Of a stretch of DNA of 64,000 nt, positions 1 through 64,000 are shown in pieces; the first letter of the stretch is position 1, and each line of letters begins with the position of its first letter. Below the pieces are notes generated by a model. That model was not told where the DNA came from. It made no database searches and was given only the letters and a program-made list of their open reading frames with translations. Origin of the DNA: an uncultured Spartobacteria bacterium (lineage in GTDB: Bacteria; Verrucomicrobiota; Verrucomicrobiia; Chthoniobacterales; Chthoniobacteraceae); the NCBI GenBank assembly GCA_903919125.1, contig CAIXGS010000076.1, positions 1-64,000 on the forward strand. Direction: 5' to 3'. Made by a program: the position numbers and the translations under genes.

Positions 1-19
1 CATTTGCGGCAGGAAACCC

Positions 20-817
20 TTACTGTTGAGGAGCGCCGTCAGGTTTTGGAGCTGGGGCTGGGCTGGCTGGAGGCGCGTCAGCCTTGGGAGCGTCAGCCTG
101 GGGAGCGTCTGCCGTGGGTGCGTCAGCCTTTGGTGCGTCAGCCTTGGGCGCGTCTGCCTTGGGAGCGTCTGCCTTGGGTGCGTCCGCCTTGGGTGCGTCG
201 GCCTTGGGAGCGTCGGCCTTGGGAGCGTCGGCCTTGGGGGCGTCGGCCTTGGGGGCGTCGGCCTTGGGAGCGTCGGCCTTGGGGGCGTCGGCCTTGGGTG
301 CCTCAGCAGGGGGCACTGCGGGAACTGGCATCTTTTCCGAAGGCGTCAAAGTGGGCACAGCCGGCGTGAGGGAAGGCGTCGGTGGCGCAACTGGCGCGAC
401 TGCTGGTGTACTTGGCGCGGCGCTCGGGGCAGCTCCTTCCACAGGAACCGTTGGGAGAGTGGGGAGCGCGGAGGGCACTGGTTGAGCCGACTCCTGAAGA
501 CGCTGCTCAACCCCGGTTTTTTCCCGCCCTTGCCGTGCGTATAAGGAAGAGAGCACCAATGTGAGCACGAAGAAAATGCCAGTCAGCCAGCGTGTGATAG
601 AAGCTAACACATTGGAGGTTTGAGCACCGAACAATGCGTCTGTTGTTCCTGCGCCAAAAGCGGCGCCGAGGCCTTCATTTTTAGGACGTTGCATTAACAC
701 CAGGCCTACAATCAGGAGGCAGACTAACACATGAACAAAAAGCAGTAGATTGATGAAGATGGAAAGCATTTGAGACCGTGTTAAAAAGACATCCGAGGAA
801 TAGAAGGTCGGGTACAT
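20..817 (-). CDS. secG: Preprotein translocase subunit SecG with long repeat tail
   Basis: Small membrane subunit of the SecYEG channel that exports proteins across the inner membrane. The first ~95 residues carry the SecG core: a hydrophobic helix (IFINLLLFVHVLVCLLIVGL), the conserved LMQRPKNEGLGAAFGAG-type stretch and a second helix around residues 74-92. The remaining ~165 residues are a Pro/Ala-rich tail that holds 15 consecutive pentapeptides, mostly KADAP. Typical SecG proteins are about 70-120 residues, so this one is more than twice the usual size. The ATG at 817 has an AAGAGG just upstream. The ATG at 769 (MLSIF) would give a conventional SecG N-terminus and is an alternative. In known SecG topology both ends face the periplasm, so the tail is inferred to be periplasmic. 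The gene is divergent from the PpiC lipoprotein. Function is certain from the core; the tail's role is unknown. Confidence 0.9.
   Translation of the reverse strand: MYPTFYSSDVFLTRSQMLSIFINLLLFVHVLVCLLIVGLVLMQRPKNEGLGAAFGAGTTDALFGAQTSNVLASITRWLTGIFFVLTLVLSSLYARQGREKTGVEQRLQESAQPVPSALPTLPTVPVEGAAPSAAPSTPAVAPVAPPTPSLTPAVPTLTPSEKMPVPAVPPAEAPKADAPKADAPKADAPKADAPKADAPKADAPKADAPKADAPKADAPKADAPKADAPKADAPTADAPQADAPKADAPPASPAPAPKPDGAPQQ
71..295 (-). repeat. 15-bp tandem repeat, 15 units, coding KADAP in secG
   Basis: Fifteen consecutive 15-bp units in frame with secG. Read on the minus strand they encode twelve KADAP, one TADAP, one QADAP and a last KADAP. Units differ mainly at third codon positions and at the two substituted lysine codons. 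Copy-number change in multiples of 15 bp would keep the frame. Confidence 0.95.
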
Positions 818-1039
818 TGGCCTCTTTTTTAAAATGGCGCAAGCGTTGAAGGTCAGTAAGTCTCACGAAAACTTCCGGCCTTCACTGCTCACGTGGCTGG
901 GAAATTCCCCGAGACCCGAAGGAGTGAGAGACTTTGATTTGATCCTAAAAATCTCTGGCTTAATAATTAACAACTATAAAACCCAATCCGCTTCAGCGCT
1001 GGTATACTTTTGAAAGTCGTGTTAGGTTCCCCGACCTTC
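818..1039. promoter_or_regulatory. Divergent intergenic region secG / PpiC lipoprotein
   Basis: About 220 bp between two divergent genes, so promoters for both must lie here. It is AT-rich at 940-980. A TATACT at 1003-1008 is a reasonable -10 for the plus-strand gene and would put transcription start just before the ATG at 1040, but no good -35 is seen at the right spacing. No riboswitch or operator pattern recognised. Confidence 0.3.
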
Positions 1040-2254
1040 ATGAAATCGAACCGTTCCAAGTCCGCCGCTTTTGGAGCAGCACTACTGGCTGCCCCTGCAC
1101 TTCTTTGCCTTTCCGCTTGCAAACCTGAGGCACCTCAGACGCCAGCCGCTCCCGCTCCTTCGGCTCCCGCAACCGCGCCCGCAACTCCTCCCCCTTCGGC
1201 TCCAGCAGCAGCACCTGCCGCTCCGGTTCCCGCCGCACCAGCAGAAGCGGCCCCTGCACCCGCTCCTGCCCCCAGCGCAGCAAACGCCCCAGCCTCTCCA
1301 GCCAACGCGAGTGTCGATGAACTGGCTAAACTTTTGAATCCCACCAAGGCCCCAGCCATACCGCTTCCTGACGTCGTTGCCACTGTTGAAGGACAGGACA
1401 TCAAGAAGGAAGAGCTTGAGGCGGCCCTCACCGCCGCGCTCGCGCGTCAGGGAATCCCAGCAGATCAACTGCCTGGTGACCAAAAAGCGCAAGGTTATCG
1501 GATGTTGCTCAACGATTTAATCACCGAAAAACTGGTGACTAAGAGGTCCGCACAAATCGAGGTGAAAGATGAAGATATCGCAGCGCAATTTGAACAGTTC
1601 CGCACGCGCTTCGGAACGGCCGAAGCCTTTGAAGAACAGATGAAGCAGTCTGGGCAATCCGTAGAGAAGATCAAAACGGACATCCGCGCCTACCTCAAAC
1701 AGCAGAATTGGGTTCAAGATCAGGTCAAAGACGCGCCAAAAGCCACAGACGCGGACGCCGAGGAGTATTTCACAAAGAACCCCAACGACTTCAAGAAACC
1801 AGAGCAAGTTCGCGCAAGCCACATTCTGGTTGCAGTCCCCGCAGACGCGACAGAGGAACAGGTCGGGGAAAAGAAAAAGCAGGCAGATGCGATTGCGGGA
1901 CGCGTCAAGGGAGGGGAAGCTTTCGACAAGTTGGCAGCTGAATTGTCCGAAGATCCCAGCGCCAAACAAAACTCTGGCGACCTTAACTTCTTCACTCGCG
2001 AACAAATGGTGCCAGAGTTTGCAAACGCCGCATTTGGAATGCAAAAGGGCGAAATTAGCGCCCCAGTGAAAAGCCAGTTTGGCTTTCACATCATCCAACT
2101 CACTGACCGCAAGGATGCGGAGACGATGGTGCTAGAATCGGTGAAGCCACGACTTCTCGCCTTCTTGAACCAACGGATGAGGGACACCCAGATCCAGAAA
2201 GTTCTCACAGAGCTTCGCGAGAAGGCTGAGGTGAAGATTCTGCTCCCGCAATAA
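1040..2254 (+). CDS. Lipoprotein PpiC/SurA-type peptidyl-prolyl isomerase
   Basis: Periplasmic folding factor predicted to isomerise prolyl bonds of exported proteins. The N-terminus MKSNRSKS followed by a hydrophobic stretch ends in a lipobox (LCLSAC), so it is likely lipid-anchored. A Pro/Ala-rich linker of about 75 residues follows, then a helical SurA-N-like segment (about residues 115-245) and one parvulin rotamase domain (about 255-355) with the ASHILVAVP start, the SGDLNFF turn and the FGFHIIQLTDR end that define the PpiC family. The frame is open from a TTG at 1010, but the ATG at 1040 puts the signal peptide at the N-terminus and is preferred. A terminator follows at 2282-2314. Family is clear; the precise client proteins are unknown. 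Confidence 0.88.
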   Translation: MKSNRSKSAAFGAALLAAPALLCLSACKPEAPQTPAAPAPSAPATAPATPPPSAPAAAPAAPVPAAPAEAAPAPAPAPSAANAPASPANASVDELAKLLNPTKAPAIPLPDVVATVEGQDIKKEELEAALTAALARQGIPADQLPGDQKAQGYRMLLNDLITEKLVTKRSAQIEVKDEDIAAQFEQFRTRFGTAEAFEEQMKQSGQSVEKIKTDIRAYLKQQNWVQDQVKDAPKATDADAEEYFTKNPNDFKKPEQVRASHILVAVPADATEEQVGEKKKQADAIAGRVKGGEAFDKLAAELSEDPSAKQNSGDLNFFTREQMVPEFANAAFGMQKGEISAPVKSQFGFHIIQLTDRKDAETMVLESVKPRLLAFLNQRMRDTQIQKVLTELREKAEVKILLPQ

Positions 2255-2281
2255 GTCTGGGGATATACATCCTTGAATTTG

Positions 2282-2314
2282 AAAAGGGGCGGCGCCGAGT
2301 GGCTCGCCCCTTTT
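2282..2314. terminator. Intrinsic terminator after the PpiC lipoprotein gene
   Basis: Perfect 10-bp inverted repeat (AAAAGGGGCG at 2282-2291 with CGCCCCTTTT at 2305-2314), 13-nt loop, followed by more T. Lies 28 bp after the stop codon. The A-rich start and T-rich end make it usable in both directions, though no minus-strand gene is just upstream. Confidence 0.75.
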
Positions 2315-2425
2315 TCGTGCACAAAACTTGTACGAAGGAAAATTGTTCCTTGATCGCAACTTGCGCGAGAGGTGTTACTTTGGTACTAAATACGGAGGAA
2401 TATTGCAGCGCTTTCTGAACAACCT

Positions 2426-2836
2426 ATGAAAAATGCACGCGGCCGGCTGCCTCTCCTTATTTTGGGTAGTCTTGTATTAACAACATTCCCCGCCTGCTCC
2501 GTTTTTTTGGCGGCAAATCAACCAGACAAGAAAAACTTGTCCGTGTTGGTGGCGGGAACGCCACGGGCTCGGATCTTGGCAGAATTTGGCCAACCGATCT
2601 CCAGTCGCTTGGTAGATAACAGAAGAGTTGACCTTTTTTCCATCACCCAAGGCTACAGCAAAGAGGCCAAAGCTGGCCGGGCTTTCGCGCATGGTGTCGG
2701 AGACATCGCCACTGTGGGAATGTGGGAGTTGGCGGGAACGCCCACGGAAGTCGTTTTCAGCGGGAAAAAGCTCTCCTACGAGGTGACCTACGATTACTTC
2801 GATCGCGTCGCGCGCGTCGTAAAGCTCAGCGAGTGA
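2426..2836 (+). CDS. Small lipoprotein, SmpA-like C-terminal region (hypothetical)
   Basis: A 136-residue predicted lipoprotein: basic start, hydrophobic segment and lipobox TTFPAC, then a globular part. The stretch VLVAGTPRARILAEFGQPIS resembles the helix-turn that opens small BamE/SmpA-like outer-membrane lipoprotein folds, in which a short G-x-P motif ends a helix, but the match is loose. A Gly/Ala-rich hydrophobic patch follows (residues ~88-105). No enzyme motif is visible. The last 11 bp overlap the convergent STT3-like gene. No Shine-Dalgarno sequence near the ATG; a GGAGG about 30 bp upstream is too far. It is likely an envelope protein of unknown function. Confidence 0.75.
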   Translation: MKNARGRLPLLILGSLVLTTFPACSVFLAANQPDKKNLSVLVAGTPRARILAEFGQPISSRLVDNRRVDLFSITQGYSKEAKAGRAFAHGVGDIATVGMWELAGTPTEVVFSGKKLSYEVTYDYFDRVARVVKLSE

Positions 2837-4508
2837 GTGGCGTGGGACGCAACAGCCTGAAAAGCACTACGTTTGATTCCCCTTCCAACCCCCATAGCGG
2901 ACCGGGATCAGGCTGCCAGAGACGCTCCGCCAAAGGCTTGCTGGTTGGCATACGCCCCAAAAGCGCAGACGCATTTTCAACGATGCGAAGACTATCGCTT
3001 GCAACGACAATCCGTACCGAACGCGCGTCCAAAATTTCACGCGCCTCTACGGAGTTGGTGCTCAGGAAAAACCTCGCACTATCCATGATGCCAGAGATCC
3101 CCTCGTGGCTACTGCCAGCTACTCCGGGTTGTTTGGACCAGTAGGCGAGTGCAGGTGAGAGCCACCAGGCAGCGATAAAGGGCTCCACTGCATCGGAGCG
3201 CATGCGCTCTGCACAGTAACGGGCGCCAATCCACTCAGAACGGTCGACATGACGACGTTGCGCAACGGTTGGGGACACAAAAATGGTTTGTTCCCAAGCG
3301 CGCTCAAGCGGCAAAAGGGAAAGCACAAAAGTTGCGAACTGAGGCCAATATGCCGACCCCAGCGCTAAAATCCAAGGCAGGCTACCCACAAATGCCAAAA
3401 CACAATACGGGCTCCAGCGGATCTGCCAGACCGTCAGAGTCCCCAGCAGCGCCAACAACGCCAACCACCAAAACGCGAGGCGCTCTCCTCGCATCCCACT
3501 CACGACCAAAGCCGGCAGCGTCAACCACAACAGAAGCCCGGTTCCTGAGCACAAGTCGCTCAAGTGTTGCAGATGCTGCAATTCCCCAACCGTCCCGCCC
3601 CACCGCCCCAGCGCCTCTTTCCACACCGCGCCAGGCAACACAACGGAAATTCCATCGACCCAATGCCCCATACCCGCCAAGAGCAATACGGCTACAAGCC
3701 AGTGTAAGCGTTCGATTTTTGCACTGCGCCACGAGCCCAAACCCAGAAGCAGGCAGACTCCTCCCAAAATAAGCGGCTCATAAAGCGATACCCACAGCGC
3801 CGCACCCCACGCCAAACCACCTGCCCACGCCCACCCAATGGTGCGGTGCGTACTTTGCAAACGCTGTTCCGCTCCCAGCGCCACCCCGAGCAACAGCAGC
3901 AGCAACGACTGGTGGTCCGGCCGCCCAAAAACTGTCGCGTGCACTAGCGGAGGACTCACCGCTACCAGAAAGGGCACCGCCCACCACAGCGCCGCCCGCT
4001 CTCCGCCTTTCATGCGCAACCCGAACGCCCAAAAGCCCGCGCCCAACGTGAGCAGCACCCCAAACAACGGCGAAATCAACGCCCCGGCCAAGTCCAACGT
4101 CTCCGCTCCCAAACCCGCCAATCGCCCCCGCGTCGGCCACACCCAGTGCAACACACGCTCCAAACCGAAAATCGCGTAATCCAAAGGCGCTGTGGCGTGC
4201 GAAAAAACTCCCTCAGGCCAGTTCTCAAACCCCTGCCAGCGCACCACCGTTCCCGGGGCAGACGCAACCAACTGCACACGGCTCATTCGCGAATAACAAT
4301 CAGCATCCACGAAGTAAAATTTACCCCCGATCAAAACGTCGGTAAGATTATGAAACCGCACCACCAGAGCCAGTAAGGCCAGCAATAAAAGCAGAGCCAA
4401 GGAAGCAGGCCGCATCTTGGCTCCAAGTTCAAGTCGCACCGTCACCGACTCGTCACTCTGAAGAGCATCATCCACACCATCTGCAACCTTCGTGCCACCA
4501 GCACTCAC
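2826..4508 (-). CDS. STT3-like oligosaccharyltransferase / GT-C membrane glycosyltransferase
   Basis: A 560-residue polytopic membrane protein with about 11-13 hydrophobic segments and a soluble C-terminal third. Three features point to the STT3/PglB/AglB family, which moves lipid-linked glycans onto protein: an acidic first loop (FVDADCYSRM), a second acidic-His loop (GRPDHQ), and a C-terminal motif AAWWLSPALAYWSKQPGVAG, arranged like the WWDYG-containing region, followed by a segment like FFLST. The canonical Asp of WWDYG is replaced (WWLSP), so acceptor recognition may differ. The gene begins with GTG overlapping the TGA stop of the STAS gene by 4 bp, which suggests translational coupling. 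It overlaps the convergent lipoprotein by 11 bp. An exopolysaccharide or lipid transferase of the GT-C class is the main alternative. Confidence 0.65.
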   Translation of the reverse strand: MSAGGTKVADGVDDALQSDESVTVRLELGAKMRPASLALLLLLALLALVVRFHNLTDVLIGGKFYFVDADCYSRMSRVQLVASAPGTVVRWQGFENWPEGVFSHATAPLDYAIFGLERVLHWVWPTRGRLAGLGAETLDLAGALISPLFGVLLTLGAGFWAFGLRMKGGERAALWWAVPFLVAVSPPLVHATVFGRPDHQSLLLLLLGVALGAEQRLQSTHRTIGWAWAGGLAWGAALWVSLYEPLILGGVCLLLGLGSWRSAKIERLHWLVAVLLLAGMGHWVDGISVVLPGAVWKEALGRWGGTVGELQHLQHLSDLCSGTGLLLWLTLPALVVSGMRGERLAFWWLALLALLGTLTVWQIRWSPYCVLAFVGSLPWILALGSAYWPQFATFVLSLLPLERAWEQTIFVSPTVAQRRHVDRSEWIGARYCAERMRSDAVEPFIAAWWLSPALAYWSKQPGVAGSSHEGISGIMDSARFFLSTNSVEAREILDARSVRIVVASDSLRIVENASALLGRMPTSKPLAERLWQPDPGPLWGLEGESNVVLFRLLRPTPLTR

Positions 4509-5014
4509 TGCCGGGCGGCGATGTCGCTTCTGAGGAATTCAAGAACGTCCTTAAACTTGGCCTCATTTTCGGGATTCGCAGTCACCACCGCCTCGTGGGC
4601 CTCGAGCATCGTCTGAGCCTGATCCAGTTTATCCGAGACAGCCGCCGGTAAGAAGGAAGACGGAAGTAAAGAGTCGGTGCCACTAAAATCTGTACATTCA
4701 ACGCGCAGCAACTGGTCGAGCCCTAGATTACAAAGCAATCCCTGATTGCGCTCGTTTAAATTGACGATGTGAATGCTCCCCATTTCGCCGCAGCCTTTGA
4801 GCTTGAGCGCGATCCCCGCCAGAGTGCCCATGAAAGTGGAGTCCATGAGAGGACACGCACCCAAATCCACCACAAATTCCCTATGCCCCCGAGCCAGCAT
4901 CTCCTTCGCAAAATCCTTTAGCGAGGCGCTGTTCTGGAAACTCCCCTTCCCTTCCACGCGAATGCGAACCAGCCCGTTGGCGACACCGACTTGAATGGAG
5001 GACTGAGTGCTCAC
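4505..5014 (-). CDS. STAS-domain protein (anti-sigma-factor-antagonist-like)
   Basis: A 169-residue soluble protein. Residues ~1-108 form a STAS domain of the SpoIIAA type, with the beta-strand VNGLVRIRVEGKGSFQN-like start (seen as NGLVRIRVEGKG), the strand FVVDLGAC and the switch-loop motif PLMDSTFMGTLAG. In the family the Ser or Thr after that Asp is phosphorylated by an anti-sigma kinase; here it would be the S or T of DST. A 60-residue tail of helical character follows (EAHEAVVTANPENEAKFKDV). Start is GTG at 5014. It sits between an exported protein (20-bp gap) and the STT3-like gene (4-bp overlap). No kinase or phosphatase partner is encoded nearby. It could regulate sigma factor activity or the membrane partner; the context cannot decide. 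Confidence 0.85.
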   Translation of the reverse strand: MSTQSSIQVGVANGLVRIRVEGKGSFQNSASLKDFAKEMLARGHREFVVDLGACPLMDSTFMGTLAGIALKLKGCGEMGSIHIVNLNERNQGLLCNLGLDQLLRVECTDFSGTDSLLPSSFLPAAVSDKLDQAQTMLEAHEAVVTANPENEAKFKDVLEFLRSDIAARQ

Positions 5015-5034
5015 AGAAAATGGGGTGCCGGAGT

Positions 5035-5601
5035 TTACCAGAGAAAACTTTGCTGCAAACCAACTACCCGGTCTTGCTCAATGAGTAGCACTCGCCATGC
5101 CGTCACCGGACCGTCTTGATGATAATCGTCCCCCTGAACCGTAAATTCCGTGCGCAAACTGCCTGAGGCCTTCGGGTATTTCACCTCGAGAGTCTGCACC
5201 TTGGATCCCAGTTTTTGCTGGCGATACTCGAATCGCACCGCCAACGGACCCGCGTGCGACGGGTCTACTTTCCAATGAATCGTGTATGAATGCCCGTCCC
5301 GCTGACGCCTTTCAAATTCATTAATGGCCCCAAAATAGCGCCTATCCTCCTCAGCACGCAACCAAGGCGAACTCGCTTTTCCATTCAGAGCCGGATCGAG
5401 GAGGACAGAAAAGACCTTTTCCACCTTGTAAGAATCATCCAGCGCAAGCGGCAAAACACTGCCGGAAGGCACCGCTTCCATGCGCGCCTTTTCACCAAAC
5501 ACCGCCACAGGAGTGAACGGGGAAAAAAGAGAAATCGGGGATGGAACGACTGCGGCCGCAGCTAAACAAATCGCGGCCCATGGCAACGAGGGGCGTCTCA
5601 T
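5035..5601 (-). CDS. Exported hypothetical protein
   Basis: 188 residues from the ATG at 5601 (MRRPSLPWAAICLAAAAVV), which gives a normal signal peptide; an in-frame TTG at 5625 lies upstream. The mature part is mainly beta-like with a repeated pattern of charged and aromatic residues and no cysteine pair or catalytic motif I recognise. Segments such as WKVDPSHAGPLAVRFEYRQQ and VQGDDYHQDGPVTAWRVLL look like an immunoglobulin-like or lipocalin-like sandwich. It is the first gene of a likely operon with the STAS and STT3-like genes. Function unknown; the context suggests the cell surface or periplasm. Confidence 0.7.
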   Translation of the reverse strand: MRRPSLPWAAICLAAAAVVPSPISLFSPFTPVAVFGEKARMEAVPSGSVLPLALDDSYKVEKVFSVLLDPALNGKASSPWLRAEEDRRYFGAINEFERRQRDGHSYTIHWKVDPSHAGPLAVRFEYRQQKLGSKVQTLEVKYPKASGSLRTEFTVQGDDYHQDGPVTAWRVLLIEQDRVVGLQQSFLW

Positions 5602-5683
5602 TGGTTTTATCTTAATGCGCCCCAATCAGAGTGTCAACGCCCCTCGCCCAATCGAAGGGCAACGCGGTCTGAATTGTCAGCCT

Positions 5684-7012
5684 TTATCCCGCCTGAACAA
5701 GAGACTTAAAGAGAAGTCCAATGAAGCCCGCCCCACAGATCACCGGAATGACTTCCCACTTCCAGCGCACCAGCCCAATGCAGGCAACCACGCTCATGCT
5801 TAAGGCGAACCAATCCACCGTCGTGGATGTCGGGAATAAAACCTGCAGACCAAACCAGATGCTCAGGTTCAACACGACCCCAACCACCGACGCTGTCACC
5901 GCCGATAGCGCTGCATTCAGCTTTTCATTCCCGCGCAGGCGCTCGATGTAGGGTGCTCCCAGGAAAATCCACAGGAAACAAGGGATAAAGGTCGTCCAAG
6001 TGGAGATAAACGCCCCAAGGGTTGCACTCAAAAGCGGCGACAAGGAACCGGGCTGATTCCAGCCGCCAAGATACCCCACAAACTGCAAAACGATAATCAA
6101 CGGGCCCGGAGTCGTCTCCGCCAACCCCATGCCATCAAGCATTTGCGCCCCGTTCAGCCACCCAAACGTCTGAACGGCTTGCTGGGACACATACGGCAAA
6201 ACCGCGTAAGCGCCGCCAAAGGTCACCATCGCAGCCTTACTAAAAAAGACCGCCTCGCGAACCACCGTGTGATCCGCGCCCAACCACAGCGCCAGAAGTA
6301 GCACAGGACCCCACCACACACTGAGCCACACGAGGCACACCCGAAAAGCCCGCCTCCAAGACGGAAGCGTTTGGAGGGGACTCGCCTCGTTATCGTCAAT
6401 CACCGCTTCCTCAGAAAGTGCAGGCTTCCTGATACTTAAGAACATCTCACGATTGAGCCCACCCCCAACCAAACCGATAAGAGCAGCCGCACAAATCACG
6501 TAGGGAAACGGGGTGTGGAAGAAAAAAAGTGCCAGAAAAGCCAACAGAGCCAGCACCCACATCACCCTATTTTTCAGCGCTTTTTTCCCAATCCGAACCA
6601 CCGCAGCCATCACGATGGCGAGAACGGCGGGTTTGAGACCGTAAAAAATTGCCGCTATCCAAGGGAGCGTCCCATAAGTGACATAAACCCAGCTCAACCC
6701 CCAGAGCAGGAACATGGACGGCAGCACAAAAAGCGCCCCAGCCGCGATGCCTCCCCGAGTTCCGTGCAACAACCAACCCACATACGTCGCTAACTGCTGG
6801 GCTTCCGGCCCCGGCAAAAGCATGCAGTAGTTTAGCGCATGAAGGAACCGCGCCTCGCTGATCCACCGCTTCCGGTCCACAAGCTCGCTCTGCATGATCG
6901 CGATTTGCCCAGTGGGCCCCCCAAAGCTGATAAACCCAAGCTTGAGCCAAAACCGGAGCGCTTCAGCAAAAGTGGGCTTTGAGGGTGTAGCCTGAGGTAC
7001 GCTGGCTTTCAT
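5684..7012 (-). CDS. chrA: Chromate transporter family protein, two CHR domains
   Basis: A 442-residue inner-membrane protein with two tandem CHR domains. The family signature is seen in both halves: GFISFGGPTGQIAIMQ and LPGPEAQQLATYVGW in the first, and FGGAYAVLPYV with ETTPGPLIIVLQFVGYLGG in the second. Full-length ChrA proteins have about 400 residues, so the protein is complete. ChrA exports chromate from the cytoplasm by proton motive force in studied bacteria; many environmental homologs have unproven substrates. No chrB or regulator lies next to it. The 82-bp gap to the exported protein gene on the same strand allows but does not prove co-transcription. Start is ATG at 7012. Confidence 0.92.
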   Translation of the reverse strand: MKASVPQATPSKPTFAEALRFWLKLGFISFGGPTGQIAIMQSELVDRKRWISEARFLHALNYCMLLPGPEAQQLATYVGWLLHGTRGGIAAGALFVLPSMFLLWGLSWVYVTYGTLPWIAAIFYGLKPAVLAIVMAAVVRIGKKALKNRVMWVLALLAFLALFFFHTPFPYVICAAALIGLVGGGLNREMFLSIRKPALSEEAVIDDNEASPLQTLPSWRRAFRVCLVWLSVWWGPVLLLALWLGADHTVVREAVFFSKAAMVTFGGAYAVLPYVSQQAVQTFGWLNGAQMLDGMGLAETTPGPLIIVLQFVGYLGGWNQPGSLSPLLSATLGAFISTWTTFIPCFLWIFLGAPYIERLRGNEKLNAALSAVTASVVGVVLNLSIWFGLQVLFPTSTTVDWFALSMSVVACIGLVRWKWEVIPVICGAGFIGLLFKSLVQAG

Positions 7013-7248
7013 TTTTCAGAATTGCTTGAGAAAGGACCGCCCCGTTTTAAAAAACGAGATAATAGTCGCGCCATTTTTTCCGCTCCCAACAGACGAACAC
7101 CGGCGCTCTTCTCCACGCCTGAGCATAACGCTTCCACCAACCGCGTCGGCGCACCGAAACGCGTTCCCGCCAAACTGCGCGGGAAGCAATTCTCCAAGCT
7201 GGAGTTCTGTTTGTGCTATCACTAAAAATTGCGCCCTCATTCACCCAA

Positions 7249-8010
7249 ATGTCCAAAATCGCCGTCATCATTCCCGCACGCTGGGCATCCACGCGCTTTC
7301 CAGGAAAACCCCTCCACCTCCTCGCAGGTAAACCCCTCGTGCAACACGTCTGGGAACGAGCCCGCCTCGCACGCGGGATCGCTTCGGTGATCATCGCCAC
7401 CGACGACATGCGTATCGCGGAGGCAGCGTTCCTGTTCGGCGCCGAAGTCGCCCTGACCTCGCCGCGCTGCGTCTCAGGCACGGACCGTTGTGCGGAAGTC
7501 GCCAGACGCCTTACCAAGGACGGCATCACGCACCTCGTTAATGTTCAGGGCGATGAACCGCTCATCTCGCCTCTTCTGATCACTCAACTAGCACGCGCTC
7601 TGGCTAAAGACCCGACGCTGCAAATGGTCACCGCGGCCACGCCATTCTTGCCCGACGAAAACCCCGCCAACCCCAACGCCGTCAAAGTCGTCCTCTCCCG
7701 AGCCTCAAACGCGCTTTACTTTTCCCGCAGCCTCATCCCCTTCCCTCGTGATGGAGGGGCCTTCCCATACCTGCGCCATCTGGGGATCTACGGATATTCG
7801 GTGCCGTTTTTGGAGAAGTTTGTGAGATGGAAAACGGGGGTGCTGGAAGCAGCGGAATCCTTGGAGCAGTTGCGCGCTCTCGAACATGGCGTAACAATCA
7901 AGGTACTTCACACCGAGCACACTTCCATTGGAGTGGACACCCCCGAGGACGCCTTGGCGGCAGAGACTCTGATTGTAGGCGCTTCTCGCTTGCAGAGCCC
8001 CCCCAAGTAG
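7249..8010 (+). CDS. kdsB: 3-deoxy-manno-octulosonate cytidylyltransferase
   Basis: Activates Kdo with CTP to CMP-Kdo, needed for lipopolysaccharide inner core. The 253-residue protein starts with AVIIPARWASTRFPGKPL, the nucleotide-binding loop of the family, and continues with GTDRCAEVA, VNVQGDEPLI, FSRSLIPFPR and HLGIYGYSVPFL, all diagnostic of KdsB. Start chosen at ATG 7249 because an upstream GTG (7213) adds 12 residues not found before the conserved N-terminus. It is followed by pyrG, a common order in Gram-negative bacteria because both use or make CTP. No Shine-Dalgarno sequence is visible. Confidence 0.95.
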   Translation: MSKIAVIIPARWASTRFPGKPLHLLAGKPLVQHVWERARLARGIASVIIATDDMRIAEAAFLFGAEVALTSPRCVSGTDRCAEVARRLTKDGITHLVNVQGDEPLISPLLITQLARALAKDPTLQMVTAATPFLPDENPANPNAVKVVLSRASNALYFSRSLIPFPRDGGAFPYLRHLGIYGYSVPFLEKFVRWKTGVLEAAESLEQLRALEHGVTIKVLHTEHTSIGVDTPEDALAAETLIVGASRLQSPPK

Positions 8011-8107
8011 CAGTTCTTATAGGAAGATCTTACGGCGCCACCCCCTCGCCTCCCACTTTGACCCGAGTCTCTTGCCCATGTCGCCCAAGCCAAAAACAAA
8101 CCACCCC

Positions 8108-9706
8108 ATGAAATACATCTTTGTTACCGGAGGCGTCGTGTCCTCCCTCGGCAAAGGACTCGCGGCAGCTTCTTTAGGGACGCTGCTCGAACATCGCGGA
8201 CTGAAAGTGGTACTGCAAAAATTCGATCCTTATTTAAACGTCGACCCTGGGACGATGAACCCTTTCCAGCACGGAGAAGTCTATGTTCTCAACGACGGAG
8301 CGGAAACGGATCTGGATCTGGGACATTACGAGCGCTTCACAAGCTCCATATTAAGCCGTTCCAATAGTACGACTTCTGGTCAAATTTATGAAACTGTCCT
8401 AGCCCGCGAGCGCCGCGGCGATTATCTGGGCAACACCGTCCAAGTGATCCCGCACGTCACCGACGAGATCAAAAGCCGGCTACGTTCACTCTCCAAGGAA
8501 CAACCGTGTGATATTCTCATTACAGAAATCGGCGGCACAACGGGCGATATCGAAGGACTGCCGTTTCTGGAAGCCATCCGCCAGTTTGTATTGGAAGTCG
8601 GCCCGCAAAACGTGGTGATCATGCACGTCACCTTGGTGCCATTCATCAAAGCCGCCGGGGAGTTGAAAACCAAACCATCCCAGCAGTCCATTGCCAAACT
8701 GCGCGAGATCGGGCTGCACCCTCAGGTGCTCGTTTGTCGCTCAGAACATCCTCTGGACGAAGATGTTCGCCAAAAACTTTCAATGTTCTGCAACGTGCCC
8801 TTGGACGCGGTCATCGAGGCGAGGGACGTGGACCACTCGATTTACCAGATGCCGCTGATGTTACAGCGAGAAGGCCTAGATGAAATCGTGTGTGACCTGC
8901 TGCGCATCACCGCTCCTGCAGCCAACATGCAGGAATGGCACAAGTTTGTAGACCGGGTGATTTACCCAAAAAAGCGGGTGAAAATCGCCGTCGTGGGTAA
9001 ATACATCGAGTTGCAGGATGCCTACAAGTCGATCTACGAATCGCTTACGCACGCAGCTGCTGCGAATGATTGTGGCATCGACTTGGTGCGCGTAGACGCC
9101 GAGACCCTTGAGGACTGGAAGCCTGAGACCGTCCTCAAAGACGTCGCTGGGGTGCTGGTTCCCGGCGGCTTTGGGGAACGAGGCGTGGAGGGTAAAATCA
9201 ATGCCACTCGGTTCGCTCGGGAGCAGAAAGTGCCATTTTTGGGACTCTGCCTCGGGATGCAAGTGGCTACGATTGAGTTTGCGAGAAACGTATGTCTTTT
9301 GGAGGGAGCAAACTCGGCGGAGTTCGACGAGAAAGCAGCGCATCCCGTCATTCATTTGCTGGAGGAGCAAAAAGAAGTGACCGGCAAAGGAGCGAACATG
9401 CGCTTGGGAACGTGGCCCACTTTGTTGAAGGAAGGAACCAAAGCACGTAACGTCTACGGCACCAGCGAGATACTCGAACGCCACAGACACCGCTACGAGT
9501 TCAACCTCGCGTATCGGGAGCAGATGGAGGCCAAGGGCTTCATCATCTCGGGGACTTCACCAGACGGCACATTGGTCGAATTAATTGAGTTGAAAGGACA
9601 TCCGTATTTTCTGGCCTGCCAGTTTCATCCGGAATTCCAGTCCAAACCGAACAAACCGCATCCGTTGTTCACTGGATTCATCCAAGCAAGTCTGGCGAAC
9701 TGCTAG
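8108..9706 (+). CDS. pyrG: CTP synthase
   Basis: Makes CTP from UTP, glutamine and ATP in the cytoplasm. The N-terminal synthase domain shows KYIFVTGGVVSSLGKGLAAASL and the DPYLNVDPGTMNPFQHGEVYV region. The C-terminal glutaminase domain carries VPGGFGERG, the nucleophile loop FLGLCLGMQ and the closing FHPEFQSKP, so the Cys-His-Glu triad is intact. The 532-residue length is normal. The ATG at 8108 is preferred; the frame is open from 8072 but the extra residues are unlike the family. CTP made here is the co-substrate of the upstream kdsB product. Confidence 0.97.
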   Translation: MKYIFVTGGVVSSLGKGLAAASLGTLLEHRGLKVVLQKFDPYLNVDPGTMNPFQHGEVYVLNDGAETDLDLGHYERFTSSILSRSNSTTSGQIYETVLARERRGDYLGNTVQVIPHVTDEIKSRLRSLSKEQPCDILITEIGGTTGDIEGLPFLEAIRQFVLEVGPQNVVIMHVTLVPFIKAAGELKTKPSQQSIAKLREIGLHPQVLVCRSEHPLDEDVRQKLSMFCNVPLDAVIEARDVDHSIYQMPLMLQREGLDEIVCDLLRITAPAANMQEWHKFVDRVIYPKKRVKIAVVGKYIELQDAYKSIYESLTHAAAANDCGIDLVRVDAETLEDWKPETVLKDVAGVLVPGGFGERGVEGKINATRFAREQKVPFLGLCLGMQVATIEFARNVCLLEGANSAEFDEKAAHPVIHLLEEQKEVTGKGANMRLGTWPTLLKEGTKARNVYGTSEILERHRHRYEFNLAYREQMEAKGFIISGTSPDGTLVELIELKGHPYFLACQFHPEFQSKPNKPHPLFTGFIQASLANC

Positions 9707-9749
9707 AACTCGTGCGGCTCCTTGCATTCCTCCCCCAATTCCCCCTGTT

Positions 9750-10295
9750 GTGCCAGCCTCCTTCCCGCAGAATGTTATTCTTATTGGACTCATGGGCAGC
9801 GGGAAATCCTCAGTCGGCCGGGCCGTTGCAAAGGCTCTGCGGTTCCAATTTTTAGACACCGATCAGCTCCTGGTGGAACGCGCGGGACAGTCCATCAGTG
9901 AAATTTTTGCGACGGAAGGGGAGGCCGCCTTTCGGACGAGAGAGACCCAAGTGCTCGAATCGCTCAAGGCGCAGACGCGCTGCGTCATTTCCACGGGAGG
10001 TGGCGCTGTACTGGCGGAGCGCAATCGTACGTTATTGCGGGAGTTAGGCTTCACCGTATGGCTCACGGCCTCGGAGAGCGCGCTTTTTGAACGCGTAAAC
10101 CGCGCCACGCATCGTCCCCTGCTACAAACGGCCAATCCAAGGGAGACGCTGTCCCGCCTGATGCAGGAGCGCGCCCCGCTGTACGAAGAAACTGCGCGTA
10201 CCGTGGTTGACACCACTTTTCTTGCGCAACCAGCGGTGGTTTCCGAAGTCGTCGCAGCGGCAAAAGAGGCTTTCGCATGGACGCCGCCGGTTTAA
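9750..10295 (+). CDS. aroK: Shikimate kinase
   Basis: Phosphorylates shikimate in aromatic amino acid synthesis. Evidence is the P-loop ILIGLMGSGKSSVGRAVA, the FLDTDQLLVERAGQSISEIF substrate region, the FRTRETQVLESL motif, the STGGGAVL loop and the HRPLLQ lid. Length 181 residues is typical. The start is GTG at 9750, close behind pyrG (43 bp), with no Shine-Dalgarno sequence. Its last 19 bp overlap queG, so the two are very likely translationally coupled. Confidence 0.95.
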   Translation: MPASFPQNVILIGLMGSGKSSVGRAVAKALRFQFLDTDQLLVERAGQSISEIFATEGEAAFRTRETQVLESLKAQTRCVISTGGGAVLAERNRTLLRELGFTVWLTASESALFERVNRATHRPLLQTANPRETLSRLMQERAPLYEETARTVVDTTFLAQPAVVSEVVAAAKEAFAWTPPV

Positions 10296-11329
10296 AGACA
10301 GCCGTTCAAGAAGAGGCGTCCCGCTTGGGATTCGACGCCTGCCACTTCGCGCCAGCCGTGCCGCCCCCGCACGCCGCCGAGTTTTTGGACTGGTTAGAGC
10401 AAGGCCGCTCAGGGGAAATGGCTTGGCTGGCGAAAAATGCCGAGCGCCGCACCGATCCGCAACTCGTTCTTCCTGGGGCAAAAACGGTGATCGTCGTGGC
10501 CCGTAATTACGCCCCGAGCGGCCCCGTTTCAAGCGACACAGCTCCAGATTACGCCATCGCAAGGTATGCTTGGGGAGAAGATTACCACGAGGTGCTAACT
10601 CCGCGTATCCGCCAACTCGAAGCCGTTCTCGAAGCGCATGGAGGGCGCCAACGCAGTTACGTAGACACCGGCCCCGTGCTCGAGCGGGACTACGCCGCTC
10701 TGTCTGGGCTTGGCTGGCACGGTAAAAGCACGATGGTCATTTCGCAGGAGCTCGGCGCGTTTTTTTTTCTAGGCACGCTGCTGACCACGCTCGAGTTGCC
10801 ACCGGATCCCCCGGCAAAAGACCGTTGCGGGCGGTGTACGCGTTGCATCGATATTTGTCCGACTCAGGCTATTACGGCGCCATACCAACTCGACGCGCGG
10901 CTCTGCGTCTCTTACCTGACCATCGAACTCAAAGGCAGTATTCCAGAGGCGCTGCGCCCGCTCATAGGCAACCGCATTTACGGCTGCGATGATTGCGCTG
11001 CGGTTTGTCCATGGAACCGGTTTGCCCAAGCATCTACCGAGGCACGCTTTGCCGCCCGCGCCTTCGCCACGCAAGCCCGACTGCGAGATTTCCTATCTCT
11101 GGATGCAGCAGGATTTCGCGCCCTCTTCCGCGGTTCGCCAATTCTACGGATCAAACGTAAAGGTTTTCTGCGCAACGTCTGTGTTGCCCTTGGCAATACT
11201 GGGGGAGAGGAAGATCTTGAGGCGTTGGAACTCGCGTCCAAAGATCAAGAACCGCTCATCGCAGAACACGCCCTGTGGGCCCTTGAGCGATTGCGAACAA
11301 GACTGAAAACCGGTTCGGCAATTCCATAG
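10277..11329 (+). CDS. queG: Epoxyqueuosine reductase
   Basis: Reduces epoxyqueuosine to queuosine in tRNA, using cobalamin and two 4Fe-4S clusters. The N-terminal cobalamin-binding part contains AKNAERRTDPQLVLPGAKTV-type text and the catalytic DYA region (TAPDYAIARYAWGEDYHEVL). The ferredoxin-like part has CGRCTRCIDICP and CDDCAAVCPWNRF. A C-terminal HEAT-like end (LEDLEALELASKDQEPLIAEHAL-type) completes the 350-residue protein. An AGAGG lies 7 nt before the ATG, one of few clear ribosome sites in this window. It overlaps aroK. Confidence 0.95.
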   Translation: MDAAGLKTAVQEEASRLGFDACHFAPAVPPPHAAEFLDWLEQGRSGEMAWLAKNAERRTDPQLVLPGAKTVIVVARNYAPSGPVSSDTAPDYAIARYAWGEDYHEVLTPRIRQLEAVLEAHGGRQRSYVDTGPVLERDYAALSGLGWHGKSTMVISQELGAFFFLGTLLTTLELPPDPPAKDRCGRCTRCIDICPTQAITAPYQLDARLCVSYLTIELKGSIPEALRPLIGNRIYGCDDCAAVCPWNRFAQASTEARFAARAFATQARLRDFLSLDAAGFRALFRGSPILRIKRKGFLRNVCVALGNTGGEEDLEALELASKDQEPLIAEHALWALERLRTRLKTGSAIP

Positions 11330-11351
11330 CCGGCTTCCATAGCCGCTCGCC

Positions 11352-12416
11352 TCACAGCTTACGGTCGCTTGCAGCACTGCGAAGATGAATCGTCTTATGC
11401 TCCAAATCGTGAATCGCCTTGATGTACCGCACCGTCCGACTGCGCGCGCGCATCAAAATGGAAGTCGTAGTCGCCTTCTTTCCCGTAACTTTCACTCCTG
11501 GAAGCAACGGACTGTCTGAAATACCCGTCGCGCAAAAAATCGCACTGTCCCCCAGAACCAAATCATCCACTCCATAAACGCGATCCAACTCGCTGGCCCC
11601 CACCTCCGCTGCGATACTTTCGCGCTCCGCTTGGTCCTTCGGCCACATTTGTAACAACATCCCGCCCCCCATTGCCTTAAGGGCAGCCGCCGTCAGGATT
11701 CCCTCGGGAGACCCTCCAATTCCGTAGTAGAGATCGACACCCGAATCCACCAACGACGGCGAAACCGCAGCCGTAATATCGCCATCGGAAATCAGGCGCA
11801 ACGCCGCGCCAGAACGTCTGACTTGCCGGATAATTTCTTCGTGCCTCGGGCGGTTCATCGTCATGACCACGAGTTCGGGAACCCGTTTTCCAAGAGCCTC
11901 CGCTACCAATGCAAGCGTATGCTCCAGAGGCGCATGCAAACTTAATACTTCCATACCACCACGCATCGCCTCCACCACCGCAGGACCGTAGGCAAGCTTG
12001 GTCGAATAAAAAGCGGGCAGGTTTCGCATGGCCCGCTCATTCCCCGCGTGCGTTTGACTGGCGGCCATCACAGAGATGGAATTTGGCAAGCCGTTGGCAA
12101 TGTTCGACGTGCCATCAATAGGGTCCAGCGCGATGTCAAAACTTGGGGCTCCCGGCTTCCATGTCCCAAGGTGCTCTCCCAGAAAAATACCTGGCGCATT
12201 GTCTTTAATACCCTCGCCTATAACCACTTCACCGCAAAGATCTACCAAGTCAAAAACCCCGTAGATGGCGTCGCAGGCCGCCGCATCCGCCAACTCCTTT
12301 TCTCCGCGCCCCAGCCAAGCCAGCGAATTAAGCGCCGCGTTTTCAGTCGCTCTAACAAATTCAAATTCAATGGTTCGTTCGGCATCACTAACGGAGAGGG
12401 AGACTGTATGTTGCAT
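11352..12416 (-). CDS. glpX: Class II fructose-1,6-bisphosphatase (GlpX)
   Basis: Hydrolyses fructose-1,6-bisphosphate in gluconeogenesis; a dual sedoheptulose activity exists in some homologs. Family marks in the 354-residue protein are VVIGEGIKDNAPGIFLGEHLG, FDIALDPIDGTSNIANGLPN (metal-binding Asp/Glu), LAYGPAVVEA and YYGIGGSPEGILTAAALKAM. The gene converges on queG with 22 bp between stops. There is no class I enzyme in the window. Confidence 0.94.
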   Translation of the reverse strand: MQHTVSLSVSDAERTIEFEFVRATENAALNSLAWLGRGEKELADAAACDAIYGVFDLVDLCGEVVIGEGIKDNAPGIFLGEHLGTWKPGAPSFDIALDPIDGTSNIANGLPNSISVMAASQTHAGNERAMRNLPAFYSTKLAYGPAVVEAMRGGMEVLSLHAPLEHTLALVAEALGKRVPELVVMTMNRPRHEEIIRQVRRSGAALRLISDGDITAAVSPSLVDSGVDLYYGIGGSPEGILTAAALKAMGGGMLLQMWPKDQAERESIAAEVGASELDRVYGVDDLVLGDSAIFCATGISDSPLLPGVKVTGKKATTTSILMRARSRTVRYIKAIHDLEHKTIHLRSAASDRKL

Positions 12417-12867
12417 GAAGGTATTATTCTGAAGATGAGTACTGGACCCGATAAAAAAAGACTTAACTTTGTTATTCCCAACCTAAATGCGACGTAGCCC
12501 TGCCCTAATTCGACTCATTAAGCCGAATCAGGCCTGAGAAGTGGGCTGAATCTAAGACTGCTTAATCGCAGGACGCCGGCTTACTAGATGTATTTAATGT
12601 AACGAAAGCGAATAATAGGTCTCAAATACGAAATGCGTACCGTTTTTAACGCCAACGAAAATCAATAAGCATTAGGTGCATGCGTGTTTGTGATTTTTTC
12701 TTACTCCCCTTGCGAAGTACATTGTTTTGGACAAATGTAAGCAAATCGTTTCTCTTAACCGACCAATTTTTATCTTATTGTTTCAGTCCCATCTTTCCAA
12801 ATTTAACTCCACAAGCTTTCTGAGCATTGAAGCCTTCCTCTAAAAACTCCTAAAAAATCTTAGCGCC
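12417..12867. other. AT-rich intergenic region glpX / chemoreceptor
   Basis: 450 bp between divergent genes, richer in A+T than the flanking genes from about 12600. I find no tRNA, hairpin with T-tract, or known riboswitch. It must hold the promoters of both genes, but I could not pick a convincing -35/-10 pair. Confidence 0.5.
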
Positions 12868-14556
12868 ATGAAATTAAAGCACAAAATCCTCATCGCCTCC
12901 CTCTGGGGCGTTCTAGCTACCGGCATCGTGGGCATTCTTGTGCAACGTTCCGTAATACGCCGACAAGGCATCGAGAGCACACGCTCGGCCATGCGAACTT
13001 CGATTATGGAAGCCGAAGATGTGCGCGAGTCGATCGCCTCACTCGGCGAGGCTGGCGCCTTCGATAAGGAAAAGCTGCTCAAGGAATACCAAAAGGTGAA
13101 GGCCGAGAATGGTGATATCAGTAAGACCGCCCTTTACAATACAATCCCCGTAGTCGCCGCTTGGAAGGGTTTGGAGACCGCTGCAAAATCTCAGGGATAC
13201 ACGTTCCGCATCTCTAAACATGATGCGCGCAACAAGATCAATCTTCCCACCCCAGAAGAAGAACCCATTCTCGCGTTTCTCAACGATCGAAAGAATCCCG
13301 AGTATTTTAAGATCGACGACGTCAAAGGGGAAATCACCTACGCCCGTCCCATTGTACTGAGTAAAGACTGCTTAACCTGCCACGGCTCCCCCGATCGCAG
13401 TCCCACCGGCGACGGGAAAGACATGCTGGGCTACAAAATGGAGAACTGGAAAGCAGATGAGACCCATGGCGCCTTCATCCTCAAGAGCAGCACAAAGCCG
13501 CTCAACGACTTGGTAAATAGTAGTGTAAATGAAGTCCTACTAGCCCTCATTATTGTGGGCGCCATCGCGGTGATCGTCACCCTAGTGATAGTGCGTCGCA
13601 TCACCCACGCGCTGAAACTCGTGGAGGACGTCGCCGCCGGCAACTTACAAACCTCGGCAGACTTCCAGTCCAATGATGAATTGGGCACTACCGTTCACGC
13701 GATGCGCGACATGGTCTCCAGCCTACAGCAGAGCATCAGCACGGTGGACCACAACTCGCAGTCACTCTCGGCCGCGGCCGAAGAATTGAGTACCGTCAGC
13801 AGCAACCTCAGTAACAACGCAAACAACGCCCAGAGCCAGACCGCAAGCGTGGCGAGTAATGCCTCCAACGTCAGCCGCAACCTCCAGAGTGTCGCGGCGG
13901 CAACGGAGCAAATGAACGCAAGCATCGACGAAATTGCGAGAAACGCGTCCCAAGCCACGCGAGTGGCGGCACGCGCTTCAGCAGTGGCCGGTGAAACGAC
14001 TGTGGCCGTGTCAAAATTAGGCGCGAGCAGCTCGGAAATCGGACAGGTCATTGGGGTGATTACATCCATCGCTGAACAGACCAAGCTCCTGGCGTTGAAT
14101 GCAACTATCGAAGCTGCCCGCGCTGGGGAAGCCGGCAAAGGCTTCGCCGTGGTGGCCAGCGAAGTGAAGGAGTTGGCAAAACAAACCGCGGATGCCACCG
14201 AAGAAATCGGCAAGAAAATTGGACTCGTCCAGAACGACTCTGAAGCGGCCGTCCGTGCGATTAACGAAATCGCAGCGATCGTCGAGGAAATCACAAGTAT
14301 CCAGACCACAGTGGCCGGCGCCATTGAGGAACAGGCGGCGACGACGCGTGAAATCTCCAAAAACGTGCAGGAAGCAGCTGCCGAAGGGCAGTTAATCTCC
14401 GATAGCGTCCAAGGAGTTTCTCGCGCAGTTCAAACCACGGCACAGGGCGCCAGCGACACCGCGACGGTTGCGCAAGAGCTGACGAAGTTGTCAGTGAACT
14501 TGCAGAAGCTCGTGCAAGAAACCTCCAAGCGCTTCAGTGGTAGCCACCAAGGCTAG
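12868..14556 (+). CDS. Methyl-accepting chemotaxis protein with heme-c Tll0287-like sensor
   Basis: Membrane chemoreceptor of 562 residues. An N-terminal membrane segment (residues ~7-25) is followed by a periplasmic DUF3365/Tll0287-like sensor to about residue 215, with the family text [20 protein letters not shown] and [20 protein letters not shown]. The CxxCH motif (C168, C171, H172) should bind heme c covalently. A second membrane segment (~217-240), a HAMP-like stretch and the long cytoplasmic coiled coil follow, with the signalling tip [28 protein letters not shown]-type region (tip residues around 400-425). Methylation-type Glu/Gln patches flank it. It likely senses redox state or small ligands through heme. 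No che genes are adjacent. Terminator directly downstream. Confidence 0.93.
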
Positions 14557-14581
14557 CCCCTCAAACTGAGCGTCTTCATTC

Positions 14582-14622
14582 AAGACGGTGCCCGTTGCGA
14601 AGCGGGCACCGTCTTCTTTTTT
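14582..14622 (+). terminator. Strong intrinsic terminator after the chemoreceptor gene
   Basis: Perfect 13-bp stem (AAGACGGTGCCCG at 14582-14594 with CGGGCACCGTCTT at 14603-14615), 8-nt loop, then CTTTTTT. It begins 25 bp after the stop codon and isolates the receptor gene from ychF. Confidence 0.9.
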
Positions 14623-14707
14623 GATCCAGACTTCCTCTTATTCGCTGCCTCAAACGCTTTGCCGCTTGTGAAGCAGCCCCGCCCTTGCCCATCCTCACTC
14701 CTTTGCC

Positions 14708-15853
14708 ATGCTATCAGCCGGAATCGTCGGTCTCCCTAACGTCGGAAAATCCACTTTGTTCAATGCGGTCACTCGAACCCGCAAAGCGCAAGCGGCCAAT
14801 TACCCTTTTTGCACCATCGATCCCAACGTGGGCATCGTCACCGTGCCAGATGCGCGCTTGGAGGTGCTCTCCAAAATTTCAGGCTCCAAAAAGCTCGTGC
14901 CAGCGGCAATCGAGTTCGTGGATATTGCCGGATTGGTAAAAGGCGCAAGCGCTGGGGAAGGGTTGGGCAACCAGTTTCTGAGCCACATCCGCGAGGTCAA
15001 CGCCATCGTACAGGTGGTGCGCTGCTTTGAGGATGACGACATTCATCACGTGAGCGGTTCGGTGGATCCCGTACGCGACATCGAAGTGATCAACACCGAG
15101 CTCGTGCTCTGCGACCTCGCTTCGCTCACCAAAAGACTCGAGCGCCTCAATAAAGCAATTCGTGTAGGAGACAAGGTTGCCAAAGCCGAGGCCGCTGTGA
15201 TCGAAAAATTGCTGCCGCATCTCGACCAGGGACGCCCCGCACTAACGCTCGAACTTTCCGAGGAGGAAAAGCGGGTCGCCAAAGAGTTCTTTCTGCTCAC
15301 CAACAAGCCCACCATTTTTGCATGCAACGTGGCGGAAGCCGACTTGGCGGCCGTGTCTAACATGGTCCAAAGCGGCTCCACCGAGCCCGCCACATTGCCG
15401 GCGGCGATCCACGTGCAAGCGGTTCAGAAGTACGCTGCGGCCCATTTTGCAACCAGTGCGGTGGTTATCAGCGCTCAAATCGAGAGCGAGCTCGTAGACT
15501 TACCCGAAGCCGACGCGCAAGAGTATCTCACCGGGCTCGGCGTTCAAAGCAGCGGAGTCGGCCTGCTAATTCGCGGTGTCTACCATCTTTTGGGACTGCG
15601 CACTTACCTCACCACGGGTGAACAGGAGACTCGGGCTTGGACCATTCGCAGTGGCGACAAGGCTCCGGCTGCCGCAGGCGTTATCCACTCGGATTTTGAG
15701 CGCGGGTTCATTGCGGCGGAAATCACTGCTTACGATGATCTTGTTTCACTTGGATCTTTCGCTAAGGCGCGCGAGGCTGGAAAGTTGCGCATCGAGGGCA
15801 AGGAGTACGTCGTGCAGGACGGCGACGTGGTAGAGTTCCGCTTCAACGTTTAG
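14708..15853 (+). CDS. ychF: Redox-regulated ATPase/GTPase YchF (Obg family)
   Basis: Universal ribosome-associated P-loop protein that binds ATP better than GTP. G1 is [18 protein letters not shown]; the switch region is [22 protein letters not shown]; the N-K/RxD-equivalent is in [13 protein letters not shown] coiled-coil arm (~130-200) and C-terminal TGS domain end with [14 protein letters not shown]. 381 residues, full length. The next gene starts 19 bp downstream, so read-through into the HtrA pair is likely. Confidence 0.95.
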
Positions 15854-15872
15854 GAAAAGGTCCGCAATCAAA

Positions 15873-17498
15873 ATGTCGGTCATCGCATCTGCTGGCATCT
15901 GGAGGAGATTGCAGCGAATCCCTTGGCGTCCCTTTACACCGGCGCGTCTGTGCGCCATCTTACCCCAACGCATGCAACCCCGCTGCCTTTCCCTCAAGTC
16001 ACTTTCCACGTTGGCCCTTTTTTTAGGGGTCGCATCCGTCACCCCACTCGGGCCGCTCTCCCATTTTGCGCTGCTCCCAGAACGGGCTGACGCAGCCGAA
16101 CCCTCACCGATTCGCAAGAGTCTGGCGCGAATCGGCAACACGTCCCAAGATCCTAATTATCGGCAACCGTGGCTTCCAGGCGTGACCATGAGCAGCTCAG
16201 GAACCGGTTGGGTCGTGACCAAAGACCGGATATTGACCAACGCTCACGTCGTATCCAACGCTCGCTTCCTGACGCTAGAAAAGGAAAACGATCCCAAGAA
16301 GTACATCGCCACCGTTGAGCACATCGCTCACGACTGCGATTTGGCGATCCTCAAAGTCCAGGATCCCACCTTTTTCACCGGCACCATTCCTCTGGAACTT
16401 GGCGACATTCCAGAGATCGAGTCTGAGGTTTCCGTATTCGGCTATCCCATTGGTGGGGAAAGACTTTCCGTCACGCGCGGAGTGGTTTCGCGAATCGACT
16501 TCCGCCCGTATGCCCACTCGGGAATCGACTCTCATTTAACCATCCAAATCGACGCCGCCATCAACCCGGGAAACAGCGGCGGACCCGTCTTACAAAAAGG
16601 CAAAGTCGTCGGCGTCGCCTTTCAGGGCTTCAGCGGGGATGTCGCCCAGAACGTCGGCTACATGATTCCTACGCCAGTGATTCGGCGCTTTTTAGAGGAC
16701 ATTAAAGACGGCAAGTATGACAGGTACATGGACCTGTCCATCACGCCGTTCAACACCTTGAACCCCGCGATGCGCAAGGGCTTGGGCCTCCCCGATGACG
16801 ACAAAGGCGTGCTGATTTCTAGCGTCGCATCCGCCGGCGTGTGTGCTGGTTACGTAAAACCAGGCGACGTGGTGCTGGCCATCGATGGACTCGCCGTGGC
16901 GAGCGACGGCACGGTCGAACTCGAAGGCGAGCGCGTCCAGATGGCGGAAGTCGCAGAACGCAAATTTCGCGGAGATTCTGTGCGCATGACCCTATTGCGG
17001 GCACGCGCAAAATTGGAAGTCACAGTGCCGTTAAACCAAGCTTGGCCCTTCGCCATGCAGGCCAACCAATTCGACGTAAAGCCCACCTACGTCTTGTTTG
17101 GCGGACTTCTCTTTCAACCCCTTTCGCGAAACTTACTTAATTCGGTGCAGTTTCAGAATCCGCGTCTGACCTATTTCTTCGAGGCATTTGTCCCGCGCGA
17201 ACTCTACAAAGAGCATCCGGAAGTCGTCATCCTGAGCGGGATTCTCGCCGATCCAATCAACACCTATTTGGGAGAATTTAAGGAGGGCATCGTCGAAGAA
17301 ATCAACGGCACTCCGGTTCGCACGCTCAGTGATCTCGCTGACGCTTTTGCCAAGCCGGCTGAATTTTATGTGCTGCGTTTTGTCGGTAATGGCCGTCCTC
17401 TGGTTCTTGAACGCACTGCAGTGGAGGCCGCCCGCGAGCGAATCCGTTCCCGTTACGGAGTGCAAAAGGAACAATTTTTAGAAGCGTCCATTCGCTAA
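15873..17498 (+). CDS. HtrA/Deg-type periplasmic serine protease, active
   Basis: Trypsin-like envelope protease of 541 residues. The triad is visible: His125 in LTNAHVV, Asp156 in DCDLAILKV, Ser235 in PGNSGGPV (numbered from the ATG at 15873). A PDZ-like domain (about 290-390) and a second C-terminal PDZ-like part with YVLFGGLLFQPLSRNLL and EGIVEEINGTPVRTLSD follow, like the Deg2/Deg9 architecture. A signal peptide is clearer if translation starts at ATG 15972 (MQPRCLSLKSLSTLALFLG); the ATG at 15873 has a distant AAAAGG, so the start is uncertain. It follows ychF by 19 bp and precedes a catalytically dead paralog by 8 bp. It is inferred to degrade or refold damaged exported proteins. Confidence 0.93.
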   Translation: MSVIASAGIWRRLQRIPWRPFTPARLCAILPQRMQPRCLSLKSLSTLALFLGVASVTPLGPLSHFALLPERADAAEPSPIRKSLARIGNTSQDPNYRQPWLPGVTMSSSGTGWVVTKDRILTNAHVVSNARFLTLEKENDPKKYIATVEHIAHDCDLAILKVQDPTFFTGTIPLELGDIPEIESEVSVFGYPIGGERLSVTRGVVSRIDFRPYAHSGIDSHLTIQIDAAINPGNSGGPVLQKGKVVGVAFQGFSGDVAQNVGYMIPTPVIRRFLEDIKDGKYDRYMDLSITPFNTLNPAMRKGLGLPDDDKGVLISSVASAGVCAGYVKPGDVVLAIDGLAVASDGTVELEGERVQMAEVAERKFRGDSVRMTLLRARAKLEVTVPLNQAWPFAMQANQFDVKPTYVLFGGLLFQPLSRNLLNSVQFQNPRLTYFFEAFVPRELYKEHPEVVILSGILADPINTYLGEFKEGIVEEINGTPVRTLSDLADAFAKPAEFYVLRFVGNGRPLVLERTAVEAARERIRSRYGVQKEQFLEASIR

Positions 17499-17506
17499 TA
17501 TTCGCC

Positions 17507-19084
17507 ATGAAGCTCCCCTTCTCCATCTTCGCCGCACTTTCCCTACTCGCCACCGGATCGTCATGGCTGGAAACGCCTTCGCTCGCTGCACCGGCAGCCA
17601 CCGCTACCGCGACTGCGAACGCCACGGCAACCTCGGTAGCGAGTTCAATCCAGAAAGGCGCCCAAGAACCCAACGCCTCCGAAGCACTCCTCGCACAAAA
17701 TCTGGTGCGCGTCACCACCACGACACAACCCTACGACTTCACTAGGCCGTGGTCCAAACGCGCGCCGCTCAGTCGCCGCGCTCTTGGCGCAGTACTTAAA
17801 GGCAACCGCGTTTTAATCACCGCCGAATGTGCCGCTAACGCCACCTACATTGAACTGGAAACTCCAGATGGAGAGCGCAAACAGGCAGCCCGTGTCGTGT
17901 GCGTCGACTACGAAGCCAATCTCGCACTGTTGCAGCCCGAGTCCGACGACTTTCTGAAAGATCAGCCCGGCCTCGCTTTCGCCACCCCGCACATCGGCGA
18001 CTCCCTCGCCGTTCTCCAGTTGGAGGCCAACGGTAACCTGCTCTCCTCCAAAGGCCAAATGACCACCGCCGAAGTCGTGCGCTACCCCATCGACGACACC
18101 TCCCTTCTTGTCGGTCGCCTCAACGTCTCGCTTCAGGTGCGCGAAACCGTGCTCTCTCTTCCGCTGCTCAAAGACGGAAACCTAGCTGGGCTCATGTTGC
18201 GCTACGACTCCCAGTCCGGCCTCCTTGATTTCATTCCCGCCACTGTGGTGGAACATTTTATCAATGATTCCAACAAGATGCCCTACGAAGGATTTCCTCG
18301 CATGGGTTGCAGCTTTGCCGTGACTCGCGATCCTCAGTTGCGCAGGTTCCTCGACCTTCACAACAGCAAAGGCGGCGTCCTTATTACCCAAATTCTAAAG
18401 GATGGTCCTGCAGAAAAAGCAGGTGTTCAAAAGGGCGACGTTCTTCTGGAAATCGCCGGTAACCCGATTGATTCTGACGGTAATTATCGTGATCAAGATT
18501 ACGGACGCATTTCCTTGGGCCATTTGGTAAGCACCAAGCATTTCGAGGGGCAGTTGGTTAAAATTCGCGTCTCCCGTGCGGGAAAATCCCTAGACTTAGA
18601 AGTGCCCGTCGCGCACCGCCGCAGCGAACAGTACCTGAGCCAACCGTATATCATCGACCGCGCTCCGCGTTATTACGTCTTGGGTGGCTTGATTTTGGGA
18701 GAACTCTCGCGGCAGTACTTAAAAGAGTTCGGAGGCGATTGGATTCACAAAGCTCCGTTGGAGTTGGTGAACATCGACCGCACCCAAGGCGAGGGCGCTG
18801 AGGAGAGACGCAAACGGGTTGTGGTTCTCACACGCGTACTTCCCTCAAACTTGACGGTCGGGTACGAGGATCTGCGCCACATTTTGGTGACCGCGATCAA
18901 CGGTCAACCGATAAACAGTCTGGACGACATCCAAGTTGCACTGGAAAAGCCCGTGAACGGCCTCCACAAAGTCGAGTTACTCGGTGATCCCTCCGTACTT
19001 TTTCTGGACGCAAAAGGCGTCCAAGCCATCGGGCCTGAGTTACAACGAAGCTACGGCCTGCCCGCTCTCAGTCGTCTAGAGTAA
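17507..19084 (+). CDS. HtrA-like pseudoprotease, triad lost
   Basis: 525 residues with signal peptide (MKLPFSIFAALSLLATGSSW) and the same layout as the upstream HtrA protease: trypsin-like fold, PDZ and second PDZ. The alignable positions of the triad are all changed: TNAHVV becomes TAECAA (Cys108 for His), DLAIL becomes NLALL (Asn138 for Asp), and GNSGGPVL becomes TVLSLPLL (Leu216 for Ser, with a Ser at 217). PDZ text is intact (GGVLITQILKDGPAEKAGVQ with GDVLLEIAGNPID). It should therefore not cleave peptide bonds but may bind substrates or the active partner. The reading frame is uninterrupted over 1.5 kb, so it is kept by selection and is not a decaying gene. Gene pair is likely co-transcribed (8-bp gap). 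Confidence 0.88.
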   Translation: MKLPFSIFAALSLLATGSSWLETPSLAAPAATATATANATATSVASSIQKGAQEPNASEALLAQNLVRVTTTTQPYDFTRPWSKRAPLSRRALGAVLKGNRVLITAECAANATYIELETPDGERKQAARVVCVDYEANLALLQPESDDFLKDQPGLAFATPHIGDSLAVLQLEANGNLLSSKGQMTTAEVVRYPIDDTSLLVGRLNVSLQVRETVLSLPLLKDGNLAGLMLRYDSQSGLLDFIPATVVEHFINDSNKMPYEGFPRMGCSFAVTRDPQLRRFLDLHNSKGGVLITQILKDGPAEKAGVQKGDVLLEIAGNPIDSDGNYRDQDYGRISLGHLVSTKHFEGQLVKIRVSRAGKSLDLEVPVAHRRSEQYLSQPYIIDRAPRYYVLGGLILGELSRQYLKEFGGDWIHKAPLELVNIDRTQGEGAEERRKRVVVLTRVLPSNLTVGYEDLRHILVTAINGQPINSLDDIQVALEKPVNGLHKVELLGDPSVLFLDAKGVQAIGPELQRSYGLPALSRLE

Positions 19085-19091
19085 AAGACGG

Positions 19092-19991
19092 CTACCCAAA
19101 AAGGTCCGGCGTAAGGCCAGCCTCCTTTTCCATCTCGGCGTACAGGGTGCGAAACTCAGCCTTTTCAAGAGCAGGTAAAAGCTCGGGAAATTGAGGCGCA
19201 ATACGCAGCTGTTCCGGAGCAATCGGCAGGGGCAGATCGAGATCCAATCGCACCATCTCCTGATTTTGCTCCAACTGAGAACGCGCGGCTTGGAGTTTTT
19301 CACGCAGTTTAGCCGGTTCCACTCGCTCCAAATTCGCCATCGCAGCGGCCAAGGAACCATGGGCGTTGAGTAACGTGGTGGCACCTTTGGGGCCAACGCC
19401 CGACACTCCGGGAATGTTATCAGCGGAGTCCCCCACAATACTCAGCCAGTCGCCCAACTGATTGGGCTCCACGCCCCATTTGCGGCGAACGGTTTCCGCG
19501 TCCAATAAGGCATGAGTGTCTTTCGGGGTGGCGAGCTCTGTTTTTTGAGTCGTATAAATCCGCGTCTGAGCCCCGAGGATCTGAAAAAGATCCTTGTCCG
19601 CAGTCGCCAGAATAACCTCCCATCCAAGCTTTTCTACAGCAATTGCATAAGAAGCCATCAGGTCATCCGCCTCGGTGTTCGGCAGCGAAACCGACTGAAA
19701 CCCTAGTAATGTGATCAACTCTCGCAATACAGGCAATTGAACCTCAAGGGTTTCAGGCATTTCTGCCCGCTGCGCTTTGTATTCAGGCTGGAGACTTGAA
19801 CGGCGCTCCGGCACCCCCATGTCCCAAACCACCGCAGCACGATCGGGACGCAGATCCCGCTGCATTCGTCGCAACGCCTTCAGGAATCCGTAAATGGCTC
19901 CGTTGGGTTCTCCCTTGGAATTTTTCAGGCCGATTAGCGCATGGTAGGAGCGGTAGGCGTAATAGTAGCCGTCAACGAGAAGCAGTTTCAT
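19092..19991 (-). CDS. Standalone 5'-3' exonuclease / flap endonuclease (Pol I N-terminal type)
   Basis: 299 residues matching only the 5' nuclease domain of DNA polymerase I. Acidic metal-binding residues are seen in LLVDGYYYAYRSYHAL, VVWDMGVPERR, EADDLMASYA, TADKDLFQIL and GDWLSIVGDSADNIPGVSGV; the last leads into the helix-3-turn-helix GPKGATTLL that grips DNA. The Lys-rich arch segment (EYKAQRAEM) is present. No polymerase domain follows. It may serve primer removal or repair beside a separate Pol I. It converges on the pseudo-HtrA gene (7 bp apart) and diverges from the glycosyltransferase gene. Confidence 0.9.
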   Translation of the reverse strand: MKLLLVDGYYYAYRSYHALIGLKNSKGEPNGAIYGFLKALRRMQRDLRPDRAAVVWDMGVPERRSSLQPEYKAQRAEMPETLEVQLPVLRELITLLGFQSVSLPNTEADDLMASYAIAVEKLGWEVILATADKDLFQILGAQTRIYTTQKTELATPKDTHALLDAETVRRKWGVEPNQLGDWLSIVGDSADNIPGVSGVGPKGATTLLNAHGSLAAAMANLERVEPAKLREKLQAARSQLEQNQEMVRLDLDLPLPIAPEQLRIAPQFPELLPALEKAEFRTLYAEMEKEAGLTPDLFG

Positions 19992-20062
19992 GGGTTATAA
20001 AAACGCCTGAGCATGGATCAGACTGCAGGTGGAAGCCAGCGGGACGCACCGAAGAATAAGGT

Positions 20063-21256
20063 TTGGAGCTTGAGATTCAGACGCCCCTCGGTCTTTTTAG
20101 ACCCGTGCGTTCTGCTATAATACTCACGGCAGGTTTCGGGGAAGGCCACAACGCGGCTGCACGTGGTCTAACAGAAGGATTTGCTGCTCTTGGAGATATG
20201 CATCCAGAAGCGCTCGATCTATTCGCCCCTGCTTTCGGCTCTTTCTACCAGAGGATGCGCCATGACTACATCGATGTCGTCAACAAGAGCCCTGGAACTT
20301 GGGCGGCGGTTTATTCAGGAGCCGAACATTTGCCCTTCATCAGCCTCATTTTAAAAAATCTATGGCCCCTGAAGCGAGAACTCGTAACGGCCCTTCGCAA
20401 GTGGCAACCGGCTGCAGTGATCGCAGTCTATCCCGCCTACGGTTATGTCTTGGAGGCAGCGGCTCGAGAAGCTGAGCTGCCTCATCTTAAACGCTACGTT
20501 CTCATCACGGATTCCATCACCGTGCATCCCGTATGGCACCGGTGCGACGCAGATACCTTTATGGTACCCAACGAGGATACGGCCAACGTTCTTTACCAGA
20601 GGGGAATAGACCGGTCACGCGTGTTAGTGAGCGGCTTCCCCGTCTCGCCTCGATACGCCGTCGAGGGCCCGGTCCGTGAAGACCCCCTCCAGCGCCCGAG
20701 AGTGTTGTACATGATCAACGGACAGCCCGGGCGGGCGATATCGTTGGTGGAGCGCCTGCTTCGGGAGGATAAAGTCGAGCTCACTGCCACCACCGGACGC
20801 GATGAGGCGCTGAAATCTGAACTCGAAGCACTTGCAAAGCGCTTACAAAAGCCACTGAAGGTGCTGGGATGGATAGAAAACATGCCAGACCTCCTGCGCA
20901 GCAACCATTTACTGATCGGCAAAGCAGGTGGGGCCACCGTGCAGGAAACTCTTGCGGCGGGCACCCCGATGCTTATCACACAAATTTTGCCCGGTCAGGA
21001 GGAAGGCAACGCCCGATTGCTACTCCAAAACGGATGTGGCGCGTCCTGCCCCACCAACGAAGCGGTGTTGGAGACTCTCTCCAGTCTGTTTGCAAACGAG
21101 GCTCAAGGCTGGCACCGGATGCAACGTCACGTCCGCGCGCTAGGCAGACCAGATGCGGCCACTTCCATCGCCCGCTGGGTGTGGAAAGAAGTTCAATGTA
21201 TTGAAGATGCGCCCAATTCTAGATTTGGACTGAGGCCAACCATTCCACCTGGCTAA
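20063..21256 (+). CDS. MGDG-synthase-like glycosyltransferase (GT28 fold)
   Basis: 397 residues with the two Rossmann halves of the MGDG synthase/UgtP group, which add sugars to diacylglycerol. N-terminal: ILTAGFGEGHNAAARGLTEG (donor-loop, typical of the MGDG_synth family) and DYIDVVNKSPGTWAAVYSG. C-terminal GT28 part: VLGWIENMPDLLRSNHLLIGKAGG region followed by TVQETLAAGTPMLITQILPGQEEGNA. Start codon is TTG at 20063; no ATG fits the family N-terminus. The product probably is a glycolipid of the membrane, but the acceptor and sugar cannot be read from sequence. It is transcribed away from the exonuclease gene, from a 71-bp gap. Confidence 0.8.
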   Translation: MELEIQTPLGLFRPVRSAIILTAGFGEGHNAAARGLTEGFAALGDMHPEALDLFAPAFGSFYQRMRHDYIDVVNKSPGTWAAVYSGAEHLPFISLILKNLWPLKRELVTALRKWQPAAVIAVYPAYGYVLEAAAREAELPHLKRYVLITDSITVHPVWHRCDADTFMVPNEDTANVLYQRGIDRSRVLVSGFPVSPRYAVEGPVREDPLQRPRVLYMINGQPGRAISLVERLLREDKVELTATTGRDEALKSELEALAKRLQKPLKVLGWIENMPDLLRSNHLLIGKAGGATVQETLAAGTPMLITQILPGQEEGNARLLLQNGCGASCPTNEAVLETLSSLFANEAQGWHRMQRHVRALGRPDAATSIARWVWKEVQCIEDAPNSRFGLRPTIPPG

Positions 21257-21461
21257 CCACCTTTCGATTTTAAACCCCTTTCCTGCTCAAGCCGACTCCA
21301 TGCGGGTTACAGCCAGTCATTCAGTGTTAAAAGTTTTTGAGGATGAATGTTGGCAACGGCTTAAACTCTCCTCTACAAAAGATGCTTTCCTTTCTTTACG
21401 CGTCCCCGCGCTCAGCAAGTAACTTTTTCGACCCTCCTTTAATTCAATCCCTCACTCTTTC

Positions 21462-22148
21462 GTGAACCTTCTGATCAAACTCTGGAGATCTTCCATCGGG
21501 AAAAAATGGCTCGTCGCCCTCACAGGCTTGGCGCTACTCGGCTTTGTTGTGGCACATTTGCTTGGCAATCTTCAGATGTTCTCCGGTGCGGAAAAAATCA
21601 ACGCCTACGCGGAGTTTCTAAAAGCCAATGAGAAGCCACTGTGGCTCGCCCGAATCGGTCTGCTCATTTGTTTTGTCACGCACATCCTCGCAACCCTTTC
21701 ACTGGTTCGGATGAACCGCGCCGCCCGCCCCGACGCCTACGCCCTCAAGCGAAGCGTACAAGCCAAGATCTCCACCCGCACAATGGCCCTGAGCGGCCTC
21801 ACCGTTCTCTCCTTCGTGGCATTCCATCTGGCTCACTACACACTGCGCATCACCGATGCCCGCTTCAAAGTCGAAGCGGAAGGCGGACTTCTAACCTCTG
21901 CACACGATGTTTATCACATGGTCATTATGGGCTTCCAGAACCCGCTTATTTCCAGTTTTTACATCCTGAGTGTCGGGTTACTCTCACTCCACCTCAGCCA
22001 CGGAATTTCCTCCGTCTTCCAAACCTTGGGATTGGAGACCAAGAAAAGCGCCATATGGATGCCTAAAGCCGCCACGCTCATTGCACTTTTGCTCTTCACA
22101 GGTTACGCGTCCATTCCAGCGGCCGTCCTCAGTGGCCTCCTCAAGTAA
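21462..22148 (+). CDS. sdhC: Succinate dehydrogenase cytochrome b subunit
   Basis: Membrane anchor of 228 residues with five hydrophobic helices, typical of the single-subunit (type B, two heme b) quinone reductases. Candidate heme-ligand histidines occur in VVAHLLGNLQ, CFVTHILATL, FVAFHLAHYTL, HDVYHMVIMG and LHLSHGISSV. It hands electrons from SdhB to quinone. Start is GTG at 21462 without a clear Shine-Dalgarno sequence. It is followed by sdhA (54 bp) and sdhB, an operon order typical of Bacteroidota-like and PVC-group complex II. Confidence 0.93.
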   Translation: MNLLIKLWRSSIGKKWLVALTGLALLGFVVAHLLGNLQMFSGAEKINAYAEFLKANEKPLWLARIGLLICFVTHILATLSLVRMNRAARPDAYALKRSVQAKISTRTMALSGLTVLSFVAFHLAHYTLRITDARFKVEAEGGLLTSAHDVYHMVIMGFQNPLISSFYILSVGLLSLHLSHGISSVFQTLGLETKKSAIWMPKAATLIALLLFTGYASIPAAVLSGLLK

Positions 22149-22202
22149 TTTTCCAAACCAACCCGGTTCCAACGTCTTCTGCAGAGCCTCAACTAGCGCA
22201 CT

Positions 22203-24122
22203 ATGAGCCTCAACCTTGATTCAAAAACTCCCTCCGGCCCTCTTGAGAAAAAATGGGAGCAACACAAGTTTGAGTCCAAACTCATCAATCCAGCCAACCG
22301 TCGCAAATTCGAGGTCATCGTCGTGGGCACTGGCCTCGCAGGCGCCTCGGCGGCAGCGACGCTCGGGGAACTCGGTTACAAAGTAAAAGCCTTCTGCTTT
22401 CAGGATTCCCCGCGCCGCGCCCATTCGATTGCCGCTCAAGGCGGAATTAACGCCGCGAAGAATTATCAAAACGATGGCGACTCAGTTCACCGCCTCTTTT
22501 ACGACACAATCAAGGGAGGCGACTTCCGCTCCCGCGAAAGCAACGTGCATCGTCTGGCGGAAATCAGCGTCTCCATCATCGACCATTGCGTCGCTTTAGG
22601 GGTTCCATTCGCCCGCGAATACGGAGGTTTGCTAGACAATCGCTCCTTCGGCGGCGCCCAAGTCTCTCGCACTTTCTACGCCCGTGGACAGACCGGCCAG
22701 CAGCTCCTCCTTGGCGCCTACTCAGCCCTCAACAGGCAAATCGCCGCCGGTTCAGTCGAGATGTTTTCTCGTACGGAACTCATGGACATCGTTCTGGTGG
22801 ATGGCCACGCCAAGGGCATCGTCACCCGCGACCTGACCAACGGCGCTATCCGGACTTGGGCGGCCGACTGCGTCATCATGGCCACAGGCGGCTACGGCAA
22901 CGTGTTCTACCTCTCCACAAACGCCAAAGGCTCCAACGTGACTGCCACCTACAGGGCACATCGCCGGGGCGCTGCTTTCGCCAACCCCTGCTACACTCAA
23001 ATTCATCCAACTTGCATCCCCGTAGCCGGTGATCACCAGTCCAAGCTCACCCTGATGAGCGAATCCCTGCGCAACGATGGCCGCGTCTGGGTGCCGAAAA
23101 AGAAGGGCGACACCCGCCCCTACAGCCAGATTCCAGAAGACGAGCGCGACTATTATCTGGAACGCAAGTATCCGAGTTTCGGCAATTTAGCCCCACGCGA
23201 TATCTCTTCCCGCTCGGCGAAAGAAGTCTGTGACGAAGGGCGCGGCGTAGGTCCAGGCGGTCTGGGTGTCTACTTGGATTTTGCGGATTCCATCAAGCGC
23301 TTGGGCGAGGATAAAATCCGCGAACGCTACGGCAACTTGTTTGAAATGTACCACCAGATCACTGGTGAAAACGCCTACAACGGGCCCATGCGTATTTTCC
23401 CAGCCGTCCACTACACCATGGGTGGCCTTTGGGTGGACTACAACTTGATGTCCAACATTCCCGGCCTGTTCGTACTAGGCGAAGCCAACTTCTCAGACCA
23501 CGGCGCCAATCGACTCGGAGCCAGCGCTCTCATGCAGGGACTCGCCGATGGCTACTTCGTCATCCCCTACACTATCGGCAATTACCTCGCCCCGCATGTC
23601 GGCGAGCGGCCCAGCACCGACCACCCCGCCTTCAAACAGACCGAAGCAGATGTCCGTGCCAACATTCACAAACTTCTTTCCATAAAAGGAAAACGTTCCG
23701 TGGACTCGTTTCACCGCGAACTCGGTCTCATCATGTGGGATCATTGCGGCATGGCGCGAACGGAAAAGAGCCTCACCCGAGCACTCAAACGACTGCCAGA
23801 GCTACGACAGGAATTCTGGCAGAACGCGAATGTCCCCGGAGAAAACGAATCCCTGAATACCTCCTTGGAGCGTGCTGGGCGAGTTGCTGATTTTCTGGAA
23901 TTTGGCGAGTTGATGTGCATGGACGCCTTGACTCGCAAAGAGTCCTGCGGCGGCCATTTCCGCGAGGAATATCAGACGCCTGATGGAGAAGCCGTGCGCA
24001 ACGACGCGGAATATTCGCACGTGGCTGCTTGGGAATATCAGGGTGAGGGAATCGCCCCGATTCGACATACTGAACCTTTGACTTTCGACAACGTAAAACT
24101 CGCCACCCGGAGCTACAAATGA
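22203..24122 (+). CDS. sdhA: Succinate dehydrogenase flavoprotein subunit
   Basis: FAD-containing catalytic subunit of complex II, 639 residues. FAD-binding [19 protein letters not shown]; the covalent FAD His lies in [16 protein letters not shown]; substrate-site residues in [14 protein letters not shown] and in [15 protein letters not shown]. An extra N-terminal ~35 residues precede the dinucleotide fold, as in other type B enzymes. Overlaps sdhB by 4 bp (ATGA), so translation is coupled. Confidence 0.96.
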
Positions 24123-24865
24123 ACCTGCATCTCAAAGTTTGGCGCCAGAAAAACGCAGCCACCAAGGGCGCGCTCGTTAGTTACGAGGCTCGCAACATCC
24201 CCGAAGATTGCTCCTTTTTGGAGATGCTCGACCTCGTCAACGAGGACCTGCTTTCGCGCGGAGAAGAGCCCATTGCTTTCGATCACGACTGTCGTGAGGG
24301 AATTTGCGGAATGTGTTCGCTCACCATCAACGGCATCCCCCACGGCACGAGCGACACGACTACTTGCCAGCTCTACATGCGCAAGTTCAAAGACGGTCAA
24401 ACCATCTACATCGAACCTTTCCGCGCCAGCGCGTTCCCGCTCTTGCGCGATCTGAGCGTGAACCGCTCTGCCTTTGATCGCATTCAACAAGCTGGTGGCT
24501 TTATCAGCGCCCACGTCGGTGCCGCTCCAGACGGCAATGCGATTCTTGTTCCAAAAACCGATGCGGACCACGCCATGGAAGCCGCCGCCTGCATCGGTTG
24601 CGGAGCCTGCGCAGCCGCCTGCCCCAACGCTAGCGCGATGCTGTTCGTCGGAGCAAAGGTCACCCACCTCGCCTCTTTGCCGCAAGGTCAGCCTGAACGC
24701 GAGCGCCGTGCCTTGGCCATGGTACGCCGGATGGACGCCGAGGGCTTTGGAAATTGCTCAAACTATCTGGAGTGCGAAGCGGTTTGCCCGGCGGAAATCC
24801 CCGCCTTGGTCATCGGCCAACTCAACCGCGATTACGCCCACGCCTTGGTTAAGGAAAGCCTTTAA
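24119..24865 (+). CDS. sdhB: Succinate dehydrogenase iron-sulfur subunit
   Basis: Electron-transfer subunit, 248 residues. The plant-ferredoxin-type 2Fe-2S cluster uses [16 protein letters not shown] with Cys further on ([10 protein letters not shown]). The bacterial ferredoxin domain has [15 protein letters not shown] and [17 protein letters not shown] for the 4Fe-4S and 3Fe-4S centres. A GGAG lies 6 nt before the ATG, inside the end of sdhA. It completes the sdhCAB operon. Confidence 0.96.
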
Positions 24866-24975
24866 CCCAAGGAAAGAGGTCCGGAGATAAAGCGACGGCC
24901 TGCACTGTCGCTCCATGTTGTCGCTCAATGCCAAACGGCACCTCTGAGCCGACTCTTTTCTCCGACCTACACGCC

Positions 24976-25953
24976 TTACTTCACGGGCGGCTTCCCTAAT
25001 CCGGGGTACTTCAACCAACGGAAAAACTCCGAGTCGGTAGACAATAACAACGTCGTGTCCCGCGACATCGAACTACGGTAAGTCTCCATCGTCTTGACGA
25101 AATTATAGAACTCCGCAGCCTGCGGGTTTTGGTTGAATGTTTTGGCGTAGATCTCCGAAGCTTTCGCATCAGCCTCCCCGTGAATCTCCTGCGCCTTCAA
25201 ATATGCGCCGGATTGAATCTCGCTCAGATCCCGCTCCCGTTGACCAGCGATCTTCGCCGCTTCCCCTTCCCCTTCCGAACGGAAGCGTTGCGCAATCTGT
25301 TGGCGCTCGCTGATCATGCGCGAATAAATGCGGTCCAAAACGTCCGGGTTGTAATTCACCCGTTTCAAACGGAAATCCAAAAGATCGATTCCAAACTCCG
25401 ACAGCTTCTTGCTCGCCTCCTGAGCGATCTCGGTCTCAATGCGCTGACGCCCCACCTTGATCGGCGGTAAAACACCCACCGCCCCCGGTCCATCCGTCTT
25501 CAGCGTCTCGTCCTTCGCTGCCTTGCGACTGGGATCAGTCCTCACAATTTCAATCAACTCATTGCGAGCAACCGCATTGCGCGTCTCACTCCCCAGAATG
25601 TCCTCGAGACGCGACTGCGCACTCCGCTCGTCTCGCATACGTACGAAATACGTTTTCGGATCCGAAATTCGCCAGCGCGCAAAAGCCTCCACCCGAATAT
25701 ACGTCTTATCCTTAGTCGGGATGGCCACCGGCGCTCCGTCCCATTCTAAAAACCGCTTATCCAGACGATGAACTTCCTGCACAAAGGGGAGCTTTGTGTG
25801 CAAGCCCGGCTCAGTCACTGGTTCACCCACGGGCCGTCCAAACTGCGTGAGAATCACCTGCTCAGCCTGGTTCACCTTATAAAAAGCCCCGCTCCCCACC
25901 ATGAACCCCACTACAGCCAGTCCCATTACCAATGTCGTCACTACTCGATTCAT
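24976..25953 (-). CDS. hflC: Protease modulator HflC
   Basis: SPFH/band 7 membrane protein that with HflK encloses and restrains the FtsH protease. 325 residues from the ATG at 25953 (MNRVVTTLVMGLAVVGFMVG membrane anchor). The band-7 domain contains VNQAEQVILTQFGRPVGEPV and a coiled-coil arm rich in Glu/Ala (ERQQIAQRFRSEGEGEAAKI) before the AEFYNFVKTMETYR end, all typical of HflC. It starts 4 bp after the hflK stop, so both are made from one message. No ftsH in the window. Confidence 0.93.
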   Translation of the reverse strand: MNRVVTTLVMGLAVVGFMVGSGAFYKVNQAEQVILTQFGRPVGEPVTEPGLHTKLPFVQEVHRLDKRFLEWDGAPVAIPTKDKTYIRVEAFARWRISDPKTYFVRMRDERSAQSRLEDILGSETRNAVARNELIEIVRTDPSRKAAKDETLKTDGPGAVGVLPPIKVGRQRIETEIAQEASKKLSEFGIDLLDFRLKRVNYNPDVLDRIYSRMISERQQIAQRFRSEGEGEAAKIAGQRERDLSEIQSGAYLKAQEIHGEADAKASEIYAKTFNQNPQAAEFYNFVKTMETYRSSMSRDTTLLLSTDSEFFRWLKYPGLGKPPVK

Positions 25954-25957
25954 AAAA

Positions 25958-26992
25958 TCAACGCCCCTCCTGGTTTTTTGCTGCCGCATTCTGAGAAGAC
26001 TGCTGACCAGAAAGCCCCGGCAACGCTTGCAATGGCAGCACAGGCAATAGGCGCTGCAGTCCCTCGTCCACAATCACTTTCTGTCCAGCCTTCGGCAGCA
26101 CCTCGCCCAACATTTCCAAGTACATCCGAGTGCGAGTCGCCTCTGGAGCTTGCAAAAACTGCGTAAACAACTGCTTAAACGATGCAACGTCTCCCTCCGC
26201 CTCATTCACCCGCTTGAACCGGTAGCCCTCCGCAGCACTGAGCGTCTGCTCCGCCTGACCACGCGCCCGAGGCACCGCCTTGTTGTAATCCCCCACAGCC
26301 ACGTTGATCGCATTCGCGCGATCCTGCTGCGCTTTGTTGACCTCGTTAAACGACCCCTCAACCTGCCTCGGCGGGTTGACGTCTTTTAACTGCACGCTAT
26401 CCACCTTGAGTCCAAGTTGATACCGCTTCGCCAATTCCTGTATGCGAGCCAGTCCCGCTACCTCAATCTCCTGCCGCCCTACCGTCAGCAATTCGTCCAC
26501 AGTGCGATCCCCGACGACCTCCCGCATCGCCGCCTCGGAAAGATCACGCAGCGACATATCTGGGTTACGAACATCAAAGAGATACTCCTTCGGGTTTTCG
26601 ATGCGATACTGCACTACCCATTCCACCAACGCCGCATTCAAATCCCCAGTGACCATCGACTTCTCTTCCATCTGCTGCTTTCCAGGCTGAAACGGGTTGG
26701 TGTAACCAGGAGTCGCAAAACCAAACTCAAGCTTCAACTGCCGCCGAGTTGGCAAGATGATCGCCTCATCAATTCCCAGAGGGAGTTTGAAATGCAACCC
26801 AGGCTCCACAATCCCCAGAAACCGGCCGAATCGCAACACCACCCCCTCACACTCCGCCTCCACAGTGTACGCAGAACTGGACACCATGATTCCAACGACC
26901 ACTAGAAGCACGATCCAGCGCATCTTGGACCCGAAAAATTGTCCCAGATCTGGTCCCCCGCCCCCTCTTGCACTGCCAAACAAATCAGCCAT
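25958..26992 (-). CDS. hflK: Protease modulator HflK
   Basis: 344-residue SPFH protein partner of HflC. A Gly-rich N-terminus (GSARGGGGPDLGQFF) leads to one transmembrane helix, then the band-7 domain with ECEGVVLRFGRFLGIVEPGLHFKLP and VEWVVQYRIENPKEYLF; a coiled coil with ARGQAEQTLSAAEGYRFKRV follows and ends in the LPLLPLQ-like tail. First gene of hflKC. Start ATG at 26992. Confidence 0.94.
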   Translation of the reverse strand: MADLFGSARGGGGPDLGQFFGSKMRWIVLLVVVGIMVSSSAYTVEAECEGVVLRFGRFLGIVEPGLHFKLPLGIDEAIILPTRRQLKLEFGFATPGYTNPFQPGKQQMEEKSMVTGDLNAALVEWVVQYRIENPKEYLFDVRNPDMSLRDLSEAAMREVVGDRTVDELLTVGRQEIEVAGLARIQELAKRYQLGLKVDSVQLKDVNPPRQVEGSFNEVNKAQQDRANAINVAVGDYNKAVPRARGQAEQTLSAAEGYRFKRVNEAEGDVASFKQLFTQFLQAPEATRTRMYLEMLGEVLPKAGQKVIVDEGLQRLLPVLPLQALPGLSGQQSSQNAAAKNQEGR

Positions 26993-27100
26993 AGTGCAAT
27001 TATAGTGCCAGATATTAAAGCGGCAACTGTTTCCAAGCGGTTTCTACTCTTGCCCCAACGGTGCATTTTTACGTAAGGCGCCGTTTGGGACGCAGCACTT

Positions 27101-27458
27101 TTGTTTTCCATTTCGGAGAGTGCGTTGGAGCGAATCCTGCGCTACATTCTCAACGCGGACGTCAGCCTCCCCCAGCTCAAAAAGCGCTTGGGGAACATTG
27201 CAAACCAAACCCCTGCAATCCAAAACCATGACACTCGCCGATCGACTCAGAGAGGAAGGCAAGCTGGAAGGCGAACAGAACGCGCAGTTACACGCCTTCA
27301 GAACAGCAGTGTTGCATGCACTGGAAATGCGGCATGGCTCGTATCCCGAAGGAATCCGTGAAGCCATAGAAACCATTGACGACCTCCAACGGATCGAGGC
27401 GCTTCTTGAGAGTTCCATTCGCTCCGACTCACTCGAAGAATTCGCCCGGAAGCTTTAA
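27101..27458 (+). pseudogene. Frameshifted C-terminal remnant of an Rpn/YhgA-like nuclease
   Basis: Two fragments in different frames together match the C-terminal end usual in Rpn family proteins (recombination-promoting nuclease, PD-(D/E)XK transposase-like). Frame 27101-27220 reads SALERILRYILNADVSLPQL and LKKRLGNIANQT; then a +1 shift, and the frame starting with ATG at 27228 reads MTLADRLREEGKLEGEQ, ending RIEALLESSIRSDSLEEFAR. In intact family members these two segments follow each other without interruption. The N-terminal nuclease domain is absent. It is therefore a dead relic. A less likely reading is that 27228-27458 is a real 76-residue gene. Confidence 0.6.
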
Positions 27459-27538
27459 CGCCGAACAGCGAACAGCCTCTCGAGGAACACTGACGAACCG
27501 CCCAAAAACTCCTTTTCAAGACAAACGCGGCGGGTTCA

Positions 27539-29050
27539 TTAAAGACCAAGGACCGCGGAGGTGTGTTTCCTGATCCTTCCACAAAGCTCTCTGTCTTTGC
27601 CCAAGGCGAGGCCATAGGAGGGGATCATCTCCTGCAATTTTGCCTGCCATTCGACCGTATGAACCTGGTCGTGAAAACAACGTTGAAGCAGATCCAGCAT
27701 AATTGAAACCGCAGTGGAAGCGCCCGGCGAAGCCCCCAGAAGGGCCGCGACCGAACCATCCGCCGAATTCACAATCTCTGTTCCAAACTCGAGTTTTCCT
27801 CCTTGGTCTCTGTCCTTCTTGATGATCTGCACCCGCTGTCCAGCTTCCTCAAGCGTCCAGTCTTCAAGAACTGCTGTTGGCACAAATTTACGCAGCGCCT
27901 CCAAGCGGTCTTCCGGAGACTGAAGGACTTGATCAATCAGATATTTGGTAAGCGGAATGTTGTGCAGTCCCGCTGAAAGCATAGGCAAAATATTGTCCAC
28001 CTGCAGGGATTCAGGGAGATCAGTCAGTGATCCGTGTTTGAGAAACTTCGTGGAGAACCCGGCGTAAGGCCCAAACAGCAACGCCTTCTTGCCGTCGATA
28101 ATCCGCGTATCGAGATGAGGAACACTCATGGGGGGCGCGCCCACCTCTGCCTTGCCGTAAACCTTGGCTGCATGCTGCTGAATAACGGCCTCATTCTGGC
28201 AGACCAACCACTGGCCACTCACAGGAAAACCACCATAACCAGCAGCCTCGGGGATTTCCGTTTGTTCCAATAACGGAAGGGAGCCGCCACCGGCGCCAAT
28301 GAATAAGAACTTGGTCTCAATCGTGCGCTTCTGACCGGAAGCCCGATCTACCACCTCAAGTTCCCAATGCATGTCCTTTTTGCGCCGTTCGATAAAATGA
28401 ACTTCGTGCGAAAGATGAATTCGAACATCCGCGAGCGTCTCCAGATGCGCGAATAAAGCGCGTGTAAGAGCCCCAAAGTTCATATCCGTGCCCAGTTCCA
28501 TCCGAGTCACTGCGACTGGTTGGCTAGGGTTTCTGCCCTGCATGATCAGTGGAATCCACTGCTTAAGCTGCTCTTTGTCCTCGGAATACGACATCCCCTC
28601 GAACAAGGGAGACTGTATGAGCTGCTCAAAACGCTGTTTGAGGTAAGGTAAGTTTTCGTCCCACACAATGCTCATGTGGGGTGTGGAATTAATAAATGTC
28701 TTGGGCTCGCGAAGACACCCTTTCTCCAACAGATAAGTCCAAAACTGTTTGGACACCTCAAAGGACTCCGCAATTTTTAGAGCCTTGGAAATGTCAATGT
28801 CACCGGCTTCGTCCTGCGGTGTGTAATTTAATTCGCAGAATGCGGAGTGCCCGGTGCCCGCGTTGTTCCAAGCGTCAGAGCTTTCCCCCGCAATCACATC
28901 GAGGCGCTCATAGATCTCAATCTTGAGGGAAGGATGCAATTCCTTCAGAAGAATCCCCAACGTTGCACTCATAATCCCCGCACCGATGAGTACGACATCG
29001 GGATGCGAGGTGGGCTCATGGTGCCTGTGGAATAAATGAGAGATAAGCAT
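27539..29050 (-). CDS. mqo: Malate:quinone oxidoreductase
   Basis: Membrane-peripheral FAD enzyme that oxidises malate to oxaloacetate and reduces quinone. 503 residues: FAD motif VVLIGAGIMSATLGILLKEL, the Mqo signature NNAGTGHSAFCELNYTPQ, LRYLVTRM-like middle (RMELGTDMNFGALTRALF), GAGGGSLPLLEQTEIPE and LLGASPGASTAVSIMLDLL at the end. It replaces or complements NAD-dependent malate dehydrogenase, and pairs functionally with SdhCAB. It lies 42 bp after terC on the same strand. Confidence 0.96.
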   Translation of the reverse strand: MLISHLFHRHHEPTSHPDVVLIGAGIMSATLGILLKELHPSLKIEIYERLDVIAGESSDAWNNAGTGHSAFCELNYTPQDEAGDIDISKALKIAESFEVSKQFWTYLLEKGCLREPKTFINSTPHMSIVWDENLPYLKQRFEQLIQSPLFEGMSYSEDKEQLKQWIPLIMQGRNPSQPVAVTRMELGTDMNFGALTRALFAHLETLADVRIHLSHEVHFIERRKKDMHWELEVVDRASGQKRTIETKFLFIGAGGGSLPLLEQTEIPEAAGYGGFPVSGQWLVCQNEAVIQQHAAKVYGKAEVGAPPMSVPHLDTRIIDGKKALLFGPYAGFSTKFLKHGSLTDLPESLQVDNILPMLSAGLHNIPLTKYLIDQVLQSPEDRLEALRKFVPTAVLEDWTLEEAGQRVQIIKKDRDQGGKLEFGTEIVNSADGSVAALLGASPGASTAVSIMLDLLQRCFHDQVHTVEWQAKLQEMIPSYGLALGKDRELCGRIRKHTSAVLGL

Positions 29051-29092
29051 AGATATGAAAGATGGAGTTGGAAGTCGTGCGGCTGCTCTTTT

Positions 29093-29830
29093 CTAATCCT
29101 GCACGGTCTGCCCTCGGGACTTTTGCTTCTGGGAAGAACGGGCGCGGAGGTTAAGCATCTCAACGCCGAAAGAAAACGCCATAGCGAAGTATATATATCC
29201 CTTTGGAATGTGCTGCCCCATGCCTTCAGCAACTAGCATGAGTCCGACCATCAGAAGGAAAGCAAGCGCCAGCATTTTGACCGAGGGATGCCGGTTCACA
29301 AAGTCTCCTATAGGTTTGGCAGCGAAAAGCATGATCCCCAAAGCAATGACGACGGCAGCGATCATCACGCCAACTTCCTGCACGAGACCGACCGCAGTGA
29401 TGACGGAATCCAGCGAAAACACGATATCAATGACCAGAATTTGTCCGATGACAGATGCAAATTTTGCGTGCCCGCCGGCGTGCGGACGATCGTCTGGCCC
29501 TTCCATTGAGCCGTGGATTTCATGAACGCTTTTCCAGAGTAAAAAAAGGCCGCCAGCGATGAGCACCATGTCTTTGCCCGAGATCGAACGTCCGGCAACT
29601 TCGAGTAAGGGCTTGGTGAGTTGCATGAGCCAAAAAATGGAGCAGAGCAGGCCTATGCGGGCGAATAGCGCCAAACCCAGCCCAAGAGAGCGCGCCTTTC
29701 CCTGCTCGTGCTTGGGAAGCTTCCCAGAAAGGATCGCTATGAAAATGATGTTATCAATTCCCAGTACAACCTCCAGGACAGTCAGCGTAAGCAGTGAAAT
29801 CCAAGTTTGCGGATCGGCTAATATAGACAT
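29093..29830 (-). CDS. TerC family integral membrane protein
   Basis: 245 residues with about seven hydrophobic helices. TerC signature EVVLGIDNIIFIAILSGKLP and DIVFSLDSVITAVGLVQEVG with conserved acidic residues inside membrane segments. Members act in manganese export/metalation of exocytoplasmic enzymes or in tellurite resistance. No yybP-ykoY riboswitch-like sequence was found upstream. Start ATG at 29830; the upstream 309-bp region is otherwise empty. Confidence 0.9.
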   Translation of the reverse strand: MSILADPQTWISLLTLTVLEVVLGIDNIIFIAILSGKLPKHEQGKARSLGLGLALFARIGLLCSIFWLMQLTKPLLEVAGRSISGKDMVLIAGGLFLLWKSVHEIHGSMEGPDDRPHAGGHAKFASVIGQILVIDIVFSLDSVITAVGLVQEVGVMIAAVVIALGIMLFAAKPIGDFVNRHPSVKMLALAFLLMVGLMLVAEGMGQHIPKGYIYFAMAFSFGVEMLNLRARSSQKQKSRGQTVQD

Positions 29831-30139
29831 AACGGGGTGTGGTTCATCTTTAAGTCGTGCAAGTTACAGGCATCATTGAACGCTTTGAGCTAAGAGTTTT
29901 CGACGTATGTCGAGATTCCCCGATCTTCAAAGCAATGACAACCTCAGCCTGAGTTCAACGAGTCGCCCCAAGAGACGCAATCAAACTCTGCATCGGACGT
30001 CCTCCAAATTTCACTCACTGAAGCCGCGGAGCAAACCCGTTGCCCACCATTTTACGAACAAACTTATTTGAACCGTGAATGAACGTTTGCCTAGGCCTAC
30101 GCTAAGTGGCAATCTTGACTTTCGAATTCAGAGAATTGG
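29831..30139. other. Intergenic region terC / tRNA-Leu
   Basis: About 309 bp between the divergent terC start and the tRNA. I see no open frame over 50 codons and no riboswitch consensus. It must hold the terC and tRNA promoters. TTGACT at 30115-30120 is too close to the tRNA 5' end to serve as its -35. Confidence 0.4.
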
Positions 30140-30221
30140 GCCGAGGTGGCGAAATTGGCAGACGCACCAGACTTAGGATCTGGCGCCGCAAGGCATAGGG
30201 GTTCAAGTCCCCTCCTCGGCA
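30140..30221 (+). tRNA. tRNA-Leu (anticodon TAG)
   Basis: Folds as a class II tRNA: acceptor stem GCCGAGG pairs with CCTCGGC, D-arm GCGAAATTGGCAGACGC, anticodon stem CCAGA/TCTGG with loop CTTAGGA, anticodon TAG at 30174-30176, a long variable arm (CGCCGCAAGGCAT) and T-arm AGGGGTTCAAGTCCCCT. Discriminator A at 30221, CCA not encoded. Reads CUA-type leucine codons. Confidence 0.97.
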
Positions 30222-30327
30222 CTTCCCAATCCCCGAGTAACACGCGCAGGCGGTTGTTTTCAAAGCGAGAATGAAGCGTTAAAGGGCAACACACTATTTA
30301 GGGTGGCTAATTTTCCCGCACCCCGTT

Positions 30328-30936
30328 TCACAGGCCGGCGAATACCTCAGTCGCCAAGGCTGCGATGCCCTCCACGGTGCAACCCGTGCCCCCTTCCAGC
30401 TCGAGGCTAGACATCTTTACTCCCTCTAAGCCACAGGGAGTGATGTAGTTAAACCCATCGAGAGGTCCGCATACGTTCAGCGCAAATCCATGCATCGTGA
30501 TCCAACGCCGCACCCCTACCCCAATGGAAGCCAGTTTGCGCTCACCGACCCAGACCCCCGTAAGGCCCTCCCGCACACAAGCGGCAACCCCGACCCTTGC
30601 GCTTAGCTCGATGATCCCCTGCTCCAAAACACGCAAATACCGGTGAAGATCCTGACCGCGACGCCGCAAGTCCAGCACCGGATACCCGACCAACTGGCCG
30701 GGGCCGTGATAGGTGGCCTTGCCGCCGCGATTGGTTTGCAAAACCGGATAGGGAACTTCGCCCAACTCCCCTGGAGCGATCGTGCGCCCAGTGGTGTAAA
30801 TCGGTTCGTGCTCCAGCAAAAGCAAGTGATCTGGAGCAGTCAAATCCTCCGCTTTCCTTTGTACTAAAGACTCTTGCATCGCCAGAGCAACGTCATAGGG
30901 GACGCGACCTAACCACTGAATTTTCAAAGAGTGCAT
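30328..30936 (-). CDS. lipB: Lipoyl(octanoyl) transferase
   Basis: Transfers octanoyl from acyl carrier protein to lipoyl domains of 2-oxoacid dehydrogenases and the glycine cleavage system. 202 residues carrying the family motifs RGGKATYHGPGQLVGYP, KLASIGVGVRRWITMHGFAL and FNYITPCGLEG; the catalytic Lys (KLAS) and Cys (ITPCG) are present. It starts 2 bp after the ruvC stop, so ruvC-lipB form an operon. Start ATG at 30936. Confidence 0.95.
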   Translation of the reverse strand: MHSLKIQWLGRVPYDVALAMQESLVQRKAEDLTAPDHLLLLEHEPIYTTGRTIAPGELGEVPYPVLQTNRGGKATYHGPGQLVGYPVLDLRRRGQDLHRYLRVLEQGIIELSARVGVAACVREGLTGVWVGERKLASIGVGVRRWITMHGFALNVCGPLDGFNYITPCGLEGVKMSSLELEGGTGCTVEGIAALATEVFAGL

Positions 30937-30938
30937 CG

Positions 30939-31520
30939 CTAAATTTGCTCCATATCACCCACTTGAAGTCGGGCCCGATCCAGCGCTTGAAAATGAGTGA
31001 GCCCGACAGCAAGTGCATCTGCAGCATCCGCCGGAGGTGTTTCAGAAAGCCCTAAAAGCGCGCGCACCATAAAGGCCACCTGAGCCTTTTCCGCGCCCCC
31101 ACGACCGACGACCGCTTGCTTGACCCTTCGTGGAGCATATTCAAACACAGGTAACCCCCGACTTGCGGCAGCAAGGAGAGCAGCACCACGGGCGCAACCG
31201 AGGACAATGGCCGTCTTGTAACTTTGAACAAAAATAACCGCCTCAAAAGCCGCTGCTGTGGGGGTGAATTCTAGAATTAGCGCTTGAATACGTTCATGGA
31301 TCGCAACCAGACAACCAGACTGCAATAAGTTTGGCGGGTTACGAATCACCCCCCAAGTCAAGGCGCGGACTTGATTTCCAGAACTCGCTTTTTGCGAATT
31401 AGTTGCAGAACGCTCTAGCACTGCGTAACCGGTACCGCGCAGTGAGGGATCAACGGCTAGTACGCGATCCACCTGTGATGTACTGGGACGCTGAAGCGCG
31501 TTTTGGGGAGTGAATTCCAT
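30939..31520 (-). CDS. ruvC: Crossover junction endodeoxyribonuclease RuvC
   Basis: Holliday junction resolvase, 193 residues. RNase-H-like fold with acidic residues in VLAVDPSLRGTGYAVLE (first Asp), AAFEAVIFVQ (Glu) and the end motif PPADAADALAVGLTH with Asp pair. It has a ~15-residue N-terminal extension and works with RuvAB, which are not in this window. Second gene downstream is lipB (2-bp gap). Confidence 0.92.
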   Translation of the reverse strand: MEFTPQNALQRPSTSQVDRVLAVDPSLRGTGYAVLERSATNSQKASSGNQVRALTWGVIRNPPNLLQSGCLVAIHERIQALILEFTPTAAAFEAVIFVQSYKTAIVLGCARGAALLAAASRGLPVFEYAPRRVKQAVVGRGGAEKAQVAFMVRALLGLSETPPADAADALAVGLTHFQALDRARLQVGDMEQI

Positions 31521-31643
31521 CGAAAAAAGGCAGGGCTGAACGAGGTGACTGAGCGGGATAAAATGGCGAAGGCGTCACGAAGTTGAAGGGAGTCTGCGAG
31601 CCCGTCCTTTCCAAAAACTCAAAGCAGCCTACACTAAGAACAA

Positions 31644-32426
31644 ATGAAAGTCATCGGGGTGGCAAACCAGAAAGGCGGCGTGGGCAAGACCACGACATCA
31701 GTGAACCTGGCGGCAGCGTTAGCAGAGGAGCGGTGTCGGGTATTGCTTATTGATCTGGATCCGCAAGCAAACGCCACGAGCGCATTGGGCCACGAGCCGA
31801 TCGAAGGCCACAGCGTGTACGAGGCGCTTTTGCAAACTGGAACGCTCGCAGATGCCGTCGTTCCAACCCGACGCAACAACTTGTGGCTTATTCCCGGCGA
31901 CATTCACCTTGCAGGAGCGGAAGTCGAAATTGCCCGGCAGGACGATCATCTCACTCGCCTGCGGGATGCCTTGGTGCCATTGCGTGAAGACGCACCGTTC
32001 GACTTCATTTTCCTAGATTGCCCGCCGTCGTTGGGAATCCTGATGACCAACGCTCTGGCTGCCGCTGATGAATTACTGGTACCAATTCAATGCGAATACT
32101 TTGCACTGGAAGGCTTATCTAAAATTGACGGAATCGTCGGCCAAATCCGCGATTCTGGAGCAAATCCTAACCTCCATATCGCAGGCATCTTGATGACGAT
32201 GTACATGCGAAACAATCTCGCGCAACAGGTTGTGTTCGAGGTGCAAAAACACTTCAGCGAAGCCGTTTTTCTCACAATCATCCCGCGAACGGTGCGGTTG
32301 GGCGAGGCTCCCAGCCACGGAAAGACGATTTTTGAGTATGAATCTAACGGCCTCGGCGCAACGGCCTATCGCGCTCTGGCTAAAGAGTTTTTAAAGAAAA
32401 ACAAGCAGGCTACCAGACGCAAATAA
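31644..32426 (+). CDS. parA: ParA/Soj family partition ATPase
   Basis: Chromosome-partition P-loop ATPase, 260 residues. Deviant Walker A QKGGVGKTTTSVNLAAALA, Walker A' LIDLDPQANATSALG, Walker B DFIFLDCPPSLGILMTNAL and the closing VRLGEAPSHGKTIFEYE. It normally works with ParB and parS. Here no parB-like gene follows; the next 500 bp hold a REP-like repeat pair and then a gene on the other strand. It may be an orphan, or parB may lie elsewhere. Start ATG at 31644, no Shine-Dalgarno sequence. Confidence 0.93.
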   Translation: MKVIGVANQKGGVGKTTTSVNLAAALAEERCRVLLIDLDPQANATSALGHEPIEGHSVYEALLQTGTLADAVVPTRRNNLWLIPGDIHLAGAEVEIARQDDHLTRLRDALVPLREDAPFDFIFLDCPPSLGILMTNALAAADELLVPIQCEYFALEGLSKIDGIVGQIRDSGANPNLHIAGILMTMYMRNNLAQQVVFEVQKHFSEAVFLTIIPRTVRLGEAPSHGKTIFEYESNGLGATAYRALAKEFLKKNKQATRRK

Positions 32427-32537
32427 CAGAGTCGGCTCTGCGTGCATTCTCGCGCGCGGGCTTCATAAGTTTCATCGAAGAGCCTCGATGAACGGCTCTA
32501 CCAATTAGTAGGCAGCGTAGTCGCGAATGACGGTTCC

Positions 32538-32628
32538 GATGCCGGAGGCATCGAGGCCAATTGCCGGTGGTTGAGCGAAGCGACACCACCGGTTGGCGTA
32601 AAAAACACAGAGCATCCCGTCGGGATGC
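32538..32628 (+). repeat. REP-like element, copy 1 (three hairpins)
   Basis: Three short palindromes in a row: GATGCCGGAGGCATC at 32538-32552; CCGGTGGT ... ACCACCGG at 32564-32592 (8-bp stem); GCATCCCGTCGGGATGC at 32612-32628. The same three appear in reverse order and orientation in copy 2. Confidence 0.85.
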
Positions 32629-32725
32629 CAGCCAACCAAACGGCTGAGCCATTGTTATTTCGCGCTGATGCACCCCCCGTTTGCCACACAAGATGGCTTG
32701 TTTTGCTCTTAACGCCTCGCCTCTA

Positions 32726-32822
32726 GCATCCCTCTGGGATGCGGGCCGTTTCAGCCTGACAAACCGGTGGTGTCGTCGCGTCGCTCCTCAACCTCCGTAT
32801 AGGCTTTCATGCCTCCGGCATG
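32726..32822 (-). repeat. REP-like element, copy 2 (inverted)
   Basis: GCATCCCTCTGGGATGC at 32726-32742, CCGGTGGT with the partially matched ACCTCCG at 32764-32797, and CATGCCTCCGGCATG at 32808-32822. These are imperfect reverse-order, reverse-complement counterparts of copy 1. Together the copies form a roughly 285-bp palindromic pair. Such elements in other bacteria are bacterial interspersed palindromes, sometimes mobilised by a RAYT transposase; none is visible here. Confidence 0.8.
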
Positions 32823-32941
32823 GCAAACCGCAGCGTCCCCACGGCAACTTTGTGCGACTCACCGAAGCAATGAATCGGCAAAACACCAAATTCCCTCGTC
32901 CAACGCGGCGTCGCGAGAACCGTCAAATTAGACCTCACGGC

Positions 32942-33895
32942 CTACTGAGGACCGCCTCGGCGTGGGGGACGCGGATTCGCAATTATTTGCTCGTACACCG
33001 CACGTTCCTGAGGCGCCAGATCCGGCTGCGACGCCAACCACGCCTTACCGATCTCAGGCGAACCAAGGCGTCCCAACACCATTCCCACCGTTCGTTGCCG
33101 CACTTCAGCATCCTCAATCGCAGAAGCCGCATGGAGGGCCCCCTGAGGATTACTTTCCGCCAGTCGTGCCGTGGCAAACGGAAAAATCTGGCTACGCATC
33201 GCTTCGGTTGGAGAATCAGCGGCTGTCATCACCAACTTTTCGAGCTGTTGAGGGGCGAGCATTTTACTCACAAGCAACTGGCGGGTGGCGTCGACCTTAG
33301 TGTCTTCAGGCTGCTCAAGCGCCCATTTCAAAGGTGCCGCGGAATCAAGCCGCGACCAGGATTCCATGATTGGCACAATGAGGTGCTGTTGTTTCAACTC
33401 TAGTGCTTTAGCTGCAGCGGCCTGAGGATCCAGCTCCACCCAGCGTCGTGCCAGTGCCCGCGTTGTCACATAGTCACCGTCGCTCAAATCCTGTAGTGCC
33501 GACTTTAATGCTCCCTCTATTTGCCCCACCTCCAACTGACTCGCAATGCGATAAGCTAAAACGTATTTTCTGGAATCACTTTTTAAGTTTGAAACCTTTT
33601 CGAAGAGGGCGATCAGTTTTTCCGGTGGGAGCTTTCCCAATGAACCGGCGGCCTCAGCATCGAGTGAGCCACGAAACACTCCTTTCCCCGCGCCCTCGCT
33701 GCCAGAGATCCCCGATCCCTCTTGAATCGGTGCTGATAGAGTCGACACATCCTGAGCGAGCACACGTTTCTGCGCCGCAGTCCCCGAGGGGAGGGCGTCG
33801 CTCGAATCACTCGGCAATAACGCGCCCAAAGCGATACCACCGCACAACCCAACAACGACCCATAGGCCGCCACGTAAGTTTAGGGAGAAATTCAC
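32942..33895 (-). CDS. Exported helical-repeat protein, hypothetical
   Basis: 317 residues: hydrophobic signal or anchor (GGLWVVVGLCGGIALGALLP), a Ser/Gly-rich linker, then about 230 residues of alpha-helical repeats, with text like ALARRWVELDPQAAAAKALE and KWALEQPEDTKVDATRQLLVS. The repeat unit, a helix pair with W..DP..A, is a recurrent feature of Verrucomicrobia exported proteins. A basic Pro-Arg tail closes it (RPPRRGGPQ). Start is GTG at 33895. No catalytic residues recognised; probably a scaffold or binding protein in the periplasm. Confidence 0.75.
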   Translation of the reverse strand: MNFSLNLRGGLWVVVGLCGGIALGALLPSDSSDALPSGTAAQKRVLAQDVSTLSAPIQEGSGISGSEGAGKGVFRGSLDAEAAGSLGKLPPEKLIALFEKVSNLKSDSRKYVLAYRIASQLEVGQIEGALKSALQDLSDGDYVTTRALARRWVELDPQAAAAKALELKQQHLIVPIMESWSRLDSAAPLKWALEQPEDTKVDATRQLLVSKMLAPQQLEKLVMTAADSPTEAMRSQIFPFATARLAESNPQGALHAASAIEDAEVRQRTVGMVLGRLGSPEIGKAWLASQPDLAPQERAVYEQIIANPRPPRRGGPQ

Positions 33896-34194
33896 GTCTT
33901 ACTTATGATTCTAAAATCGTATTCAAGCAAACCCGAACCATCACAGAAACTCTCACAACCAAGGTTGATGCCCAACAATGGCTCATAATTTAGCCCAATT
34001 CAGAGTCCTTTGGTGCGCCAAAAAGCGTTGATAAAAAGAATTCCCTGAAACTGGTAAAAACGAGGAATTGTTAGCTCCACATTAGTATTCATATTTTGGA
34101 GTTAGCCCAAAAAGTGAGCATTCCAGTTTCCTTATTCCTTCAACTGTTAAAGTAGGGCGCAAAAACAAAAAGCGTCAAAGAGGCTTCGCTACCA
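33896..34194. other. Intergenic region, nothing recognised
   Basis: About 300 bp, AT-rich, upstream of the minus-strand helical-repeat gene and downstream of the dehydrogenase gene. It should hold the promoter of the helical-repeat gene. No repeat or RNA recognised. Confidence 0.4.
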
Positions 34195-35409
34195 TCAAAC
34201 GCCCGCCAACCAACGCTGGCCATCAACGTCTGCCTGCCTCGGCACTTCGCCGTTGGCCAATGCACTCAGATTGCGCACCGTAACGACCGCTAATTGCTGC
34301 AACGCTTCTTGTGTCAAAAATGCTTGGTGCGCAGTAATTAAAACATTCGGACACATTAAGAGCCAGGCGAGTTTTTCATCCGTTAAAACGGTTCCTGAAT
34401 GGTCGGCAAAGAAAACTCCCTCCTCCTCCTCGTAAACATCGAGTCCGGCGGCTCCCACTCCTCCTGACTTCAATGCGGCAATGAGCGCCTCGGTTTCAAT
34501 CAAACCACCCCTACCGGTGTTGATTAATGTGGCTCCGCGTTTAAGCCTCCCTATGGAGTCCGCATTGATAAGATGCCAACTCTCCGGAGTCAGCGGCAAG
34601 TGCAGGGAGACGATATCGGACTGTTCCAAGAGCACCGGGAAGTCGCAGTATTCAAGCCCCAGCTCTTTTGCAAGCGCATCGTTTCTCACGGGATCACTTG
34701 CGAGTAAGCGGCAACCGAAGCCGTGCATGATGCGCGCGAAGGTCGCCCCGATTTTGCCCGTGCCGACCACCCCGACGGTTTTACCAAACAGATCAAATCC
34801 GACTAATCCCTCGAGCAAAAAGTTGCCGTCCCGAACCCGCTGAGTGGCCCGCACCAGCTTGCGATTGAGCGCAAGCAAAAGTGCCACAGCGTGCTCGGCG
34901 ATGGCGTGGGGAGAGTACTCCGGCACACGGGCCACCGCTATGCCCAGAAGTTTAGCCGCCTGCAAATCCACATTATTGTAACCAGCACAGCGCAATGCCA
35001 CAAGACGCACTCCAAGAGACTTAAGCTCTTGCAGAACCTGCGCGGAAATTTTGTCATTCACAAAAACGCAGACCGCCTCACACCCCTTGGCAAGAGCAGC
35101 AGTGTGAACGTCTAGGTTAGACTCTAGAAACCGCAACTCGATGGACACCGGCGGCTTGTCGGGCTGCGGGTGTTGAAGTGCCTTGGCGCAGGCTTCCCTT
35201 AAAGGGCCGGAATCGTACTTGTGTGAATCAAACACCGCAGCGGACAAGGAAACAGAAGCGGCGCCATTGGAAGACGCGCGAGAGCCGTGGTGACTTTCAC
35301 TCGGGGTTGACGCAGCCTCACCCGACAATGCCCCAAGTTTAGCAGCATAGTGGGCAGGCAATCCGGAAAGCGCAGTGGGAGACGGCTGAGTTTGAAGTTC
35401 TGCATTCAT
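34195..35409 (-). CDS. D-2-hydroxyacid dehydrogenase (D-lactate dehydrogenase-like)
   Basis: NAD-dependent reduction of a 2-oxo acid, most like D-lactate dehydrogenase LdhA. From ATG 35409 it has 404 residues: about 60 residues of Pro/Ser-rich extension absent in typical homologs (around 330), then the catalytic fold. Motifs are LRCAGYNNVDLQAAKLLGI, the NAD loop VGVVGTGKIGATFARIM, the DPVRNDA acidic NAD-ribose region and INTGRGGLIETEALIAAL. Glu sits in the LDVYEEEEG region and catalytic His is in LITAHQAFLTQEAL. The frame extends to 35559 but the leader is unlike any homolog. No operon partner. Start choice in the extension is uncertain. Confidence 0.88.
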   Translation of the reverse strand: MNAELQTQPSPTALSGLPAHYAAKLGALSGEAASTPSESHHGSRASSNGAASVSLSAAVFDSHKYDSGPLREACAKALQHPQPDKPPVSIELRFLESNLDVHTAALAKGCEAVCVFVNDKISAQVLQELKSLGVRLVALRCAGYNNVDLQAAKLLGIAVARVPEYSPHAIAEHAVALLLALNRKLVRATQRVRDGNFLLEGLVGFDLFGKTVGVVGTGKIGATFARIMHGFGCRLLASDPVRNDALAKELGLEYCDFPVLLEQSDIVSLHLPLTPESWHLINADSIGRLKRGATLINTGRGGLIETEALIAALKSGGVGAAGLDVYEEEEGVFFADHSGTVLTDEKLAWLLMCPNVLITAHQAFLTQEALQQLAVVTVRNLSALANGEVPRQADVDGQRWLAGV

Positions 35410-35708
35410 AAGAGGCGGCGAATCAGCGATGGTTGTGTGGAAGAACCTTAGTTGGCGAAGATTGTTTGGGGAAAACCAGTTTAGGATGGTTGTGCGGTGG
35501 CAGACATTCTCAAGAATGCATGTCGAATAGTCACTCTTGGCTACGTAAATAACGTGCAAAAAGCCTGAGTAAAATTAACTTTCCCAGATATTTAGTGTCG
35601 TAGGTTTGGCGGAATGGCGCTCCACGCTCATTCTTCTCTGGGCTAAAACTTTTTCGGAATTCTGCCCCCTCGCGTTCGACGCTATTTTCCACTTTTTCAA
35701 TCAAAAGC
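35410..35708. other. Divergent intergenic region, nothing recognised
   Basis: About 300 bp between the dehydrogenase and the radical SAM gene, so it carries both promoters. No clear motif was picked out. Confidence 0.35.
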
Positions 35709-36812
35709 ATGCTGCCCATCGAACATCTGTACGTCCACATCCCGTTCTGCCCCAAGCTCTGTCCTTACTGTTGTTTCTACGTGGAAGAAGGAGGGCGCAA
35801 TAAGAACATCGCCTTTTTAGACGCTCTTTTGAGTGAGTTGGACGCGGTTCAAGCCCTGCGACCAGTAGTCCCCAAGACCATCTATTTTGGTGGAGGCACC
35901 CCCACTGCGCTTCTGGTGGACCAACTAGAATATCTCCTCAAGGGCATCCACGCGCGCCTCCCGCTCAACGCACTCCAAGAATGGACGGTGGAGGCCAACC
36001 CGGCGACGGTGCGCCCAGAGAAAGCGCGAGTATTACGCGAGGCTGGGGTGACTCGAATGAGCCTCGGGGTGCAGTCATGGAACTCGTCGACTCTTAAAAC
36101 ATTGGGGCGCGTCCACTCAGCACAACAGGCTCACACAACCTATGATTTGCTACGCAGCACGGGCTTTCCTGCTGTAAACATCGACCTCATGTTCTCTGTT
36201 CCAGGGCAGACTCCGGAAGAATGGGAATGCGACCTGAAGACTACGCTAGGGCTTAAACCCGAACACATTTCAGCCTACTGCCTCACCTACGAAGAAGACA
36301 CCGAGTACTTCAGAAAACTCCGCACCGGCCAGTTCGTGCAGAGCGAAGAAAAGGACGCCCGTATGTTTGAACTGACCATGGATGTGCTGTCCGAGGGAGG
36401 GTTTCGCCAATACGAAATTTCAAATCATGCGAGGCGCGGGTTTGAATCCATGCACAACCTCGCCTACTGGCAGGGGCGCGAGTACCTAGGACTTGGGCCC
36501 AGCGCATTTTCCACTCTGGATGGAACGCGTTTCCAGAACGTGCGAGATACCGCTGAGTACGTAAAACGCCTTAAAGGCGGCGTTTCCCCAATGCTTACCC
36601 AAGAGCCGTTGCCACCCGAGACACTCTTGAAGGAGAGCATCGCGTTTGGACTACGCCTCGACATTGGAGTTGCCGAGGAACAGCTCGCTCCTTGGTCCGA
36701 TGAAACGGCGCATCTGGAGGAGATAGGCTTACTCGAACAGGTGGAAGGACACTTTCGGCTCACGCGCAGAGGCAAGATGCTGGCCGACGCGGTCGGGGAA
36801 CGCTTCATGTAG
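35709..36812 (+). CDS. hemW: HemW-like radical SAM protein
   Basis: 367 residues. Radical SAM cluster HIPFCPKLCPYCCFYVEEGG (Cys-x3-Cys-x2-Cys), GGGTPT loop, EANPATVRPEK, GVTRMSLGVQSWN and the FRQYEISNHARRG segment are family marks of the coproporphyrinogen oxidase-like HemW group, which acts as heme chaperone/trafficking protein rather than as HemN. The usual HemN extra C-terminal domain is absent. A winged-helix end (RLTRRGKMLADAVGE) is present. Start ATG at 35709. Confidence 0.88.
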   Translation: MLPIEHLYVHIPFCPKLCPYCCFYVEEGGRNKNIAFLDALLSELDAVQALRPVVPKTIYFGGGTPTALLVDQLEYLLKGIHARLPLNALQEWTVEANPATVRPEKARVLREAGVTRMSLGVQSWNSSTLKTLGRVHSAQQAHTTYDLLRSTGFPAVNIDLMFSVPGQTPEEWECDLKTTLGLKPEHISAYCLTYEEDTEYFRKLRTGQFVQSEEKDARMFELTMDVLSEGGFRQYEISNHARRGFESMHNLAYWQGREYLGLGPSAFSTLDGTRFQNVRDTAEYVKRLKGGVSPMLTQEPLPPETLLKESIAFGLRLDIGVAEEQLAPWSDETAHLEEIGLLEQVEGHFRLTRRGKMLADAVGERFM

Positions 36813-36831
36813 GGCGACGCCCAAAAACGAC

Positions 36832-37980
36832 TTACTCTTTGGGAACGTCCTTTTGCACCGGTTCGCGGCGAACCACTTGAAGTGAACGACGGTCTGCCGC
36901 TTTTTGGTAACTGTAAGAAAAGGGCAATGGGCTGGTTTGGCGATTTTCCACATAAGCGGCAGCCAGATCGCGTTGAGAGTTAGGGTCGAAAAGTTTGTGT
37001 GCTTCTACAAAACGCCCGTAAAGTTTCACGGGACCGATTTTTTTCAGATCCTTGTATTCCAGACCGGTTTCATCCTGAACGAGCAACGGGGCTCCCTCGA
37101 CCACATCGGTGCGGCAAATACTAAAGTAAGGCTTTGGCAACAGGTGAGAGGCAGCCTTCAGCAAGGTTGGATTTTTGCTACAATTCTTGAGCCACTGAGC
37201 CTCGTGCGGATGGGACTTTAGATACTCATCGGAAAGATCGAGGCAAACGTAGTCCACCACAACATTGCGGTCGTCTTTGGAAAGATCCAAACGCACAGAG
37301 GCCCATTTGGACTCTTTACTGGGAACACCCGGCTCGAACTCGTTTTTCTCCGCGTTCATTGTCAGCGGACGCACCGCATCGACGCGAAACCCGAGGGAGG
37401 CGGCAAACGCCATCATTACGGGAGTCGAGGTAATCTGAGCCGTAGTGCTGGCTGTATTTTCATTCAGATCGAGTGTCCGAAAGAAACCCAGAACGCCAAA
37501 CTTCACCCACTCTTGGCTAAACTTTTGGCGAAAAGCAGCAAGTGCCGCTGGCGACTTGGAGGAGAGCTCCACGGGCGCGCCTGCAGGTTGAATGGCCACC
37601 AAGATGTAGCGCTCGGCATCGGGAAACATCTGAGCGACGGTCACAAGATCGGGGCCTGAGAACGGGTAGAAGGCAGTGCCTCCCTTGGTGGGAGCAACCT
37701 CTATAGCGGCCCAGTTGCGAAGGGGTATACCGATAGCTTTCTCGTAAGATGCCCACGCGACCTGAGCGGACGACTTCACCGGCGCCTTGGCAGCGGGAGT
37801 AGTTGGAGAAGGGCTCGGGGTTTGCGGACTGGCGGGGACAGCGGTAGAGGCCTGAGGCAAGGCGGGAAGCCCAGCGTAATCACGGGCGAGCGCGTCTACG
37901 GTGCTGGAATCAGGCGCGGCGGCGAGCGAGAGAACCAATGAAAGCTGACAGAAAGCGATGGAGGGGGCAGTCAAACGCAT
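36832..37980 (-). CDS. Exported protein of unknown function (FSGPD motif)
   Basis: 382 residues from ATG 37980, with a signal peptide (MRLTAPSIAFCQLSLVLSLA). A Pro/Thr/Ser-rich linker to about residue 75 is followed by a folded region containing FYPFSGPDLVTVAQMFPDA and ERYILVAIQPAG, then DVVEGAPLLVQDETGLEYKD. Recurring F-x-GPD-x-A text is familiar from uncharacterised exported proteins of several phyla, but I do not know a function. It is the last of three genes with the APC permease (5-bp gap) and an a/b hydrolase, so it may take part in uptake or use of a small organic substrate. Confidence 0.7.
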   Translation of the reverse strand: MRLTAPSIAFCQLSLVLSLAAAPDSSTVDALARDYAGLPALPQASTAVPASPQTPSPSPTTPAAKAPVKSSAQVAWASYEKAIGIPLRNWAAIEVAPTKGGTAFYPFSGPDLVTVAQMFPDAERYILVAIQPAGAPVELSSKSPAALAAFRQKFSQEWVKFGVLGFFRTLDLNENTASTTAQITSTPVMMAFAASLGFRVDAVRPLTMNAEKNEFEPGVPSKESKWASVRLDLSKDDRNVVVDYVCLDLSDEYLKSHPHEAQWLKNCSKNPTLLKAASHLLPKPYFSICRTDVVEGAPLLVQDETGLEYKDLKKIGPVKLYGRFVEAHKLFDPNSQRDLAAAYVENRQTSPLPFSYSYQKAADRRSLQVVRREPVQKDVPKE

Positions 37981-37985
37981 AGGGA

Positions 37986-39311
37986 TTATTTTGGTGGAGG
38001 GGATTCCAAGAGAGACTCGTCGTTGGCTTGGCGACGGAGCAAAAAAATTGAAAAAATCAAAGCCGTTGCAATCGCCATTTCCTTGGGGCTTTCGGTAGCA
38101 GCCAAGACCAAAATGAGCAAAGAGCCCGCCAAAAATAGTGGCGCGGCGAACCACTTTGCGAACTTTGAAACCTTTTCCACAACATTCGCTTTAACGGAAT
38201 AAAGCCCTAAAACGGCGAGCATTGGAAAAATCCCGAGTAGAAAACCGGTTACCGTCAGAATCTGCTCAAAGGTTCCCGAAACAATCATCGCCATAGAGAG
38301 TCCCGCCTGAAGCCAGACCAGACTGGCAGGGACAGGTGCTTTTGCCCCCGAGTTTTCAACTTCTCCACGAGACTGTTTCAGGGCGGACTTGGAGCGGTAC
38401 CAGTCTAGCATTGTGTCCAGCACTCGAGGTCCCAAAAAGGCGGACGCGCCCAGCGAGGAAAGCAGGGCAAAGGCCACGACCCCGGCAAAGACCACAGCGG
38501 CCTGCTGGCCAAAAAGCTTGCGTACTAGGAGCTCCATCACCGCCTTTTCCGAAGCGAGTTCCGAAAGGGGGATATGACGCAAAAGCGCCAAATTCACACC
38601 AAGATACAACGCGAGCACTATCACGGTTCCCAGCAGCATCGCCATTGGGACATTGCGTTTGGCATCGCAAGTTTCAGCTGTGGAATAAATCGCGGCGCTC
38701 CATCCGAGATACGCGAACATTGAAAACATCACGGCTAAACCCCAAGCCGGCCCAAAAGGAGCCGCAGCCACCGCAGCACTTGCCGACTCGGTCAGCGCGG
38801 ACGCATGCGCCAAGCCCCAAACAGTCAAACCGCCCAACAAACAAAACTTCAAAATTGCGAGCCCAGTCTGAATCCGGATGCCAATCGCTCCGGAGGCAGA
38901 ATGCAACAAAGTAACCAGAAGAATGGCGAAAAGAGCTGCAGCTTTGCCAAGGGGCGCCGTTGCGGGGAAAGCTTTGGCAAGATAAGCGCCGAATCCGATG
39001 GCGGAGGCGGCATTGGAGGCCGCAAAACCCACGATGAAGGATACCCAGCCCGCAATTTCACCCATCGCCGGTGCATAAAATTTCCGCAGAATACTAGCCT
39101 CCCCACCGTTCTCAGGAACCCGCTTTGCAATGATCCCATAACAATAAGCCCCTAGAACCGCGTGAACGCCTGCGATAAGCCAAACAGCCATTACAGCGTT
39201 TGGAGATTTAACGAGGCCCAAAATTGAACCCGTAGTCGTGAGAATTCCCGACCCCAGCATACTGGCGACAACGAGGAAAGTAGCTGCTAGTAAGGATAAG
39301 GAGGGGGGCAT
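37986..39311 (-). CDS. APC-family amino acid/polyamine permease
   Basis: 441 residues, about 12 hydrophobic segments. The APC helix 1 motif SMLGSGILTTTGSILGLV, RVPENGGEASILRKFYAP and AYLGWSAAIYSTAETCD (helix 6 region) place it in the LeuT-fold amino acid-polyamine-organocation superfamily. The exact substrate is not legible. The ATG at 39311 is preferred over the GTG at 39317. Middle gene of a three-gene cluster: 19 bp after the hydrolase stop and 5 bp before the exported protein start. Confidence 0.85.
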   Translation of the reverse strand: MPPSLSLLAATFLVVASMLGSGILTTTGSILGLVKSPNAVMAVWLIAGVHAVLGAYCYGIIAKRVPENGGEASILRKFYAPAMGEIAGWVSFIVGFAASNAASAIGFGAYLAKAFPATAPLGKAAALFAILLVTLLHSASGAIGIRIQTGLAILKFCLLGGLTVWGLAHASALTESASAAVAAAPFGPAWGLAVMFSMFAYLGWSAAIYSTAETCDAKRNVPMAMLLGTVIVLALYLGVNLALLRHIPLSELASEKAVMELLVRKLFGQQAAVVFAGVVAFALLSSLGASAFLGPRVLDTMLDWYRSKSALKQSRGEVENSGAKAPVPASLVWLQAGLSMAMIVSGTFEQILTVTGFLLGIFPMLAVLGLYSVKANVVEKVSKFAKWFAAPLFLAGSLLILVLAATESPKEMAIATALIFSIFLLRRQANDESLLESPPPK

Positions 39312-39330
39312 GAGCACTTATGGGGGAAAA

Positions 39331-40218
39331 TCAGCGCGCTTTAGGGGCAAGCGCCCACGTCTTTTCTGCGAAAGCTGTCACGACAGAATTGAAGCGGGTG
39401 GGTTCGTCGAGGAAGAGCGCGTGGCCGGCTTCGTTAAAGAGCTCAACCTTTGCAAGGCTGGGCCGTTTTCGAAGCAGCGCCTCGCCTTGTTCCTCATACC
39501 GCGGCCGAATAGCGTAGAGCACAGGGACAGATTGCGCAAGGAGAGTATCGCGCCAATATTCACGGGGGTAGGGTTTGCGAAGCAACTCCCGAGCGGCCTC
39601 TTGCGGCACTTGGAGCGCGGAGGCATAGATCGCCTTGAAAAGCGGATCCGAGAGCGGTTTTTTCGTAAGACTGAGGGTAAAATCCCGCAAGTATGCGCTT
39701 CTGTCTTTAGGGCCAGCGGTGCCAGAACCGCTTTTGCTCGAGCCACCGCCCCCTGGCGGGCGTCCCTCGCCGATGGAGTTATCGATGAGCACCAAGCCCG
39801 CGAGGTCCGCAGGTTGATAGTGCGCGAGATAATCCAACACCTCCATCACACCCAAAGACCATCCGGCCAGAATCGGCCTCGTGGGTTTGACGACCTTCAG
39901 CAATTCATGAATGTCCCGACACCGCGCTTCTGGCGTATGGGCCCCGTTAAACACCTCCGACTTTCCTTGAGAACGAGGATCAAACGAGATGACGCGGAAG
40001 CGACGCGAAAGCTCACGGAGTTGAGCGTCAAATACTGCTGCGGGCATCAGCCAACCGGGAATGAACACCATCGTTTCCGGTCCCCTACCCGCTTCCAAAT
40101 AATGCAATTTCACCCCGTCTGAGGTGCGAAAAAATCGGTCTGAAACCCCTTCGGCAGCAAGGGAAACACCCTCCACAAAAAAGGCGATAAAACACCACAC
40201 CACAGCTCGCCACAGCAT
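39331..40218 (-). CDS. Alpha/beta hydrolase, exported
   Basis: 295 residues from ATG 40218 (signal-like MLWRAVVWCFIAFFVEGVSLA). The a/b-hydrolase elements are present: oxyanion strand MVFIPGWLMPAAVF, nucleophile elbow AGWSLGVMEVLDYLA (Ser), acid in the LRKRPSLAKVELFNEA region and catalytic His in NEAGHALFLDEP. An insertion with a Gly/Ser-rich loop (GGGGSSKSGSG) sits near the lid. The frame extends upstream to 40350 with cysteine-rich text that does not look like a signal. First gene of a likely operon with the APC permease. Substrate unknown. Confidence 0.82.
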   Translation of the reverse strand: MLWRAVVWCFIAFFVEGVSLAAEGVSDRFFRTSDGVKLHYLEAGRGPETMVFIPGWLMPAAVFDAQLRELSRRFRVISFDPRSQGKSEVFNGAHTPEARCRDIHELLKVVKPTRPILAGWSLGVMEVLDYLAHYQPADLAGLVLIDNSIGEGRPPGGGGSSKSGSGTAGPKDRSAYLRDFTLSLTKKPLSDPLFKAIYASALQVPQEAARELLRKPYPREYWRDTLLAQSVPVLYAIRPRYEEQGEALLRKRPSLAKVELFNEAGHALFLDEPTRFNSVVTAFAEKTWALAPKAR

Positions 40219-40443
40219 TCGCCCCAGAAATCGCCGTGATTGCTGTGCCCCTCCATCTTGCCCGCGAGTTGAGCGTCGGCCCAAACCGCGAGTTGCATTT
40301 TTACAACAGGAAAACCACTGCCAATCTAAACAAACAGGCCGAACACTCATGATAAAAATCCCCCCAACTCAACTTACCACGCGGAGAATCTTTGCGCCAT
40401 CGGGTGTTCTCTGAATGAGCGCAATGGAACGACCCCAACCCGC

Positions 40444-42051
40444 TCAGCGCTTACGGCGCAAAGTGTAGGCCGCTCGAACGTTCAATAGCTTTTCCCCATC
40501 GGCAGCACGCAACTTCTCAAGGTAGAAGTCGTACACAAAATTTTCATGCAATTCCGCGAGGGTTACATCCGCAGTGAAGCCGTCCTCACTCAGAACCACA
40601 GCAGTGGGCGCGAGAATTTCCTGCTCCAACTCCGGGGACCCATATTCTTTGTGATAAGCGTAGGTATAACGACGGATTTTCCAAAGCGTCGGGTCTACGC
40701 TAGAGGAATCCAGAGGCCGAGTGAAACGGACTTTGAAGCCCGTCTTGGTGAGGTTGATGGCCAATGCGTCCATCGGGGCAGGCCCCACGGGTTCCACAAC
40801 TCCAAGGTTTTCTCCACCAGCCCAGGTGAGGTGGGTACGGCCGAACCACAGTTGGTCACCACGGAAGGCGAGTCGGTGGAGACCTGCCTGAAGCTGTGAG
40901 GTTTCAACGAAGGGATAGCAAGCGCCCTGCCACACGCCGTCAACCTCCTCCAAGGTCACGCGCAACAGTTTGGGCACGTTCATTTCGCCAATCACAAACT
41001 GACCGCCGTACGGACCCCATGCTGGCGTTTTTGGAATCAGCACCATCTGGGTCGGCGAGTTGGCATAAGAAAGATGCGGGAACCACACCGCTGCAGGCGT
41101 CCGCAGTTTGTCCAAGGTCTCTATGGGCACATCCAGCGGTGCTACCTTACCCCAATTCTCACGCCAAGGCAGGGAAGCCGGATGCCCGTAAAAGCCACCC
41201 TTTTTCACAACATGCAATTCACTGCTTCCGCGCCAATCGCCCTGATTGTCGGAAACAACCAAATGCCCCTCTGCGTCAAAACCCAAGCCATCGGGCGAGC
41301 GAAATCCAGAGGCAAAAGGCGTCGACTTTCCAGTAAGTGGGTCCAGTTCTAGGATCCAACCGCGCCACGGCACCCGGGAATACATTCGACCAGCTTCCTT
41401 GCTGGCCTTTTTCCAATCGCCGTAGAATTCCTTGCGATCCAGACCGATAGGAAGCCACTTACCGCGTACCTCCTCGTGCACGGTGTCCCCAGAGGAGGCG
41501 AGATTCAGCCCCACATACAATTTTCCCGAAGGCGCTCTGACTGGGCCGAAGGCAAACTCGTGGTAATTGCCCGTCATCCCAAAATCGTTTAGGACACTTT
41601 CGTAACTATCCGCCTTGCCACTGCCCGTAGTGTCGCGAAGGCGAGTCAGCTCAGGACGTTGCATGACAAGCAAGCTCCCGTCAGCTTCCTCCAAAATACC
41701 CAGCGGCTCGTGCAAGCCCTCCGCAAAAATGCTCCACTGCTCCTTCTCAGGATTCAAAATACCAACATCGCCCCGGTGGAATGCAGCGACGATACGGCCG
41801 TCTTTGAGCACGGACAGAGCGCCGACCTGAGAGTCGATTCCCGCAGGTGCCTTGACTTGGGTCACTTTGTAAAAGCGCCCCATCTGAGCGTCACGCTCCG
41901 AAGCGGAATAGAACGGTTTTTCAGGCGTGGTAGAAGTCGCAGCCGTTGCAGGAGCTTTGGCAGCAGGCGCGGCGGAAACGGCCTCCGCGTGAAGCGCAAT
42001 CGGCGCCAGAGTTAGAACGGCTGCGGAGTAGAGAGAAAAGCGAATTTGCAT
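40444..42051 (-). CDS. Exported beta-propeller (sorbosone/glucose dehydrogenase-like)
   Basis: 535 residues with signal peptide (MQIRFSLYSAAVLTLAPIAL). The body has propeller-type blades: RLRDTTGSGKADSYESVL, FGPVRAPSGKLYVGLNLA, ELDPLTGKSTPFASGFRS with PDGLGFDAEGHLVVSDN, and PAWGPYGGQFVIGEMN. This pattern is typical of the PQQ-type sugar dehydrogenase/L-sorbosone-dehydrogenase-like proteins common in planctomycetes and verrucomicrobia. No heme-c CxxCH is present. A C-terminal beta domain (LDSSSVDPTLWKIRRYTYAY) may be Ig-like. It starts 2 bp after the azurin-like gene, so electrons could pass to that copper protein; this is an inference. Confidence 0.75.
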   Translation of the reverse strand: MQIRFSLYSAAVLTLAPIALHAEAVSAAPAAKAPATAATSTTPEKPFYSASERDAQMGRFYKVTQVKAPAGIDSQVGALSVLKDGRIVAAFHRGDVGILNPEKEQWSIFAEGLHEPLGILEEADGSLLVMQRPELTRLRDTTGSGKADSYESVLNDFGMTGNYHEFAFGPVRAPSGKLYVGLNLASSGDTVHEEVRGKWLPIGLDRKEFYGDWKKASKEAGRMYSRVPWRGWILELDPLTGKSTPFASGFRSPDGLGFDAEGHLVVSDNQGDWRGSSELHVVKKGGFYGHPASLPWRENWGKVAPLDVPIETLDKLRTPAAVWFPHLSYANSPTQMVLIPKTPAWGPYGGQFVIGEMNVPKLLRVTLEEVDGVWQGACYPFVETSQLQAGLHRLAFRGDQLWFGRTHLTWAGGENLGVVEPVGPAPMDALAINLTKTGFKVRFTRPLDSSSVDPTLWKIRRYTYAYHKEYGSPELEQEILAPTAVVLSEDGFTADVTLAELHENFVYDFYLEKLRAADGEKLLNVRAAYTLRRKR

Positions 42052-42053
42052 GT

Positions 42054-43334
42054 TCAGGGGTTGGAGGGAGAGGGAGAGGGAGAGGGAGAGGGAGAGGGAG
42101 AGGGGGCGGGACGGGAGGCGGAGGGAGCGGATGTCTTGGAGGCGGCAGTTTCAAAAGCCTCTTTAGGCTGGATAAGGACGCTGAACTCCCCAGCTTTAGC
42201 AGCGGGGATCCGGAATCCACCCTTTGCCACTACACCCTCTGGAGAGGACCAATATGCGGAAGAATCTACGTGCACTAAGACATTGGAGCTGATGCCCGGC
42301 AGACGGAATTTCAATACGATTCCATTTTCTGAGGGCTGGACGCTTTCAAACACCTCCTGCGATCCTGCCTTGAAATGAAATTCTGGGAATTCCCCCTTCA
42401 AACTATAACCCAAGAATTTGAAATCCCCTGCCTTTAATTCACGACCCTTAAATCTCAGAGGAAACGCCTCGGAGGTCCACCAAGGCGCGTCTCCAAGCTC
42501 CGCGAGCTCTTTTCCGGACCCGCGCCAGTACTGAGAGCCATCCATGAATAGGCCGCTCCAAGCGTAACGCACGCGACATTCTGCACTATCGAAGCAATAA
42601 TTCTGGGTTCCCGGCAAGGCCACTCCAATCGAAGCGGGACCGGAGTTTGGCATAAAGAGGCGTTGCACAAAGGGCCGTTTACCGCCACCAGCAAGCCCTT
42701 TTTCTAGAGTTACTTGCGGAATATTCGTATCCTTCGAAAGAAGAGGCATCGGAACCCCCACGTACATCGCCCCGTACATCACCACTCCATGGCCTGGAAC
42801 GGTGCACACATAACCATAGACCCCAGGAGTCTCAGGCACCTTAAACTGAAGCACCGCTTTACTTTCCGGATTGATAACATCTGCGCTCGAGGCGATGATT
42901 CCAGGATGTTTTGGAAGCGCTCCCGGGCTTGCACCCGAGGCAGCCATCTCCATGGAAAGTTTCACTACCTCCTCTACCATACCGGGTTGTACAATTACAA
43001 AATTGTGGGGTTGGTGAGAGATGTCTACATTTTCCAAGTTGAAGGCGAGGAGCTCTCCTGGCTTGGTCTCAAAACGAGGAGGATCAAAACGCAGCCCCTC
43101 CGCCATCCGCAAAGATACGTTTTTGGGCTTCGGCGCGCCCTTCGATGGCGACTTGGCAGGAGACTGCGCGCTTTTCTGCTCGACAACCTTTTCATTTGAA
43201 GCCGGTTGCGAAGCAGCTTGTCCTGAAGCAGCTTGTCCTGAAGCGGCTTGTCCTGCATCTGGTGCGGCGGCCAATCCGAAAGGAACCGCAACAAACATAC
43301 CAACTATAGATCCTAACACTCTGGGGGTGGGCAT
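42054..43334 (-). CDS. Azurin-like blue copper protein with C-terminal extension
   Basis: 426 residues. A signal peptide (MPTPRVLGSIVGMFVAVPFG) and a Gln/Ala/Ser-rich linker precede a cupredoxin domain at about residues 75-200. Type 1 copper ligands are visible: His in DISHQPHNFVIV, then the loop YVCTVPGHGVVMYGAM, spaced Cys-x4-His-x3-Met as in azurin. The C-terminal ~210 residues (PVSSRL-like text; GSQYWRGSGKELAEL and SEAFPLRFKGRELKAGD) resemble no domain I know and may be a partner-binding module or second sandwich domain. A PSPSPS tail ends it. It lies directly upstream of the beta-propeller dehydrogenase (2-bp gap). Confidence 0.85.
   Translation of the reverse strand: MPTPRVLGSIVGMFVAVPFGLAAAPDAGQAASGQAASGQAASQPASNEKVVEQKSAQSPAKSPSKGAPKPKNVSLRMAEGLRFDPPRFETKPGELLAFNLENVDISHQPHNFVIVQPGMVEEVVKLSMEMAASGASPGALPKHPGIIASSADVINPESKAVLQFKVPETPGVYGYVCTVPGHGVVMYGAMYVGVPMPLLSKDTNIPQVTLEKGLAGGGKRPFVQRLFMPNSGPASIGVALPGTQNYCFDSAECRVRYAWSGLFMDGSQYWRGSGKELAELGDAPWWTSEAFPLRFKGRELKAGDFKFLGYSLKGEFPEFHFKAGSQEVFESVQPSENGIVLKFRLPGISSNVLVHVDSSAYWSSPEGVVAKGGFRIPAAKAGEFSVLIQPKEAFETAASKTSAPSASRPAPSPSPSPSPSPSPSNP
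42064..42105 (-). repeat. GGGAGA hexamer tract, codes PSPSPS tail of the azurin-like protein
   Basis: About seven hexamers at the 3' end of the azurin-like gene. They encode seven Pro-Ser dipeptides. Such a simple-sequence tract changes length by slippage; in hexamer steps the frame is kept. Confidence 0.85.
43216..43256 (-). repeat. 15-bp repeat (AASGQ) in the azurin-like gene
   Basis: Three near-identical 15-bp units, GCTTGTCCTGAAGCA-type, code for the AASGQ linker near the N-terminus of the copper protein. Same unit length as the secG array but unrelated sequence. Confidence 0.85.
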
Positions 43335-43408
43335 CTCCCCTTTTTATCAACTTATCGCGGGGTGCAAAGTCTAAGAACAGCTAACGGCCCGATTTTATTG
43401 CACATTCT

Positions 43409-43434
43409 CTATAAAAAGCTCAACAAGAGCTTAT
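43409..43434 (-). terminator. Possible weak terminator, minus strand
   Basis: On the minus strand a short AT-rich hairpin (AAGCTC ... GAGCTT, 5-nt loop) is followed by TTTTT-type text. It sits between the nuclease gene end (43497) and the azurin-like gene start (43334). Stem stability is modest. Confidence 0.4.
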
Positions 43435-43496
43435 TCGCGCAAGGCTTTTCGGCCGTAGCCCTTTCCCTGAACGGTAATTCACGCGAGCGCCCACAC

Positions 43497-44213
43497 TCAC
43501 TCTGATCCTCGCCCACCGTCTTCAAAACTATCTTCCACGAAAGCAGAGGCGCTCAGCCCGATGCGCAGCATTAAGTTCCAGCGATGCACCTCAGGCACAT
43601 CCTGCCAGACAGCGCGCACCACCATGAAAAGCTCCTCGCCTCTGCGCTCCAAAAGCCCCCATCCCACAGGAAGCTCCTGAGGCAATGCCACATCCGGTTC
43701 AGCAACAACGTAAAGAATGTTCGCGGCATTCCAGCGCGTAAGTCGCGCAAATTTGGTGCGGCTGTGCAACTGCGCCGTCAACGCATTCATCTCGGCCACG
43801 AGCTCGGCGTAGGGAACGCAGCCAGCATCGAGGTAGCGGTACATGTCGTACTCCGGGAACAGAGTCTCGCCTTCGCGCAATGTCGGAAAGTTGCGACGCA
43901 ACGACTCTTCAAGCTCGAGCTTTTTGAGTTGAAGAACCCCCAACTGTTCTCGGATAAGGTTCTCACAACGGGCATCCTTCAGGAAATTCGCACGGGTGTA
44001 CTTGCATTCGAACACCGCGGTGGCACCGGGCTTGAAAACCGTCCGACCACGGACCTTGCGAGGCCGTTCAGGACGGCAAGCTGCGACATCAATGCGGGCC
44101 CCGAGTTGGGGAACCTTCACCTCCATGGCCACCAAACCAAACTGCTGTTGCAGCGCCCAGCGAAATGCCAAACGCTTCAAATTATGAAGTTTGGAGCCCT
44201 TTCTGACAGCCAT
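43497..44213 (-). CDS. Putative PD-(D/E)XK nuclease (MmcB-like), coupled to SNF2
   Basis: 238 residues from ATG 44213 (MAVRKGSKLHNLKRLAFRWA). The likely active-site segment is GARIDVAACRPERP (Asp) followed by TAVFECKYTRANFLKD, an E-x-K with a downstream R-x-x-F-x-x-D pattern like the MmcB DNA-repair protein group. A further LPQELPVGWGLLERRGEEL region resembles the GWGLL end of that fold. It begins 4 bp after the SNF2 helicase stop. The pair is expected to act on DNA. Catalysis is inferred from motifs only; a nuclease-dead variant is possible. Confidence 0.6.
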   Translation of the reverse strand: MAVRKGSKLHNLKRLAFRWALQQQFGLVAMEVKVPQLGARIDVAACRPERPRKVRGRTVFKPGATAVFECKYTRANFLKDARCENLIREQLGVLQLKKLELEESLRRNFPTLREGETLFPEYDMYRYLDAGCVPYAELVAEMNALTAQLHSRTKFARLTRWNAANILYVVAEPDVALPQELPVGWGLLERRGEELFMVVRAVWQDVPEVHRWNLMLRIGLSASAFVEDSFEDGGRGSE

Positions 44214-44217
44214 AAAC

Positions 44218-47200
44218 TCAATCTTGTAGCAGGAACTTAAAGTCGTCCAGCGAGAGCGCTTTTGCGAAAGACTCTTCGCCCAGAATGTCTCCGGCCAAGG
44301 CACTTTTGGAACGTTGAAGCTGCCGTATTTTTTCCTCCACAGTGCCTTTTGCCACGAGCCTATAGGCAATCACCTGATTGGTCTGCCCGATGCGATGCGT
44401 GCGGTCGATGGCTTGGTTTTCGACCGCCGGATTCCACCACGGATCAAACAAAACTACGTACGAAGCTGCCGTCAAATTCAGCCCCATGCCGCCTGCCCGC
44501 AGTGAAATGAGGAACGTGGCTGCACCTTCATACTCTTGAAATTCCTGCACCAGTTCGCCTCGATTCTCAGTTTCGCCAGTGAGCATAAACGAGTGCCAGT
44601 CGCGCGCTTGAACCTCCCGTTCGACACGTTCGAGCATGTCGACAAACTGCGAAAACACGAGCACCTTATTTCCCTGCTCCATAAGGGGTTCCAGCAAGTC
44701 AATGAGCGCCTCCATTTTGACGCTGTCCGAATGCCCGTGCTCGGAACTAACCAAGCCGGGATGGCAACAAATCTGGCGCAGTCGCAGCAAAGAAGTCAGC
44801 ACGTTGAAGCGCTCCTTGTCCAACTGCCGGCTGGTCTGGATTTTCAATAGCGCTTGTCGCGCGCGCTTTAGTTCCGCTCGATACAACGCAGCCTGCGTTC
44901 CTTCCATTTCCACTACGAGATCCTCCTCGATTCTGGCAGGAAGATCTTTGGCTACCTCGCTTTTTGTCCGTCGCAAAATAAAGGGCCGGATCCTCGCGGA
45001 GAGACGTCGGCGGGCGAGCATGTCCGTGCGCGAATCGTATTGGCGCTGAAAATGAGCGCGCAGACCGAGAAGGCCCGGCATGGAAAAGTGCATGATGCTC
45101 CAAAGGTCGAGCAGTCGATTTTCAATCGGCGTTCCACTGAGTGCGAGGCGATGAACTCCGCGCAGGGCGCTCGCTGCAGCCGCTGTTTGGGACGACGGAT
45201 TTTTGATGTACTGGGCTTCGTCCAGCACGACAGCGTGCCAAGAAACACTCGCGAGCAACTCGGCTGAGAGACGTAATTGTGCGTAGTTCACCACGAGTAT
45301 GTGCGTCTCCGAAAGGGCCTGTTTTAAATTCTTTAAATCGCCTCCCCTCCAAACATTTGCAGTGATTCCAGTCAGGAACCGTTCTGTCTCGCCCAGCCAA
45401 TTTTGCACTACTGACTTAGGACAGACCACCAGCACCGGCTTTCCATCATAAGCAGGAAGCTCCCGAAGCCATGCCAGCCAAGTAAGCGTCTGCAAAGTTT
45501 TCCCGAGTCCCATGTCGTCGGCCAAAATACCGCCAAACCGGTTTGTGCTGAGGTAGGCCAGAAAATGAAACCCTTCGACTTGGTAAGCACGCATTTCAGC
45601 GCGGATTCCAGCGGGCACAGCAGGGTTGACGCTTGTCTGGATTTCCGCCGCACGTCGCAGCACGCCGTCGCGAGCTTCGCCAGAAAGAAGGCTGCGCGCG
45701 GGAGATGCAGCGAGTTGAAGCGCGTGATAACGCTGCGGCGGGCCGCCTATCTCAAACGGATTGACGCCCAGTTCCGAAAGTTGTTCGGCCTGATCATCGT
45801 CGATTTCAAACTCCAAACGCCGCCATCCCTTGTTTTTCAAACGTACAAATTTGCCCTTCGCCTCCAACAATAATTGCACCTCCTCAGGTGTTAACTCTGT
45901 GTCGCTCAGACTCATGGCAACCTGTAAATCAAACCAATCAGGAGACGCCTCGGTCACATCCAGTCGAAGCGAACCGCTGACCACCGCATTCCGCAGACTC
46001 CCCAAATCCCCTTCCAATTCCACCTCCACGCCTTCGGGCAGTTCATCCATCCACGCGCTAAACTCTTCCGCAAAGCGCTTCCCAATCAGACGCCCCCAAC
46101 TCTCGGTACTCGTCTGAAATTCCTTAGCTCCAAGATCCGTCAGCACTTTGGGAACTTGCCGCATCAGGGAGTCATCCAACACCAGAATAGAGCGCTGATC
46201 TTCGGGTAACTCCTGAACAATGTGCCAGCCTTGGGGGGTGTAAATTCTCTCTCCGTGGAGTCCCAACAAAGCCCGAGCACAAATATGAAGCCGCTCCTCC
46301 CCCGCCCGTTCCTCCAACCAACACCGCAAGCGGACCGCAGGCTTAATTGCCAGTACGCGACTCTGCACTTCTTCCGGCAACACCACACCCAATCCCTGCA
46401 GGAGTTGCACCGTTCGTCCGGTTAACAATCCAGCGCTTGGGATGCGAATGGGATGCCGTGGGTCCAAGCGCAATAACGGTCCGGTGCGATAGATCGCTGA
46501 GTCCGTCACGTAACAATTTAACTCTGCCGCAGCGGTAAATAGCGGGGCGCTGGGACGCTCTCCATTAGGAAAAGCGAGCTCGAGAAGATAATCCGGATCT
46601 CCTCCGGGAGTGAGAGCCTCGCGACGCAACTGCCAGGTGAGACGCTCGGAGGAGCGCTCGAACGGCAACCCAGCCTCTGTCACAAATCTATCACTGAGAG
46701 ATGGATCCAACAACAAACGAGAGATTCGCTCACAGGTTTCCTCCCGATTGTAGGAAATCTGCGCGTAGGTGATGCTGAACTGAGAGAAAACTTCGAGGAG
46801 CATACGCACCGCCGCATCGCAATCGAGACGCCCCTTGTCCAAGTAGGAAATCAACTCATCGTACTGCACCTCGCTCGGATAGCTCCACTCCTCTGCCCGC
46901 GCATCCCGGCGCCATTGCAAGCGAGCGTGAGTGGCTCCGATTTGAATTCGGGCATCGACTGCGCGCCGATCCTGACTCGTCTCCATTTCGGTCAACAGCT
47001 TGCCAAGACCGTCCTCCCATTGCCGCAAAGCCTGCTGTCGCTCCCAGGCCCCAGCGAGACGTTCGATGGCTTCCACTGTAGTAATCGAGGCCAAAAAGGA
47101 AGGCCACTCCAGACCACGGTTACGCAAAAACGCGGCCAGATAAAGCCAAGCTTCCCAAGTATTTTCCGGCCGTCTTGGCCACAATTCCACAAGCTCCCAC

Positions 47201-47736
47201 GCGGGAAGCCCCGCATCCCCCAAAAATGGATCCAGCGTCGGAGCCGCCAACATTCGCGACGCCCAATGGCGTTGATAAAGCAGCTCCACCGCATCGCTAT
47301 ACGCCTCTTCAACACCCGTGAGCGGCCGTCCAATCTTTGCGAAAATTTCCCGGGCGAAAGGATTTTTGGGCGGCGCGTTACGCCCTCCATTTTCTGCTGC
47401 CAAAGTTTGCGATTCTCTCATCTCCTCCAAATGCTCGAGAGTTCTTCCCATCACGAAGCAGATCGCCAAAAGGGCATGCTCGCAGCCGTCACTGCCGCAA
47501 TCTGTGCAATCTGTTTCCAACTCACTGCCCCGTAGTACAACAGCGACAGATAAATCTACCTCGCCCACTGTCAGCTTCGCTCGAAACTCTTGGAGCTTTT
47601 GCTTAACCACTTTTCTGCGCGACACCTTGATGAGTGCAGTTTCTTGCAATGCGCTAGCAGCCTTCTCGAACCGACTCAAAAGAGAAAAAGCGGAGGGTAA
47701 CAATTCGGGGTGGGAGAGCGGGATTGCGGCGGGCAT
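44218..47736 (-). CDS. SNF2-family helicase/ATPase with SWIM-like zinc motif
   Basis: 1,172 residues. Residues ~75-110 hold a SWIM-like zinc motif (CTDCGSDGCEH). The C-terminal half has SNF2 ATPase motifs: I in GGILADDMGLGKTLQTLTWL, DEAQ box (VLDEAQYIKNPSS), III (RLALSGTPIENRL), IV (KVLVFSQFVDMLERV), V/VI in LISLRAGGMGLNLTAA and QAIDRTHRIGQTNQVIAYRL. The long middle part (about 120-640) is unassigned. Bacterial SNF2 proteins of the HepA/RapA group or Dek-type remodellers move proteins along DNA. The ATG at 47736 is preferred; a GTG at 47784 would add 16 residues. The coupled nuclease gene follows after 4 bp. Confidence 0.9.
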   Translation of the reverse strand: MPAAIPLSHPELLPSAFSLLSRFEKAASALQETALIKVSRRKVVKQKLQEFRAKLTVGEVDLSVAVVLRGSELETDCTDCGSDGCEHALLAICFVMGRTLEHLEEMRESQTLAAENGGRNAPPKNPFAREIFAKIGRPLTGVEEAYSDAVELLYQRHWASRMLAAPTLDPFLGDAGLPAWELVELWPRRPENTWEAWLYLAAFLRNRGLEWPSFLASITTVEAIERLAGAWERQQALRQWEDGLGKLLTEMETSQDRRAVDARIQIGATHARLQWRRDARAEEWSYPSEVQYDELISYLDKGRLDCDAAVRMLLEVFSQFSITYAQISYNREETCERISRLLLDPSLSDRFVTEAGLPFERSSERLTWQLRREALTPGGDPDYLLELAFPNGERPSAPLFTAAAELNCYVTDSAIYRTGPLLRLDPRHPIRIPSAGLLTGRTVQLLQGLGVVLPEEVQSRVLAIKPAVRLRCWLEERAGEERLHICARALLGLHGERIYTPQGWHIVQELPEDQRSILVLDDSLMRQVPKVLTDLGAKEFQTSTESWGRLIGKRFAEEFSAWMDELPEGVEVELEGDLGSLRNAVVSGSLRLDVTEASPDWFDLQVAMSLSDTELTPEEVQLLLEAKGKFVRLKNKGWRRLEFEIDDDQAEQLSELGVNPFEIGGPPQRYHALQLAASPARSLLSGEARDGVLRRAAEIQTSVNPAVPAGIRAEMRAYQVEGFHFLAYLSTNRFGGILADDMGLGKTLQTLTWLAWLRELPAYDGKPVLVVCPKSVVQNWLGETERFLTGITANVWRGGDLKNLKQALSETHILVVNYAQLRLSAELLASVSWHAVVLDEAQYIKNPSSQTAAAASALRGVHRLALSGTPIENRLLDLWSIMHFSMPGLLGLRAHFQRQYDSRTDMLARRRLSARIRPFILRRTKSEVAKDLPARIEEDLVVEMEGTQAALYRAELKRARQALLKIQTSRQLDKERFNVLTSLLRLRQICCHPGLVSSEHGHSDSVKMEALIDLLEPLMEQGNKVLVFSQFVDMLERVEREVQARDWHSFMLTGETENRGELVQEFQEYEGAATFLISLRAGGMGLNLTAASYVVLFDPWWNPAVENQAIDRTHRIGQTNQVIAYRLVAKGTVEEKIRQLQRSKSALAGDILGEESFAKALSLDDFKFLLQD

Positions 47737-47868
47737 CGGTAGCCGAGTAGTTTCTCTGATTGGCGCACACCTGCAAGCACACACCGATATTTGCCAGAAG
47801 AAGAACTCACAAATAAGGCGCAGGAGTTTTGCTCTTTAACGGTTCAGCGCCCCTGTTAGAACTTTACC

Positions 47869-48231
47869 GTGAACGCTTTTACCCGAACCGCCTCAATCTT
47901 TGGCGCCTCAGGAGTCCTGCTCGGGGCCTTTGGTGCGCACGGACTTAAAGCCCTGCTTGAGGCTCACGCTGCGCAAGGAATTTGGCAAACCGCGTCAACC
48001 TACCATTTACTTCACGCAGTAGTTCTCTTTTCCCTGGCGGGACGTCCCATCGTGAACAGGTTCGCCTTCAGATTATTATCTATAGGCATCCTGCTTTTTA
48101 GCGGCTCACTTTACGCGTTAGCGATCACCTCCGTTAAGTCACTGGGCGGGATCACTCCGCTTGGCGGACTTCTCCTCATTGCCGGTTGGATTGCGTTGTG
48201 TTTTTCTCCGCGCACCGAGACGGATCGTTAA
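47869..48231 (+). CDS. DUF423 family membrane protein (YgdD-like)
   Basis: 120 residues with four hydrophobic helices. Family text FGASGVLLGAFGAHGLKALL, YHLLHAVVLFSLAG and SLYALAITSVKSLGGITPLGG is diagnostic of DUF423. Role is not known. Start is GTG at 47869. The next gene starts 28 bp further. Confidence 0.88.
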   Translation: MNAFTRTASIFGASGVLLGAFGAHGLKALLEAHAAQGIWQTASTYHLLHAVVLFSLAGRPIVNRFAFRLLSIGILLFSGSLYALAITSVKSLGGITPLGGLLLIAGWIALCFSPRTETDR

Positions 48232-48259
48232 TGTAGCGAACTTTTGCGAAGTCTCTCCA

Positions 48260-49105
48260 ATGGCACTTAAGGCGTTTATCTTAAATCCTCTGATCGGCCT
48301 TTTGGTTTTAGGCACCATTTTTTTTGTCCTCGAAAACGTCGTGGGCCGGGCTGTTCCACAGCGAGTTTTCCGACGGGGTTTCTGGCTAGACGTCGTTTAT
48401 TTGTTTGTTGCCCCGTTATTAAAAGTAGCGACACGCATCACTCTAATCGTCCCGGCCAGTCTGCTCCTTTTATCGGGTGTAACCTCACTCGAAGTCTTTC
48501 GGGCGCATCAGTATCAGGGGTTTGGGCCGGTGAACTGGCAACCACAATGGCTTCAGATTATCGAGATTGTGCTGCTCGCGGATCTTTCAGGATATGGAAT
48601 TCACCGCCTCTTTCACACGGGGCGCTGGTGGCCATTTCACGCGATTCATCACAGCTCGGAATCCGTGGACTGGTTGTCAGCGGTGCGGGTGCATCCCGTG
48701 AATGAACTTTTTGACAAGATCGCACAAGTCACTCCCGTTCTGTTACTCGGCTACAATCCGACGGTTACCATGGCGTTCGTCCCGTTCCTCACACTTTACG
48801 CAATCTATATTCATGCAAACCTTAACTGGGACAACGGCCCGCTACGTGCCGTCCTTGCGAGCCCCGTGTTCCATCGCTGGCACCATTCCAAAGCGCCCGC
48901 TGCTCGCAACAAAAACTTTGCCGGTCTATTCCCGATTTGGGACATTCTTTTTAAGACTTACTATATGCCCAAAGACCTCAAGCCCGAGATATTCGGGATC
49001 GATGAAACGTTGCCGGCGCACTATCCCGGCCAGTTTTGGGCGCCCTTCGCAGCACTCTTTGCTCGCAGGCCCGCTCCGCTGACGCAGAGAGAACCGAACC
49101 CGTAG
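48260..49105 (+). CDS. Fatty acid hydroxylase/sterol desaturase superfamily protein
   Basis: 281 residues from ATG 48260. The di-iron His clusters are GIHRLFHTG, FHAIHHSSE and FHRWHHSK, all present, plus several membrane helices. The group covers sterol C5-desaturases, fatty-acid hydroxylases and carotenoid hydroxylases. The substrate cannot be read from the sequence. It ends 14 bp before the convergent permease gene. Confidence 0.85.
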   Translation: MALKAFILNPLIGLLVLGTIFFVLENVVGRAVPQRVFRRGFWLDVVYLFVAPLLKVATRITLIVPASLLLLSGVTSLEVFRAHQYQGFGPVNWQPQWLQIIEIVLLADLSGYGIHRLFHTGRWWPFHAIHHSSESVDWLSAVRVHPVNELFDKIAQVTPVLLLGYNPTVTMAFVPFLTLYAIYIHANLNWDNGPLRAVLASPVFHRWHHSKAPAARNKNFAGLFPIWDILFKTYYMPKDLKPEIFGIDETLPAHYPGQFWAPFAALFARRPAPLTQREPNP

Positions 49106-49119
49106 TTCCGATCGAGGTG

Positions 49120-50256
49120 TTATCTTGCAGCAAGCCGGCGGAAGAGGAAGGCGCCTAAGGAGAGGAAAATCAAATTCGGTAGCCAGACCAACCACTCGGG
49201 GTGCATCTCGGGTTGGCTCTTAACCCAGTTGGTCATAATGATGATGAAGAAGTAACCGAAGGCGACCATCAGGCTCATTAGGAAGCCAAGCGTCGTCTCA
49301 CGACGTTGCGCGGTGACCGCCAAGGGAATCGCCATCAGCCCCAAGGCCAACGACGCCAAGGCCAGCGAGAAGCGCTTACTAAACTCCACGCGCATCTCGC
49401 ACAATTCCCGAGGTGTCAGAGGCACTCCGCCACTGTCCGGAGCACTGCGTGCCGTCAGTATTTCCCAGAGCTCACGCGCGGTCAGACTACTGTTGGAGCG
49501 GCGCTTCTGATTGCGCTCAAAAAGCTCTTCCAAGGAAATAGGCAAAGTAGTGCGCTGCATCGTAATACCCTGACGAATGCGGGAGAAACTTTGCGGTTGA
49601 GCGGTGTCTCTTTGTTCAAATCTGGCGTCCTCAAGATCCAGCAAAAGACGGCGGTTTACGGCGTCGGTTTTGATTTTACCATGGCGGGCGAAGATGACTT
49701 TTTGAGGTTCAAAATCCCGGCCTATTTCGTAAACAAGAAGGTTGTGGAGTTGGGAACCGTCGTTGCGTCCGATGTAGATTTTCAGGTTCGGAAAGGCGTC
49801 GATGACGCGGTCGCTTTCGAACATGGCCAGCGGCCGGTTCACGGCGAGTTCGTAGAGCGCCAGTTTGAACCGCGCTTGCGCGCGCGGTGCAAGATCGACG
49901 TTAATCCACAAGCACAGGGCCACGCAGGCAAGAGCCACACCGAGCGCTCCCATACTCACCCGCAAAATGCTTACGCCGCTGGACTTCAGTGCCGTGAGTT
50001 CGTGTTCAGCGGAGAGACGACCGAACACCAATAACACCGCAGTGAGAAAGCCCCACGGCAAGGTAAAGGTCAGCGAGAAGGGCAATATATAGGCGAGGAA
50101 CGTTAGAAAGAACTCGTACGTGGCGGTGCCGTTGACGAGGAGTTCAAAAATTTGCCTAAAAAGGTTGCCCAAAACCAGCACCACACTCAGCACAGACACT
50201 GCCAAAAATGTAGTCAGGCAAAGCTGGCGGATAATGTAGCGATCGAGAATTTTCAT
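49120..50256 (-). CDS. LptF/LptG family permease
   Basis: Inner-membrane component that, with LptB, extracts lipopolysaccharide. 378 residues with six membrane segments: N-terminal MKILDRYIIRQLCLTTFLAV and TYEFFLTFLAYILPFSLTFT, then a periplasmic beta-jellyroll (FPNLKIYIGRNDG), and the C-terminal SLALASLALGLMAIPLAVTA. An Arg-rich RRETTLGFLM marks the end of the cytoplasmic-facing loop. Whether this is LptF or LptG is not decided by the sequence seen. The partner gene is not in this window. Confidence 0.87.
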   Translation of the reverse strand: MKILDRYIIRQLCLTTFLAVSVLSVVLVLGNLFRQIFELLVNGTATYEFFLTFLAYILPFSLTFTLPWGFLTAVLLVFGRLSAEHELTALKSSGVSILRVSMGALGVALACVALCLWINVDLAPRAQARFKLALYELAVNRPLAMFESDRVIDAFPNLKIYIGRNDGSQLHNLLVYEIGRDFEPQKVIFARHGKIKTDAVNRRLLLDLEDARFEQRDTAQPQSFSRIRQGITMQRTTLPISLEELFERNQKRRSNSSLTARELWEILTARSAPDSGGVPLTPRELCEMRVEFSKRFSLALASLALGLMAIPLAVTAQRRETTLGFLMSLMVAFGYFFIIIMTNWVKSQPEMHPEWLVWLPNLIFLSLGAFLFRRLAAR

Positions 50257-50371
50257 GACAACTCGCGAGGTCCGGGGGGGCGCAGGGGCGCGGGGGCGAT
50301 CGGATTACGAGAGAGAAGGAAACCACACAACGAGAAAGTTCCCTCGAAACTTCACGCTGGGGCGAGGCCCG

Positions 50372-51553
50372 CTACAACGCGATTTCCGTCCCTTCCCGCG
50401 CGGCGTCAATCAACATCGTCCAGCCCTTTTCCCGAGCCGTTGCGCGGCACTGCTGCACGATGCGATTAATGTCCGCATCTGAACGTGTGGGATCGTGATG
50501 AAACAAGTAAAGATGCTCCACCTCGGCGGCAGCCGCCATTTCTATGACGTCCTCAATAGCGGAGTGGCCCCAACCGATTTTGGAATCATACTCGGCGAGA
50601 GTGTACTGAGCATCATGAATTAGAATTCTGGTGCCCTTAATCGTATCAACCAGACGCTGATAAAGATGTTCGGAGGTTTCGCGGGGAAGGTGAGTCGCCT
50701 GCCCATGATGGTTGAGCTCGTTGTCAGACATGTAGACGATTGAACCTGCGCTTGTCTCAAGCCGAAACCCTGCACAGCGACCGGGATGATTGGTGAAAAA
50801 CGCCACCACTTGTACCGGACCACAGTTAAAATGGTCGTCGACCTCCTCCACGTCGGGATGAGACGGCATATCTTCCATCGCGACTGGGAAGTATGCGGAA
50901 TCCATCTGCTTGGCGAGTACTTCAGCCAGATGATGACAAACCGCCTTATAACCCACCACCCGCAGGTGATTGGTTGGAATGTAGGCGGGCACGAAAAAGG
51001 GCAGCCCTTGAATATGATCCCAATGCGTGTGTGTAATGAGCAGATGGATGTCTAACTTCTTCTTCGAGGCAGCGGCACGCGCCATGAGACTGTTGCCCAG
51101 GCCACGAATCCCGCTGCCTGCATCTAAGATGATAATCTGTCCATCAGCGTCCAGTTCCACACACGACGTATTACCTCCGTAAAAAACAGTATTTGGACCG
51201 GGAGTGGGAATCGAACCACGCACTCCCCAGAAACGGAGGATGACGTCACCGGAAGCCTTAATCGGAGTTGTGGGGACATCTATCGCCTCGGCCAGTGCTT
51301 CGACCTGCTTCAAACCCGGCGCCATGATCAGCGGAACCTTCAAGTCAGCCCCCATCGCCCCGAGCCAAGCCGCTACGGCAGAAGCTTCTATAGAGGCAGA
51401 GTCCACTACCACCGCATGAACACTTTCTGGGGCGGGTTGATCACCGGGCGAAAGTGTTTCCACGGAGGCCACCTGCCATCCTCGGGCGAGAAGAGTGCCC
51501 TCCATGACAGTGCGCCAAGTTGCATCTGAGGAAACGATGATTGCATTCTTCAT
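50372..51553 (-). CDS. Receiver-like domain fused to metallo-beta-lactamase fold hydrolase
   Basis: 393 residues. The first ~100 residues look like a response-regulator receiver: IIVSSDATWRTVMEG start, strand AVVVDSASI with Asp51 at the phosphoacceptor place, and TTPIKASG near the conserved Lys. The first acidic pair is reduced to SSD and the Thr/Ser position is Ala-Pro, so it may be degenerate. From about residue 105 the MBL hydrolase follows, with zinc ligands in ITHTHWDHIQGLPFFVPAY, PGRCAGFRLET, YMSDNE and LFHHDPTRSD. Members of this fold hydrolyse RNA, cyclic nucleotides or phosphodiesters; which one is open. Isolated gene with 167 bp before the next. Confidence 0.82.
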   Translation of the reverse strand: MKNAIIVSSDATWRTVMEGTLLARGWQVASVETLSPGDQPAPESVHAVVVDSASIEASAVAAWLGAMGADLKVPLIMAPGLKQVEALAEAIDVPTTPIKASGDVILRFWGVRGSIPTPGPNTVFYGGNTSCVELDADGQIIILDAGSGIRGLGNSLMARAAASKKKLDIHLLITHTHWDHIQGLPFFVPAYIPTNHLRVVGYKAVCHHLAEVLAKQMDSAYFPVAMEDMPSHPDVEEVDDHFNCGPVQVVAFFTNHPGRCAGFRLETSAGSIVYMSDNELNHHGQATHLPRETSEHLYQRLVDTIKGTRILIHDAQYTLAEYDSKIGWGHSAIEDVIEMAAAAEVEHLYLFHHDPTRSDADINRIVQQCRATAREKGWTMLIDAAREGTEIAL

Positions 51554-51720
51554 AACTTATAAGCATTCAACTGACAAAATTTCATTCTTCATCGAAGAAT
51601 CGTTAAGCTACAAGAAGAGTTCACAGTGTCACCCTTTCTTCACTTAGAAATTCAAGCTCTCAGAATGCCCTGCCAATCTGACAATCTGGCAATTTAAACA
51701 CTGAATCAGCCCTGATTGAT

Positions 51721-52890
51721 TCAGCATAACAAAGCTTTTTCCAAAACCTCTCCAACCTTCACTAATTCTTGCTCAGTGTTATAAAAGTGAGGACTGAAAC
51801 GCAGATAATCCCGGCCCGAACGATCAGAGCGAAGCGAAGCGGTAATTCCCTCTTTTTCAAGGACCCCAAATAAACCCGCTGAGTCTGCACTGGGATGCCA
51901 CACCGTGGTGATGCCGCTAGCATGAGCGCCGCATGCCGGCCCGAGGACATGGAATCCGAGCGGTTCCAAAATCGAGAGCAACACCGCCTTGAGCTCGAGC
52001 AACCTCGCCGCCACGTTTTCAACGCCCGCCGCCAGCAAAAGCTCCAAAGCGGCCTTCATTCCATAAACGCCGCTAGTGTTCAAAACCCCCGGTTCATAGC
52101 GTTGGGCCGTTGGAACAAACTCGATGGTGTCTTGGGTGAGAAACTTGGGCGACTGCACGTTCCAAGCGCCAAGCAGCGTCGGACGAATCGTTTCAAAATG
52201 CCGTTGAGCGACGTAGACGATTCCCATCGCCATCGGACCGAGCATCCACTTGTGAGCATCTGCACTAAGCATATCCACATGCGCACGAACGACATCTAAA
52301 GGAAACGCGCCAAGGGTCTGGATCGCGTCGAGCGCAAACAATACACCGCGCTCGTGCAAAAGAGCACCGATTTCCTCCACCTCCAAGCGCCGCCCGCTGA
52401 AGAAATGACAACTGGCCAAGGCGACCATTCTAGTGCGGGGCGTCAACGCGGCTCGCACTAGGGCTGGAGTCACCTCCCCCGGCTGGTCGGTACGCAGGCG
52501 ATGCACCACGACACCGCGCCTTTGAAGATCGAGCCAAGGATAGACATTCGCGGGATAATCATCGCCATAACACACCAGCTCGTCGCCGGGCACCCAATCG
52601 ATCCCGTTAGCGAACAGGCTCAACCCGAGCGAGGTGGGTCCCAATAACGCGATCTCCTCCCATTGCGCCCCGATCAATTGCGCAGCGAGCTGGCGGGTCG
52701 CACGAATGTCGCGCAACACCTCGGCGAACTCCTGGGGCATGCGCGAGGACTGCATTGCGTAATTCGCCATAGCCTCTGCAACCACCCGTGGCAGAGGCGT
52801 TACGGCGGCGTGCGCCAGAAAAATTTTCTCCTCGCAAACCGGGAACGCGAAACGCCGCCGATCTTCGTCGGCTATAAGCGAGTGGATCAT
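51721..52890 (-). CDS. Class V aminotransferase (cysteine desulfurase/IscS-like superfamily)
   Basis: 389 residues from ATG 52890. PLP-lysine region DMLSADAHKWMLGPMAMGIV (Lys next to Trp) and VLFALDAIQTLGAFPLDV (Asp contacting the pyridine) mark the class V fold; VALASCHFFSGRRLEV is typical too. No isolated cysteine loop typical for sulfur transfer is apparent, so alternatives such as an isopenicillin-epimerase-type or kynureninase-like enzyme remain. It starts 4 bp after the RelE-like gene stop. A TGAATCA/TGATTCA inverted repeat overlaps its stop. Confidence 0.85.
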   Translation of the reverse strand: MIHSLIADEDRRRFAFPVCEEKIFLAHAAVTPLPRVVAEAMANYAMQSSRMPQEFAEVLRDIRATRQLAAQLIGAQWEEIALLGPTSLGLSLFANGIDWVPGDELVCYGDDYPANVYPWLDLQRRGVVVHRLRTDQPGEVTPALVRAALTPRTRMVALASCHFFSGRRLEVEEIGALLHERGVLFALDAIQTLGAFPLDVVRAHVDMLSADAHKWMLGPMAMGIVYVAQRHFETIRPTLLGAWNVQSPKFLTQDTIEFVPTAQRYEPGVLNTSGVYGMKAALELLLAAGVENVAARLLELKAVLLSILEPLGFHVLGPACGAHASGITTVWHPSADSAGLFGVLEKEGITASLRSDRSGRDYLRFSPHFYNTEQELVKVGEVLEKALLC

Positions 52891-52894
52891 CCTC

Positions 52895-53260
52895 TCAGAC
52901 CTTTCTCGCAGCGCGCCCCTCGTCAATCAGTTCCCAAAACTTACGTTGCTGGGCGAGTTCGACGTCCTCTGTGGGCATCGGTAAAGAAGCACGGAACAAA
53001 AAGTCTCGGAACGTATTGCGATGTAAAACCCTATGCACGGTGATGCCTTCAGGCGCGCGCTCAAAGTAAATCCGATAATCTTTGACCCGGTAACGAAACA
53101 GCTTTTTACCTTCGCGCTCAATTAGTCCAAATCGCTCTGGATCCGCCTTATCCACCTCCTCGGGAAGCACTTCAAAATCCGAAAGCAAATCTAACTGCAG
53201 TTCAGTCGGGAGCGCCGACATTTCTGCCGCGCTGGTTGCATTAAAAACGACCTGAAACAT
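52895..53260 (-). CDS. RelE-fold protein (toxin-like), no adjacent antitoxin
   Basis: 121 residues. The end KLFRYRVKDYRIYFERAPEG and ITVHRVLHRNTFRDFLFRA is the RelE/ParE-superfamily pattern. The N-terminal FQVVFNATSAAEMSALPTELQ matches as well. A typical RelE toxin has about 85-100 residues; here a ~15-residue tail (EGRAARKV) follows. No antitoxin-like gene is adjacent. The downstream partner is an aminotransferase, 4 bp away. It could be a toxin with a distant antitoxin or a domesticated RNA-binding protein. Confidence 0.75.
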   Translation of the reverse strand: MFQVVFNATSAAEMSALPTELQLDLLSDFEVLPEEVDKADPERFGLIEREGKKLFRYRVKDYRIYFERAPEGITVHRVLHRNTFRDFLFRASLPMPTEDVELAQQRKFWELIDEGRAARKV

Positions 53261-53427
53261 CGCGAAACAAAACTATAAAAACCACAGCATCCCAACCACT
53301 TGAAGCAGGTTAACGAAAGATGAACACACCGAACCAAATCCGAAGATATCTTCTGGAGGCAACTTTGCTACGCCTCCCGCCTGCGTGACTCAGTCGCTAG
53401 GAGCTTAATTTCTTAAGCTCCAAACAC

Positions 53428-53865
53428 TCACATTCCCCAAAGCTTTTTGGCTTCCTTAAAGGCCACAATTGCGTCCTTCACATTGCCCGAACGTTCACAA
53501 ACGTAAGCGATTCCCAACCAAGCTTCGGCGGAACGGCTATTCAAACGCACTGCTTCGCGGAAGGCTTTAAGCGCAGATTCATCTAGGGAATCTCGCAGCA
53601 TCTGCCGACCCGCTTCCAAGGATGCGGACGCCAACGAACGGGAGCGCGCACGCCGAGCGGCAGCAAGACGTTTGCGCTTTGCTGCAAGGCGTTCACTCTC
53701 AGCCTTCTTTCCAACTTTTTCCGCAGCGGCCAATACAGTCTTGGGAGATGCGTTGGCTTGAGGAGTGGCCGTCGGCGAGTTGTTGACCACCGGCGAAAGG
53801 CGGCCTCGCTGGCAGGCTCCAGCAGATAAGGCTAGGACAAGAAGAAGAGTGAGTCGGAGTTTCAT
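53428..53865 (-). CDS. TPR-containing lipoprotein, hypothetical
   Basis: 145 residues from ATG 53865: lipoprotein signal (MKLRLTLLLVLALSAGAC with lipobox SAGAC), an Ala/Lys/Arg-rich coiled region, then a TPR-like helix pair: SALKAFREAVRLNSRSAEAW and GIAYVCERSGNVKDAIVAFK. Outer-membrane or periplasmic scaffold, function unknown. Gene is isolated. Confidence 0.75.
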   Translation of the reverse strand: MKLRLTLLLVLALSAGACQRGRLSPVVNNSPTATPQANASPKTVLAAAEKVGKKAESERLAAKRKRLAAARRARSRSLASASLEAGRQMLRDSLDESALKAFREAVRLNSRSAEAWLGIAYVCERSGNVKDAIVAFKEAKKLWGM

Positions 53866-54100
53866 CGGGGCGAGCTTCAAATTGAAACTAACTGACAAAG
53901 TTTCTCAACCCCAAATCTAGCCAAATCCAAAGGATTCTTTTTCCTCTAAAAAACATCACCACAAGTGACGGAAACGGCCGCTAGTTCTCTTTAGGTTTCG
54001 CCAACATGCCAAACATGCGGTTAGCCAATCCTATGCGCAATTGATAATCAGCTCCTCAGGACGCGACTCGCTCGACTTTGTTCTAACTCCGAGGGAAAAT

Positions 54101-54391
54101 GTGAGCGTGGAGAAAAAACGTCCTTCCCTAGTCAAATGGTGTGCTTTTTTAGGATTAGTGCTCGCTGAGGTTTACATGGTGATCACCGTGGCCAGTCCAC
54201 GGCTTAAAGGGATAGAGATTCCAGCCGCCGCAGTGGCCGCTCGCATCGTGGCAATGTCTCTACTGTTCGGCCCGTTCGGGCTCGCTGTTGGTACCGGGGT
54301 CGGCCTTTTGGTAGACGCAATCAGGCGAGCCCTGTTCCGCTCACCGAGCAAAAGTCAGGGAGACAGTCCTCAATCGCCAGCACCGCGTTAG
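54101..54391 (+). CDS. Small membrane protein, hypothetical
   Basis: 96 residues from GTG 54101, which has GAGGG five bases before it; the frame is open further up but the start there has no ribosome site. Two hydrophobic segments, KWCAFLGLVLAEVYMVITVA and IVAMSLLFGPFGLAVGTGVG, and a basic Ser/Pro-rich tail. It could be an ATP synthase I-like or small transporter subunit, but no family match was recognised. It converges on the A2 gene. Confidence 0.6.
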   Translation: MSVEKKRPSLVKWCAFLGLVLAEVYMVITVASPRLKGIEIPAAAVAARIVAMSLLFGPFGLAVGTGVGLLVDAIRRALFRSPSKSQGDSPQSPAPR

Positions 54392-54426
54392 GTGCGTTAC
54401 TGACCGTCAAAATCAGCCGCCTCCCC

Positions 54427-54852
54427 CTATTGAGACTTAGGATGCGGGAGGCCAAGGGGTTTTGCGGGCGCAGTACCCAAGGGGAGCGGGGCAATCGGTG
54501 CAATCGGTGCGTCCAAAGAAGGCTGGGAAGACTGGATCTTCCATTTGAGCGTGAGCGCTCTCGCATCGGGGTCCACTTTGGAAAGCTCTAGTAATTCGGT
54601 AAGCATGGCAGCGTATTTGGCCTCCAGTTCCTGGCCGCGCTTGATTTGAGACTCCCGTTTCTCGATCGCCTCGTCGGTTTGTTTGTTAGTGGTTTTTAAG
54701 GCGCTTAGTCGTTGAACGAGGAACGTTTTCTGCGCCTCGAGCATCGGTTTTTCCAAAAAGACCGTGCGTGTTTGAGCCGCTAAATAAACCAAGGCAGCCA
54801 ACGCCAAACCGCCCTGTGCCAACACCATGCCCCGATGATCGGATTCCGTCAT
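54427..54852 (-). CDS. Module gene A, copy 2: single-pass coiled-coil protein
   Basis: 141 residues from ATG 54852. One membrane segment (GGLALAALVYLAAQ), then a coiled coil (KTFLVQRLSALKTTNKQTDE and EKRESQIKRG), then the conserved box EAKYAAMLTELLELSKVDPD and ARALTLKWKIQ, ending in a Pro/Ala-rich tail. The same box occurs in the gene at 55548-56051, so the two are paralogs. No known domain. It lies 22 bp after gene B copy 2. Confidence 0.8.
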   Translation of the reverse strand: MTESDHRGMVLAQGGLALAALVYLAAQTRTVFLEKPMLEAQKTFLVQRLSALKTTNKQTDEAIEKRESQIKRGQELEAKYAAMLTELLELSKVDPDARALTLKWKIQSSQPSLDAPIAPIAPLPLGTAPAKPLGLPHPKSQ

Positions 54853-54874
54853 AATATAAAAATGTAGGGTCGCC

Positions 54875-55249
54875 TTAATTCTTGTTCGGGCTGCTCGGGG
54901 TGAACACGCCATGAGACGCGCTGGAATCGCGCAAGTCATAGCGCAAAAGCAAATCCTTCAACTTTTGATTGCTCATTTTATCAGCAAGCTTGGCGATGTC
55001 CGCCACTACTGCGGGCCCAATAGTTGTCGATATGGCAGAACCTTTGTTGAGTTGCTCCTGCTGAAGCGCCAACTGCTTCCGTTTAGCCTCCAACTTCGGT
55101 TGAAATTCCTCAATTTGCCGCTGCAACTCAAAACCGCTCACCCGTAACTGCACGCTCTCCGAGGAGGCCGTATAGTACCGCACACTGAGGGTGACTACCG
55201 CCCCCGCCAAAAGCGCAACGGCGTAGCTAAGATTAAATCTAAAACTCAT
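54875..55249 (-). CDS. Module gene B, copy 2: single-pass coiled-coil protein
   Basis: 124 residues from ATG 55249. One N-terminal membrane helix (RFNLSYAVALLAGAVVTLSV), a coiled-coil region (QIEEFQPKLEAKRKQLALQQ), and the conserved box SAISTTIGPAVVADIAKLAD with LKDLLLRYDLR. The box is shared with the 56053-56451 gene (SAIADTVGPAVVSDIMTLTE ... LRDLLAKYGVR). Followed after 22 bp by gene A copy 2. Function unknown. Confidence 0.8.
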   Translation of the reverse strand: MSFRFNLSYAVALLAGAVVTLSVRYYTASSESVQLRVSGFELQRQIEEFQPKLEAKRKQLALQQEQLNKGSAISTTIGPAVVADIAKLADKMSNQKLKDLLLRYDLRDSSASHGVFTPSSPNKN

Positions 55250-55547
55250 AACAAGAAAACCAAGTGAGAGGCAAAACAGACAAAAGCAAATAAAACTCTG
55301 AAGGATACTCCGCCAAAACAAAACTTTTGCCGAAAGAGTACCCCAGAAAAAATTGTCAGTTTAACGTTACCTCAAAAAGCTTCCCGTTGCAGCAAACACT
55401 CTTTCTTTGCGATTAATCCTCAAAACAGAAGTTCACGCGGACGCACGGAGAAATACAAATTCCTGTAAAAAAAGATGTTTCATTCCCAACCTCCGCGCCT
55501 GAGTGAATCCCGTCAAACTCCTCGGCACACTCGACGGCCCGTGCCAA
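55250..55547. other. Intergenic region between the two B-A copies
   Basis: About 300 bp between module copy 1 and copy 2, the longest gap in this cluster. It is AT-rich around 55310-55460 and probably holds a promoter for copy 2. No RNA or repeat recognised. Confidence 0.4.
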
Positions 55548-56051
55548 TTAGGGCGCCTTCGCTTTCGCAGGCATCTCACTCGATGTGGCTTTCGGCGCCT
55601 TTGCATCTTTGGGAGCCTCTTTCACCGGCTCGCGGGATTCCCCTGTGGCGGCCGCTGATGTCTTGACCGTCGACGCATTGGCCGGTGTTGCCTCAGCTCC
55701 AGCAGCTTGTATTTTCCACTTTTGAGTCACGGTCCGAGCATCAACGTCCGTCTTGGAAAGCTCTAATAATTCGCTCAAGAGCGAGGCGTATCTTGCTTCG
55801 GTGGCGGTGGCCTTCTTTATCTGCTCCTCCCGAGTAACAACGTCCGTTTCAATCTGCGAAAGGCTCCCTTTTAACTCCGAAACACGCTTGGCGATTACAC
55901 TGCGCTGCGCATCCAAAAGAGACCGCTCCAGTAAACTCACACGCACTTGGGTGAACACAAAAACCAGTGCGGCCGCGGCCAAAGCAACCACTGCAAAATA
56001 AATCCCAAAATTCGTCCGCTGAGATACCCGCTCTACTCCAATCTCTTCCAT
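55548..56051 (-). CDS. Module gene A, copy 1: single-pass coiled-coil protein
   Basis: 167 residues from ATG 56051. A membrane helix (GIYFAVVALAAAALVFVF), a coiled coil from RSLLDAQRSVIAKRVSEL to TDVVTREEQIKKA, and the family box EARYASLLSELLELSKTDVD with ARTVTQKWKIQ. The Ala/Lys/Pro-rich tail is longer than in copy 2. It starts one base after gene B copy 1 stops, so both are co-translated. Function unknown. Topology with a short cytoplasmic end and a long periplasmic coiled coil resembles FtsL/FtsB-like scaffolds, but no sequence match is claimed. Confidence 0.8.
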   Translation of the reverse strand: MEEIGVERVSQRTNFGIYFAVVALAAAALVFVFTQVRVSLLERSLLDAQRSVIAKRVSELKGSLSQIETDVVTREEQIKKATATEARYASLLSELLELSKTDVDARTVTQKWKIQAAGAEATPANASTVKTSAAATGESREPVKEAPKDAKAPKATSSEMPAKAKAP

Positions 56052-56052
56052 A

Positions 56053-56451
56053 CTAATTCGCCCCTTTCTTGAGGACCGCTGGAGCCTGTGTCCCAGAGAC
56101 AGCCGTGCCAGCCGATGTCGCCCCGGCGGCGGCCACACGGACTCCGTACTTTGCAAGCAAATCGCGTAAACGCGGATTACCGGTTTTTTCAGTCAAAGTC
56201 ATAATGTCGGAAACCACAGCCGGCCCTACCGTGTCAGCAATCGCAGACTTTTTGTTCAGCGCCTCTAGCTGGGCTTGGATCTGCGGCCTACGCGCGTTGA
56301 TCTGGCTTTGAAACATCTCGGCCAACTGTTGGAACTCGAAAGTTTCGGTACGAATCTCGACATTACCCACTGCCGCAAAATACAAGCGACCGCTCAACGC
56401 AAGCACGCCGCCGGCTAGCACCGCTGTGAAATAATTTAACTTCGTAAACAT
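56053..56451 (-). CDS. Module gene B, copy 1: single-pass coiled-coil protein
   Basis: 132 residues. N-terminal anchor (FTAVLAGGVLALSGRLYFAA), coiled coil (EFQQLAEMFQSQINARRPQI) and the B box SAIADTVGPAVVSDIMTLTE. Ala/Gly-rich tail. It begins 17 bp past a terminator-like hairpin after the autotransporter gene. Followed by gene A copy 1 with no gap. Confidence 0.8.
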   Translation of the reverse strand: MFTKLNYFTAVLAGGVLALSGRLYFAAVGNVEIRTETFEFQQLAEMFQSQINARRPQIQAQLEALNKKSAIADTVGPAVVSDIMTLTEKTGNPRLRDLLAKYGVRVAAAGATSAGTAVSGTQAPAVLKKGAN

Positions 56452-56467
56452 TGGGTTTAATTAGCAC

Positions 56468-56496
56468 AAAAGCGGCGACCAGGCTATGGCCGCCGC
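56468..56496 (-). terminator. Intrinsic terminator after the autotransporter gene
   Basis: On the minus strand, GCGGCGGCCA pairs with TGGTCGCCGC (9 pairs plus one G-T wobble, 5-nt loop), followed by TTTT. It lies 40 bp after the autotransporter stop and only 17 bp before the ATG of module gene B copy 1, so it may serve as an attenuator rather than a full stop. Confidence 0.65.
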
Positions 56497-56535
56497 CCTT
56501 GTAATCCATTGGGCTAAGATGAACCTACGATCAAC

Positions 56536-59500
56536 TTAGAAGTTTACAGCAATCGAGAACATCCCGGTGCTCTGGGTCCGGTTGACACCCATCTCCTGCT
56601 CGCCGCTGAGGCGGAGAGTCCAGCGGTCGTTAAACACAGCCTGCACACCCAAGTTGAACTGGGCGGCATCGGAATCGCTTCCCCGTCCAGTGGATGTATA
56701 ACTCCCGTTGTAACCCACGAGTTGGAGGTTGAGTTCCTTGCCCTTAGCGTCGAAGTCGTGGACCCAGAACGCAGAAGCGTCCATTCCTAGCGAGACATCT
56801 CGGCCCAAATCCACAGAACGCGACAAACGCGCCCCGAGCTTGGTGATGGTCGAATTGCTAGTCAACTTACCGGCTTTCACCAAGGTACCCGTGCCAGTTT
56901 CCTGAAACCCGTCTTGAGTGTACTCCGTGAACTTCACCCGAGCCACAGGCGTGAGCTGCCAGCCGCTGCCCTTGGGCAACAAATTCACCGAAACGCCCAA
57001 CCCCAACTGGGTGTCACTCGTGTTAAAGGCTGCTCGTGCCGTATCGATTCCAACGGTGCGGGTGACCTTGTCCTCCGCAGTTCCAAACAAGGCGGAGACG
57101 TCAAGCGTCACCGGTCCGATAGCCACACTTCCGAAACCGCCAAACGCACGATGATCCGATTCCAAATGCGCGTTGGGGTCGCTGAAGTTTGCAGTGGCCT
57201 GTCCAATGGCACCCACCAACCCATAGCGCAGACCGCCCGAAGTGCGCTCTACTCCCAGCATCGAACCGTTGTCGTTTGAATCGCTAGCTCCGAAGCTGCC
57301 ATCGAGATCCGCATCTCGGCTCCCGCGCGAGGTGTAACCCGAGATCCAAGCCTTCCACGTCTTCTCATCCTGACCAACAGGCACGGTTCCCACACCTGCC
57401 CCACCGGAAGCTGGCATCACACCCATACTAAAGACTGAGTCGGCCGAACCTTCTCCTGCCATCCCGTCAATCTGAGCGTCGAGCGCATTCCCCACGGTGA
57501 TCGCCTGCTGGAGACCCACTGAAGCCATGCTGCCATAGGACGCTCCTGGATTAACCGCACGCAACCGTGCCGACACATCCGCTGAGCTGGTGTAACTGTC
57601 CAACTGACGCAGCAGCGTCCCGATGGTACCGGTATCGACGTAATTTGACGAGGTCAGCTGGCCAGTGAGGAAGTTTGCAAATGCAGCACTGTTCGCACCC
57701 TTCGCGAAACTCGCATAACTGGAGCGATCCACGACCAAGTTGATGGAACCGCTTTGCGTCAGCAGTTGTATGTTGATGACCGCGGTGTTTGTTCCATCGA
57801 ACTTAGGTGTACCTGTGAAGGATCCACCACTGAGAGTTGTGATAATCCCCGCATACTTGTTGGGATTCCCGACCGTCAAAGAGGCCAAGGAAGTGCCCGT
57901 AGTCAGGCTCGTGACGGGAATAATCGAACCATTACCATCCCTCGGTGAAACGGTTATGTTAGACAACGAACTACTAGTCGACGACAGCGCAATGGTGTCA
58001 TAAGTGACGCCTGGTGTTACTGCCACTGTGCCAGTGTTGACTTCCCAAATATACGTGCCAGTTCCAGTGAGGGCTCCGACCGTTAGTCTGCCCGGTGAGT
58101 TACCGGGAGAGATATAACCACCACTCAGATTGACTGTGCCATTCACGCGGCCTGAACCTTTCAGGGTTTGAGTCGATTCGAGCACGATCGCGGCTGCTGC
58201 GTTAATTGAACCATTCGCGACGATAGTCGTGGCCGTTTGACGATACGTACTAAAGTCGGCGGTGGCACCACTCGCGACGGTCAACGTCCCAACTCCCAAC
58301 GCGCTTGAACCTCCCGCGGTGACAGTGCCCGCACTGACGGTCAACCCGTTCAAGCCAGTGTTGGAGCCCGAAAGAGTGAGGTTGCCTCCGTTGGTTTTTT
58401 CCAACCCATTCGCGCTCGTGATAGCCGCACTTACAGTGCTGGCGCCTGTGCCGTTGGCCACGATTTTAGACGCGGAAGTCACAGTGCCACCCGTCACCGT
58501 CGCTCCCCCGAGAGTTACTGTGCCTGACGCCGCGATGGCACCATCCGTCACAGATCCGCCGTTCAGGTTCACTGTTACCGCGCTAATCGTACCACCAGTG
58601 ACAGTCGTCGTTCCGCTCACCGTGGTCGTCGTCGCCGTCACGTTGCTCGTGGTCACCGCACCTCCGCTCAGATCAACTGTCGCACCCCGGATTGTCCCGT
58701 TTACCACCGCGCCACTGCTCACTTTGACCGCCGTAGTTCCCGTGATCGTTCCACCCGACACCGTCGCCCCTCCGACAGTTACGGTGCCTGACGCTGCGAT
58801 GGCACCATCCGTCACAGATCCGCCGTTCAGGTTCACTGTTACCGCGCCAATCGTCCCACTAGTAACAGTCGTCGTTCCGCTCACTGTGGCAGTCGTCGCC
58901 GTCACATTACTGTTGGTGACCGTTCCTCCGCTCAGGGAAACCGTCGCCGCCTGAACTGCTCCGCTCGAAATCGAGCCCGCGGTTACGTTGACCGCGCCAG
59001 TGGTAGTTGATGACAACAGCGAACCACCGCTCACCAAGCCGCCCGCCATCGTCACGGAAGTCGTGCCAGAAAGCGTACCACCGCTCAGCAAAGAGCCACC
59101 AGCCACTGTGACCGTCGTGGCCGTTGTGTTACCACCGCCTGTCACCTGACCACTGTTTAACGTGATCGAGGAAACGCTCTGTGTGGTTGAACCAAGCGCA
59201 AGCGAACCACCTCCAACGGTAATTCCAGTGCTCGAATTCCCCAAAGCACCGTTTGCTGATACCGTCACCGTGCCTGCATTCACCGACAGACTACCAAAGG
59301 TGTTGGCCGCGTTGCTCAACGTGACCGACGAATTCGCTTGATCCACAATGATGCCGCCGATGCCGGTGACGCTGCCGCTCAATGTGATTTGACCGCCCAC
59401 GCGCGAAGTCGAACCGGACACTGTGATGTTGTTGCTCAACGTCACAAGGGTGCTATCAAAGCTCGTGAGACTTCCTCCAGAAAGCTCCACGGCACCAAAG

Positions 59501-62500
59501 CCCAATGAACCGCCGGAAGCTAAACTGAGTTCACCTAGAGTAATCGAGGTGTCTCCGTAGTAAGTGTTGGCACCTGCAATGACCACCTTGCCCAAACGTG
59601 TCTTCTCAAATCCTGCAGATCCGGCGAGGATCGCGCTAATGGTGGCAGTCTTTCCAGAATCCACAGCAGCGGAGAAATTACCATCACTCTTGCTGATTGT
59701 ACCGCCAGCGCTGCTACTCGTTAAACTGCCAGAAGAAATACTGACATTCTGCAAGCCTGCATCCACTGAGTAACCAGCCAGATCCAATACACCACCACTC
59801 ACGGAAACCGCGCCATTAGCCGTCAACGCATTGCTTATTCCCAGCTGAAGCGTGCCTGCACTTACCGTCGTGCCACCAGTGTAAGTATTGGCATGACTCA
59901 GAATCACAGTGCCAGCTCCGCTCTTTTCGAAACGGGCCGTGCCCGTCAAGAGAGCGTCCACGGTAGTGGTGCCCGTGGTCACATTCGCGTCAAATTTGGT
60001 TGATGCGCTGATGGTACCGCCAGTGACGGTGCCAGTGGAGCCAGAACTACTCGTGGAGATGGAGAAGGAGCCGGTGGAGAACGTATTGCCGTTCATGTCC
60101 AGCGATCCACCGTTGATGATGAGCGTCCCGGTTCCTAATGCTGTGCTTTTGTTCAAACCCATGCGAACCGTCCCAGCGTTGATTTCAGTGCCGCCGCTGT
60201 ACGTGTTATTTTCCGCAAGAATCAGTAGTCCGTCTCCCGTCTTCACCAACCTCGCTGCCCCACCACCGGAGGATTGCGAGAGTACGCCTGAGATTGTCAA
60301 CGACCCGATCGAAGCAGTGGTGCTGACCACATTAAATGTGTTGTTAACAACTCCAGAGGTGCCGCTATACAAAGTACCTTGAGTGAAGGAGGACGATGTC
60401 GTTCCCGCGTTGAAGGTCAACGTCTGGCTTCCTCCCGAGAAGGTCAGCGTTCCTAGGCTCAATCCAGTGCCGCCATTCACAATTATGGACGAATTGGCTG
60501 AGACGGTAAAATTGGTTTTGGCATCAACATACCCAAGACTTCCCGAATCCACCTGCAACGTTCCTCCTGCGAGCGTCACGCCCACGTCGTTAGTTCCGTC
60601 CGAAGTGCCTAGAGCGCCTGCGGATCCGACGATCACGCTTCCAGCCGAAATCTTAAAATCACTCAAAACTAGCGAAGACGTAGTTGCTGAGGCCGAGCCT
60701 AGGGAAAGCGTGCCGTTCCCCTTTTTCACAAAGCCGATCGTGCCCGCAGAAGCTGAGGAGGTTCCAAGTGCCACGCTCAATTGCACCGTCGTTCCGGCAG
60801 CGACATCCCACGTATGCGCTGTCACGGCAGCGCCGTTATCATCCAATGCCACCGCGCCTGTGAACTGAAGCGTGCCCGTATTGGACGTCGTCCCGAAACC
60901 CACGGTTCCTTGTGAAAGGAGTGCATTGGAAATGGAGAATGTGGAGGTCGCCGATGTCCCCCCGTTCGCAGCGAGAGTCGGAGTGGTTGAAGAAGTTCCC
61001 ACCAGGACTAATACGCCTGTGGCATCATTACCAAATGCGCCGGAAACGCCAGTCGCACTGCTGGTCCCCACAACTACGGTTCCGGCGCTCAATGTCGAAC
61101 TCCCTGAGAACGTGTTGGCTGCATTTAAGTACACCGTGCCAGTGCCCGATTTTATCAATTGACCGACCCCTGCCAAAACCGCGTTGACCGTTCCAGCTTG
61201 AACATCAAAAACACCACTCGTCGTCACGCTTCCTGTACCAGCCGAGTCCGCAACGGTTCCATCCGATTTCACACTGAGCCCAGCAACCGATGCCGTTGAG
61301 CCGTTAATATCGACTTTTGAGGTTGTGCCATCCACGGTCAGGGAACCGAGCCCTATTGCGGCGCCCGTACCCAGCGCGAGCGTCCCGCCCGTGACATTCG
61401 TGTCGCCGGAATACGTGTTTGTTCCATTGATCGTGACAGTGTCAGAGGTCGTCTTGTTGAGCGTGCCAGCACCTGCCAAAACAGCGTTGACCGTCCCCTT
61501 CTGCAAATCATAGGTGCCCGCGGTGACCTGTCCCGCCCCGGTAACGGTCGCACCGTTCTGGACTTGTAGCACGGAATCCGCAGCCAGAGTCTGCGTAGTA
61601 CTGCCGACGTCGAGCGTCGTGCTGCTCCCGCTCACGGTGACATTTCCAGCAGTTGCGCTGGTGTTGTCGGCGGAAAGAACCAACGACCCTCCCGTCACAC
61701 TGGTGACGCCCGTGTAGGTGTTGACACCGCTCAGAGTTACCGTCCCGGAAGTCGTCTTGCTCAGAGAACCGGTTCCCGCCAAGACAGCGGAAATGCTGCC
61801 TGACTCCGTGTAGAAGGACGAGGCTGTGATAGATCCATTACCCACAGAATCCGTTACCGTCGAGGTACCCGTCACCGATAAGCTACCCGAGGTTGAAAGC
61901 GCGATGCCCGCCAAATCCAGTGTCGAGTTCACTCCTATAACCGACACGCTTCCAGTCCCCAAAGCGCTCGAACCCCCAACAATGAGCGAACCCGATGCGA
62001 CTGTAGTGCCACCCGTGTAAGTATTTGTCCCGCTCAAAACGAGAGTGCCAGCGTTTAGAGTAATGCTTTTGCTGCTCCCCGAAACTGTTCCACTCAGCGT
62101 GACACTGCCCGTACTCGTAGCCGTTGAACTGTTCACTGAGAGACTTTGCGAAAGGGCGAGATCTTGGGTGAGAGTTAGGGTTGTCCCGGCCCCCGCGTCG
62201 AGTTTCACGTTCGTGGTGCTCGTACCAGAATCAAGACCCAACGAACCTGAAAAGGTCACGTCGCTCAGGGTGAGGTCTGCAGGAGCGGTCACGGAAATCG
62301 AACCCACTTTGTAGGCGCTATTGACAGTAAACGACAGAGCGGAACCGGTAACGATTCCCATCGTGCCAATGATGATTGCGTCACCGGCAGCAGACGGAAC
62401 CGGGAAAGTCCCGCTGGTACTCCAATTTGTTATGTCACCGTATGTTGCAGACGTTGATCCCGTAAACGTATAGGTCGCCGCAGAGGCAGTCACGCCGTGG

Positions 62501-62652
62501 GCCAAAATTACGACGCCCGTCAAGATACGTAACGCAAACCGTTTCCACACAGGCTGAGTGCCAACATCCAGCACGCCGTGAGAGAGCACTTCGCCATATT
62601 TTTTGTGAATGGCGTTCTTAGTGGCTGGTCGGGCTTTACGTGACATTGTCAT
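56536..62652 (-). CDS. Autotransporter with PATR-type beta-strand repeats
   Basis: Type V secreted surface protein, about 2,038 residues. The N-terminus has a basic stretch and a hydrophobic signal segment (FALRILTGVVILAHGVTASA) after ATG 62652 (a GTG upstream at 62727 would add 25 residues). The passenger contains at least seven copies of the autotransporter-associated repeat, visible as NTYTGGTTV, NTYSGDTNV, NTFSGSSTL, NTYYGDTSI and similar, alternating with Gly/Ser/Thr-rich beta strands typical of a beta-helix. The last ~280 residues form the outer-membrane barrel, starting near KTWKAWISGYTSRGSRD and ending in FSIAVNF with terminal Phe. The passenger contains only a 264-bp internal duplication. 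Function (adhesion, surface layer) is not readable. The module genes B-A follow it. Confidence 0.9.
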   Translation of the reverse strand: MTMSRKARPATKNAIHKKYGEVLSHGVLDVGTQPVWKRFALRILTGVVILAHGVTASAATYTFTGSTSATYGDITNWSTSGTFPVPSAAGDAIIIGTMGIVTGSALSFTVNSAYKVGSISVTAPADLTLSDVTFSGSLGLDSGTSTTNVKLDAGAGTTLTLTQDLALSQSLSVNSSTATSTGSVTLSGTVSGSSKSITLNAGTLVLSGTNTYTGGTTVASGSLIVGGSSALGTGSVSVIGVNSTLDLAGIALSTSGSLSVTGTSTVTDSVGNGSITASSFYTESGSISAVLAGTGSLSKTTSGTVTLSGVNTYTGVTSVTGGSLVLSADNTSATAGNVTVSGSSTTLDVGSTTQTLAADSVLQVQNGATVTGAGQVTAGTYDLQKGTVNAVLAGAGTLNKTTSDTVTINGTNTYSGDTNVTGGTLALGTGAAIGLGSLTVDGTTSKVDINGSTASVAGLSVKSDGTVADSAGTGSVTTSGVFDVQAGTVNAVLAGVGQLIKSGTGTVYLNAANTFSGSSTLSAGTVVVGTSSATGVSGAFGNDATGVLVLVGTSSTTPTLAANGGTSATSTFSISNALLSQGTVGFGTTSNTGTLQFTGAVALDDNGAAVTAHTWDVAAGTTVQLSVALGTSSASAGTIGFVKKGNGTLSLGSASATTSSLVLSDFKISAGSVIVGSAGALGTSDGTNDVGVTLAGGTLQVDSGSLGYVDAKTNFTVSANSSIIVNGGTGLSLGTLTFSGGSQTLTFNAGTTSSSFTQGTLYSGTSGVVNNTFNVVSTTASIGSLTISGVLSQSSGGGAARLVKTGDGLLILAENNTYSGGTEINAGTVRMGLNKSTALGTGTLIINGGSLDMNGNTFSTGSFSISTSSSGSTGTVTGGTISASTKFDANVTTGTTTVDALLTGTARFEKSGAGTVILSHANTYTGGTTVSAGTLQLGISNALTANGAVSVSGGVLDLAGYSVDAGLQNVSISSGSLTSSSAGGTISKSDGNFSAAVDSGKTATISAILAGSAGFEKTRLGKVVIAGANTYYGDTSITLGELSLASGGSLGFGAVELSGGSLTSFDSTLVTLSNNITVSGSTSRVGGQITLSGSVTGIGGIIVDQANSSVTLSNAANTFGSLSVNAGTVTVSANGALGNSSTGITVGGGSLALGSTTQSVSSITLNSGQVTGGGNTTATTVTVAGGSLLSGGTLSGTTSVTMAGGLVSGGSLLSSTTTGAVNVTAGSISSGAVQAATVSLSGGTVTNSNVTATTATVSGTTTVTSGTIGAVTVNLNGGSVTDGAIAASGTVTVGGATVSGGTITGTTAVKVSSGAVVNGTIRGATVDLSGGAVTTSNVTATTTTVSGTTTVTGGTISAVTVNLNGGSVTDGAIAASGTVTLGGATVTGGTVTSASKIVANGTGASTVSAAITSANGLEKTNGGNLTLSGSNTGLNGLTVSAGTVTAGGSSALGVGTLTVASGATADFSTYRQTATTIVANGSINAAAAIVLESTQTLKGSGRVNGTVNLSGGYISPGNSPGRLTVGALTGTGTYIWEVNTGTVAVTPGVTYDTIALSSTSSSLSNITVSPRDGNGSIIPVTSLTTGTSLASLTVGNPNKYAGIITTLSGGSFTGTPKFDGTNTAVINIQLLTQSGSINLVVDRSSYASFAKGANSAAFANFLTGQLTSSNYVDTGTIGTLLRQLDSYTSSADVSARLRAVNPGASYGSMASVGLQQAITVGNALDAQIDGMAGEGSADSVFSMGVMPASGGAGVGTVPVGQDEKTWKAWISGYTSRGSRDADLDGSFGASDSNDNGSMLGVERTSGGLRYGLVGAIGQATANFSDPNAHLESDHRAFGGFGSVAIGPVTLDVSALFGTAEDKVTRTVGIDTARAAFNTSDTQLGLGVSVNLLPKGSGWQLTPVARVKFTEYTQDGFQETGTGTLVKAGKLTSNSTITKLGARLSRSVDLGRDVSLGMDASAFWVHDFDAKGKELNLQLVGYNGSYTSTGRGSDSDAAQFNLGVQAVFNDRWTLRLSGEQEMGVNRTQSTGMFSIAVNF
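58496..58960 (-). repeat. 264-bp internal duplication in autotransporter passenger
   Basis: Two adjacent near-identical stretches offset by exactly 264 bp (88 codons), one starting at 58496 and the next at 58760. Both encode NLNGGSVTDGAIAASGTVT and a TATT-V-SGTTTV segment. Similarity at the DNA level is high, with scattered third-position changes, indicating a recent or gene-converted duplication. Confidence 0.85.
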
Positions 62653-63058
62653 AAGAGGAAATTTTGTATTCTGAAAAACCTCTGGATCAATCTTTTTTAG
62701 CGGAATTAACGAACTTTCAAACTGCACGCGTGTTTACTGGAAACCTACCTGTAACCCGTCTGTCGTCAGACCGACGCCAATTTGAGACCCGCCCTGCTTG
62801 CCAGCCAACTTGCAATGCAATTTTTCATACATTTTCATGCTTCCGCATTTCTCAAGTCACAAAGTCCAGTCCCTGCCCGCCTGAAACGTACGGTGCTAAA
62901 ATTCGTCGGCAATCATATTGACAACGAGGCGTAGCCACAAGAAAGTTGCTCGTTGGCAGATATTTCAGAATGCACTAGCGGTGCAGCTTGAAACATCATT
63001 TCCGTCCACCCCGACGACCACTAACCCTCCAAGTCAGTTGATTATCCCCTCATCACTC
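62653..63058. other. Divergent intergenic region, autotransporter / unknown gene
   Basis: About 400 bp with no coding frame I trust. It should hold the promoter of the autotransporter gene. A TTGTCA at about 62920 on the minus strand is a candidate -35 but no good -10 follows at normal spacing. Confidence 0.4.
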
Positions 63059-63421
63059 ATGAAGAACTTTGCCGAAATCCAAGTACGGGCGACCAAGTTG
63101 GACGATCCAAGTCACAAGCCAACTGAAAACGATATTCAGCTCACCACCCTGCATGGAAAGCTCACAGAGTTCATACCCCGCTTTGGTGCGCTCAACTCCA
63201 ACACGCTTGGATTTGTGCTCCAACTGCTCTCGGTAGGAAAAGTACGCATGGACTTTCGCGACCACCACGAACGCTTGGAACTTTTAGATAAAACGGAACT
63301 CGTGTCCCGTGGCGTTGCCCTCGAGGCCCTCGACGAGTATCTCGCGTCCATAGGCCGAGGCGAGCACACCCAAGGCAGCATCGAGCTCACGCAGAAGATC
63401 ATTATTCAAACCCGCAAATAG
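63059..63421 (+). CDS. Hypothetical protein, 120 residues
   Basis: Soluble protein from ATG 63059 (MKNFAEIQVRATKLDD). It has an alternation of helices and strands (LTEFIPRFGALNSNTLGFVL, KVRMDFRDHHERLELLDKTE), with no domain I recognise. The frame extends back to 62918, but that text is Ser/Thr/Pro-rich and unlike a protein. Divergent from the autotransporter gene. Confidence 0.55.
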   Translation: MKNFAEIQVRATKLDDPSHKPTENDIQLTTLHGKLTEFIPRFGALNSNTLGFVLQLLSVGKVRMDFRDHHERLELLDKTELVSRGVALEALDEYLASIGRGEHTQGSIELTQKIIIQTRK

Positions 63422-63484
63422 GCGAATGGTTTGATTCGGGGACGCCTCGCTGACGGCGACGCGAGCTAGCCCAACTCGCCAGCG

Positions 63485-64000
63485 TCACTGCTGCTTCAGC
63501 TCGGAAAGCATCTCGAGCAAGGCATCGGTCAAAATCACCGAGGCGTCTTCCTGCACCACATTGGTACCCAACCACGTTTCGTAGCCGCCTAACGGATGTT
63601 GCGCAAACGTGGGAAGGTAACCATGTCTTCCATTAGCCAAACCAATCACCAGCGTTTTGGAAAACGGACTACGCTTTTTAAGATCCAGTCCCATCTCCAC
63701 AAACGTCTCAAAAGGAATACCACACACGGCAACGTCGCCGATCCGGATGACTTGAAGCGTCACGTTGAGCGTGTCCTCGGCCCGTTCGGCGGAGGCGACA
63801 GTATTGCGCGCATAGTTTTGGGCTAGGCGTGGAAGTAGCTCCACTGCAGCGGGATCCTTGACGGCAAGAATGGTGCGAGCCTCGGCAAGCTGCTCCTCGT
63901 TTGGGCGACGGTATTTGAGTGCGACCGTGCGCTGGAGCATTCCAAGATGCACGTCGGAGTGATAGTCGTCGATCTTGCGAAACGCCAACCAGGCCGTGTC
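63485..64000 (-). CDS. Neutral/alkaline ceramidase-like protein, 3' part only
   Basis: C-terminal 171 codons; the frame is still open at the window edge, so the start is not seen. Text such as VAVCGIPFETFVEMGLDLKK and VIGLANGRHGYLPT, then GGYETWLGTN, is the end pattern of neutral/alkaline non-lysosomal ceramidase-like proteins, many of them found as exported proteins in planctomycetes and verrucomicrobia. The catalytic N-terminal part lies outside the window. Confidence 0.75.
   Translation of the reverse strand, partial: DTAWLAFRKIDDYHSDVHLGMLQRTVALKYRRPNEEQLAEARTILAVKDPAAVELLPRLAQNYARNTVASAERAEDTLNVTLQVIRIGDVAVCGIPFETFVEMGLDLKKRSPFSKTLVIGLANGRHGYLPTFAQHPLGGYETWLGTNVVQEDASVILTDALLEMLSELKQQ

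Follow-up and report, generated by a model that had tools for sequence, protein, structure and literature searches.

The locus studied here raises the question of what two small adjacent genes, B and A, encode together, and why they occur twice in the same order in one genome. We have examined them in a 64,000-nucleotide stretch of DNA (hereafter the window) from an uncultured Spartobacteria bacterium. The four genes lie on the minus strand, B1-A1 at 56451-55548 and B2-A2 at 55249-54427, with intergenic gaps of 1 nt (B1/A1), 22 nt (B2/A2) and 298 nt (pair to pair). The features of the locus are the following, in the direction of transcription:

56536..62727, minus strand: autotransporter with PATR repeats and a PF03797 beta-domain, immediately upstream of B1 and on the same strand
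56462..56498, minus strand: terminator-like element separating the stop codon of the autotransporter from B1, a strong GC-rich hairpin with a short T run after it
56053..56451, minus strand: B1, with a minimal N-tail, membrane helix, heptad coiled coil, C-terminal cap (SAIADTVGPAVVSDIMTLTEKTGNPRLRDLLAKYGV) and Ala/Pro-rich tail
56056..56070, minus strand: Shine-Dalgarno-like sequence AAGAAAGGGGCGAAT, within the final B1 codons (..KKGAN) and just 5' of the A1 start
55548..56051, minus strand: A1, with a short N-tail, membrane helix, heptad coiled coil, C-terminal cap (LLSELLELSKTDVDARTVTQKWKIQ) and Ala/Pro/Lys-rich tail
54875..55249, minus strand: B2, the second copy of B
54427..54852, minus strand: A2, the second copy of A

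The start of B2 was set at the ATG at 55249; a longer ORF could begin at 55321, its extension having no counterpart in B1. The hairpin at 56462..56498 is absent from the output of a simple consensus scan, and comparable hairpins are found in loci L034, L041 and L044. Comparison of the B/A junctions revealed that most B proteins of the genus end in ..KKGGN, similar to the B1 ending, and these codons seem to have a dual role, as protein end and as ribosome-binding site of A. When the sequence was read again, the coordinates, the repeated B-A order and the shared boxes given in a preliminary description of this DNA proved exact, and the single membrane helix that it assigned to each protein corresponded to the only hydrophobic N-terminal stretch present.

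Pairwise alignment showed that B1-A1 and B2-A2 are two copies of one gene pair. The gap-free alignment of B1 with B2 covers 105 aa at 47% identity (E 6e-31); its score is 233, against a mean of 29 and a maximum of 51 for shuffled sequences. A1 and A2 are 46% identical over 102 aa, again gap-free (E 4e-29; score 226, shuffled mean 34 and maximum 59). The likeness spans the proteins from the membrane helix to the C-terminal box. Hence, the earlier view that everything outside the boxes had diverged holds for the tails, but not for the membrane helix and coiled coil, which are alike throughout. The tandem duplication that had been proposed is sound as far as the two copies are concerned, and its origin within this lineage is possible: grouping the window pairs as sisters was neither supported nor rejected (AU p 0.43), and their divergence from each other is about that from other members of the genus. 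Several related genomes also carry the pair in duplicate; in the other genomes examined no back-to-back double pair was seen, and where two pairs occur they lie apart.

We have then searched for known relatives. Pfam, NCBIfam and PHROG contained no family matching the window proteins, and profile searches of the PDB returned chance-level matches only, bearing out the initial impression that no known family is recognised. Scans with 29-37 family members gave only scattered weak coiled-coil matches, a Foldseek comparison of the A model with the PDB gave no match, and literature searches found nothing on the A/B family. AlphaFold2 predicted the same fold for A2 and B2, namely a long helix (residues ~3-93) separated by a break from a short one (95-103), with a disordered tail behind.

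The pairing of the two genes is conserved well beyond this genome. We have recovered 76 B-then-A pairs (45 first collected and 31 from 34 later-fetched loci), with constant order and strand; they come from 17 or more families (group codes) of Verrucomicrobiota. The gap between B and A was 35 nt or less in 39 of the 45 first pairs, several of which had overlapping stop and start codons. Of 97 related genomes, 30 gave a B match in a single-protein search; among the lowest-scoring of these matches, a few are spurious. With a profile, A was found in 33 of the 40 genomes from the same family, in four genomes that belong to one genus of a second family, and in one from a third; a contig scan with A2 retrieved two near relatives only. 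Profile searches placed the pair in many further families of the class and phylum. The distribution is patchy, the pair being missing in many genomes of the phylum at the search sensitivity used; thus, it is not essential to all of them.

Comparison of the A and B profiles indicated that the two proteins are themselves related (P 8.5e-8). Because coiled coils mislead profile tests, the comparison was repeated with the caps alone (~30 residues), yielding P 2.9e-6, whereas 20 column shuffles reached 0.0086 at best. No signal came from the coil segments by themselves, and the AtpF and MreC controls gave little or none. In locus L222, A and B could be aligned directly with a score of 111, the shuffled maximum being 51. 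On these comparisons A and B are homologous, i.e., the module is a duplicated gene that was later duplicated again as a pair. L222 and L236 (family f88), where the direct A-B alignment is possible, are perhaps near the state following the founding duplication.

The strongest indication on how A and B relate to each other came from the length of their stalks. Stalk length was taken as the number of residues from a fixed membrane-helix column to a fixed cap column, with A and B aligned separately; these anchors replaced an earlier, noisy measure that relied on the most hydrophobic segment. With the window pair as reference, the A/B length changes were 0/0 (25 pairs), +14/+14 (2) and +28/+28 (1), with further changes of -7/-7, -14/-14, -14/-15, -10/-11 and about -21/-19 or -22 (12). 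The lengths of A and B were correlated with r = 0.997. With an anchor inside the cap and phylogenetic contrasts, r was 0.994 (sign-flip p 0.0005), and 0.96 after removal of the three largest contrasts; the cruder measure based on hydrophobicity only gave 0.95, or 0.87 with contrasts. Among the 31 later-fetched pairs, 27 matched within one residue (r = 0.98), and the four discordant ones include rows with visibly misaligned anchors. The steps in stalk length are mostly multiples of seven, and the hydrophobic periodicity of the stalk (3.48 in A and 3.52 in B) is the heptad value. Because the two lengths move in lockstep, it is almost certain that A and B act together, in line with the complex that the preliminary description had inferred.

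Taken with the heptad period, the lockstep lengths are most simply read as a coiled coil of A with B, parallel, in register and fixed at its two ends. Our main reading, to which we assign a probability of roughly 0.6 from the sequence comparisons, is that A and B would form such a stalk with paired caps and serve as an FtsL/FtsB-like docking scaffold. A and B would have been born from one gene through an old tandem duplication, would insert adjacently in the inner membrane, and would wind over their full length into a parallel heteromeric coiled coil (A:B or 2:2). Each helix would break at the top into a short conserved cap, with the observed pattern of roughly hydrophobic-x-x-D-L-x-x-L/A, four to six residues and I/L-x-x-K-Y/W-x-I, and continue into a flexible Ala/Pro-rich tail. 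The stalk would keep both caps at a fixed distance from the membrane, as FtsLB does with its post-hinge helices, and a partner would most likely bind the caps there. We infer the physical pairing and its stoichiometry, as well as the scaffold role, a periplasmic location of the stalk and a service to the cell envelope. The loci read contained no conserved neighbour gene pointing to a docking partner.

A role of coiled coils as fixed-length molecular spacers is established (PMC5082667). Along these lines, the A/B proteins could be an undescribed duplicated-protein complex of Verrucomicrobiota acting as an adjustable ruler, whose length tracks the distance from the inner membrane to the target; we hold this tentatively, at a little short of even odds. 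Evolution would then set the height by inserting or deleting heptads, mostly entire ones, in the two proteins at once; compared with the window pair, the stalks range from -21 to +28 residues.

The resemblance to FtsL/FtsB, also raised in the preliminary description, concerns architecture. FtsLB combines short or minimal N-tails, a membrane helix, a coiled coil, a hinge and then a short FtsQ-binding helix (PMC8749076). Like A/B, FtsL and FtsB are two single-pass proteins whose coiled coil adjoins the membrane and is separated by a break from a short C-terminal helix; the N-tail is short in A and minimal in B. Unlike FtsL/FtsB, A and B were not seen beside division genes, are demonstrable sisters and vary in length mostly by heptads. 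Membership of that family was ruled out: comparison with DivIC/FtsB gave no Pfam match and profile P values of 0.09-0.31, and all seven of the genomes tested have a separate DivIC/FtsB gene (e.g., G000:C76:105811-106038).

A periplasmic placement of the stalk has a competitor, which we consider unlikely. The b and b' subunits of the ATP synthase peripheral stalk are two sister proteins, and A and B could be arranged likewise, with their N-termini outward and the coil in the cytoplasm near the membrane, holding a cytoplasmic partner. Such an orientation would be compatible with the acidic N-tail of A and with its flanking K/R residues (0.78 before versus 2.16 after the helix, with more after it in 35 of 45 proteins). 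AtpF of the same genomes is similar (0.68 versus 3.59) and MreC is opposite (2.24 versus 1.45), these control ORFs having been chosen by their position and length, with one or more of the MreC rows visibly a different protein. However, most DivIC/FtsB proteins of these genomes, whose C-termini are periplasmic, share the charge bias of A, so that the charge test does not discriminate topology. We have therefore dropped flanking charges as a topology criterion: the AtpF and MreC controls separate, yet most FtsB proteins behave as AtpF. In addition, the charges of B are ambiguous, and there is little or no profile similarity to AtpF: the ATP synthase b profile (PF00430) gave P 0.004 with A and 0.26 with B, and no atp neighbours were recognised in the loci read. 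The A/B model shares with b/b' the two sister proteins, the one membrane helix and the long paired helix, but A and B differ in their heptad periodicity, shorter length, conserved cap and in not being seen beside atp genes.

PilN/PilO and GspM-type proteins are adjacent bitopic inner-membrane proteins with a coiled coil, as are A and B in this respect. Unlike them, A and B have no globular domain after the coil, and no pilus or secretion genes were recognised nearby. The T2SSM/GspM matches obtained in B members were only weak and scattered.

As opposed to a heteromeric stalk, A and B might form separate homomers, their lengths matching because both reach the same third component. Matched lengths are indeed no proof of direct contact, and sister proteins such as these could each self-associate. 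Nevertheless, the strict adjacency of the genes, their frequent translational coupling and the near-exact residue match are more simply explained by direct pairing, and we regard separate homomers as improbable.

A somewhat less probable explanation still is that the pair is an accessory of the upstream autotransporter, aiding its secretion, folding or anchoring. An autotransporter lies beside 6 of 18 pairs in ten genomes holding 52 beta-domain matches; this is far above chance, although it falls short of a consistent linkage. The linkage arose at least twice, in the genus and in family f6, with well-supported branches between them. Against an accessory role, in most of the loci whose surroundings were read, other genes flank the pair, among them a LacI-type regulator, a tRNA CCA enzyme, an S4-domain protein, a xylulokinase and an epimerase (some of these names were read from the sequence), and most autotransporters checked in the same genomes have no adjoining pair. 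Strong hairpins separate the autotransporter from B in four of five upstream-linked loci, three of them with T runs, which opposes a simple operon. The linked autotransporters of the genus belong to one subfamily, in a tree where one linked locus is unplaced and the G093 row is probably in the wrong reading frame; this subfamily also contains unlinked ones, and a single dedicated clade was ruled out. Thus, the proposal that the module serves the adjacent autotransporter gains a little from the non-random adjacency and its two or more origins, and loses more broadly through the many pairs without one and the intervening hairpins. The link looks like a lineage habit rather than a core function.

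Other arrangements were noted in these loci. At G093:C132:67262-69050 (L059, L089) the beta-domain lies downstream, not upstream, of the pair and appears to be truncated; at the equivalent pair of G044 (L054), no autotransporter was seen adjoining. A LacI-type regulator precedes the pair by ~60-170 nt in L046, L050, L056, L057, L061, L063 and L064, which represent several genera of the family, and some of these loci have a tRNA CCA nucleotidyltransferase downstream of the pair.

Finally, a phage-type spanin or other lysis or mobile module can practically be dismissed: A and B resemble Rz/Rz1 as small adjoining genes for proteins with a membrane helix and coiled coil, and one B (L046) has weak Rz-like matches (E 5e-4), but a spanin pair requires an outer-membrane lipoprotein, and neither the B nor the A alignment has a consistent lipobox, PHROG offers no match to the window proteins and, in place of a phage context, the neighbours are ordinary chromosomal genes. 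The Cys common in the B membrane helix was rejected as a lipoprotein sign, as the window B proteins lack this residue and the helix runs past it in other clades.

These data delimit a gene-pair family across a poorly studied phylum, missing from Pfam and NCBIfam, and propose a structure for it that can be tested. The coupled changes in length amount to a natural experiment in coiled-coil co-evolution, from which partner choice and register could be predicted without a structure, and the stalk lengths could be set against envelope dimensions. In the window genome, the B1-A1 and B2-A2 stalks are of equal length; therefore, length alone would be no bar to cross-pairing. Two complexes may coexist in one cell, as the preliminary description had suggested, and the two pairs offer a test of how sister coiled-coil pairs stay separate.

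Elsewhere in the window, the minus-strand ORF at 52895-53260 has a ParE-like toxin match just under the Pfam cut-off (22.8 bits versus 23), and positions 20-817, on the same strand, encode SecG (PF03840), whose long C-terminal tail contains many nearly identical PKADA repeats.
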